Below, one piece after another: positions 1 through 40,423 of a stretch of DNA of 40,423 nucleotides (positions within the stretch are counted from its first letter, which is position 1; each line of letters opens with the position of its first letter). Source of the stretch: Bacteroidota bacterium. GTDB lineage: Bacteria; Bacteroidota; Bacteroidia; Bacteroidales; VadinHA17. Position numbers and translations under genes: made by a program. The DNA lies in contig DSCJ01000091.1 of assembly GCA_011049175.1 (NCBI GenBank), positions 1 to 40,423 on the forward strand. Reading direction: 5' to 3'. The notes below the pieces were generated by a model. The model ran no database searches, was not told where the DNA came from, and saw nothing but the letters and a program-made list of their open reading frames with translations.

Positions 1-1
1 A

Positions 2-379
2 ACGGTCTTCCTGATCTTTTCCCTCCTGGCCATTTTTATTGCCTGTATCGGATTGCTGGGGCTGGCTTCCTTTTCGGCAGAAAGGAGAACCAAGGAAATC
101 GGAGTGCGAAAAGTGATGGGAGCTACAGGAATGCAGATCGTCCTGCTGCTCACGAAAGATTTTTCCCGCTGGGTGATTTATGCAAATTTTCTCGCGTGGC
201 CATTTGCATACCTGTTTGCCAATCAGTGGCTGCAAAATTTTGCCTACCGCGTACCGGTACAACCAATGCACTTCGTGCTGGCAGCTCTGTTGTCGGTTCT
301 GATTGCCCTGGGAACCATATGGTTCCGCGCTCTCCGCTCGGCGGTGCAGAACCCGGTAGATTCGCTGAGGTATGAATAA
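2..379 (+). CDS. ABC transporter permease, FtsX/MacB type (3' end only)
   Basis: The reading frame is open from the window edge, so this is the C-terminal ~125 residues of a larger protein. It carries a hydrophobic helix followed by the conserved cytoplasmic loop SAERRTKEIGVRKVMGA, then two more membrane helices and the ending NPVDSLRYE. These are hallmarks of the last FtsX domain of the long two-module permeases common in Bacteroidota. The complete gene at 16540-18918 ends almost identically (NPADALRYE), so the two are paralogues. Such permeases work with a separate ATPase in efflux or envelope processes; the substrate cannot be read from the sequence. Confidence 0.9.
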   Translation, partial: TVFLIFSLLAIFIACIGLLGLASFSAERRTKEIGVRKVMGATGMQIVLLLTKDFSRWVIYANFLAWPFAYLFANQWLQNFAYRVPVQPMHFVLAALLSVLIALGTIWFRALRSAVQNPVDSLRYE

Positions 380-436
380 ACCACCTGAATGCAACAGCAT
401 GAGTGCAGCTCTGCGGTGTAACCGCATCCGGTGGTT
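379..436. other. Nested inverted repeats after the permease gene
   Basis: An outer 7-bp inverted repeat (AACCACC at 379-385 and GGTGGTT at 430-436) encloses a 6-bp hairpin, TGCGGT-gta-ACCGCA, at 412-426. There is no T-run after it, so it is not a standard terminator. It may stabilise the 3' end of the permease transcript. Confidence 0.35.
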
Positions 437-481
437 CGATGAGAATGCTCAGTGGTAAGTAAGGAATGTGACAGGCAGGGC

Positions 482-1042
482 CTACTCGTCGTCTTCGTCG
501 TCAATCTTCACATGACCCCAGTTTTCCCCGCGGCGGATCCTGTTCAGTTGTGTATGGGTAATGCCGAACTCCCGGGCAATTTTATAAAGGGGATTTTTAC
601 CTCGTTTGATCTTTTTCTTCAAACGGATCACCTGGCTTTCGGTAAGCTTGGCATTGGTAATTTTCCCTTTTCGTTTGGTAATCCAGTTCGGATTGATCCG
701 CATATGCGCCACCATCGTTTCCCGGGTAACCCACTTCAGGTTGTCAATGCGGTTGTTGTCCTTCCGGAAATCAAGATGGATGACATATTTCTGAAGGGCA
801 TGCTCCTTTTTCAGGAACATTTTGGCCACCAGCCGGTGGATCAGAATGGTTTTCCGGTTATTCTTTCCCCAGAAAGTATACACCGGGTAACCTTTTACCT
901 GCGGTGGGTTGATCATTTTCCACTCGCCTTTTTTGGGATCCCAGCGCCGGATCCTTCCGTAACTGGACAATTCGTACTTTTTCTCCCCAAAATCGACATC
1001 TTCAAATACCACAGGTTTCCATATTTCTTCCGAGTATTCCAT
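482..1042 (-). CDS. NUMOD4/HNH endonuclease-like protein with C-terminal HTH
   Basis: A 186-residue protein. The N-terminal part (IWKPVVF..YELSSYGRIRR) matches the NUMOD4 motif found in phage and homing-type HNH nucleases. Residues ~85-105 give an HNH-like core with an IHLDF stretch followed by KDNNRIDNLKWVT, the usual H...NN..NL.W pattern. After this comes a helix-turn-helix-like stretch (KIAREFGITHTQLNRIRRG) and a strongly acidic tail (DDEDDE). The family is taken to bind and nick or cut DNA. It stands alone, next to an AT-rich gap, with no phage or intron genes beside it. Activity is an inference: the His and Asn residues are present, but the usual HxDG form is altered to HLDF. Confidence 0.8.
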   Translation of the reverse strand: MEYSEEIWKPVVFEDVDFGEKKYELSSYGRIRRWDPKKGEWKMINPPQVKGYPVYTFWGKNNRKTILIHRLVAKMFLKKEHALQKYVIHLDFRKDNNRIDNLKWVTRETMVAHMRINPNWITKRKGKITNAKLTESQVIRLKKKIKRGKNPLYKIAREFGITHTQLNRIRRGENWGHVKIDDEDDE

Positions 1043-1367
1043 ACCTCAAAGAAGTTTTAGCAGCTTAATAATTTCGTTTTATTAACAAATATACGTAATA
1101 AATAAAGCAAGTTGTACTTATAATCATTCTAAATAACAGGCTTTTTTTGCAATTTTTTTTAAATAAAAGAATAATTCAGGGAATTTACTGCATACGATTG
1201 CATGAAAGTATGAAAATATACAAAATTTTTATGATTTACACTTGATTGAAGTTGATATCTTTTCCCCCCTTCACATTATAAGGAACCTTCAAAAGCCGCT
1301 GTCTTGACTTCAGGAATTATCTGTTCGTGCAGCAACCAAAGGCCGGATTGTCTTCCGCACCGGTTAC
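1043..1367. other. AT-rich intergenic gap
   Basis: A gap of 325 nt between the HNH gene (transcribed away from it) and the end of the CotH-like gene. About 1060-1270 is much richer in A and T than the flanking genes, with several A or T runs. Apart from the candidate -7 box I see no gene, repeat array or terminator. Confidence 0.6.
1086..1093 (-). promoter_or_regulatory. Candidate -7 box for the HNH gene
   Basis: The minus strand reads TATATTTG, an exact TAnnTTTG match to the Bacteroides-type primary sigma -7 element, about 44 nt before the start codon. No TTTG -33 element is seen at the expected spacing. Confidence 0.45.
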
Positions 1368-2456
1368 TCATGAACCGAGGCATTCACGCATCATCCGCAT
1401 TTTCACATGGTTCTTGTCGCCGATCATCTCATAAAACTCTTCCAGGTATCCGGCAACATCCTCCCGTTCCCTTTCTTCCAGCAGTTCGAAAGAAGAGATC
1501 ATCTGCATAAAAACCGGTTTTTTTTCAAGAAATAAATCAAAAAAGCGAAGAAACTCCTGTTCCTGCAAACATACTCCCATATATTTTCTCTCCCTCACCG
1601 TTGCAATGCCCACGTCCTTATGCGGAACGGCATAGTGTGCATTCACCAGACCGCAATAATCAAAATCATAGGGTATGGGTAGGGGTCGGCTAATTTGCTC
1701 ATCCTCAGGACCAAGGATTTCCACATTGTGCTGTTTAATGATACTCCAGTCGGTATTGCCAATCATATACTGGAACAGGGCAAGGATCTGGCAATTTTCA
1801 TAATCGGTCTTCACCATGGATATTTCCTTCTTTTCCAGAAAACGTCCATGCAGCCTTTTCTCAATCTGTTTCTCCGATTCGATCAGAAAGGCATACCGGA
1901 TGACTGGCTTCATCCTTCCCCGGCTGTCGGCATATTCCACCTGCAGCAGGCGGGTTCTGAAGCTGTTATCGGTCAGCAGGTTGTACAGGCGGTAGGCCAG
2001 GTATTCTTTCAAAAGATATTGTTCGAAGTTACCGGCTGCCCGGCAGTGCGTGACCATTTTCATGGCAGGTACCGGCGGGGATAAGGTATCATTCTTTCCT
2101 GAAAAGCTGATACGGACAGGCGGGAAATCGCAATAGCTTTTTCTGAAATTGCCACGGGTACGGATCCTGACCTCCTTTTTCACCGTTTCCCCGTTTGTTC
2201 CCGTAAAGGAAAGAACAGCAGGCTGGTATTTTTCCCGCGAGCGGGTGCGCAAAAACCGATGCCGGTCGAATTCCAGCCTGATCCGGAATACTTCATTCAG
2301 GTTCCCCGGATCATAATCACGAAAGCTGAAATAGTCGGTGAGTTCAGTTAAGGGTTCGGCACAAAGGGTACAGGGTAGTATCTCTCCACGGGTAACAGGG
2401 AATATCGTTCCCAGCAGTACTACAATCAGGCAGCCTTTCAGATGGAGCATATTCAC
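1368..2456 (-). CDS. Secreted CotH-kinase-like protein of unknown function
   Basis: A 362-residue protein with an N-terminal hydrophobic signal peptide (about residues 1-24, ending near VTRG). The middle contains RIRTRGNFRKSYCDFPPVRI, then a Lys- and Glu-rich core, then FQYMIGNTDWSIIKQHNV and PYDFDYCGLVNA. This succession (basic G-x-x-RK strand, N-T-D-W-S-x-x-x-x-H-N loop, then a D-F-D motif) resembles the CotH/atypical kinase fold, in which the Asn and Asp residues bind metal and ATP. That assignment is inference from motif order. Its start codon overlaps the stop of the upstream HAD gene by 4 nt, which points to translational coupling. Signal peptide and cysteines suggest it acts outside the cytoplasm. 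Confidence 0.65.
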   Translation of the reverse strand: MNMLHLKGCLIVVLLGTIFPVTRGEILPCTLCAEPLTELTDYFSFRDYDPGNLNEVFRIRLEFDRHRFLRTRSREKYQPAVLSFTGTNGETVKKEVRIRTRGNFRKSYCDFPPVRISFSGKNDTLSPPVPAMKMVTHCRAAGNFEQYLLKEYLAYRLYNLLTDNSFRTRLLQVEYADSRGRMKPVIRYAFLIESEKQIEKRLHGRFLEKKEISMVKTDYENCQILALFQYMIGNTDWSIIKQHNVEILGPEDEQISRPLPIPYDFDYCGLVNAHYAVPHKDVGIATVRERKYMGVCLQEQEFLRFFDLFLEKKPVFMQMISSFELLEEREREDVAGYLEEFYEMIGDKNHVKMRMMRECLGS

Positions 2457-3241
2457 GTGGCAATTTCTCCCACACCCTGCAACACAAATTTGGGTTTATA
2501 AGGAAAATCATCGATCATTTTCCGGTTGGTAATGCCGCTGAGAACAAGAGCCGTATCAATCTCCGATTCGATCCCCGCCACAATGTCCGTATCCATACGG
2601 TCGCCGATGATCAATGCATCCTCCCTGCGTACTCCGAGTTTCTTCAGGGCGCTCCGCATCATCAGCGGGTTGGGTTTCCCCACGTAGTAGGCTTTTTTTT
2701 CGGTAGCTACCTCAATGGGAGCGATCAGCGCTTTGGTTGCCGGAACAATACCGCTCTCACTGGGACCGGTGGTATCGGGATTGGTCCCGATCAGCCGGGC
2801 GCCGTTCAGCACCAGGTTAACGGCTTTTTCGATCTTTTCGTAGCTGTAGGTCCGGGTTTCTCCCACCACCACATAGTCAGGGTCCACGCTATTGATGGTA
2901 TAACCCACGTTATACAGGGCATTGATCAGTCCGGCTTCTCCAATAATGTAAGCGCTGCCGCGGGGGCGCTGGGAGGCCAGGAACATGGCGGTAGCCAGGG
3001 CGGAAGTATAAAACACCGAACGGTCCACTTCAATGCCCATGCGGGCCATTTTTTCCTGGAGTTCGCGGGGAGTGCGTTCGCTGGAATTGGTGAGAAAAAG
3101 AAAGGATTTCTTTTCCTTTTTCAGCCAGTGAACAAATTCCTTTACTCCGGGCAGCAGGATATCTCCGTGATACAGCACCCCGTCCATATCGGAAATGTAT
3201 CCCTTCTTTGATTGCAGATACGGTAAATGTTCTTTTCTCAT
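2453..3241 (-). CDS. HAD-IIA family sugar-phosphatase (NagD-like)
   Basis: A 262-residue cytoplasmic hydrolase. Motif I is DMDGVLYHG with the nucleophile D18 and acid D20. Motif II is LTNSSERTP, motif III is the Lys in VGKPNP, and motif IV is GDRMDTDI. The cap domain lies between motifs II and III, as in subclass IIA. NagD/4-nitrophenylphosphatase relatives remove phosphate from nucleotides or sugar phosphates; the substrate here is unknown. The gene is divergent from the glycan-degrading operon at 3495, so a role in clearing sugar phosphates is possible but not shown. Confidence 0.9.
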   Translation of the reverse strand: MRKEHLPYLQSKKGYISDMDGVLYHGDILLPGVKEFVHWLKKEKKSFLFLTNSSERTPRELQEKMARMGIEVDRSVFYTSALATAMFLASQRPRGSAYIIGEAGLINALYNVGYTINSVDPDYVVVGETRTYSYEKIEKAVNLVLNGARLIGTNPDTTGPSESGIVPATKALIAPIEVATEKKAYYVGKPNPLMMRSALKKLGVRREDALIIGDRMDTDIVAGIESEIDTALVLSGITNRKMIDDFPYKPKFVLQGVGEIAT

Positions 3242-3258
3242 AGGTGAAATTATTGAGA

Positions 3259-3266
3259 CAAAAATA
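3259..3266 (-). promoter_or_regulatory. Candidate -7 box for the HAD/CotH-like operon
   Basis: Reads TATTTTTG on the minus strand, an exact TAnnTTTG match, 18 nt before the HAD start codon. No clear -33 TTTG is seen. Confidence 0.5.
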
Positions 3267-3413
3267 TAAATTAATCCATAGAATCCCTGTTCTCCTGTTA
3301 CTTAATCCGGTTATTTTAACAAAATCCGTTGCACAGAATCCGTTCCCCTTGAATCATCACTCCGGGATCATCCCCGGGTTCTTCATGATGCTCTTGCCCT
3401 GCAAGCATCCCCC

Positions 3414-3444
3414 TTTGGATTTTTGTCAAAAAGAATTAGATTTA
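3414..3444 (+). promoter_or_regulatory. Promoter of the GH109-symporter-kinase-galactosidase operon
   Basis: TTTG at 3414-3417, exactly 19 nt of spacer, then TAGATTTA at 3437-3444. This fits the Bacteroidota primary-sigma consensus TTTG-N19-TAnnTTTG apart from the last base. It implies a 5' leader of about 45 nt before the ATG at 3495. A 5-bp inverted repeat (CCGGG 3362-3366, CCCGG 3373-3377) lies upstream and could be an operator. Confidence 0.6.
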
Positions 3445-3494
3445 AGGCCGGCATACAAGGTCTGTGACAGAAAATACCAGATATTACAAAAATC

Positions 3495-4859
3495 ATGACC
3501 ATGGAGCATACCCCGATCAACCGCCGCCGTTTTGTACGATACTCGGTTGCCGGAGGGGCCGGATTTCTCCTGGCTCCCTACCTCTCATTTGCCGGCCATC
3601 CGCCCGATAAAAAGGTCAACCTGGGACTGATCGGCGTGGGCCTGCGCGGCAGGAACCACCTGAACAACCTGCTGAACCGGGAGGATGTCGTTATCCCCGC
3701 TATTTGCGATATCGACTCTGTGGCTCTGGCCAGGTCACAGGAAATGATCCGGGCTGCCGGCAGGGAAAAAGCCGCAGAATACACCGGAAGCGAATTTGCT
3801 TTTGAAAAAATGCTGGAAAGGGATGATCTGGAAGGTGTGATCATCTCCACTCCCTGGCTGTGGCACACCCGGATGGCCGTTGCCGCCATGAAAGCAGGCA
3901 AGTATGCAGGGGTAGAGGTATCGGCAGCCAATACCCTGGAAGAATGCTGGGACCTGGTGAATACCTGGGAAGAAACGGAAATCCCCGTCATGATACTGGA
4001 AAATGTATGTTACCGGCGCGATGTGATGGCCGTACTCAATATGGTTCGGCAGGATGTCTTCGGAGAGATTGTCCACTGCCGATGCGGTTACCGGCACGAC
4101 CTGCGGGAAGTGAAATTCAACCCCGGGGTGGAATTCGGCGAAAGGGGAATAGCCGAGGCCCGGTGGCGTACACGGCATTCCATTTTCCGGAACGGCGATC
4201 TCTACCCCACTCACGGGGTGGGTCCCATAGCTACTATGCTCAACATCAACAGAGGAAACCGTTTTGTTTCGCTGGTTTCAACTGCCTCCAAGGCCAGGGG
4301 GCTGCATAATTATATTGTGAATCACCCCGAAGGCGGTCAGGATCACCCGAATGCCTCGATACGATGGAAACTGGGGGATGTGGTCACCAGCCTCATCACC
4401 ACCGCTATGGGGGAAACCATTCTGGTAACCCACGATACCAATCTCCCCCGTCCCTACTCGCTGAATTTCAGCATACAGGGAACCACAGGGGTAGCAGATT
4501 TCGATTACCATACCCGCAGAATATACATTGAAGGGGCCAGCCAACCGCATGCCTGGGATGATATGAACCCCGAATGGCTGGAAAAATACGATCATCCCCT
4601 GTGGAAAAAATACGGGGAATACGCTTCCGGAAGCGGCCACGGGGGCATGGATTTCTTTGTTGATCATGCTTTCGTTGAATCGGTAAAAAGAAAGGTGAAT
4701 CCACCGCTGGATGCTTACGATTGCGCCGCCTGGAGCGCCATCACACCCCTGTCGGAGGTCAGCATTGCCAATAACGGAGAGCCTCAGGATTTTCCCGATT
4801 TTACCAGAGGGAACTGGATCAGAAGAAAACCTGTTTTTGCCCTCGGCGATGAGTTTTAA
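3495..4859 (+). CDS. GH109-type Gfo/Idh/MocA glycosidase (exported)
   Basis: A 454-residue protein. It starts with a twin-arginine signal (NRRRF at 9-13, hydrophobic to ~32), then a Rossmann nucleotide loop GLIGVGLRG (44-52). Diagnostic GH109 blocks follow: WLWHTRMAVAAMKAGKYAGVE, the ENVCYRRDVMAVLNMVRQ stretch, RNGDLYPTHGVGPIA, and NRGNRF. GH109 enzymes are alpha-N-acetylgalactosaminidases that use tightly bound NAD in a redox-assisted hydrolysis. This exported enzyme would trim terminal HexNAc from glycans in the periplasm or outside. It is first in an operon with a sugar symporter, a HexNAc kinase-like protein and a beta-galactosidase, which fits that role. The exact sugar is inferred; other Gfo/Idh/MocA members are plain oxidoreductases. 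Confidence 0.85.
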   Translation: MTMEHTPINRRRFVRYSVAGGAGFLLAPYLSFAGHPPDKKVNLGLIGVGLRGRNHLNNLLNREDVVIPAICDIDSVALARSQEMIRAAGREKAAEYTGSEFAFEKMLERDDLEGVIISTPWLWHTRMAVAAMKAGKYAGVEVSAANTLEECWDLVNTWEETEIPVMILENVCYRRDVMAVLNMVRQDVFGEIVHCRCGYRHDLREVKFNPGVEFGERGIAEARWRTRHSIFRNGDLYPTHGVGPIATMLNINRGNRFVSLVSTASKARGLHNYIVNHPEGGQDHPNASIRWKLGDVVTSLITTAMGETILVTHDTNLPRPYSLNFSIQGTTGVADFDYHTRRIYIEGASQPHAWDDMNPEWLEKYDHPLWKKYGEYASGSGHGGMDFFVDHAFVESVKRKVNPPLDAYDCAAWSAITPLSEVSIANNGEPQDFPDFTRGNWIRRKPVFALGDEF

Positions 4860-4916
4860 ATCCCGTAACCCACGTCTGTACCACCGGAAAATTTGTTAAC
4901 ACTTACACAACCCGAC

Positions 4917-6782
4917 ATGCAACTAAACACACTCGACTGGACCATTGTTGGCATATTTTTCCTCATTGTGCTGAGTATCGGCTGGATTGCCTCGCGTACC
5001 GCCGGGAAAGACACCACCCAGTTTTTCCTCGGCGGAAGGGGAATGCCCTGGTGGCTGCTGGGGATATCCATGGTAGCCTGCACCTTCTCGGCCGACACCC
5101 CCAACCTGGTCACGGGCATGGTGCGTGAAAATGGGGTGGCCAAGAACTGGGCCTGGTGGGCCTTTCTGATCACCGGCATGGTTACCGTGTTTATTTATGC
5201 CAAGCTGTGGCGCAGGTCGAATGTCATGACCGACCTGGAATACTATGAAAAACGTTACAGCGGGAAGGCCGCTGCTTTTCTGCGCGGTTTCAGGGCGGTG
5301 TATCTGGGGGTTTTCTTCAATTCACTGATCATGGCAACCGTCACCCTGGCTGCCATTAAGATAGGAGCGGTAATGCTGGGGCTGAAGCCCTGGATCACTG
5401 TGGCGGGCGCTTCCACCATCGTGGTGCTCTATGCAGCCCTGGGCGGACTGAAAGGGGTGATCTGGGCCGATTTCTTCCAATACAGCATAGCCATGTTCGG
5501 GGCTGTTCTGGCCGCGGTGGTGGCCGTGAAACAGCCAGAAGTGGGAGGTTTGTCTGAGTTGCTCCAACACCCGTCCCTCAGCGGAAAAATGTCCTTTCTG
5601 CCCGATTTTTCCGAACCGGCCGTTCTGATCCCCCTGCTGATCATTCCCATTGCAGTCCAGTGGTGGGCCGTGTGGTATCCCGGCGCCGAGCCGGGCGGTG
5701 GCGGATACATCGCCCAGCGCATGCTGGCTGCAAAAAATGAAAAAAACGCCATCGGGGCCACCCTGCTGTTTAACTTTGCCCACTATGCCCTGCGGCCCTG
5801 GCCCTGGATCGTCGTAGCGCTGGCTTCAGTGATCATCTACCCCGACCTGGCTTCCATCAAAGCCGATTTCCCGGCCATTACCGATAATTTTCTGAAAGAC
5901 GACGTGGCATACCCCGTAATGCTCTCCCGGCTCGGGCCCGGATGGCTGGGACTGGTTGTGGCCTCGCTCATAGCCGCCTACATGTCCACCATCGGCACTC
6001 ACCTCAACTGGGGCTCGTCCTATGTGGTCAACGATTTTTACCGCCGTTTTGTGCGGCCCATGGCTACCGAAAAAGAACTGGTACTGATAGGACGCATATC
6101 CACCTTATCCCTGATGCTGATTGCCGGTATCATCGCACTGTTCTTCCTGCAGGATGCCACGCAGGCATTCAACGTGCTGTTGCTGACCGGCGCAGGGTCG
6201 GGACTGATCTACCTGCTCAGGTGGTTCTGGTGGAGGATCAATGCCTGGACAGAGATTGCCGCCATGTTCTTCGCCACAACAGCCGCCATCGTACTGATCT
6301 TTTTTGTGGATAACCTCTGGCTGGCCGATACCTTCAGCGGGATCTACCCCCTGCCCGAAAATTACGCCGGAATGGGAGAAAAAGCCCTTTCCGGAACGGT
6401 TTTTCCCATCAAGCTTGTTCTGGCAGTCGTATGGACAACCATCGGATGGGTGATAACCATGTACCTTACCCGTCCCGAAACCACCGATACACTGAGGCAG
6501 TTCTATCTGCTTACACGCCCGGGGGGGCCGGGATGGAAAAAAATGGTGGAACAGGCCAGAAAAGACGGATTTCCCGTTGATGAGACCGACCGGGGGAAAC
6601 CCTGGGAAATGCCTATTCAGATCCTGTGCGTATTCATCGGGTGCGTGGTGATCTATTCCAGTCTTTTCTCCATTGGAAGTTTTGTATATCTGAAACCCCT
6701 GCAGGGCATCCTGCTTGCCATGGTTTCCGCGGCAGGCACGGTGTTTCTGTTCAAATCGTTCTCCAAACTGCGGGCCACCTGA
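4917..6782 (+). CDS. Sodium:solute symporter (SSS family), sugar type
   Basis: About 621 residues, inner-membrane, with some 13-15 hydrophobic helices. The opening DWTIVGIFFLIVLSIGW, the FFLGGRGMPWWLLGISMVAC segment, the ALGGLKGVIWADFFQ loop and the STIGTHLNWGSSYVVNDFYRR segment are typical of SLC5/SSS transporters, which couple sodium to uptake of sugars and similar solutes. The frame is also open from a TTG at 4893, but I chose ATG 4917 because the SSS homology begins right after it. A hydrophilic loop after ~residue 530 precedes the last helices. Its place between a glycosidase and a sugar kinase suggests it imports the released sugar. Confidence 0.9.
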   Translation: MQLNTLDWTIVGIFFLIVLSIGWIASRTAGKDTTQFFLGGRGMPWWLLGISMVACTFSADTPNLVTGMVRENGVAKNWAWWAFLITGMVTVFIYAKLWRRSNVMTDLEYYEKRYSGKAAAFLRGFRAVYLGVFFNSLIMATVTLAAIKIGAVMLGLKPWITVAGASTIVVLYAALGGLKGVIWADFFQYSIAMFGAVLAAVVAVKQPEVGGLSELLQHPSLSGKMSFLPDFSEPAVLIPLLIIPIAVQWWAVWYPGAEPGGGGYIAQRMLAAKNEKNAIGATLLFNFAHYALRPWPWIVVALASVIIYPDLASIKADFPAITDNFLKDDVAYPVMLSRLGPGWLGLVVASLIAAYMSTIGTHLNWGSSYVVNDFYRRFVRPMATEKELVLIGRISTLSLMLIAGIIALFFLQDATQAFNVLLLTGAGSGLIYLLRWFWWRINAWTEIAAMFFATTAAIVLIFFVDNLWLADTFSGIYPLPENYAGMGEKALSGTVFPIKLVLAVVWTTIGWVITMYLTRPETTDTLRQFYLLTRPGGPGWKKMVEQARKDGFPVDETDRGKPWEMPIQILCVFIGCVVIYSSLFSIGSFVYLKPLQGILLAMVSAAGTVFLFKSFSKLRAT

Positions 6783-6803
6783 ACCTGACACGAATCACCA
6801 GAT

Positions 6804-7913
6804 ATGGAAAAACAGGAGTTCCCACATGACATACTCAAAAAATTCAGGCTTCCCGGACCGGCCACCCTGCCAACTCCTTACGGAAGCGGGCTGGTAAACC
6901 GCAGCTATGTTTTTTCCTGCCACACCTCCGGCCGCGACGAACGTTTTCTCCTTCAGGAAATCAATACCCATGTTTTCAGGGAACCCGAAAAGGTTATGGA
7001 AAATATCCTGACGATCTCCCGGCATATCAGGAACCGGCATAACCGGAAGGATTCCGGAGAGATTAACGGGCATCTGATACCGGAACTCATACAGGCAACC
7101 GACAAAAATTATTACATCCGGGATAATAATAACCGCTACTGGAGAATCTACCGGTTCGTTGAAAACAGCCTGGTGCTGAATGAGATAACCCATCCCGGCC
7201 AGGCATACGAGGCAGCCCGGATGTTTGGAAAATTCTTCAGAGAACTGGCCGACCTCAATCCCCGATCCATGCACCTGACTATCCCCGGCTTTCACGACCT
7301 TTCTTTGCGTTTCGCCCGGCTGGAGGAGGCTTTGAAACGGGATCCTTCCGGAAGAAAAACAACTTGCGGGGAAGAAACGGAAAAAGCCATGGCTTGCCGG
7401 CACCTGGAAAAAGAGTCGTTCACGCTGGTTCATGAAAAAAAGCTTCCCATCCGCATCACCCATAACGATACGAAAATTAACAATGTGCTGCTGGATGAAC
7501 ATACCGGCAGAGGACTGTGTGTCATTGACCTGGATACCGTCATGCCCTCCTCCGTGCTTTCTGATTTCGGAGATATGATGCGCACCTTCGTTCCTTCCGC
7601 CGGTGAAGAGGAAACCGATACGGGAAAAATCATGTTCCGTTTGCCGGTATTTGAATCCATGGCCGGTGGCTTTCTTTCGGAATGCGGAAAATTGTTAACT
7701 TCAGCCGAGAAAGAATACCTGGTTTTCGGAGGGAAAATGATGACCCTGATGCAGGCCGTCCGTTTCCTTACCGATTACCTGAACGGCGACATATACTACG
7801 CTACGGAAAGGCCCGGACACAACCTGCAAAGGGCCCGGAACCAGCTGAGGGTGCTGGAGCTTTTCACGGAAAATGAACAGGTTATGCAACAACTAACCGC
7901 GTCTATGCTATAA
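6804..7913 (+). CDS. NahK-like N-acetylhexosamine 1-kinase (APH fold)
   Basis: A 369-residue cytoplasmic kinase of the aminoglycoside-phosphotransferase fold. It shows a glycine-containing N-lobe (YGSGLVNRSYVF), a Lys/Gln-containing strand (RFLLQEIN), the catalytic loop THNDTKINNVLLD with H220 and D222, and the metal-binding motif VIDLDTVMPS. The spacing and the SDFGDMMRTF segment resemble bifidobacterial NahK (LnpB), which phosphorylates GlcNAc or GalNAc at C1 without prior deacetylation. The gene starts 21 nt after the symporter and precedes a beta-galactosidase, so it most likely traps the imported sugar. Substrate is inferred; homoserine or choline kinase-like relatives share the fold. 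Confidence 0.8.
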   Translation: MEKQEFPHDILKKFRLPGPATLPTPYGSGLVNRSYVFSCHTSGRDERFLLQEINTHVFREPEKVMENILTISRHIRNRHNRKDSGEINGHLIPELIQATDKNYYIRDNNNRYWRIYRFVENSLVLNEITHPGQAYEAARMFGKFFRELADLNPRSMHLTIPGFHDLSLRFARLEEALKRDPSGRKTTCGEETEKAMACRHLEKESFTLVHEKKLPIRITHNDTKINNVLLDEHTGRGLCVIDLDTVMPSSVLSDFGDMMRTFVPSAGEEETDTGKIMFRLPVFESMAGGFLSECGKLLTSAEKEYLVFGGKMMTLMQAVRFLTDYLNGDIYYATERPGHNLQRARNQLRVLELFTENEQVMQQLTASML

Positions 7914-11096
<3,183 letters not shown>

Positions 11097-11111
11097 ACCG
11101 GCTAACAGAAA

Positions 11112-12215
11112 TTATTGCTGCCTTCTGCTTATAATCCATCTTCTGAAAAACGGATCATCCATTTGATAGGAGGCATTTTCCTTGATGAGGATGCCCCTGC
11201 TGGTCAGACGTTGTAAACTGCTGAACACAGTACTGGGTGCCCCTGCTCCGAATTGTCCCCTGAATTCTTCAGATAAAGGGGAAAGGGTACTGAGTGCCAT
11301 TCCTGTGAGCACAAGCCTATCTGTACGATTGAAGGTATGCCACAACCGTTCATAATCGTTGTCATGGTTCCGGATGATCCCATCGGCAGCCGTTTCAACC
11401 ATACCGGATTGAAAACCTGTCGTCTTAAGCAGCTCCCACACATTGAATGCAAGTTGCTGTGTATAATACGGATGGGAACCGGTTATTTTCAGTACATCTC
11501 TGGAAAGTTTTTCAGCTTTATCGGTCATGGGTCCGAACCGCTCCAACAAAAAATCCCTGAATTTTACCTCCGGAATTTTGCCAAGCAGGTATAATGACCC
11601 AAAACGGTAAAAGGCAGAATTTTTCTTTTCAAATATCTCTCTCAGCATCGATTCACTGCTTCCCATAAAAATATAATTGATATTCTTATGGTTCTGCATA
11701 ATGGAACGCAGTATCCTGTCGAGCCCGGGATTGATCCGGAATATCTCCTGGAATTCATCCAGCACGACTTTTATCCGGTCTTTTTCGGTCCCCAGTTTCT
11801 CGATAAGTTGCAATACATCTTCCAGCGGAGTCAGGTCTTTTGATCCCGGTTTGAATGATATCTCGGTTTCACCGGTCACCGGATGGATCATAACGGAAGG
11901 AATGATCCTGAATGACCTGATCTTTCCTCTTAATTTCTGGAAAGGGAAAATCCGGTATATCCTTTTCAGAAGCTGGGAAGCAAAATCTTCTTCCGATACC
12001 ACCAGCTGGAGATCCAGGTAAATATACCGGGAACCAGTCTCACCAAGGATTTTTTTGATCAGGCTTGTTTTTCCAAATCTTCGCGGACTAATAATGATCA
12101 GATGGTTCGCCCCCCTGAGATATGAGCCAATCTGCTTTATTTCTTTTTCCCGGTCGGTAAAGTAAATACCGTCAACCACCGTTCCAAACCGGAATGGATT
12201 TGCCAGGGCATTCAT
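11112..12215 (-). CDS. Orphan ATPase (ATPase_2/archaeal-type AAA) with winged helix
   Basis: About 367 residues. The start is set at the ATG giving MNALANPFRFG, because this family begins with a NPF-x-x-G-x-x-V motif. A longer frame (to 12299) would swallow the promoter below. Walker A is SPRRFGKTSL, Walker B is KVVLDEFQEI, and a sensor-like YIFMGSSESM follows. The C-terminal third is a winged-helix-like region (PSTVFSSLQRLTSRGILIKE). Such stand-alone ATPases occur in many copies in Bacteroidota and archaea; their role is unknown. No nuclease or toxin partner is adjacent. It converges on the galactosidase gene and is divergent from the reductase. Confidence 0.85.
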   Translation of the reverse strand: MNALANPFRFGTVVDGIYFTDREKEIKQIGSYLRGANHLIIISPRRFGKTSLIKKILGETGSRYIYLDLQLVVSEEDFASQLLKRIYRIFPFQKLRGKIRSFRIIPSVMIHPVTGETEISFKPGSKDLTPLEDVLQLIEKLGTEKDRIKVVLDEFQEIFRINPGLDRILRSIMQNHKNINYIFMGSSESMLREIFEKKNSAFYRFGSLYLLGKIPEVKFRDFLLERFGPMTDKAEKLSRDVLKITGSHPYYTQQLAFNVWELLKTTGFQSGMVETAADGIIRNHDNDYERLWHTFNRTDRLVLTGMALSTLSPLSEEFRGQFGAGAPSTVFSSLQRLTSRGILIKENASYQMDDPFFRRWIISRRQQ

Positions 12216-12247
12216 ACGATTCTTTTCGTTTCGAATATTTTCGCATA

Positions 12248-12255
12248 CAAATATA
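12248..12255 (-). promoter_or_regulatory. Candidate -7 box for the orphan ATPase
   Basis: The minus strand reads TATATTTG (exact TAnnTTTG), 33 nt before the chosen start at 12215. It supports that start over the longer frame. Confidence 0.5.
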
Positions 12256-12346
12256 CCATAAAATAAGGAAAAGAAAAAACACCATTGTAATAGGGTCATG
12301 TTCTATTCGAACCATGCTCTCCCCTGCATAATTCAGTTTTTTTCAC

Positions 12347-12354
12347 GACCTTTG
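12347..12354 (+). promoter_or_regulatory. Weak candidate -7 box for the reductase-MiaB-MtaB operon
   Basis: GACCTTTG follows a T-run, one mismatch from TAnnTTTG. It lies 55 nt before the ATG at 12410. A purine-rich AGGAGAAAGGAGGA stretch runs into the start codon, an unusually strong ribosome-binding signal for this phylum. Confidence 0.35.
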
Positions 12355-12409
12355 CGGAACATTTCCGCCGGCAGATTGTTGGAGAAAAAAAGTACAGGAG
12401 AAAGGAGGA

Positions 12410-13084
12410 ATGAATTCACTTCATAATACACTTGTCAGCAGAATACAGGCAAAGGTAATCGGGGTTACCCACCTGACACAGAATGCCTTTATTCTGCGCA
12501 TGGAAAGAAACGGAATGGAATTCCGGGCCGGCCAGTATGTCACTATCGGTTTTCCCGGGCAGGTCACACGCCGGGAGTATTCCATCTACAGCGGTGAACA
12601 GGATGATTTTCTTGAAATACTGGCCCTGGGGGTTCCGGAAGGTTCGTTCAGCCGGCAGTTGCAGCAGATAAAACCCGGAGCTTCTCTGATGGTGGAAGGA
12701 CCTTTCGGTTATTTCACTTTGTCAGAAAATGACCCCGCAAAAGAAACATTCGTGTTCATTGCTACGGGCACGGGAATTTCTCCTTTCCACAGTTTTGTCC
12801 GCACCTGCCCCGGGCTGGATTACCGGCTGCTGCATGGAATTCCCACCATAAACGATGCTTACATGGCTCAAGATTATGATGCGGAAAGGTACACCGCATG
12901 CACCTCACGCGACCGCAGCGGAAAATTTTACGGCCGGGTAACAGATTATCTCAAGCAACACGACCCGGTACCGCAGGCAGGTTATTATTTTTGCGGAAAC
13001 AGCCGGATGATCCATGACGCCATGGATATACTGACTGAAAAGGGGATAGACCCTGCACAATTTCAAGCCGAGGTATATTATTAA
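12410..13084 (+). CDS. Ferredoxin-NADP+ reductase-like flavoprotein
   Basis: A 224-residue FNR-family protein. The FAD domain holds the RREYSIYSG motif (RxYS) around residues 54-62, and GSFSRQL follows at the flavin phosphate. The NAD(P) domain begins with FIATGTGISPFHSF and ends with YFCGNSRMI...AEVYY. No iron-sulphur ligands are visible, so it should pass electrons between NAD(P)H and a separate ferredoxin or flavodoxin. It sits 2 nt before the MiaB-like gene, so supplying electrons to radical-SAM chemistry is a reasonable but untested idea. Confidence 0.85.
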   Translation: MNSLHNTLVSRIQAKVIGVTHLTQNAFILRMERNGMEFRAGQYVTIGFPGQVTRREYSIYSGEQDDFLEILALGVPEGSFSRQLQQIKPGASLMVEGPFGYFTLSENDPAKETFVFIATGTGISPFHSFVRTCPGLDYRLLHGIPTINDAYMAQDYDAERYTACTSRDRSGKFYGRVTDYLKQHDPVPQAGYYFCGNSRMIHDAMDILTEKGIDPAQFQAEVYY

Positions 13085-13086
13085 AT

Positions 13087-14535
13087 ATGTCTGTGAAATA
13101 CCATATCATCACCCTGGGTTGTCAGATGAACCTGTCTGATACCGAACGGGTACGTTCTGTGCTCGACCACATGGGATATGTATGGACCGAAAGGGAAGAA
13201 GAAGCCGGGTTGCTGGGTATTCTGGCCTGCTCGGTGCGGCAGAAAGCCATTGACAAGGTGTATACCCGAATACATAAATGGAACAAATGGAAAAACAGGA
13301 AAAACCTTCTGACCTTTGTTTCGGGATGTATGTTACCGGCCGACAAGGAAAAATTCCTGAAGCTGTTCGACCTGGTATTTACCATGAACGAACTGCCGGA
13401 GCTGCCCGGCATGATCAAACAATACGGTATAGTCACCCCGGCCGGACTCCAAAGATCGGCTGCTGCCATTCAGGGTAAAACGGAGCCTGGTCAGGTACCA
13501 ACCCTGGTCGATCTGCTGAAACACGATCCCCCCACCGAGGAAGAGATCAACGCCATTCAACAGGAAAGGGGAGTGATGGACCGTTTCTGGGACATTGCCC
13601 CGAGCTATACTTCTTCCATAGAAGCATTTGTCCCCATTCAGAACGGATGTGACAAATTCTGTACTTTCTGTGCCGTACCATACACCCGGGGCAGGGAAGT
13701 ATCCCGTCCATCAGGGAAAATACTGGCTGAGGTTAAATATTTGATTGATCACGGGTATCGCAGCATTACCCTGCTGGGGCAAAACGTCAATTCTTACGGT
13801 CTGGACCGGAAAGGGAAAGAAATGGATTTTGCCCGTCTCCTGGAAGCCATCGGAAATATGGGAAAGGAATCGGGCCGGGAGTTCTGGGTATATTTCACTT
13901 CACCTCATCCGCGCGACATGGGAGAAGAGGTAATCCGCACCATCGCCGCTTACCCTCACCTGGCCAATCAGATACACCTTCCCCTGCAATCGGGCAGCGA
14001 CCAGGTGCTGGTCAGGATGAACAGGAAACATACGGTGCAACGGTACCGGCACATTGTGGAACAGGTAAGAAAGCATCTTCCGGTAGCCACCCTGTTTACC
14101 GATATCATTGTGGGATTCACGGGCGAAACACGCGAACAGTTCGAAGAAACACGAAAAGCCTGTGCGGAGTTCAAATACAACATGGCCTATATTGCCATGT
14201 ACAGCCCCCGTCCCGGCGCGGTTAGTTCGCGCTGGGATGACGATATCCCCGCAGAAGAAAAAAAAGAGCGCCTGCACATTCTGAATGAAGACGTAGCCCG
14301 GACCGCCCTGGAATGGAACAGGAACAACCTGGAGGGACAGCCGGTGAAAGTGCTGGTAGCAGGACGCGACCGGAAGGGGTTCCTCTCAGGATACACAGAG
14401 GGAAAGATCGTGGTGAGGTTGCTCGGGGGAAAAGAAAGCTGGATTGGCCGCTTTATGGATGTTGAGATCACATCGGTCACGCCATTTTCGGTGGCAGGTA
14501 AAGCGGTAAATGTCAGGCAAAGGGTCCCGTCATGA
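13087..14535 (+). CDS. miaB: tRNA methylthiotransferase MiaB (ms2i6A37)
   Basis: A 482-residue radical-SAM enzyme. The N-terminal UPF0004 domain ligates one 4Fe-4S cluster through C12 (LGCQMN), C48 (LACSVRQKA) and C81 (SGCML). The radical-SAM cluster is held by C188, C192 and C195 in NGCDKFCTFC, followed by VPYTRGREVSRP, which is typical of MiaB. A C-terminal TRAM domain should bind tRNA. MiaB adds a methylthio group to i6A37 of tRNAs reading UNN codons. The motif LACSVR replaces the usual NTCSVR and GCML replaces GCMA, so this is a somewhat divergent member. It overlaps mtaB by 4 nt. Confidence 0.85.
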   Translation: MSVKYHIITLGCQMNLSDTERVRSVLDHMGYVWTEREEEAGLLGILACSVRQKAIDKVYTRIHKWNKWKNRKNLLTFVSGCMLPADKEKFLKLFDLVFTMNELPELPGMIKQYGIVTPAGLQRSAAAIQGKTEPGQVPTLVDLLKHDPPTEEEINAIQQERGVMDRFWDIAPSYTSSIEAFVPIQNGCDKFCTFCAVPYTRGREVSRPSGKILAEVKYLIDHGYRSITLLGQNVNSYGLDRKGKEMDFARLLEAIGNMGKESGREFWVYFTSPHPRDMGEEVIRTIAAYPHLANQIHLPLQSGSDQVLVRMNRKHTVQRYRHIVEQVRKHLPVATLFTDIIVGFTGETREQFEETRKACAEFKYNMAYIAMYSPRPGAVSSRWDDDIPAEEKKERLHILNEDVARTALEWNRNNLEGQPVKVLVAGRDRKGFLSGYTEGKIVVRLLGGKESWIGRFMDVEITSVTPFSVAGKAVNVRQRVPS

Positions 14536-15815
14536 ACCGGAAAATTGCATTCAAAACCCTGGGCTGCAGGCTGAACAAGTATGAAACCGAAGCCCTTGCC
14601 TCGGAATTCATCCGGAAAGGTTATGAACTTGTTCCTTTCCATCAAAAAGCCGATGCTTATGTGATCAATACCTGCACGGTGACCAACCAGAGCGACCGCA
14701 AATCGAGGTATGAGATCAGCCGGGCAGCGCGCAGGAATCCATCCTCGGCGGTGATCGTCACCGGATGCATGGCCAACAGTGCAAAGGAACAGCTGGAAAA
14801 GCAGGGGAATATTACCTACGTAGTGGATAATGAACACAAACATGCGGTATTTTCCCTTCTTGAAGCACACTTCCGTGGGGAAACGGCCCGTCCTGACACA
14901 TTCGAAAAAGACATTTTCGGGTTCGGAGTGGCCGGACAAACGTTCCATACCCGCAGCTTCGTCAAAATACAGGACGGCTGCGACAATTTCTGCACGTTCT
15001 GCATCATTCCCTTCGTTCGCGGCAGGGCGGCAAGCCGTCCCGCACAGGAAATCCTTCATAATGTACAACAGGTTGTTGGCCTTGGCTTTCGCGAAGTGGT
15101 TCTCACCGGCGTGAATATCGGCAGGTACCATTTCGAAGGCGTCCGGTTCGAACAACTCATTGAAAAAATCCTGGAACTTCCGGGAGATTTCCGCCTGCGG
15201 ATATCCTCCATGGAACCCGAAGGATTCACCGACCACTTCTTCGGACTATTCTCCCATCCGAAACTTACCCCCCACCTGCATCTGTGCCTGCAATCGGGGT
15301 CGGACCCCGTATTGCTGCGCATGCGCAGAATGTACACCGTTGCGCAGTTTATGGAAATCATACATAAGATCCGCCGGCTTCATCCCGGCTTCAATTTCAC
15401 CACCGATATCATGGTAGGCTTTCCCGGGGAAACCGACAAAGATTTTGAACAAACCTGCCGGGTAGTCAGAGAAGCAGGATTCAGTCATGTTCATACATTT
15501 AAATATTCTGTGAGAGAAGGCACCCGGGCAGCAAGGATGGAAGATCAGATCCCTGAAAAGGTCAAAACGGCCAGAAGCGAAATCATCCGCGCCATTTCGC
15601 GGGAAAACCGGCTTGCATACCTCCGTTCCTGGATCGGGAAGGAACAAACGGTACTGACCGAAAAAATACGCAGCAAAACCGGGAGCGGATACGGTGAACA
15701 CTACATACCGGTTGAAATTGATCTTCCCGGGATAAAGCAGAACGAATTCTACCGGGTTGTGCTTACGGAACTGCAGCAAAGAAAGGTACCCGTTCTTACG
15801 GGAAAATCCGTCTGA
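14532..15815 (+). CDS. mtaB: tRNA methylthiotransferase MtaB (ms2t6A37)
   Basis: A 427-residue radical-SAM methylthiotransferase. N-terminal cluster ligands are C12 (LGCRLNKYE), C48 (NTCTVT) and C79 (TGCMA). The radical-SAM motif is DGCDNFCTFC with C150, C154 and C157, followed by IIPFVRGRAASRP. The LNKYE and NTCTVTNQSDRKSR signatures distinguish MtaB from MiaB and RimO. It methylthiolates t6A37 in tRNAs reading ANN codons. An ATGA overlap with miaB implies a joint operon, which gives the cell both position-37 methylthio modifications from one transcript. Confidence 0.92.
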   Translation: MNRKIAFKTLGCRLNKYETEALASEFIRKGYELVPFHQKADAYVINTCTVTNQSDRKSRYEISRAARRNPSSAVIVTGCMANSAKEQLEKQGNITYVVDNEHKHAVFSLLEAHFRGETARPDTFEKDIFGFGVAGQTFHTRSFVKIQDGCDNFCTFCIIPFVRGRAASRPAQEILHNVQQVVGLGFREVVLTGVNIGRYHFEGVRFEQLIEKILELPGDFRLRISSMEPEGFTDHFFGLFSHPKLTPHLHLCLQSGSDPVLLRMRRMYTVAQFMEIIHKIRRLHPGFNFTTDIMVGFPGETDKDFEQTCRVVREAGFSHVHTFKYSVREGTRAARMEDQIPEKVKTARSEIIRAISRENRLAYLRSWIGKEQTVLTEKIRSKTGSGYGEHYIPVEIDLPGIKQNEFYRVVLTELQQRKVPVLTGKSV

Positions 15816-15821
15816 AGAAAC

Positions 15822-16448
15822 ATGGAGAAAGAATCCCGACTGATCCGCACCGCCTTCCTGCTCAGCCTGTTTACTATCTGTTACAACCTGGCTGAAGGAA
15901 TGGTTTCGGTTTTTTTCGGATTGGAAGACGAAACCCTGGCCCTGTTGGGATTTGGTATCGACAGCTTCGTGGAAGTGATTTCCGGACTGGGCATCGCCCA
16001 CCTGGTATGGAGAATGAAATACAGAGAGGTTGAGCAGCGCGACCGTTTTGAGCATACCGCCCTGCGCATTACCGGCTTCAGTTTCTACCTGCTGGCCGGC
16101 GGGCTTCTGGCTGGTTCCGGAATAAATCTTTATACCGGCGCAGTACCCCAAACCACCCTGCCCGGGATAATCGTTGCCTCCGTATCCATTCTTACCATGT
16201 GGTTTCTGATGACCGCCAAACTGAAAGTGGGACTGAAACTGCGATCGGATGCCATTGTGGCCGACGCCGGATGTACCCGCACCTGTTTTTATCTTTCGCT
16301 TATTCTACTTGTTTCCAGCCTGCTGTATGAAATCCTGCATATCGGTTACTTCGACATTCTCGGATCCCTCGGCATTGCCTGGTTTGCCTGGCGGGAAGGC
16401 AGAGAATCTTTCGAGAAAGCCCGCAGCAAAACCCTCTCCTGTAATTGA
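15822..16448 (+). CDS. CDF-like cation transporter family membrane protein
   Basis: A 208-residue protein with about five or six membrane helices. ALLGFGIDSFVEVISG and RSDAIVADAGCTRTCFYLSL correspond to helices II and V of cation diffusion facilitators, where the metal-site residues sit. Here they read G-x-DS-x-x-E and SD...AD, without the usual His pair, and the C-terminal cytosolic metal-sensing domain is missing. It may move another ion or be a degenerate member. It begins 6 nt after mtaB, so it is probably co-transcribed. Confidence 0.7.
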   Translation: MEKESRLIRTAFLLSLFTICYNLAEGMVSVFFGLEDETLALLGFGIDSFVEVISGLGIAHLVWRMKYREVEQRDRFEHTALRITGFSFYLLAGGLLAGSGINLYTGAVPQTTLPGIIVASVSILTMWFLMTAKLKVGLKLRSDAIVADAGCTRTCFYLSLILLVSSLLYEILHIGYFDILGSLGIAWFAWREGRESFEKARSKTLSCN

Positions 16449-16539
16449 AACGGGGGTAAAACCTGTTAAAAAACATTTTTGCAACATTTTTCAGGAACAA
16501 TCGTCTTCTCTCAAAACCAACTTAACCACTATTAAAAAT

Positions 16540-18918
16540 ATGTTAAGGAATTACTTCATTACAGCCTTTCGCCACCTGATCAGACAAAAAGGATTCACTT
16601 TGATCAATGTTACAGGACTGGCACTGGGACTTGCATGCTCCCTCATGATTCTACTCTGGGTACAGGATGAAACCGGATTCGACCGGTTCCATGAACATCT
16701 TGATCAGATCTACCGGGTAGAAGAAGATCAGAACTACAACGGGAATATTTACCATGTCACCGTCACTCCCTATCCTTCAGGACCGGTATGGCGCGATCAT
16801 GTACCCGAAATACAGGAAGCCGTCAGACTGGCCCGGATGAATGGAATGCTTTTTCAATACGGTGAAAAGGTATTCTTTGAAAACCGCATCCAGGCAGCTG
16901 ATTCCACCCTTTTCCGTGTATTCACCTTCCCCCTGGAGGCCGGCAATCCCACCAGGGCCCTCACCGATCCTCATTCTCTGGTTTTGAGTAAAAAAACTGC
17001 AGAAAAATATTTCGGTGAAGAAAATCCCCTGCAAAAAGTTATTCAGGTGAACGGAACACCCTTTACGGTTACCGGTGTATTAAAAGACTGGCCAAAAAAC
17101 TCATCCATCGATTTCGACATACTGGTACCGTTCGATATGACAAAGGAAACCGGATCCTACTCGGAGAGCTGGGGCAACAATTCCATATCAACCTTCGTCA
17201 TGCTTGAAAAACATGCCGATATCAAGGCGGTAAATGAAAAGCTGACTGAGGTATACAAAAAACACTTTCCCGAAGGGACCACCCAGTTCATGGTTGCACC
17301 CATGAAAAAAATGCATTTGTACAGTTACTTCGGTTTTGATCACCGGCCAACCGGAATACAATATGTCTATATTTTTTCGCTTATTGCAGCCTTTGTCCTG
17401 GTCATCGCCTGTATCAACTTCATGAATCTTTCAACAGCGCGGGCTACCATCCGGTCAAGGGAAGTAGGAATACGCAAGGTGCTTGGAGGAAGAAAAATAA
17501 ACCTGATGGCGCAATTCTTCGGAGAAGCCCTTATCATGGCCCTTATCTCATTGATTCTTGCCTGGATCATTATGGCTTCCCTGCTCGATGTATTCAATCA
17601 GCTGGCGGGTAAGGAAATTCAACTGAAAGTGCTGTACCAGCCTGATTTTCTGTTGGGGATGCTGGCCATTACACTCATTGCCGGTATTCTGGCAGGCACG
17701 TATCCTGCCCTCATGATGTCGTCGTTTAAACCGGTACAGGTCCTTAAAGGAGAGAGTTTCGGCGGAATGAAACGCGGCACCCTGAGGAAGATACTGGTGG
17801 TGGTTCAGTTCGCCCTTTCCGCCATTCTGATTGTTGGCACCATGGTGGTATACCACCAGTTGAACTATATGAAAAGTAAGGATCTGGGATACAATCAGGA
17901 AAATCTTTTCTACCTGGGTTTAAGGGGAGACATTAAACCCGCTTATGAAAGGATCAAGGAAAATTTTCTAAGGAGCCCGGATGTGATGGGAGTTTCCGCC
18001 TCGTGGCACCCGCCCTACCGGATCGGAAGCAATTCCAGCGGGGCAAGCTGGCCGGGAAAACCGGAAGATTTTCATCCCCTGATCAGTATGAACGTGGTGG
18101 ATTATGACTTTATCGAAACCATGCAGATAGAAGTATTGGAAGGAAGAAGTTTTTCGAGGGAATATCCTTCCGATTATATGAACGACTCGCTGCATACCGG
18201 TAATTTCATGATCAATGAAGAATTGCTGAAAATTATGGACCTGAAGGAACCGGTGATCGGTCATCCCTTTCATTTCATGGGCGTTGAAGGGACCATCATC
18301 GGGTTAATGAAGGATTTCCATTACCAGCCGGTAAATTCGGCCATCGAACCTCTTGCTCTGGGACTGGGAGCCAGCCGGTTTCACCGGTATATGATAGTCA
18401 GGGTCCGGCCGGGGAATCTGGAGAACACCATGAAAGAACTGGAGGAATTATGGGAAGAGAGCATTCCGGGGTATCCTTTCGAATACCACTTCGTGGATCA
18501 GGATCTGGAAGCACAATACCGCAGCCAGTTACGAATGGGACAGTTACTGAAAAATTTCTCGGTGATAGCCATTCTGGTGGCTTCCATGGGGATTTTCGGT
18601 TTGTCGTTTTTTATGGCAGAAAGAAGAACGCGGGAATTCGGCATCAGGAAAGCCATGGGCGCCGCCCCGCGCAATATTGCCATCCTTCTCTCCCGCGATT
18701 TTACTATCGTGGTGGGTATCGCCCTGATCATCGGACTTCCGGTATCATGGTTCCTGATGGACAAATGGCTCCGCAACTTTGCCTATCGCATTGAACTGGG
18801 ATGGTGGATCATGGCTTTTGCCGCCCTGATCTGCTTTTCAGTGGCCTGGCTCACGGTCAGCTACCATGCCTACCGGGCCAGCCGTACAAATCCGGCCGAT
18901 GCATTAAGGTATGAATGA
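16540..18918 (+). CDS. ABC transporter permease, two-module FtsX/MacB type
   Basis: A 792-residue inner-membrane protein. I chose ATG 16540 (MLRNYFITAFRHLIRQKGFT), the standard opening of this family; a frame open from 16249 overlaps the upstream gene and lacks homology. Parts in order: first helix (NVTGLALGLACSLMILLW), a periplasmic MacB_PCD-like domain, three FtsX helices (with the REVGIRKVLGGRK loop), a further helix (KILVVVQFALSAILIVGTMVV), a second periplasmic domain, and a final FtsX module with RRTREFGIRKAMGA. Such duplicated permeases are typical of Bacteroidota. No ATPase gene is adjacent. It is a paralogue of the fragment at 2-379. Confidence 0.93.
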   Translation: MLRNYFITAFRHLIRQKGFTLINVTGLALGLACSLMILLWVQDETGFDRFHEHLDQIYRVEEDQNYNGNIYHVTVTPYPSGPVWRDHVPEIQEAVRLARMNGMLFQYGEKVFFENRIQAADSTLFRVFTFPLEAGNPTRALTDPHSLVLSKKTAEKYFGEENPLQKVIQVNGTPFTVTGVLKDWPKNSSIDFDILVPFDMTKETGSYSESWGNNSISTFVMLEKHADIKAVNEKLTEVYKKHFPEGTTQFMVAPMKKMHLYSYFGFDHRPTGIQYVYIFSLIAAFVLVIACINFMNLSTARATIRSREVGIRKVLGGRKINLMAQFFGEALIMALISLILAWIIMASLLDVFNQLAGKEIQLKVLYQPDFLLGMLAITLIAGILAGTYPALMMSSFKPVQVLKGESFGGMKRGTLRKILVVVQFALSAILIVGTMVVYHQLNYMKSKDLGYNQENLFYLGLRGDIKPAYERIKENFLRSPDVMGVSASWHPPYRIGSNSSGASWPGKPEDFHPLISMNVVDYDFIETMQIEVLEGRSFSREYPSDYMNDSLHTGNFMINEELLKIMDLKEPVIGHPFHFMGVEGTIIGLMKDFHYQPVNSAIEPLALGLGASRFHRYMIVRVRPGNLENTMKELEELWEESIPGYPFEYHFVDQDLEAQYRSQLRMGQLLKNFSVIAILVASMGIFGLSFFMAERRTREFGIRKAMGAAPRNIAILLSRDFTIVVGIALIIGLPVSWFLMDKWLRNFAYRIELGWWIMAFAALICFSVAWLTVSYHAYRASRTNPADALRYE

Positions 18919-19006
18919 AAAAGCATCGGGCCGGGCAAAAGGCAGGGACGGTGGGTCGTTCCAAAGGTCAGCCTGCCACCAGACATAAAATCAGATATCC
19001 GGCGGG

Positions 19007-20014
19007 CTAACTCCCCAGGGTGGCCACCATCACAGCCTTGATGGTGTGCACCCTGTTTTCGGCCTGATCGAATACAACAGAAGCTTCCGATTCAAACACA
19101 TCTTCTGTCACTTCCATGGATTCCAGGCCAAACTTTTGATAAATCTCCTCACCTACTTTCGTTTCGCGGTTATGAAAAGCAGGCAGGCAATGCAGAAACT
19201 TTACCTGAGGATTGCCCGTCAGTTCCAGGGTTTTTCTGTTCACCTGGTAGGGACGTAACAGTTTGATCCTTTCTTCCCATACCGATTCGGGTTCACCCAT
19301 GGAAACCCACACGTCGGTATACAGAAAATCACAATCTTTCACGGCCCCGGCCACATTGTCGGTAACAGTAACCCGGGCGCCGGTTTCTTCTGCAATGGCC
19401 CGGCATTGTTTTATCAGTTCAGGGGCCGGCTGTACTCCGGCGGGAGCTGCCGCCCTGAAGTCCATTCCCATTTTGGCTGCTCCAACCATCAGTGAATTGC
19501 CCATATTATTCCTGGCATCACCCAGGTAACAGAATTTGATCCTGTTCAGCGGTTTATCGGAAAACTCCAGCATGGTCATAAAATCAGCCAGCACCTGGGT
19601 TGGATGGAATTCATTGGTCAGTCCGTTCCAAACCGGTACGCCCGCATACCGGGCCAGTTCTTCCACTATGTCCTGTCCGAAACCCCGGTATTCAATCCCG
19701 TCGTACATACGCCCCAGCACCCTGGCGGTATCTTTCATCGACTCTTTATGTCCGATCTGCGTCCCCGAAGGACCCAGATAGGTCACATGAGCCCCCTGGT
19801 CAAATGCAGCCACTTCGAAAGCACACCGGGTACGGGTAGAGGTCTTCTCAAAAATCAGGGCAATGTTTTTCCCTTTCAGGCGGGGTTGTTCGGTCCCGGA
19901 ATATTTGGCCTTTTTCAGGTCGGCAGCCAGATCAAGCAGAAAGCGGATCTCGGCAGGAGTATAATCGAGTAATTTCAGAAAATGTCGGTTTTTCAGATTA
20001 AAAGGCATAACCAT
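19007..20014 (-). CDS. argF: Ornithine carbamoyltransferase
   Basis: About 335 residues, in the range of bacterial ornithine carbamoyltransferases. The carbamoyl-phosphate site is STRTR (59-63). The ornithine-side motifs are FLHCLPAFH and the SMG loop in WVSMGEPES. The C-terminus [20 protein letters not shown] matches the E. coli/catabolic type closely. Two possible starts lie 6 nt apart (20014 and 20008); family alignment favours the inner one. With carbamate kinase just upstream it may run in the catabolic direction: citrulline plus phosphate to ornithine and carbamoyl phosphate. The biosynthetic direction remains possible. Confidence 0.93.
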
Positions 20015-20041
20015 TCATTTTTATGGGTTCATTCAGGAAGG

Positions 20042-20049
20042 CAAAAATA
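20042..20049 (-). promoter_or_regulatory. Candidate -7 box in front of argF
   Basis: The minus strand reads TATTTTTG, an exact TAnnTTTG match 28 nt before the start. It suggests argF may be transcribed separately from arcC as well as by read-through across the ~94-nt gap. Confidence 0.45.
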
Positions 20050-20108
20050 ATGTAATTCCAGTAAATGCATTTTATTCTTAAAGGAAAATCCGTTCTGGCC
20101 ATGATTCA

Positions 20109-21065
20109 TCAATCCTCGTACTCCATAGTGATCTTGGTCCCGTATTTTTTGTCTTCCAGTTTGAAAGCCTCGGTGATCACGCTTTTTTTTCCGCCTTTTT
20201 CCAGAAACTGAAGGCATGCATGGATTTTGGGGGCCATACTTCCCTCGCCGAACTGTCCTTCCTCCAGGTACTTCAATGTATCGGCATAATTCAGGAATTC
20301 TTTCACTTCCTGGTTGGGCTTTTTATAATGAATGTATACGTAGGGAACATCGGTCAGTATGTAGAATTCATCAGCCCCGATATGAGCAGCCATCAGCGAA
20401 GAAGCCAGGTCTTTGTCGATCACCACCTCCGCCGGCCGTACATTTTTTTCCTCATCATAGTATACGGGCACTCCACCTCCTCCTGCCGCGATGACGATGT
20501 TACCCCGCAGGGCAAGCTCTCGAATGATATCCACGTTCATGATCTCGATAGGCCTTGGGGAAGGCACAACCCTGCGCCACCCGGTGGTGCCTTTTTTTTC
20601 TTCCTTAAATATCCAACCCTTCCGGGCGTGCAGGTCATCGGCCTCCTCCCTGGTGTATATCTTTCCAATCCTTTTGGTGGGATTCTCAAAGGCCGGGTCA
20701 TTTTTGTCAACCACCACCTGGGTTACCAGGGTGATGATATTCTTTTTGATACCATGGTTTTTCAGCACATTCCGGAACATTCTTTCGATCATGTAGCCAA
20801 TTCCCCCCTGAGAATCGGCCACACAGATATCTACAGGCATCTGGGCAATGCCATACAATTGTTCACCGGCATCGTTCCGCATCAGGATATTCCCCACCTG
20901 TGGACCGTTGCCGTGAGATAGCACCAGATTATATCCTTCACGCAATAAAAACACCAGGTTTTCAAGGGTGTCGGTAGTATTCTGTTCCTGCTCCTCAATG
21001 GTCCCCGCCTGATTATCCCGCAACAGCGCATTTCCCCCGAGAGCAATAACCGCTAATTTACTCAT
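20109..21065 (-). CDS. arcC: Carbamate kinase
   Basis: A 318-residue cytoplasmic enzyme of the amino-acid kinase fold. The start is set at MSKLAVIALGGNALL. Signatures are ALGGNAL, SHGNGPQVGN, the GKIYTREEAD region, AAGGGGVPVYY, and the substrate-clamping KDLASSLMA. It makes ATP from carbamoyl phosphate and ADP, releasing carbamate. It lies upstream of ornithine carbamoyltransferase in the same direction, forming the second half of an arginine or citrulline fermentation route. No arginine deiminase is present in the window. Confidence 0.95.
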   Translation of the reverse strand: MSKLAVIALGGNALLRDNQAGTIEEQEQNTTDTLENLVFLLREGYNLVLSHGNGPQVGNILMRNDAGEQLYGIAQMPVDICVADSQGGIGYMIERMFRNVLKNHGIKKNIITLVTQVVVDKNDPAFENPTKRIGKIYTREEADDLHARKGWIFKEEKKGTTGWRRVVPSPRPIEIMNVDIIRELALRGNIVIAAGGGGVPVYYDEEKNVRPAEVVIDKDLASSLMAAHIGADEFYILTDVPYVYIHYKKPNQEVKEFLNYADTLKYLEEGQFGEGSMAPKIHACLQFLEKGGKKSVITEAFKLEDKKYGTKITMEYED

Positions 21066-21092
21066 AAACAAAACGTTATTTATAAGGAATTA

Positions 21093-21100
21093 CAAATCTA
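21093..21100 (-). promoter_or_regulatory. Candidate -7 box for arcC
   Basis: The minus strand reads TAGATTTG, an exact TAnnTTTG match, 28 nt before the arcC start: the same distance as at argF. Confidence 0.5.
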
Positions 21101-21273
21101 CAACATTTTTCCCTTAACCCCGGTACAGGAAATATATGTTAAAGAATACATTACTGTCTTTGCCAGCCTGTTATTCAAATTCTTCCATTGATTTTTCTGC
21201 TGAAACTCCCGGTAAATTAAATTATTTCCTATTTTTATCATCGATACCAAAAGAAGGACTTGTTACCCGGTTT

Positions 21274-21966
21274 ATGCTCAGAACCAGCCAGATCATTCTG
21301 ACAGTGTTTTTTTTCCCGTTTCTGCTGGAATCGTGCGGACGTCTTCTGCCGGGAGACAAAATCCGCGAAGGCATAGTGGAATATGAGATTGCCTATCTTG
21401 AGAATATGACAGACAATATTCTTACCGACCACATGCCCAGCAAGATGACAATGAAATTCCGGAAGCATGTTTCCAGGAACGAAATACAGGGATTTTTCGG
21501 TTTTTTTGAGCTTATCAATATTTCCGACCTGCAAAAGGCATCCAATACCACCATGCTGAAAGTGCTCGACAAAAAATACTACTACATGGGAACCCCCCAT
21601 GAACAGCCATGTTGTTTCGACACCATGGAAGGTATGGTTGTGGAATTCACGGAAGAAACCAAAGATATCTGCGGATTAACATGCAAAAAGGCCAATATTC
21701 GCTTCCCTGAAAAGAACGCTCCCCCTTTTGTGGTTTACTACACGGATGAGATTCAGGTTCATCAACCCAATATCACCAATCCTTTCCATGAAATTGATGG
21801 AGTACTGATGGAGTTTGAAATATGGCTGCACAACCTGCGTATGCGCATGTCGGCATACAACGTGGTGGAAAAGAAAATATCCGAAAAAGAATTCAGCATT
21901 CCTGCGGAATACCAGAGAATAAGTAAAAACGATATGGAACAGATCGTACAGAATTTGTTGAACTGA
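21274..21966 (+). CDS. Predicted lipoprotein, DUF4412-like
   Basis: About 230 residues. I chose ATG 21274 because it gives a clean lipoprotein signal (MLRTSQIILTVFFFPFLLESC, Cys at 21); the frame is open upstream to 21136 but that part is not signal-like. The mature protein starts GIVEYEIAYLE and contains a GLTCKKA strand and an AYNVVEKKISEKEFSIPAEY ending, a pattern of beta-rich DUF4412/GLPGLI-type envelope proteins. Function is unknown. It lies upstream of ftsK but ftsK has its own promoter. Confidence 0.7.
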   Translation: MLRTSQIILTVFFFPFLLESCGRLLPGDKIREGIVEYEIAYLENMTDNILTDHMPSKMTMKFRKHVSRNEIQGFFGFFELINISDLQKASNTTMLKVLDKKYYYMGTPHEQPCCFDTMEGMVVEFTEETKDICGLTCKKANIRFPEKNAPPFVVYYTDEIQVHQPNITNPFHEIDGVLMEFEIWLHNLRMRMSAYNVVEKKISEKEFSIPAEYQRISKNDMEQIVQNLLN

Positions 21967-22038
21967 ATTTCCCGCATATTCGCATTTTACCACCTCCCGA
22001 ACCTTTTTCAAATTCCTGTCATTGGGTCAAACTTTTAT

Positions 22039-22046
22039 TAACTTTG
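22039..22046 (+). promoter_or_regulatory. -7 box of the ftsK-lolA operon
   Basis: TAACTTTG, an exact TAnnTTTG match followed by C, 44 nt before the ftsK start. A -33 element at 19-nt spacing is weak. Confidence 0.55.
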
Positions 22047-22089
22047 CACGGAACCGATCCAGAGATCACTCAATAATTCAATATTATCC

Positions 22090-24456
22090 ATGACCCGGAA
22101 AAGCGGGAACAGTAAAAAGAAAGAAAAACAGGGGGAAAGAAAATCCTTCCTGAAAGATGAGCGCTTCAAGCTCGTGTGCGGTACTTTTCTGGTACTCCTT
22201 TCTCTGTACCTTTTTCTGGCCATGATATCCTACCTGTTCACCTGGAAAGCCGACCAAAGTTTCCAGTGGCTGGATATATTCTCAGGAGCGGAAGTCACGG
22301 TAGAAAACTGGTCGGGTAAGGCAGGGGCTTTTCTGTCAAATAAATTCATCCATCACTGGTTCGGGCTGGCATCCTTCACTTTTCCTCTGATGCTGCTGAT
22401 CCTGGGTATGCGTTTCATGAACCTGAAACTGGCTCCTCTGGGGAAATCATTCAGGGTTTTGCTGGTTTCCACCATTTTGTTTTCCCTGTTGCTCGGCTAC
22501 CTGTTCGGAACGGGATCAGGATGGCTGGGCGGCGGACCCGGAGGAAATCACGGATATTTTGTTTCCGAATGGCTGAATGCATTTATCGGGAAAGCCGGTA
22601 CGGCCTTCTTGCTGTTCGTGGCATTTCTTGCCTTTATACTCTTTTCTGTTCCGGGTTCGGCACGAAAAATAACCACCTGGTTCCACAAAAAGCCGGCTGA
22701 AGCGGAAAAAGGACCTGATGAAGAAAAACCGGGTGAACCGGCCGGTTCCTTCGAAATACATTCGAAAACCGGCAATGAAGACGAAGATAGCGAAACAGGA
22801 GATGCTTTTCGCGAAAGCGACCCCGATATCCTGACCCGGGAAAAGGAAGAGCTGCAGGAAGAACCGGAAGTGGAAATGACCATTGAGAAAGCTGCTGCGG
22901 ACAGTGACAATAACGGGGAATACAATGCCCGCCTTCAGGATACATTCGACCCTACCCTGGACCTTTCCAGATACCAGGTGCCCCCGCTCAGCCTGCTTGA
23001 CGATCACCGCTCGGGCAATTCCGAGGTGACCGAGGAGGAGCTGATCCACAACAAGAATAAAATTGTGGAAACCCTGGCCAATTATAAGATCCAGATTGAC
23101 AAGATCAAGGCCACCATCGGCCCCACGGTTACCCTGTACGAAATTGTACCGGCTCCCGGTGTCAGGATATCGCGGATCAAGAACCTGGAAGACGATATCG
23201 CCCTGAACCTGGCAGCCCTGGGGATCAGGATCATTGCTCCCATCCCGGGAAGAGGAACCATTGGAATTGAAGTGCCCAATCAGAAACCCGAACTCGTTTC
23301 GATGAAATCCATGATCCTTTCACGGAAATTCCAGGAATCAGGATATGATCTGCCCGTTGCTCTGGGAAAAACCATTTCGAACGAGACATTTGTCATTGAC
23401 CTGACCCGCATGCCGCATATTCTGGTGGCAGGAGCCACCGGCCAGGGAAAATCAGTGGGACTCAATGTGATCATTACCAGCCTTCTGTACAAAATGCACC
23501 CCAGTCAGCTCAAGTTTGTCTTCATCGACCCGAAAAAAGTGGAGTTGACCCTTTATTCCCGTCTTGAAAAACATTTCATAGCCCAACTACCTGAATCGGA
23601 AGAACCCATCATTACCGATACCCAGTCGGTTATCCATACCCTGAATTCCCTGTGCGCGGAAATGGATCAGCGCTACTCCCTGCTGAAAAAGGCACAGGTA
23701 AGGAATATCAAGGAATACAACAAGAAATTTACTGACAGAAAACTGAACCCGGAAAAAGGCCACCGCTTCCTGCCCTACCTGGTGCTGGTGATCGACGAGT
23801 TTGCCGACCTGATCATGACCGCCGGCAGGGAGGTGGAAACTCCCCTTACCCGGCTGGCCCAGCTGGCACGGGCCATTGGAATTCACCTGATTATTGCCAC
23901 CCAGCGTCCCACCACCAACATCATCACCGGAGTGATCAAGGCCAACTTCCCCGCCCGGATCGCCTTCCGGGTAATGTCCATGATCGATTCCCGGACCATT
24001 CTCGATAGTCCGGGAGCCAACCAGCTGGTGGGAAGGGGTGATATGCTGCTCTCGTTCGGCAGCGATCTTATCAGGCTGCAGTGTGCCTACATTGATACCC
24101 CGGAAATCGACCGCATCACCGACTTTATCGGCTCACAGCAGGGATATCCATCGGCCTTTCTGCTTCCTGAATATGAAGATGCTTCAACAGGTGAAAACGA
24201 TTATGATGCAGGCGACCCGGAAAAACGTGATCCGTTGTTCGAAGAGGCTGCCCGCATGGTGGTGATTCACCAGCAGGGATCCACTTCTCTAATCCAACGC
24301 AAACTGTCCATCGGCTATAACCGGGCAGGAAGGATCATAGATCAACTGGAATCGGCCGGAGTGGTGGGTCCATTTGAAGGGTCCAAAGCCCGGAGGGTTC
24401 TGATACCCGACGAGTTCAGTCTGGAACAGTTTTTGAAAAATAATCTTCAGTCATAA
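22090..24456 (+). CDS. ftsK: DNA translocase FtsK/SpoIIIE
   Basis: A 788-residue division-linked motor. The N-terminus has about four membrane helices (residues ~35-195), then a charged Glu-rich linker, then the FtsK alpha/beta motor. Walker A is GATGQGKS starting at G448; Walker B is LVLVIDEFADL; ATQRPTTNIITGVIKANFP is the family signature. The last ~65 residues form the gamma winged helix (SLIQRKLSIGYNRAGRIIDQLE), which reads polar KOPS-like sites. It pumps DNA across the septum and helps resolve chromosome dimers. The linker is short compared with E. coli. lolA follows 10 nt downstream, as in many Bacteroidota. Confidence 0.96.
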   Translation: MTRKSGNSKKKEKQGERKSFLKDERFKLVCGTFLVLLSLYLFLAMISYLFTWKADQSFQWLDIFSGAEVTVENWSGKAGAFLSNKFIHHWFGLASFTFPLMLLILGMRFMNLKLAPLGKSFRVLLVSTILFSLLLGYLFGTGSGWLGGGPGGNHGYFVSEWLNAFIGKAGTAFLLFVAFLAFILFSVPGSARKITTWFHKKPAEAEKGPDEEKPGEPAGSFEIHSKTGNEDEDSETGDAFRESDPDILTREKEELQEEPEVEMTIEKAAADSDNNGEYNARLQDTFDPTLDLSRYQVPPLSLLDDHRSGNSEVTEEELIHNKNKIVETLANYKIQIDKIKATIGPTVTLYEIVPAPGVRISRIKNLEDDIALNLAALGIRIIAPIPGRGTIGIEVPNQKPELVSMKSMILSRKFQESGYDLPVALGKTISNETFVIDLTRMPHILVAGATGQGKSVGLNVIITSLLYKMHPSQLKFVFIDPKKVELTLYSRLEKHFIAQLPESEEPIITDTQSVIHTLNSLCAEMDQRYSLLKKAQVRNIKEYNKKFTDRKLNPEKGHRFLPYLVLVIDEFADLIMTAGREVETPLTRLAQLARAIGIHLIIATQRPTTNIITGVIKANFPARIAFRVMSMIDSRTILDSPGANQLVGRGDMLLSFGSDLIRLQCAYIDTPEIDRITDFIGSQQGYPSAFLLPEYEDASTGENDYDAGDPEKRDPLFEEAARMVVIHQQGSTSLIQRKLSIGYNRAGRIIDQLESAGVVGPFEGSKARRVLIPDEFSLEQFLKNNLQS

Positions 24457-24466
24457 AATATTAACG

Positions 24467-25117
24467 ATGCTGAAATCGATCCTTATCACTGCAGGAACGG
24501 TACTGTTCCTCCTTCCTGTGGCTGTGACTGCCCAGCAGGACCCGCAGGCCAAAGCAATCCTCGACCGGATGGGTGAAAAAATGGAACAGTACGGGACCAT
24601 ACACGTCCGTTTTTCCGTCACCACTACCGACAGGCAAAGCGGAACAGAAGAAACCCGTGAAGGAGAATTAACAGTAAAAAAGGAAAAATACCTCCTGAAT
24701 TTTCTCGATACCGAATCGTATTTCGACGGGAAAACCCTGTGGAGTTACCTGCCCGATGTAAAGGAAGTATCCGTTACCGAACCCGATCCGGACGAAAGCT
24801 TTTTCTTCAGCAACCCGGCCCGGTTGTTTTCAGGATATGACGAAGAATACAAATACCTCTACCTGGGAACGGATCCGGAAACCGGCCATGAGATCATCGA
24901 CCTGGTTCCCATGGAGCTGAACAGGGAATATTCAAGGATCCGCATCACGGTCGATCCTTCTTCCTGCCATATCTCCACCGCCTATTACTACGGCAAGGAC
25001 GGAATCCATCACCTTCTCAGGATTAAATCACTGGAAGGGGCAGATGTCCCCGATTCCTTTTTTATTTTCGATCCGTCCAAACACCCGGATGTGGAAGTGA
25101 TCGATATGAGATTCTGA
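24467..25117 (+). CDS. lolA: LolA-like outer-membrane lipoprotein carrier
   Basis: A 216-residue periplasmic protein with a signal peptide (cleavage near AVTAQQ). It has the LolA opening (KAILDRMGEKMEQYGTIHVRF), the extended beta sheet and the YFDGKTLWSYLPDVKEVSV strand that lines the lipid pocket. LolA carries lipoproteins from the LolCDE complex to the outer membrane. It is translated in one unit with ftsK (10-nt gap). Confidence 0.88.
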   Translation: MLKSILITAGTVLFLLPVAVTAQQDPQAKAILDRMGEKMEQYGTIHVRFSVTTTDRQSGTEETREGELTVKKEKYLLNFLDTESYFDGKTLWSYLPDVKEVSVTEPDPDESFFFSNPARLFSGYDEEYKYLYLGTDPETGHEIIDLVPMELNREYSRIRITVDPSSCHISTAYYYGKDGIHHLLRIKSLEGADVPDSFFIFDPSKHPDVEVIDMRF

Positions 25118-25223
25118 TCAGCAAACAGACCAACACCATGCAATTATCATCGGCTGATCCACCAGGATGAAAAGAGGGGTGCCGGTACACGGGATTCATT
25201 GCCATTGCATGGCACATTCGGCA

Positions 25224-27371
25224 TCAATCGTTGGGATATTGGATCCGGGCGTGATAAATATTGGCCAGCCTTTCCTTGAGTATTTCCCTGATAATCCGAA
25301 TATCCCGGAAAGTAATGTCTGCATTGTCAAACTGCCCTTCATTGATCTGGTAATCCAGAATCTGGTCCACCAGTTGATGAAGACTTTCCCTGGTTACATC
25401 TTTCATACTGCGTGAGGCTGCTTCCACCGAATCGGCCATCATGAGGATGGCCATCTCGCGTGAAAAGGGTTTGGGTCCGGGATAGGAAAACTTGTTGGTT
25501 TCCACCATGTTTTCAGGATACTTCTTGATATAAGAACGGTAGAAATATTGAACCTTGGTGGTTCCGTGATGTGTCCGGATAAAATCGATCAGCTGGACGG
25601 GAAGATTATTTTTCCGGGCAATTTCCACGCCTTTTTGTACATGCCCTATGATCACCCGGGCACTTTCTTCAAATTCCATATTATCATGAGGATTTGCCCC
25701 GTTATTCTGGTTTTCGATAAAATAAATGGGCGACTCCATTTTCCCGATATCATGATACAGAGCGCCGGCACGTACCAGAAGGGTATTGGCTCCTATTTTG
25801 GTAGCAGCCGCCTCGGCCAGGTTGGCTACCTGCAGCGAATGCTGGAAGGATCCGGGAGCTTTCTCGGCCAGTTTGCGCAACAGGGGCTGGTTTGTATCCG
25901 ACAGTTCTATCAGGGTGGCATCGGAAAGAAATCCAAACACTTTCTCGAACAGATAGATCAGAGGGTAGGTCAGCAGGATCAATCCGCCGTTCCCTGCAAA
26001 CCACAGATAATTGATCCCTTCAATCTGACGGATATCTCCCTCCTGAATAATCCCGATACCCGAGTAAACCAGTATATAGGCAAGGGTAATCAGCAGGGCT
26101 GAAAGAAACAGCTTCCCTCTCCGGTAGGTATTTGTAAGGGAAAAGATGGCGGCAATCCCCGCCATGATACTGAGAAATACAAATTCAAAAGCATTGGGGG
26201 CCAGAAATCCGATAACAAGTGTGGTAACCAGGTGTATGAAAAGCGCCAGCCGCGCATCGTAGAAAGTACGTATCATAATGGGCAGGATCGTCAGCGGAAT
26301 AATATAAATGCTTATCCGGCTGTATCTGATGCTCAGGGCGCTGATCACAACAAAAAACACCACCAGGAAAAGGATAAAGGATAGCTTGAGATAATTCTGC
26401 AGAATTTCTTTCCTGAAATTCAGTAAAAAAAGAAATATTACAGCAAAGGCAACAAAGACAAGCAGAAACTGCCCGGCCAGGATCATAAACCGGTTGGCCA
26501 TTGCTCCAATTCTCTTTTCGTACTCCTTTCTGAGAGACTCCAGTACCCTGTATTCGTAATCCCCCACCAGCTCTCCCCGGGAAATGATGCGCACACCCTG
26601 CTGAACCATGCCCTCAGTCAGGGAAATATCTTCAATCATGCTTTGCATTACCCGGTTGGTGGTAACATCGTCATACGACAGGTTCGGTTCAATGAACTGG
26701 TCAAGGTCCAGGTCCAGAAAAAACCTGAAGGCTTCTTCCTGTTCCCCTTCTTCCCCGTATAATTCCCTTACCCGATCAATAATGTGTTCATATGCCTCTT
26801 TCTGTGTAAATACCTGCTTGTAATCCACATTCTCCGCCACCTTCCCTTTCATCACCACAATCATGTTGTCGGGATTGTTTACCCGGCTGAATACTTCCGG
26901 AACACTGACAATGCCTTTTGAATAAACGTATTCAAGCCAAAACTTCCCCTTTTCACGGTATTCTGCCCGTAACCTGTTTATTTCCCTGAGCAGGGAAGAG
27001 TATGCAGGCAGTGACGAGGTATCTTCCACCCCGAATGTTTCAGCCACAAACTGTCCCCATACCTCGTCGAAATGATCATCAAAGCGGGAAAGCTGAGCCG
27101 ACATAATGGTGCTGTCGAATACAAAATAAGGTTTAAAGTCCTTCAGAATACTGTCTTTTTCTGCTGCCAGTCTGGCTTCCGATTTGTATATGGGAAAGTC
27201 GTAAGGAGCAATCAGCACATCATGCATCCATGGTTTCCCTTTCTGGAATTCATATCTGAATTTGCCTTCCCTCGGAAAAAAATACACCACAATCACCACG
27301 CTGACCAGAAACATAAAACCTTTCAGGATCAACGGTGAATGACTTAGCAGAAATCGATAAAGTCTTTTCAT
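25224..27371 (-). CDS. 7TM-HD phosphodiesterase, PgpH family
   Basis: About 715 residues. I chose the ATG giving MKRLYRFLLSHSPLIL, directly before the first helix; the frame is open to 27479 but the exact -7 box at 27405-27398 lies inside that extension. A single N-terminal helix, a large periplasmic 7TMR-HDED-like domain, about seven helices (~330-500), then a cytoplasmic HD domain with YHDIGKM (H540, D541), HVQKGVEIA and RTHHGT. Related PgpH proteins degrade cyclic di-AMP and affect envelope homeostasis. Activity on c-di-AMP here is inferred from the domain order. Divergent from an NlpC/P60 hydrolase. Confidence 0.9.
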   Translation of the reverse strand: MKRLYRFLLSHSPLILKGFMFLVSVVIVVYFFPREGKFRYEFQKGKPWMHDVLIAPYDFPIYKSEARLAAEKDSILKDFKPYFVFDSTIMSAQLSRFDDHFDEVWGQFVAETFGVEDTSSLPAYSSLLREINRLRAEYREKGKFWLEYVYSKGIVSVPEVFSRVNNPDNMIVVMKGKVAENVDYKQVFTQKEAYEHIIDRVRELYGEEGEQEEAFRFFLDLDLDQFIEPNLSYDDVTTNRVMQSMIEDISLTEGMVQQGVRIISRGELVGDYEYRVLESLRKEYEKRIGAMANRFMILAGQFLLVFVAFAVIFLFLLNFRKEILQNYLKLSFILFLVVFFVVISALSIRYSRISIYIIPLTILPIMIRTFYDARLALFIHLVTTLVIGFLAPNAFEFVFLSIMAGIAAIFSLTNTYRRGKLFLSALLITLAYILVYSGIGIIQEGDIRQIEGINYLWFAGNGGLILLTYPLIYLFEKVFGFLSDATLIELSDTNQPLLRKLAEKAPGSFQHSLQVANLAEAAATKIGANTLLVRAGALYHDIGKMESPIYFIENQNNGANPHDNMEFEESARVIIGHVQKGVEIARKNNLPVQLIDFIRTHHGTTKVQYFYRSYIKKYPENMVETNKFSYPGPKPFSREMAILMMADSVEAASRSMKDVTRESLHQLVDQILDYQINEGQFDNADITFRDIRIIREILKERLANIYHARIQYPND

Positions 27372-27382
27372 GGGGACCGTTT

Positions 27383-27405
27383 GGTTTCGAAACCCTGCAA
27401 AGTTA
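27383..27405 (-). promoter_or_regulatory. Promoter -7 box and palindromic operator candidate of the PgpH-type gene
   Basis: The minus strand reads TAACTTTG at 27405-27398 (exact TAnnTTTG), then CAG, then the perfect 12-bp palindrome GGTTTCGAAACC at 27394-27383. The palindrome lies where transcription should begin, 11 nt before the start codon at 27371, so it could bind a repressor. No regulator gene is visible in the window. Confidence 0.45.
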
Positions 27406-27487
27406 GTGATTTTATCCTTCACCTCTCTTTTATCTTCATGAAATACAAAACGGTACCGGAAGATTTTCCCCGCAAACATTCCGGCAT

Positions 27488-27517
27488 CCGGATTTTTCCG
27501 GATTTTCGCTATCTTTA
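27488..27517 (+). promoter_or_regulatory. Candidate promoter of the NlpC/P60 gene
   Basis: Two tandem 10-nt units (CCGGATTTTT and CCGGATTTTC, 27488-27507) lead into TATCTTTA at 27510-27517, one base off TAnnTTTG. The ATG at 27546 is 28 nt further on. Confidence 0.4.
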
Positions 27518-27545
27518 CGGAAAGAGAACAAGAAGCCGGTTACGC

Positions 27546-28316
27546 ATGACTGAAGGACTACCCGTCACCCCTCTGGTGCCTGTCAGAAAAATGCCGTCTG
27601 ACAAAAGCGAGATGGTTACCCAGGTGCTTTTCGGACAGAAGATTTTCATCCTTGAGAACCTGAACAGCTGGGCCAGGATACATATAGCCGATGACGGGCA
27701 GGAAGGGTGGGCCGACAGAAAAATGATCCGGTCTTTTGACATGGCACCTGATCTGACTTATCCATATATACTTCCATGGTTTCTGCCCGTAAAACAACAC
27801 AGCGGTGCAACCGAATACCGCCTGCCTCCGGGCAGCATCATCTACCGGCCCAACCGGGAAAACCGTTCTTTTCAGTGCGGGGATAGGCTGTACCACTGGG
27901 AAGGCAATTTGCCCGGCAGTGAAGAAAAAAACAGGGCTATCTCAGTATGTTCCGTTGCCCGCAGGCTTACCGGAAGTCCTTATCTTTGGGGAGGAAAATC
28001 CCCCTACGGAATAGACTGTTCAGGACTGGTTCAGCTCATCTTTTCCATCCATGGGGTTTTTCTGCCCAGGGATGCAAAAGACCAGGCCGAAACAGGCAGC
28101 ACTGTCTCTTTTATACAGGAAGCCTGTGCCGGTGATCTGGCTTTCCTGGGTCCTCCGGAAGGGCAGATAACCCATGTGGGGATCATCACCGGAAAAGGAA
28201 CCATCATTCATGCATCGGGAATGGTACGGGAAGATAAACTCGACCAGGAAGGAATCTACGATGCCGAAAACAGGAAATATTCCCATTTTCTCAGGCTGAT
28301 CAAAAGAATCCTGTAG
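27546..28316 (+). CDS. NlpC/P60 peptidoglycan endopeptidase (YkfC-like)
   Basis: About 256 residues; start chosen at MTEGLPVTPLVPVRKMPSD, the usual beginning of this family's SH3b domain. Two bacterial SH3-like parts (~1-130) are followed by the NlpC/P60 domain. The catalytic triad is C158 in GIDCSGLVQ, H210 in THVGIIT and H222 in IIHASG. The YLWGGKSPYGIDCSG motif is typical. Such enzymes cleave the gamma-D-Glu to diamino-acid bond in peptidoglycan fragments. No signal peptide is seen with this start, which suits a cytoplasmic role in muropeptide recycling. The frame is open upstream to 27381. Confidence 0.88.
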   Translation: MTEGLPVTPLVPVRKMPSDKSEMVTQVLFGQKIFILENLNSWARIHIADDGQEGWADRKMIRSFDMAPDLTYPYILPWFLPVKQHSGATEYRLPPGSIIYRPNRENRSFQCGDRLYHWEGNLPGSEEKNRAISVCSVARRLTGSPYLWGGKSPYGIDCSGLVQLIFSIHGVFLPRDAKDQAETGSTVSFIQEACAGDLAFLGPPEGQITHVGIITGKGTIIHASGMVREDKLDQEGIYDAENRKYSHFLRLIKRIL

Positions 28317-28329
28317 AAAAACTCATGTT

Positions 28330-28458
28330 ATGTATGAATACAGCCGTTTTCTGAAAGTACTTCTGCTGATCATCATCCTGGGCGTTGTTTTCATTCTGTT
28401 ACGCCGTTCGGCAGAACGTAAAAAGAAAAAAAGAAAAAAGAACAGGTTGTTCCGCTGA
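28330..28458 (+). CDS. 42-residue single-helix membrane protein
   Basis: A short open frame: start MYEYSRFLK, one hydrophobic segment (VLLLIIILGVVFILL, about residues 10-24), then a very basic tail (RRSAERKKKKRKKNRLFR). The layout predicts an N-out/C-in anchor by the positive-inside rule. It begins 13 nt after the NlpC/P60 stop and ends 2 nt before the NUDIX start, so it fills the gap exactly and is probably translated in the same operon. I know of no family; it could be conserved with these neighbours. An alternative explanation is chance, but the snug fit and the clear helix argue for a gene. Confidence 0.6.
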   Translation: MYEYSRFLKVLLLIIILGVVFILLRRSAERKKKKRKKNRLFR

Positions 28459-28460
28459 TC

Positions 28461-28922
28461 ATGGCATATACTTACCCCTATCCCAGGCCGTCTGTTACAG
28501 CCGATTGTGTGGTATTCCGCCGCTCACCTGAGAACACGGAAGTGCTTCTTATCAGGCGGGGAAAGCCACCTTTCCATGGTATGTGGGCTCTTCCCGGCGG
28601 ATTTATGGAAATGAACGAAACCCTGGAAACCACAGCCCGAAGGGAACTGGCAGAAGAAACCGGCATCCGGGCAGACCGGCTGCAACTGATCGGAGTGTAT
28701 GATCAACCCGACCGTGATCCCAGGGGAAGAACCATTTCTGCGGCATTTCTTACTGAGAGCGGACCCGGACCGGCGCAGGAATCTGCAGGCTCGGATGCAG
28801 AAGCAGCCCGTTGGTTCAATATACAAAACCTTCCCGAACTTGCTTTTGATCACCGGCTGATCATAGAAGACGCCCTGAAAATGCTGGGAACTTATCCAGC
28901 CGGGGCCGGAAGGGGATCATGA
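28461..28922 (+). CDS. NUDIX hydrolase
   Basis: A 153-residue protein. The NUDIX box GGFMEMNETLETTARRELAEETGI fits GX5EX7REUXEEXGU, with the metal-binding glutamates in REUXEE. The opening TADCVVFRRSPENTEVLLIRRG and the ALPGGF context resemble ADP-ribose or nucleoside-diphosphate hydrolases. It cleaves an X-linked nucleoside diphosphate; the substrate is not clear. It is the last gene of the NlpC/P60 operon and converges on cysN. Confidence 0.93.
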   Translation: MAYTYPYPRPSVTADCVVFRRSPENTEVLLIRRGKPPFHGMWALPGGFMEMNETLETTARRELAEETGIRADRLQLIGVYDQPDRDPRGRTISAAFLTESGPGPAQESAGSDAEAARWFNIQNLPELAFDHRLIIEDALKMLGTYPAGAGRGS

Positions 28923-28939
28923 AACCTGGCACTGCATCA

Positions 28940-30211
28940 TCAAACGATCATTCCGGCACATACGGTAACAAAGGTTCCTTCGTCGATCAGGATCACACTG
29001 CCGGTAATGCGGTTGGTACGGTATGAATCGTAGAAAAGGGGCTGCGTGGTCCGTATCCTGATCCGGCCAATATCGTTCAACCCGATACGTTTGTCCTCAA
29101 TATCTTTCTCCAGGGTATTGATATTCACCTTAAACTGCACCTCCTTTATCACACACCTTGCCTCTTTTGTGGTATGTCTCAGGATATATTTCCCGTTCAG
29201 CGCCATGGGTTTTTCATTCAGCCAGCAAATCATCATGTCAATGTCCTGACCTACCCTGGGGGGATTGTTCTCTCCCACAATCATATCGCCCCGGCTGATG
29301 TCAATTTCGTCCTTCAGCCGGAGGGCCACCGACTGGGGAGCATAGGCCGCCTCAAGGCTTTTCCCCATGGTATCGATCGATTCAATAACTGTAGGTATGT
29401 TCGACGGCAGCACCCTCACCCTCTCTCCCGGTTTAAGCACCCCGGCTGCAATGCGTCCCGCATAACTACGGTAATCCGGAAAATCGTTGCTTTGAGGCCT
29501 GATCACATACTGTACAGGGAACCGGATATCGTGGTGATTGTAATCATTTGCAATATATACGTTTTCAAGAAGATGCATCAGTGTGGGACCGGAATACCAG
29601 GGGGTATTCTCCGACCTTTCCACTACATTATCCCCCAGCTTGGCCGATATGGGAACAAACCGCACATCGTGAATATCGAGCCGCGAAGACATGGCTGTGA
29701 AATCCTTGCATATGGTCCGGAACACTTCCTCGCTGAAATCCACCAGGTCCATTTTGTTAACACAGATTACCACGTGGGGTATCTGCAACAAAGAAGCGAT
29801 ATAGGCATGCCGGATGGTTTGCTCGAGAATTCCGTTGCGTGCATCGACCAGGATGATTGCCAGATTGGCTGTGGAAGCCCCGGTCACCATGTTACGGGTA
29901 TACTGAACATGTCCGGGTGTATCGGCAATAATGAATTTACGCTTCGGTGTGGCGAAATACCGGTATGCCACATCAATGGTGATGCCCTGCTCCCGTTCGG
30001 CCCGCAAGCCATCAGTCAGGAGGGCCAGGTTCACTTCCTCGGCTCCTGTCCCGAAACTGGCTCTTTCAATAGCTTCCAGCTGATCTTCAAAAATGGCCTT
30101 GCTGTCAAACAGCAGTCTGCCGATCAGGGTGCTTTTTCCGTCGTCAACACTCCCCGCTGTGGTGAAGCGGAGAAGTTCCATATTGAGGTAGCCGTTGGTG
30201 TCTGTGTTCAT
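28940..30211 (-). CDS. cysN: Sulfate adenylyltransferase large subunit (GTPase)
   Basis: About 423 residues; start chosen at MNTDTNGYLNMELLRFTTAG. GTP-binding motifs are GSVDDGKST (20-28), DTPGHVQY, and NKMD, followed by two beta-barrel domains as in EF-Tu relatives. With CysD it makes adenosine 5'-phosphosulfate from sulfate and ATP, driven by GTP hydrolysis. No APS kinase domain is fused to the C-terminus. It would normally follow cysD directly, but here a four-helix-bundle gene and its repeats separate the two by about 570 nt. Confidence 0.95.
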   Translation of the reverse strand: MNTDTNGYLNMELLRFTTAGSVDDGKSTLIGRLLFDSKAIFEDQLEAIERASFGTGAEEVNLALLTDGLRAEREQGITIDVAYRYFATPKRKFIIADTPGHVQYTRNMVTGASTANLAIILVDARNGILEQTIRHAYIASLLQIPHVVICVNKMDLVDFSEEVFRTICKDFTAMSSRLDIHDVRFVPISAKLGDNVVERSENTPWYSGPTLMHLLENVYIANDYNHHDIRFPVQYVIRPQSNDFPDYRSYAGRIAAGVLKPGERVRVLPSNIPTVIESIDTMGKSLEAAYAPQSVALRLKDEIDISRGDMIVGENNPPRVGQDIDMMICWLNEKPMALNGKYILRHTTKEARCVIKEVQFKVNINTLEKDIEDKRIGLNDIGRIRIRTTQPLFYDSYRTNRITGSVILIDEGTFVTVCAGMIV

Positions 30212-30258
30212 ATTTTGTAAATGCAATTAGTGTTGATGGGTCTGTCTGGATAAGATAA

Positions 30259-30293
30259 GGTCATACAATGGTCATACGATGGTTATTCGATGG
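30259..30293 (+). repeat. Left 11-nt repeat array flanking the four-helix-bundle gene
   Basis: Three 11-nt units in tandem: GGTCATACAAT (30259-30269), GGTCATACGAT (30270-30280) and GGTTATTCGAT (30281-30291), followed by GG. Read inward, its last 23 nt match the right array in inverted orientation at 17 of 23 positions. Confidence 0.75.
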
Positions 30294-30297
30294 ATTA

Positions 30298-30708
30298 TTA
30301 AATAATTTCCACATCCGGATCGGGTTCATGCAGATAACCACCGGTATGGCTACCAACAGAATAAATATAGTTGTTCAGTTTCACACTCAGGTTTTTGATA
30401 TCCATTGAATACTTATCAAAATCTTTCTGGTCAATAAGTGATCTATTAAAAGCTTTCTGAATCCATGTTTGTGTTTCAAACAACGAACCTCTTGAATAAT
30501 AAAGAAAGAGCTTGTTTTCCTTGTAATAGTACCTGCCAAATCCTTCACTGATATTGGCCGCCACTGAATCTGCTGACCTGACGAGTTGCTTTCCGACCGT
30601 ATCTCTTTCAAAATTCTCCATTCTTTTAGCTACAGCCCAGATATCCTCACCCATCGTCATGGCCAACTTGTATACTTCCATATCCTCAAGACCAAGTTTT
30701 TTCTTCAT
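30298..30708 (-). CDS. Four-helix-bundle protein (S23/rRNA intervening-sequence type)
   Basis: About 136 residues, all helical. Family signatures are LEDMEVYKLAMTMGEDIW, the VGKQLVRSADSVAANISEGFGRYYY turn, and FLYYSRGSLFETQTW. ATG 30708 is preferred over a TTG at 30717. The family includes proteins first seen inside 23S rRNA intervening sequences and is structurally related to the Avd accessory protein of diversity-generating retroelements; a pentameric nucleic-acid-binding barrel is known for some. No reverse transcriptase or rRNA is present here. It is inserted between cysD and cysN, with short inverted arrays on both sides, and looks like a small mobile-like module. Function unknown. Confidence 0.9.
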   Translation of the reverse strand: MKKKLGLEDMEVYKLAMTMGEDIWAVAKRMENFERDTVGKQLVRSADSVAANISEGFGRYYYKENKLFLYYSRGSLFETQTWIQKAFNRSLIDQKDFDKYSMDIKNLSVKLNNYIYSVGSHTGGYLHEPDPDVEII

Positions 30709-30742
30709 AATCAACAATTTAACAAATCACCTATAATTATCT

Positions 30743-30775
30743 GACCACTACATAACAACCGTATGACAACCGTTT
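30743..30775 (-). repeat. Right 11-nt repeat array flanking the four-helix-bundle gene
   Basis: On the plus strand three 11-nt units: GACCACTACAT (30743-30753), AACAACCGTAT (30754-30764) and GACAACCGTTT (30765-30775). The minus-strand copy at 30767-30745 pairs with the left array as an imperfect inverted repeat (17 of 23). The array ends 4 nt from the cysD stop codon. Confidence 0.7.
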
Positions 30776-30779
30776 TCCC

Positions 30780-31688
30780 CTAAAAATACCCCTCCTTCTT
30801 CCTGTCCTCCATGGCTGCTTCCGAGCGTTTGTCATCATACCGCCCTCCGCGTTCCGTTGTGCGGGTGGCAGCCACTTCCAGGATAATATCTTTCACACTG
30901 TTGGCCCTGGAAAGGGTAAGTCCCGTACAGGTAATATCGCCGATGGTCCGGCAGCGTACATCACAAACTTCGGCTTTCTCACCGGGTTTCATTTTCATAA
31001 AAGGGGCAACGGCCAGCCACACTCCATCTCTGTTGAATACTTCCCTTTTATGGGTAAAATAGAGGCTGGGTATTTCAATGTTTTCCATCAGGATATATTG
31101 CCACACATCCATCTCTGTCCAGTTACTCAGGGGGAATACCCGGAAATGTTCGCCCATACGCTTCTTTCCGTTAAAAACATTCCATAGTTCGGGACGCTGG
31201 TTTTTGGGATCCCACTGTCCGAATTCATCCCGGTGAGAAAAGAACCGTTCTTTGGCCCGGGCTTTTTCCTCGTCCCGGCGTCCGCCACCCATGGCCGCAT
31301 CGAATTTGAATTCTTCGATAGCATCCAGCAGGGTTACCGTTTGCAATACGTTCCGGCTGGCATTGTACCCGGTTTCCTCTACCACCTTTCCGGCATCGAT
31401 GGTATCCTGTACGTAACGCACAATGCATTTCCCTCCCGTTTTTTCCATCAGTTCATCCCTGAACTGCAGGGTTTCTGGAAAATTATGACCGGTATCGATG
31501 TGCAACAGCGGAAAAGGCACCAGGGCGGGCCAGAAAGCTTTCCGGGCCAGGTGATACATCACGATCGAATCCTTCCCTCCGGAAAAAAGCAGGACAGGCC
31601 TCTCAAACTGTGCCGCCACCTCGCGAATCACATAAATCGACTCAGCTTCCAGCTCAAGCAGGTGGGTCAGGCGATATGTTTCCATCAT
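30780..31688 (-). CDS. cysD: Sulfate adenylyltransferase small subunit
   Basis: A 302-residue PP-loop enzyme. The pyrophosphate loop is LFSGGKDSIVMYHLARKAF; HIDTGHNFPE follows, and the C-terminus RGGRYDDKRSEAAMEDRKKEGYF is the CysD signature that contacts CysN. It transfers AMP to sulfate to form APS. Two ATGs lie in tandem at 31688 and 31685. The downstream gene of the pair, cysN, is offset by the inserted four-helix-bundle module. No APS reductase or APS kinase gene is in the window, so assimilation versus sulfation cannot be decided. Confidence 0.95.
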   Translation of the reverse strand: MMETYRLTHLLELEAESIYVIREVAAQFERPVLLFSGGKDSIVMYHLARKAFWPALVPFPLLHIDTGHNFPETLQFRDELMEKTGGKCIVRYVQDTIDAGKVVEETGYNASRNVLQTVTLLDAIEEFKFDAAMGGGRRDEEKARAKERFFSHRDEFGQWDPKNQRPELWNVFNGKKRMGEHFRVFPLSNWTEMDVWQYILMENIEIPSLYFTHKREVFNRDGVWLAVAPFMKMKPGEKAEVCDVRCRTIGDITCTGLTLSRANSVKDIILEVAATRTTERGGRYDDKRSEAAMEDRKKEGYF

Positions 31689-31927
31689 ACAATTTGTTTT
31701 GGAGAAAGCACGGAAATAATGTGTTCAGGGCATTCCGTAAAAAAACGCTGCAATTTACTCATGAAATGTTTTATAACCAATTCTGATCTGAAAAATATGC
31801 CCGGTTGCACCATGAGCCTGTGAAAGGAAAATATTGAACAGGCACTCCATTCCAGAGGCAGGTTTGTAACCATGTACCTGTTGTTTGATTAGTGAAAAGA
31901 AGTTAATTTTAAAGAAACTGTTACAAG

Positions 31928-34087
31928 ATGAGCTTTTACAATCAGGATGCTATCAAGGAGATTCCACCCGCACAAACGGTACAGAAGTGCACGGAAATAT
32001 TCCGCAGGTTACATTTTGAACATTTCACAACATTCCTGGAAATACGGGAAGACAGAAAAGAAAAGATGGGAGGTTATTCGGGAAACTTCCAGATCAATCC
32101 CCAGGGCCTGGCCGAATGGTTTCCTGAAAAATTTGGCATACTGGAAAAATTCCCGTCATACCGGATGCAATCTTCCAACGGGAAAGGCCTGAGCATGGAA
32201 CAATGCCAGGCAAGCCTGTATATGGAAATGTTCGAACGCCTGTCAATAAAACTCAAAGAATTCGAATTAAGGGATTCGGGAATCTCTGACGGCAGGCTAA
32301 AATCCATGATGTTTGAAGATTATATGGATTATATCCGGAACGAATCACCCGGAATTTTCCGGCATTTTGAAAATGAGAAGTTCAATTTTCATCTGCCCGG
32401 CGAAAATATTGACCTGCTCGAAGTAACCGACCTGACAGGCGGCAACACTCTGTGGTTCCCGATGGAAATACTTTTTGACAAATTGGGCACAAACGGTTTT
32501 ACCGCCGGGAATACCGAAGAGGAATCCATTCTGGGAGGTCTGTTCGAATGCGTGGAAAGGTATACCCAGACCGCGTATTTCCTGGACGAACTGGAAGGAT
32601 ATGCGCTTGATCCGGAAAGCATAGTTCAGGCCTATCCCATGCTGAAGGATATTGTCCACAAACTGAACAGGGTATTCGATGATTTCAGGGTGATGGATAT
32701 CAGCATTGACTGGAATGGCATCAGGTTCTTTAGTTATCTGGTAAAAACCGAATACCATCCAACCCGGAACATTATATTCTCTTCCGGAGGAACCCATCTG
32801 GATCAGAGGATAGCCCTGGTCAGGGCCCTCACGGAAAGCATCCAGGGCTTTAATGAAGCCTTTTCTACCACACGGCATCAGACCTGGGGCGAAAACCGCC
32901 TGTTTGGAGAGTATTTCATCGAAAGAGTCCGGGATAAGATCAACCGGGCAGAACAAAAAAAACTGGTCCAAAAAACCAGGGAATATGATCATATCAGAGA
33001 TATCTGGCAAACCGCTGCACGGGCATTCAAACAGGTTCTGGTTCTCAACTGTACTCATCAGGGCCTGGGGATACCGGCCCATATTGTATATATTCCCGAT
33101 ATCTTCAGTAAAACGTATTCATGGCCATTGAATTTCCATATTGGCACACCCCCCGTTGAGGGCAAGATCATTCCCCGGAACCTGGAAGGCCTGGAATCGC
33201 TTTTTTTTATGACCCCGGAAAATGAAGAAGTGCCGAGATCCGCGTTCAGGAAAACCTATTTTGAACTGCTGGCCGGAACAGGTGACCAGGCTTTGCTGGA
33301 TTTTGTAATCCGGTTTTACGCGGGCAGGGAGGAACAAAATATATTATCTGACATGACGGGATCAGCCTGGAAGCCTTTACCCATTACTCGATGGGATAAC
33401 GAAGACCCTGAGTCATTTGTCTATTTTCACCGGGTAATGAATGAAAAAAAAGGAAATCAGGAGCGGATCACGTATCTGATAAATGCCTATCAACGAATGG
33501 GCTGGATCAATTATATCCCTGAATTTCTGAAAAAAGAAGGACTCGAAATTTCATGGGAAAATGATATAGATAAATACCTTGATTTGGCAGGTGAACTGGA
33601 GGAAGAAGGCCTGTACCGGGAAAGTGCGGATATGTTAAAAAAAGTGCAGGCCATCGAACCGGATGAGCGAAGAGAACACAGAATTGTTGAACTGGATGAA
33701 TTGTCTGACCGGCTGGAAGAAACTATCCAAAAAATATCAAACGGTCAGAACAGGCTGTTCGGACTGGAACCCGGGAAGGAATTTGAAGGTTTTCTGCTGA
33801 AGAATACCAGGCAGCTTTCCGATTCCGGCTTTGAATTATTGTTTTCTCCGGCCGATGAGGAAGAAGATGATATTGATTTACTGATATATCTGGAGCCCAA
33901 AAAGGAACATACCATTCGTACATCAAACGGATACTCAATAGATGTCATCAAGGCATACCTCTCACCGGAGGAAAAGAACCTGCTGAAATCACTGCAAAAG
34001 AAACTGGAAGAATATCCGGAAAATCTGAGACGGGATGAAATATCTTCCGGAAAATCTTTTGTAAGCAGGCTTTTCGGAAAAAAATGA
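31928..34087 (+). CDS. YcaO-domain protein with C-terminal TPR-like extension
   Basis: A 719-residue protein. ATP-binding YcaO blocks are all present: NGKGLSMEQCQAS (84-96) leading to MEMFERLS; GTNGFTAGNTEEE (187-199) leading to ECVERY; and GGTHLDQRIALVRALTESIQ (287-306). These carry the Glu and Gln/Arg residues that bind ATP and magnesium. Residues ~530-610 form helical repeats of TPR type (YLDLAGELEEEGLYRESADML), followed by an acidic C-terminal domain. YcaO enzymes activate amide bonds for azoline, thioamide or amidine formation; E. coli YcaO, which also has a C-terminal extension, assists RimO. No precursor peptide, E1-like partner or TfuA gene is adjacent. The substrate is unknown. A weak TAATTTTA box lies at 31904-31911. 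Confidence 0.88.
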   Translation: MSFYNQDAIKEIPPAQTVQKCTEIFRRLHFEHFTTFLEIREDRKEKMGGYSGNFQINPQGLAEWFPEKFGILEKFPSYRMQSSNGKGLSMEQCQASLYMEMFERLSIKLKEFELRDSGISDGRLKSMMFEDYMDYIRNESPGIFRHFENEKFNFHLPGENIDLLEVTDLTGGNTLWFPMEILFDKLGTNGFTAGNTEEESILGGLFECVERYTQTAYFLDELEGYALDPESIVQAYPMLKDIVHKLNRVFDDFRVMDISIDWNGIRFFSYLVKTEYHPTRNIIFSSGGTHLDQRIALVRALTESIQGFNEAFSTTRHQTWGENRLFGEYFIERVRDKINRAEQKKLVQKTREYDHIRDIWQTAARAFKQVLVLNCTHQGLGIPAHIVYIPDIFSKTYSWPLNFHIGTPPVEGKIIPRNLEGLESLFFMTPENEEVPRSAFRKTYFELLAGTGDQALLDFVIRFYAGREEQNILSDMTGSAWKPLPITRWDNEDPESFVYFHRVMNEKKGNQERITYLINAYQRMGWINYIPEFLKKEGLEISWENDIDKYLDLAGELEEEGLYRESADMLKKVQAIEPDERREHRIVELDELSDRLEETIQKISNGQNRLFGLEPGKEFEGFLLKNTRQLSDSGFELLFSPADEEEDDIDLLIYLEPKKEHTIRTSNGYSIDVIKAYLSPEEKNLLKSLQKKLEEYPENLRRDEISSGKSFVSRLFGKK

Positions 34088-34126
34088 GATGACTATCATC
34101 CACCTGACGGGGACATGAGCCATGTT

Positions 34127-34690
34127 TCAGAAACAATGCCTGTACACCGAATCCATGGCTTCCGTTTCATTATATCCGATGGCTATTTTCCAGTCTTCGC
34201 AGGCTCCTGAAGTATCTTTCATCATGAACTTCACATTCCCTCGTTTTGTGTAAGCCCATCCATAAAATGGATTCAGATGGAGGGATTTATTGAGATCATC
34301 CATTGCTTCCGCCAAGTTCCCCCTCAACATCTCCACATATGCCCGGTTTCCATACCAGTCGGCATTGGTTGAATCCAGTTCAATGGCACTGGATGCATCC
34401 TGATAAGCCCCTTCCAGGTCGTTAAGCCCCAGCTTAACCATCCCACGCCCGCCGTATGCTGTGGGGTTCCAGGGATTGACACGGATAGCCTCGCTGTAGG
34501 CATCCAGCGACTCTTCCAGTTTCCCGTTCAGAGCAAATCCCAATCCTTTCATACATAAATCAACAGACAATATACTATCCTGCCTGCTTACACTTTCCCG
34601 ATTTCTTCCGGAATAAACACAGGCATTCCACACAAGGGAGCACATGATTATTCCGGCCAGAATAAAGGTAAAGAATTGTGCTTGCTTCAT
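34127..34690 (-). CDS. TPR-repeat protein, membrane-anchored or secreted
   Basis: About 187 residues, starting at MKQAQFFTFILAG. A hydrophobic N-terminal segment (residues ~5-21) is followed by a Cys at 24 with a poor lipobox, so it may be an anchor or signal peptide. Three to four tetratricopeptide repeats follow; clear examples are AYSEAIRVNPWNPTAYGGRG, ASSAIELDSTNADWYGNRA and LNKSLHLNPFYGWAYTKRG. TPRs mediate protein binding. It lies just past the terminator of the Sus-type operon, so it probably has its own start. It converges on the YcaO gene, which also has TPR-like repeats; whether they are linked is open. Confidence 0.85.
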   Translation of the reverse strand: MKQAQFFTFILAGIIMCSLVWNACVYSGRNRESVSRQDSILSVDLCMKGLGFALNGKLEESLDAYSEAIRVNPWNPTAYGGRGMVKLGLNDLEGAYQDASSAIELDSTNADWYGNRAYVEMLRGNLAEAMDDLNKSLHLNPFYGWAYTKRGNVKFMMKDTSGACEDWKIAIGYNETEAMDSVYRHCF

Positions 34691-34712
34691 ACCGTTATAA
34701 AAATACAAAAAG

Positions 34713-34743
34713 AAAGAGGCGGAAACATGGATTCCGCCTCTTT
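34713..34743 (-). terminator. Rho-independent terminator of the susC-susD-lipoprotein operon
   Basis: A perfect 12-bp stem (AAAGAGGCGGAA at 34713-34724 with TTCCGCCTCTTT at 34732-34743) with a 7-nt loop. On the minus strand the stem is followed by a T-rich run (TTTCTTTTTGTATTTTT). It ends transcription 28 nt after the lipoprotein stop. The plus strand also has a short T-run, so it may work in both directions. Confidence 0.85.
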
Positions 34744-34770
34744 TCTTTCATCGTTGCATAAAATAACTGC

Positions 34771-35553
34771 TTACTGCTTGGTATACTCGAACGGATAGGC
34801 GCCGAACGATCCGGCGGCCACTGTCACTTTCCCTGTATAACCGAATGAATAATCCTCCGGATCGATCCATCCCTTCACACCACCGTCCAGTTCCATAGAA
34901 ACCATACCGTACGTAGGATCAACAATACCGGTTGCCTGCTTATCAAAAAACAAGGTATTGTTGCATCCTTCGATTTTGATAACCAGATGACCACCCGGAG
35001 GTCCCCACCAGTAGTTCTGCCCCAGAATGCCGTCAAGCACCAGTCCGAACAGATCATCAGCGGGATCTCTGGTCACCGTCACATCACAGAACTGGCCGTC
35101 GCCGTCTCCCTCCAGATATAGGCCGGTAAAGTTATCCATCTCCAGCGGACAGAACCTGAGGAGAGAAACAGTTTTTGTAAAAGGATCGGATTTGGCCCCG
35201 AAATGATTTGTTTCCACAACGGTCACAATGGCTACGGAATCCTCATCCAGTTGCTCGAATTTGATATCAGCAATATAGGTTTTCCCATCATCATCAGGAT
35301 CGACCACGATATCGGCAGAAACCTTGCTGACACTCCATTCAAAAGTTGAGCCTCCGCGGGTAGACGCAGTGTATCTGGCATATTGCTGCCCGGAAGCAAT
35401 AAACTCGGCAGGCCCGTCGATCGCCATCACCCTGGGGATCATTTTGCTGTAATCATATTCTTCATTGGCCTGTTCGATGGGATTCTTTTCACAGGAAACA
35501 ACCATCAGTAACAGGACAACAACTGATATCAATTTGAAAATTACCCTTTTCAT
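34771..35553 (-). CDS. Sus-operon lipoprotein with PKD-like domain
   Basis: A 260-residue lipoprotein: signal MKRVIFKLISVVVLLLMVVSC with the lipid-modified Cys at 21. Residues ~45-135 look like a PKD/immunoglobulin-like fold (the STFEWSVSKVSADIVVDPDDD stretch and a Val-rich strand). The second half is beta-rich with many Gly and Trp, ending FGAYPFEYTKQ. It is third in a susC-susD operon, the position of SusE/SusF-type surface glycan-binding proteins. No catalytic motif is visible, so binding is the likely role. The family is not one I can name. Confidence 0.75.
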   Translation of the reverse strand: MKRVIFKLISVVVLLLMVVSCEKNPIEQANEEYDYSKMIPRVMAIDGPAEFIASGQQYARYTASTRGGSTFEWSVSKVSADIVVDPDDDGKTYIADIKFEQLDEDSVAIVTVVETNHFGAKSDPFTKTVSLLRFCPLEMDNFTGLYLEGDGDGQFCDVTVTRDPADDLFGLVLDGILGQNYWWGPPGGHLVIKIEGCNNTLFFDKQATGIVDPTYGMVSMELDGGVKGWIDPEDYSFGYTGKVTVAAGSFGAYPFEYTKQ

Positions 35554-35597
35554 AATTCCATACTTTAGTTTTTTTTCTGTTCTGGTATCATTACCCT

Positions 35598-37193
35598 TTA
35601 TTCAAAGGCAGGTTTCGGCCCGGGAGCCGGTTTGTCGGGATATCCCGGCCAGCCTCCCACAGGAACCACCTGGCCGTCAAGACCTACCCATCCGTACAGG
35701 GCGCGGTCCCAGCCATCCGGTTCCTGTGTGCCAATGGTATATACGGGCACTCCAACCAGTTCCAGTTCCGTTCTCGGAACAGGGAAATGATTGAGGGTTC
35801 CGTATTGGAGCATATCCAGCCTTCTCATATCGAAAAAGCTGATGCCCATAATGGCATCGTAGCACTCAATTTCTTTTTCGTAGATAATGGCTGCCAGCAC
35901 TTCCTCGTCGGTTGCATCCGAAGCAACATCTCCCAGGCCACCCCGCACTTTTCTGGGCCCGGTAGCATCATTCAGTATGGCTATGGCACCATCCTTGTCT
36001 GCCGTTCTCAGGCGAGCTTCGGCTTCAATAAGTTTGGCTTCCCACGCCAGGAGGAAGGGCGACTGGCCTGTCCATGTTACTCCCCAGTCGTCAAAACGGC
36101 TGAAACGGTAATGCGAGAAATGGTAGTGCCCTCGGTCAGGCCGAAAGTTATTGTCGGGCAGGTACTGGAAATCCGTTTCCAGCCTGGCATCGTCCGATTC
36201 GGCTTCTCCGGGATCATCACTCAGGCCGATACTCCCCCAGTCGCTACCATTGGGCCAGCGGGAAAAATAATCCGGGTCCATCTTGTTAATGATCCTGTGA
36301 TCCACTCTTCCCCAACCCGATAATCTCTGGTATCCCAGGTAATTATTGATCCAGGTTACGTCATCATTGTCAGGATTGAAATCCGTTTCAAGCCCGCCTG
36401 CCCCGCTGGTCAGTACGGTCAGCACCTCGTTCCAGTCGATCTGCTGGGCTTCCGTCCCGTTACGCGGCCAGGAGATCAGCAATTTGGCCAGGAAAGTGCG
36501 GACTATCTGTTCGAAGAAATCCTGATCCATATCTTCACCATAACCACGCACGAAGGTTTCAGGCAATACGAAGGTGCCGGCTGCATCGATCAGGTCAAGG
36601 GTTTCATACAGGTATTCAATACCGGCCAAACTTACATCTTCATAAGGATAAAACTCAAGCGCCGTAAGATCGGTCGTTTCATCGATAATGTTCCCCCGGT
36701 CGAAACTCAGGCCGATGTACCCATGTGCCACCCCCTGAATAAAAGTGCACCAGGCACGGACTGGAGCGGTAAGTACTCCGTTGTCACCTAACTCCAGTCC
36801 ATCTACTTCAATGGCATTGATAATATCATTGGCCGCAGAGATTGCCTTGTACATCTCCGTCCAGTGATCTTCAATGATAGGAAAATACGCATAGGTAAGG
36901 TCGTTCTGGAAAGCAATGTTACGCGGTTCATGCGACAGGTCGTTCATGCCGGCATTCCCCCACGAACAGGAATTCCAGTCGGCCATCACCCCCATACCCA
37001 GAGCCAGACCGTTATATTCCATGAGCTGGTTATAGACCGTACGAAAAGTTCCGCTGGCCAGGCCCACCAGGTCGTCCGGCGTGCCAATGGCCCTGTCCTT
37101 GTCAGGCTCGTTCAGGTTTTCCACGTCCAGATCGGCGCAACTGGTTGCAGCGATCAGCCCGACAAGCAAGATATATTTTATCCATTTTTTCAT
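35598..37193 (-). CDS. susD: SusD/RagB-family outer-membrane lipoprotein
   Basis: A 531-residue lipoprotein. The signal ends at ATSC with Cys 19; the mature start DLDVENLNEPD is typical of SusD/RagB. The protein is rich in TPR-like helices with aromatic ligand-contact regions, and the C-terminal part EKEIECYDAIMGISFFDMRRL is the RagB/SusD signature. SusD caps the SusC pore at the cell surface and delivers glycans or peptides. It sits 18 nt downstream of susC, in the same operon. Substrate unknown. Confidence 0.93.
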   Translation of the reverse strand: MKKWIKYILLVGLIAATSCADLDVENLNEPDKDRAIGTPDDLVGLASGTFRTVYNQLMEYNGLALGMGVMADWNSCSWGNAGMNDLSHEPRNIAFQNDLTYAYFPIIEDHWTEMYKAISAANDIINAIEVDGLELGDNGVLTAPVRAWCTFIQGVAHGYIGLSFDRGNIIDETTDLTALEFYPYEDVSLAGIEYLYETLDLIDAAGTFVLPETFVRGYGEDMDQDFFEQIVRTFLAKLLISWPRNGTEAQQIDWNEVLTVLTSGAGGLETDFNPDNDDVTWINNYLGYQRLSGWGRVDHRIINKMDPDYFSRWPNGSDWGSIGLSDDPGEAESDDARLETDFQYLPDNNFRPDRGHYHFSHYRFSRFDDWGVTWTGQSPFLLAWEAKLIEAEARLRTADKDGAIAILNDATGPRKVRGGLGDVASDATDEEVLAAIIYEKEIECYDAIMGISFFDMRRLDMLQYGTLNHFPVPRTELELVGVPVYTIGTQEPDGWDRALYGWVGLDGQVVPVGGWPGYPDKPAPGPKPAFE

Positions 37194-37211
37194 GTTTGCT
37201 GTTTTTTGAGG

Positions 37212-40200
37212 TTAAAACTTGAATTCAAGTGTCCCGGTAAGGGTCCGGTAGTTAGGATAACTGAAGTCGTCCCATCCCTGAACTGTGGGGTCCACTCCCC
37301 CTTCCCATGTGCTCACCTCGGGGTCGAAGCCGGTGTAATTGGTCCAGGTGATCAGGTTCCTGCCAACCACCCCAACACGAAGACTCTTGAAGAAACCACC
37401 CAGGAAATTGGTCGTGAGACTCTTCGGGAGGTTATAGTAAAGGGAAACCTCACGCAGCTTCACATAGGTTGCATCCTGCACAAAGTGATTGTTCTGGGCG
37501 TTCACGTTATACAGGCTAATGTAGTAGTCATAAGCCTTCTTGGCGTATTCCGGTTTCCCGTACTGGTCCATTTCAGCCGCCCGGTTATCCCTCATCATCC
37601 ATTGGATGGTCTGGCTATAAACGTCACCACCCTGCTTCCAGTCAAAAAGGGTATACAGTGTAAATCCCTTGAAGCTGAACGTATTGGAAATACCCATATT
37701 GAAATCGGGATTGGCATCGCCGATGGATACGATTTTGGGAGAACCGTCTTCTCCCCTGTAAAGAATGGGTTTTTCATAAACAGTTCCTTCGGTTCCCGCT
37801 TCGATCACATAGCCGTCGGAGTTGATGGTGAAATCGTCAATGGTCATGTCGGCATACATTTCACCGGGATCGCTGAGATATCCAAGCATTTCCTCCATCA
37901 GGTCCATATCGCGGATGAACATCTGTCCCCAGAGTTCTCCGAAATAGGTTCCTTCCTGGATAAACAATACACCCGGATCACCGGGATTCCCTCGTCCGCC
38001 CATGGTGAACGGAGGCACATTCAGCTCGGTGATCTTGGTCCGTATCCGGTCGAAGTTGATATGACTGGTCCAGAGGAAATTCTGGTTTTCAATCCATCGA
38101 ATACCCAGGGTAGCTTCCAGCGCTTTGGAACTCAGGGTTCCCATATTCTGCCACTGGGATGTATATCCTGCAGAAGCAGGCAAGGGTACCGGGTAGAACT
38201 GGTCTTCGGCATCAGTAAACGAATAAGCCACCTCCAGGTCGAATTTCCTAAGGAATTCCATATTCAGGGCCACTTCCGTTTCGGTAATGGTACTGGGCTT
38301 CAGTTCCGAGTTACCCAGCTGGTTCTTCACGGGAGCCCCACCCACAATGTTCCAGGTTTCGTACTGTGCATACCAGGGAGGCCGGTTACCGCTGGTACCG
38401 TAAGCTGCCCTGATCTTCAGTTCCTGAATACCGGGAATGGTCACATCCTCGGTGATACGGTATGCCCCCGATACCCTGAAATAGGGATTCCAGCGCACAT
38501 CGGCACCGAACTGGGATGCCCCGTCGTACCGGTAAAGGAAGGAAGCAATGTACTTGGCCTTGTAGTCCACATCCAGAATGGCAAAGATATTCTCTGCCAC
38601 TATTTCGCCTGTGTTGGAATTGGTAAACACCTTTTCCTGGTCGAGCACGCTCATATCAGGAACACCCCTCACAGAAAAATCTCTTCCATATGAATTGAAT
38701 CCTTCCCACTTGTCATTTTCCATCAGGTAACTCAGTTTCCCTTTGGCGGTAAAGTCGCCGAAGGTTTCCTGCAGATTGACGGTGAATTGCAGGGTCTGGG
38801 CCAGTTCCTTGTCGAACCATTTTTGCATGTACCCTTTTGATTCATAAGGCCACGACGAAAGGGTGTACGTGCCGTACCGCCGGTAGTACTGACGGTCATT
38901 CATTTGCTGTTCAAAGGAATACTGTGCATCCAGGATCAACCAGTGGAAAGGCTGGTAGTTCAGCTTGAAACTGGAAAGGATCCTCCTTCTTTCGGATATA
39001 TCATCAATGTTCACCGCCTGGTAAATGGGGTTATAGGTGGTACCGAACTGGTCAACCTTGAAGAAATAGGGATCGCCATTGGGGTTCACGCGGTGGAGGT
39101 CATAATCGGGCTGCAACTGAAGCAGTTCGAAAAAGCTCAGCACTCCGTTATCATCTTTACTTTTGACGATCAGGTTGCTGGTGGAAAAGGTAAACTTTTC
39201 ACCAATCCGGTGATCGATGTTAAAACGGAAATTCTGCCGGCTGTATCCATCCACTCCTACAATGATTCCCTGTTGCTTGGCATTCTCGAAAGAAGCCATG
39301 AAGTTGGTCTTTTCCCCGTTGTTGGCAATGGAAATATAATTGGTGTAGAAATCACCCGGAGTATAGTATTCATCCAGATGATCATGCACCACACCGAAAG
39401 GATTGTCCATATAATGGTCGTCATCCTCGATCCGGGCTCCCGATAACAATATACCGATACTGTCGGGATTGGTGTGTGAAGGCAGGTCGCCGTACATGGT
39501 GGTACCGGCATACTTGGTATACCTGTTTTCCGATGCCCAGTCGTCTTTCAGCTTGTAAACGTGGTGTGTAGCCACCGGCATTTTGTTTGCCAGCTCCTGT
39601 ACACCGTACTCATTCCGGATGGTCACTTCGGTTTCACCGGCAGCCAGACCGCGGCCTCTTTTGGTGGTGATCACGATCACCCCGTTACCGGCGCGAGACC
39701 CGTAAAGAGCGCTGGCGGCAGCTCCTTTCACCACCTCCATAGATTCGATATCATCAATGTTGATATCGGCCAGGGTTCCTTCCATCTGCACCCCATCAAG
39801 GATGATCAGTGGCGCCTGGCTTCCGTAAAGAACGGTGGCGCCACGCAGACGGATGGCGGCGGCTTCACCGGGATTTCCCGTGGACTGTACCACGCGCACC
39901 CCGGCAATTTTCCCCTGCAGTGCGCTGGCGGCCGATGTGGCCGGCACTTCCTTCAGGGATTCCTCACTGACCGAAGCAACGGTCACGGAAAGCTTTTTCC
40001 GTGGAGTTCCCGATGCCACACCGGAAACCACCACTTCATCGAGGCCGAAAACGTCGGGCTCCATGACCACGTCAATCACATTCCTTCCGTCGATGCTGAT
40101 CTCCTGTGTTTTCATACCCACAAAAGAAAAAACCAGCACCTGGGTACCTGCCGGAACCGTCAGGGAATAATTCCCTTCAAAATCCGTAATGGTACCAAAT

Positions 40201-40304
40201 GTGGTTCCCTTCACAACGACAGAAGCCCCCAGTACGGGCAGTCCGTCTTCCGAACTGGTCACCGTTCCGGTAATACGCGTACCCTGCGCATACAGAAGCT
40301 GGCA
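37212..40304 (-). pseudogene. susC: SusC/RagA TonB-dependent receptor, cut in the signal peptide by an IS element
   Basis: The frame runs without a break from the stop at 37212 back to a Cys codon at 40304 (1030 codons). The N-terminal end reads CQLLYAQGTRITGTVTSSED, which is the tail of a signal peptide followed by the carboxypeptidase-regulatory-like domain (SVVVKGTTFGTITDFEGNYSL). The plug (GAAASALYGSRAGNGVIVITTKRG) and the 22-strand barrel follow, ending in an aromatic TLEFKF. Just upstream an in-frame TAA occurs in the IS sequence. The only start left is a GTG at 40262, which would lack a signal peptide, so export should fail unless the IS supplies a new start. The rest of the gene is intact. 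Confidence 0.85.
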
Positions 40305-40327
40305 TTAATACTCCCCAAAATTAGGAC

Positions 40328-40368
40328 CACTGGTTAAGTTGAAATTTAAGCACTAATTTTAACCAGTG
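40328..40368. other. Perfect 10-bp inverted repeat before the transposase start
   Basis: CACTGGTTAA (40328-40337) and TTAACCAGTG (40359-40368) form a perfect 10-bp stem around a 21-nt loop. It ends 4 nt before the ATG at 40373 and could hide the ribosome-binding site when transcripts enter the element from outside. Confidence 0.6.
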
Positions 40369-40372
40369 AATC

Positions 40373-40423
40373 ATGAAACAGAAAAGAAGAAAATTTTCAT
40401 CGGCTTTTAAAGCCAAGGTTGCA
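40373..40423 (+). CDS. IS3-family transposase OrfA, N-terminus only
   Basis: Seventeen codons are visible: MKQKRRKFSSAFKAKVA. This is the standard opening of OrfA (Tnp_1/HTH_8-type helix-turn-helix) of IS3-family elements. The gene runs off the window. Confidence 0.85.
   Translation, partial: MKQKRRKFSSAFKAKVA

What the first reader, a model, noticed from the sequence alone, without database searches (positions are those of the whole stretch)
30227..30782. Four-helix-bundle gene flanked by inverted 11-nt arrays, inserted between cysD and cysN
cysD and cysN are normally adjacent. Here an S23-type four-helix-bundle gene lies between them. On its left are three 11-nt units (30259-30291) and on its right three more (30743-30775), and the two sides match as an imperfect inverted repeat (17 of 23). 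The right array ends 4 nt from the cysD stop. This has the look of a compact mobile or retro-type module with structured ends, but no transposase or reverse transcriptase is present. Family members are related to Avd of diversity-generating retroelements and to rRNA intervening-sequence proteins.
Basis: partly seen in the sequence, partly recalled or inferred. Interest (0 to 1): 0.65.

Follow-up and report, generated by a model that had tools for sequence, protein, structure and literature searches.

The report
Mobile helix-bundle gene with repeat arms
A small gene wedged between two sulfur-metabolism genes looks like a worn copy of a widespread half-kilobase mobile element that carries one helix-bundle protein gene between two mirror-image arrays of short repeats, and it may give the many unexplained 'four helix bundle' genes of bacteria a testable role.

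Summary
The gene and the 11-nt units are there, and the finding is bigger than the window. The gene is PF05635 (S23/IVP), in the order cysD-ivp-cysN, one strand. In the window alone the inverted pairing is no better than chance. Across relatives it is strong: 117 of 214 IVP genes have matching inverted arrays in their flanks, against 3 of 126 size-matched control genes. At different sites, arm similarity climbs with IVP identity; 21 of 21 pairs of at least 80% identity (five groups) share their unit (Mantel 0 of 500), so arms and gene travel together. One genus shows filled, gene-less and empty versions of two operon gaps. Its short copies have a 13-bp terminal repeat, and 8 of 25 scored copies have 8-bp target duplications. 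Copies near the window's kind are co-directional with the upstream gene in 75 of 76 cases (control 72%). This is a mobile element, probably moved by a transposase in trans. 'Retro-type' is not supported: no reverse transcriptase in the window's genome. What the arms do is inferred. No paper listed by nine literature searches describes it.

The parts
30298..30705 (-). IVP / S23 four-helix-bundle gene (135 aa from ATG at 30705; a TTG at 30717 would give 139 aa)
   Evidence: PF05635 96.4 bits, TIGR02436 90.6 bits; AlphaFold model pLDDT 91, four helices; Foldseek to 2gsc, 2rld, Avd 4dwl
30743..30775 (-). 5' array (upstream of the gene on the sense strand): three degenerate 11-nt units, core GTCATAC/GTTATGT
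   Evidence: core shared with the subclade
30259..30291 (-). 3' array (downstream of the gene on the sense strand): three 11-nt units with core ATGAC, the reverse complement of the 5' core
   Evidence: TRF score 43; pairing with the 5' array not above chance by itself
30227..30779 (-). whole element as inserted in the cysD-cysN gap (limits inferred from the gene borders; no terminal repeat or target duplication recognised here)
   Evidence: gaps without the gene in other genera
30780..31688 (-). cysD, sulfate adenylyltransferase small subunit (host operon gene upstream)
   Evidence: TIGR02039 424 bits
28940..30226 (-). cysN, sulfate adenylyltransferase large subunit (host operon gene downstream)
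   Evidence: TIGR02034 556 bits

Best explanation
The locus is a partly worn copy of an 'IVP element': a mobile element of about 0.5 kb with one gene (S23/IVP, PF05635) between two arrays of short tandem units (mostly 7-11 nt). The downstream array is the reverse complement of the upstream one. It sits in the gap of a co-directional operon, here cysD-cysN. Shown for the family: arms and gene move together between sites, filled and empty sites exist, gene-less derivatives keep the arms, and in one lineage the ends have a 13-bp terminal inverted repeat with 8-bp target duplications, so movement there is DNA transposition, presumably by an enzyme supplied in trans (not identified). Inferred: that the window copy came in the same way; that (1) the IVP protein (its Xanthomonas relative is described as a pentamer) recognises its own arms, because unit sequence and protein diverge together; (2) gene-bearing copies persist mainly where the operon transcript expresses the gene; (3) in that transcript the arms can pair into a stem around the gene, as the ends of the rRNA intervening sequence do, so the insertion may be cut out or insulated without harming its neighbours.
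For: Matched inverted arrays: 117 of 214 IVP genes score at least 21 against 3 of 126 control genes; 74 of 101 family loci exceed the 95% mispaired null, direct orientation 16 of 101. In 793 kb, periodic inverted pairs and IVP genes coincide 6 of 6. Arm similarity against IVP identity at different sites: medians 7, 7, 9, 11, 16, 28 for under 30, 30-40, 40-50, 50-60, 60-80 and over 80%; Mantel 0 of 500. Empty, filled and gene-less states of two operon gaps in one genus. TIR GTAACTAWTCAGT; TSD at least 7 of 8 in 8 of 25 copies against 0.33% of 600 mismatched pairs; 188 TIR-like sites in G033 against 12 reversed controls. Window subclade: cysD-cysN copy L263 and a second copy L217 in records of one MAG share the upstream array and most of the gene, 88% DNA identity over 455 nt. 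Co-orientation: upstream 75/76, both neighbours 61/68 (control 72% and 53%); gene-less copies show no bias (14 of 22 upstream).
Against: The window's own arms pair no better than shuffles (134 of 500), and neither do those of L047 and L049 at the same junction (43 and 158 of 200). 97 of 214 IVP genes lack arms at the score of 21, and several have direct, not inverted, arrays (L300, L307, L310). In the L217/L263 pair the downstream flanks are not shared. No terminal repeat or target duplication was recognised outside one lineage; in the other groups aligned I saw no sequence shared between sites outside the arms. 17 of the 25 scored copies lack a clear target duplication. No transposase with that TIR was identified. 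Mismatches in the arms are not consistently G.U rather than A.C (223:170, 18:22, 81:93), so selection on an RNA stem is not shown. The window element is single copy. The tree cannot place the window protein.
Confidence: 0.62

Rival explanations
1. An RNA-level intervening sequence, like the one in 23S rRNA: the arms pair in the operon mRNA, RNase III cuts the stem, and the element leaves the two host messages intact. The arms are kept by selection on the RNA stem, and spread is a side effect.
For: Same protein family and complementary ends as the Coxiella rRNA IVS, whose S23 ORF is preceded by tandem heptamers (PMC4990558, passages read). Strong co-orientation with the upstream gene. At diverged pairs with homologous neighbours, arms match their own partner better than the other copy's (47 pairs, 17.5 against 14.5, p 3e-5, pairs not independent). 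Duplexes below all 200 shuffles in L137, L139, L089, L107, L268 and below 199 of 200 in L020.
Against: No consistent G.U excess. Gene-less copies with terminal repeats and target duplications show DNA movement. L047, L049 and the window pair no better than shuffles. No match to any Rfam family at gathering level in 17 loci, which is weak evidence. RNase III cutting was not tested.
Confidence: 0.2
2. An ordinary MITE (IS-derived non-autonomous element) that happens to carry an IVP gene as a passenger; the arms are by-products of slippage inside it.
For: One lineage has TIR, 8-bp TSD, 39 to 188 TIR-like sites per genome in four genomes, and gene-less copies.
Against: Arms and gene stay together across phyla and across element groups in which I saw no such TIR; unit sequence tracks the protein, not the site; G000 has TIR counts at control level, and G018 too although it holds at least one such copy (L358), and both carry IVP elements.
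Confidence: 0.1
3. A retro-type or DGR-like element that moves by reverse transcription with a reverse transcriptase in trans.
For: Avd-like fold; no own transposase.
Against: PF00078 in 14 of 59 family genomes, none in G000 or in the IVP-rich G033, G023, G037, G030, G045 (21, 19, 13, 11, 10 IVP matches; some of these genomes are only 64-91% complete), though the IVP-rich G012, G014 and G017 (13, 13, 10) do have one. Terminal repeats with 8-bp duplications in the lineage where ends could be read.
Confidence: 0.04
4. The arrays are independent short tandem repeats (STRR-like) that accumulate in gaps; the inverted pairing with IVP genes is coincidence.
For: Solo arrays are common: 89 TRF arrays in 793 kb against 6 IVP genes; the window pair is within chance.
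Against: Mispaired-flank nulls, control genes, the 6-of-6 coincidence and the Mantel test.
Confidence: 0.04

Closest known systems
Intervening sequences (IVS) of bacterial 16S/23S rRNA genes with S23 ORF (Coxiella: PMC4990558, passages read)
   Same: S23/IVP gene inside a short element with complementary ends; tandem heptamers before the ORF in Coxiella; sporadic and held to be horizontally spread.
   Different: Here the elements lie between protein-coding genes; the ends are arrays whose units differ by IVP lineage; one lineage has TIR and TSD.
MITEs, including BrickBuilt of Porphyromonas gingivalis, which holds a minisatellite (PMC4596501, passages read)
   Same: Short, non-autonomous; TIR and TSD in one lineage; tandem repeats inside.
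   Different: Codes for a conserved protein; inverted paired arrays rather than one internal array; in other groups no separate TIR was seen.
STRR-type heptamer repeats: GGGAATC of Xanthomonas and GGGGA(T/C)T of Nostoc (PMC4692102, passages read); TAACTGA of Beggiatoaceae (PMC4679880, passages read). The name STRR and its older literature are recalled.
   Same: Heptamer arrays in intergenic regions; 70 and 75 convergent pairs reported in two Xanthomonas genomes.
   Different: The two texts have 0 occurrences of the S23 and helix-bundle terms searched; here the pairs enclose such a gene.
Avd of diversity-generating retroelements
   Same: Same fold (4dwl, 8ub7).
   Different: 9% identity; no reverse transcriptase found in the window's genome.

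Membership tests
PF05635 / TIGR02436 four helix bundle (S23/IVP) | profile match above curated cut-off and fold | tested here: met
   96.4 against 33.8 bits; 90.6 against 24; 2gsc TM 0.79/0.92
rRNA intervening sequence (IVS) | S23 ORF within the element | tested here: met
rRNA intervening sequence (IVS) | complementary ends | tested here: inconclusive
   met for 117 of 214 relatives; the window itself within chance
rRNA intervening sequence (IVS) | insertion inside an rRNA gene | tested here: not met
   lies between cysD and cysN
rRNA intervening sequence (IVS) | excision by RNase III | not testable with these tools
   needs RNA
MITE | terminal inverted repeats and fixed-length target duplications | tested here: inconclusive
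   met in the L034 lineage; not recognised in the window or in the groups
MITE | no own transposase, internally deleted copies | tested here: inconclusive
   gene-less copies with both ends in the L034 lineage; the window element is single copy
Diversity-generating retroelement | reverse transcriptase | tested here: not met
   PF00078: 0 in G000, 98% complete
Diversity-generating retroelement | template and variable repeats with adenine mutagenesis | not tested
   no search made

The most novel reading that the evidence does not exclude
IVP elements are an undescribed class of mobile element found in many bacterial phyla. The IVP pentamer specifically recognises its own mirror-image tandem arms, protein and unit co-evolve, the arms are kept complementary by concerted change, and the elements live in operon gaps by borrowing the host transcript. 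Stand-alone 'four helix bundle' genes and many unexplained inverted heptamer arrays would then be the same thing.
Probability: 0.45. Interest if true: 0.85.

Novelty: new variant of a known kind. Interest (0 to 1): 0.74.

Why it matters
Stand-alone S23/IVP genes occur in 116 of 148 genomes sampled across the phylum, and S23 proteins are said to have no known function (PMC4990558). If they are the protein part of a mobile element whose arms they recognise, many 'four helix bundle protein' annotations, the rRNA intervening sequences and a share of the puzzling short-repeat arrays become one system. The recognition is directly testable, because each protein comes with its own candidate target sequence.

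Tried and rejected
11 nt as one turn of A-form RNA: dropped. Where a 5' arm period is clear (80 of 144 elements) it is mostly 7 or 8 (26 and 25); 9 in nine, 11 in five, 12 in two, 13 in one and 14 in twelve.

RNA selection through G.U excess: family 223 G.U to 170 A.C, phylum 18:22, named 81:93. Inconsistent, so not used as support.

Reverse transcriptase in trans: disfavoured.

Monophyly of the three cysD-cysN copies: the tree puts L263 with L217, a copy at another site of the same MAG (support 100/98), but leaves the window unresolved on a long branch. I make no claim on one or several insertions at cysD-cysN.

L202 came up as a same-site partner, but its neighbours match CysD and CysN at only 31-32%; I do not count it as the same junction.

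Rows dropped; 127 distinct IVP ORFs, 101 kept (full length, both flanks, no N); 214 loci kept from four sets after removing duplicates and short flanks (family 101, phylum 30, named 66 of 80, handles 17 of 30); the 126 controls come from contigs some of which hold IVP genes, and the IVP genes were not taken out of the controls; only the 144 of 214 with arm score of at least 18; the 125 of these with 900 nt on each side. G028 at the epimerase site (L329), G041 at the kinase site (L338) and G012 gave no readable junction; 30 loci scanned, 25 had both ends at up to 4 mismatches each; several of the 25 are a second subtype without this TIR. Loci from searches are the best-scoring ones (one search kept 80 of 117), so rates are not population estimates. 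Neighbour orientation rests on a longest-ORF rule, not on annotation. Outputs were cut in the middle; what I say by eye rests on the parts shown.

Literature: 9 of 10 searches; none of the papers listed joins S23/IVP genes with inverted repeat arrays, but several searches matched far more papers than were listed, and the library lacks most subscription journals and bioRxiv.

Full report
WHAT IS IN THE WINDOW. The region reads, on the minus strand, cysD (30780-31688), an S23/IVP gene (30298-30705) and cysN (28940-30226). The gene matches PF05635 at 96.4 bits and TIGR02436 at 90.6 bits. A model from 21 aligned sequences (pLDDT 91, four helices) matches 2gsc (XCC0516, TM 0.79/0.92), 2rld (BT_0352) and, more weakly, Avd 4dwl (TM 0.71/0.87, 9% identity, E 0.02). 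Their mutual pairing, taken alone, is not beyond chance: local score 13 against a mispaired 95% level of 19 or 18, and 134 of 500 dinucleotide shuffles pair as well. The element is single copy in its genome, which holds six PF05635 matches, four over the cut-off.

THE SAME JUNCTION IN RELATIVES. CysD was found in 34 of 59 genomes of the family; junctions were read for 29 loci. Three hold an IVP gene in the cysD-cysN gap by tblastn: the window, L047 and L049, all with 11-nt units; L047 and L049 have about ten or more upstream. The sister genome (L038, CysD 99%) has a long 11-nt array there and no tblastn hit to the gene, only what looks by eye like a remnant. The other 25 gaps are 29-393 nt and show no hit; some hold other short repeats. 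The three IVP proteins are 55-68% identical to each other.

A GENERAL ANATOMY. PF05635 occurs in 54 of 59 genomes of the family and 116 of 148 across the phylum. Reading the flanks showed the same design with a different unit at many loci: a short tandem array before the gene and its reverse complement after it. Tests: 250 nt upstream aligned to the reverse complement of 250 nt downstream gives median 24 against 12 when flanks are mispaired between loci; 74 of 101 exceed the 95% null, 16 of 101 in direct orientation. Phylum set: 18 of 30, direct 2 of 30. All sets: 117 of 214 score at least 21, against 3 of 126 control genes of 95-190 aa, from which IVP genes were not removed. In 793 kb of contiguous DNA from five genomes (400 kb taken blind from G003, the rest from contigs chosen because they hold an IVP gene) there were 18 inverted matches of at least 21. 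The 6 in which the left arm repeats with period identity of 0.55 or more all enclosed an IVP gene, and all 6 IVP genes there had one; the other 12 were aperiodic and had none (the periodicity cut was set after seeing the list). Unpaired tandem arrays are common without the gene (89 TRF arrays).

ARMS AND GENE TRAVEL TOGETHER. Among pairs of elements whose neighbours show no homology, arm similarity rises with IVP identity: median 7 below 40%, 9 at 40-50, 11 at 50-60, 16 at 60-80 and 28 above 80%, where 21 of 21 pairs (five groups) score at least 20. With at least 900 nt of flank on each side (125 elements, 5940 pairs) the picture is the same, Spearman 0.29; no permutation of 500 reached it (highest 0.07). 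At equal identity, same-site and different-site pairs look alike (29.5 and 28 above 80%; 19 and 16 at 60-80). At pairs with homologous neighbours on both sides and below 70% identity, arms match their own partner better than the other copy's (17.5 against 14.5, 47 pairs, p 3e-5, pairs not independent); above 70% there is no difference (22 against 21.5, 39 pairs). So arms diverge with the protein and tend to stay matched to each other.

THE WINDOW'S SUBCLADE. A scan with five subclade proteins returned 80 loci (best 80 of 117) titled as Bacteroidota, Ignavibacteria, Cloacimonadota, Marinimicrobia, KSB1, Planctomycetota, Deltaproteobacteria, Verrucomicrobia, Cyanobacteria, Acidobacteria and others. 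Many share the core GTCAT before and ATGAC after the gene in units of 7 to 11 nt (listing partly cut): both in 28 of 68, flipped in 2 of 68, against 0 of 86 other IVP genes; 3 of 11 in the family's own members of the subclade. In one MAG (CSMAG_490) the cysD-cysN copy and a copy elsewhere share the upstream array and most of the gene at 88% over 455 nt, but not the downstream flank, and are sisters in the tree (100/98). Junctions recognised by eye include gyrB-gyrA and a site before uvrC.

EMPTY SITES AND ENDS. In genus g12, the gap between a glycoside-hydrolase-like and a kinase-like gene (my reading) is filled in G021 (570 nt), empty in G028 and G033 (16 nt), and holds arms without the gene in G045 (273 nt). 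The gap between an epimerase-like and a carboxyltransferase-like gene is filled in G037 and G033 (606 and 626 nt), has arms but no IVP hit in G021 (575 nt), a 101-nt remnant in G045 and is empty in G041 (29 nt). IVP copies at the two sites are about 92% identical; a third site carries a close copy (L097). A DNA search with this element gave matches in 50 of 117 family genomes, many of them distant matches to the coding part or to single arms; in g12, g8, g3, g9 and g14 they include gene-less copies made of the two ends. Aligned copies show ends GTAACTAATCAGT...ACTGAATAGTTAC in one subtype. Of 25 copies with both ends found, 8 have at least 7 of 8 matching flanking bases (5 perfect), against 0.33% of 600 mismatched pairs; perfect repeats of other lengths were two 3-mers only. 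TIR-like sites number 188, 87, 49 and 39 in G033, G012, G008 and G021, against 12, 5, 8 and 10 reversed controls, but 4 in G018 and 2 in G000, against 7 and 3. In the other groups aligned I saw no sequence shared between sites outside the arms, hence no separate TIR. The transposase is not identified; an IS66-like source is only recalled from GTAA ends and 8-bp duplications.

ORIENTATION. In the named subclade the upstream neighbour is on the same strand in 75 of 76 and both neighbours in 61 of 68; phylum set 26/27 and 23/27; family 76/90 and 56/85. The downstream neighbour alone is less telling in the family set (69/93). Control triples: 72% and 53% of 530. Gene-less copies show no such bias (14 of 22 upstream, 15 of 25 downstream). 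I read this as selection for expressing the gene from the operon, not as a property of insertion.

HOW IT MOST LIKELY WORKS. Shown: mobility of gene plus arms, by DNA transposition in one lineage. Inferred: the protein recognises its arms; the pentamer is taken from the literature on the family (PMC4990558, passages). The stem in the mRNA is possible and strong in several copies tested (L137, L139, L089, L107, L268: 0 of 200 shuffles as good; L020 1; but L047 43 and L049 158 of 200), and G.U counts give no consistent sign of RNA selection. The upstream arm is G-rich and C-poor and the downstream arm the reverse, so each arm should pair poorly with itself.

NOVELTY. The closest known things are rRNA intervening sequences and MITEs. 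The element lies outside rRNA, which fails a defining test for the former, and only one lineage meets the TIR/TSD test for the latter. I call it a new variant of a known kind. None of the papers listed by nine literature searches describes it; PMC4692102 reports convergent heptamer pairs in Xanthomonas, with 0 occurrences of the S23 and helix-bundle terms searched.

Noticed in passing
L001 (G000:C120): A second IVP locus of the window's genome has 7-nt arms: GGTTTAT repeated before the gene, AATAAAC-type repeats after it.
   Followed up: partly
L297-L326, genome G209 (Mucilaginibacter terrigena 17JY9-4): One isolate gives 15 PF05635 matches (two are pieces of one gene), many with a unit of their own; L320 has a long GGGTCATT array upstream and none downstream.
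   Followed up: partly
L300, L307, L310: Some IVP genes have arrays in direct rather than inverted orientation on the two sides (direct 38, 31, 41 against inverted 15, 23, 19).
   Followed up: no
L239, L250: By eye the arms look flipped relative to the gene (ATGAC upstream, GTCAT downstream), as if the gene had inverted between its arms.
   Followed up: no
L039, L042: cysD-cysN gaps without the gene carry a different palindrome-like sequence, GTAAGGACAAGGCATGCCTTGTCTCTAC, between short repeats.
   Followed up: no
L272, downstream arm: The last arm unit runs into the start codon of the next gene, read by eye as uvrC.
   Followed up: no
L136, L139, L145: Arms of this group contain extra small hairpin-like pieces (for example GCTCCTTGCAGTCGC) between 11-nt units.
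   Followed up: no
[quoted passage not shown]
   Followed up: no
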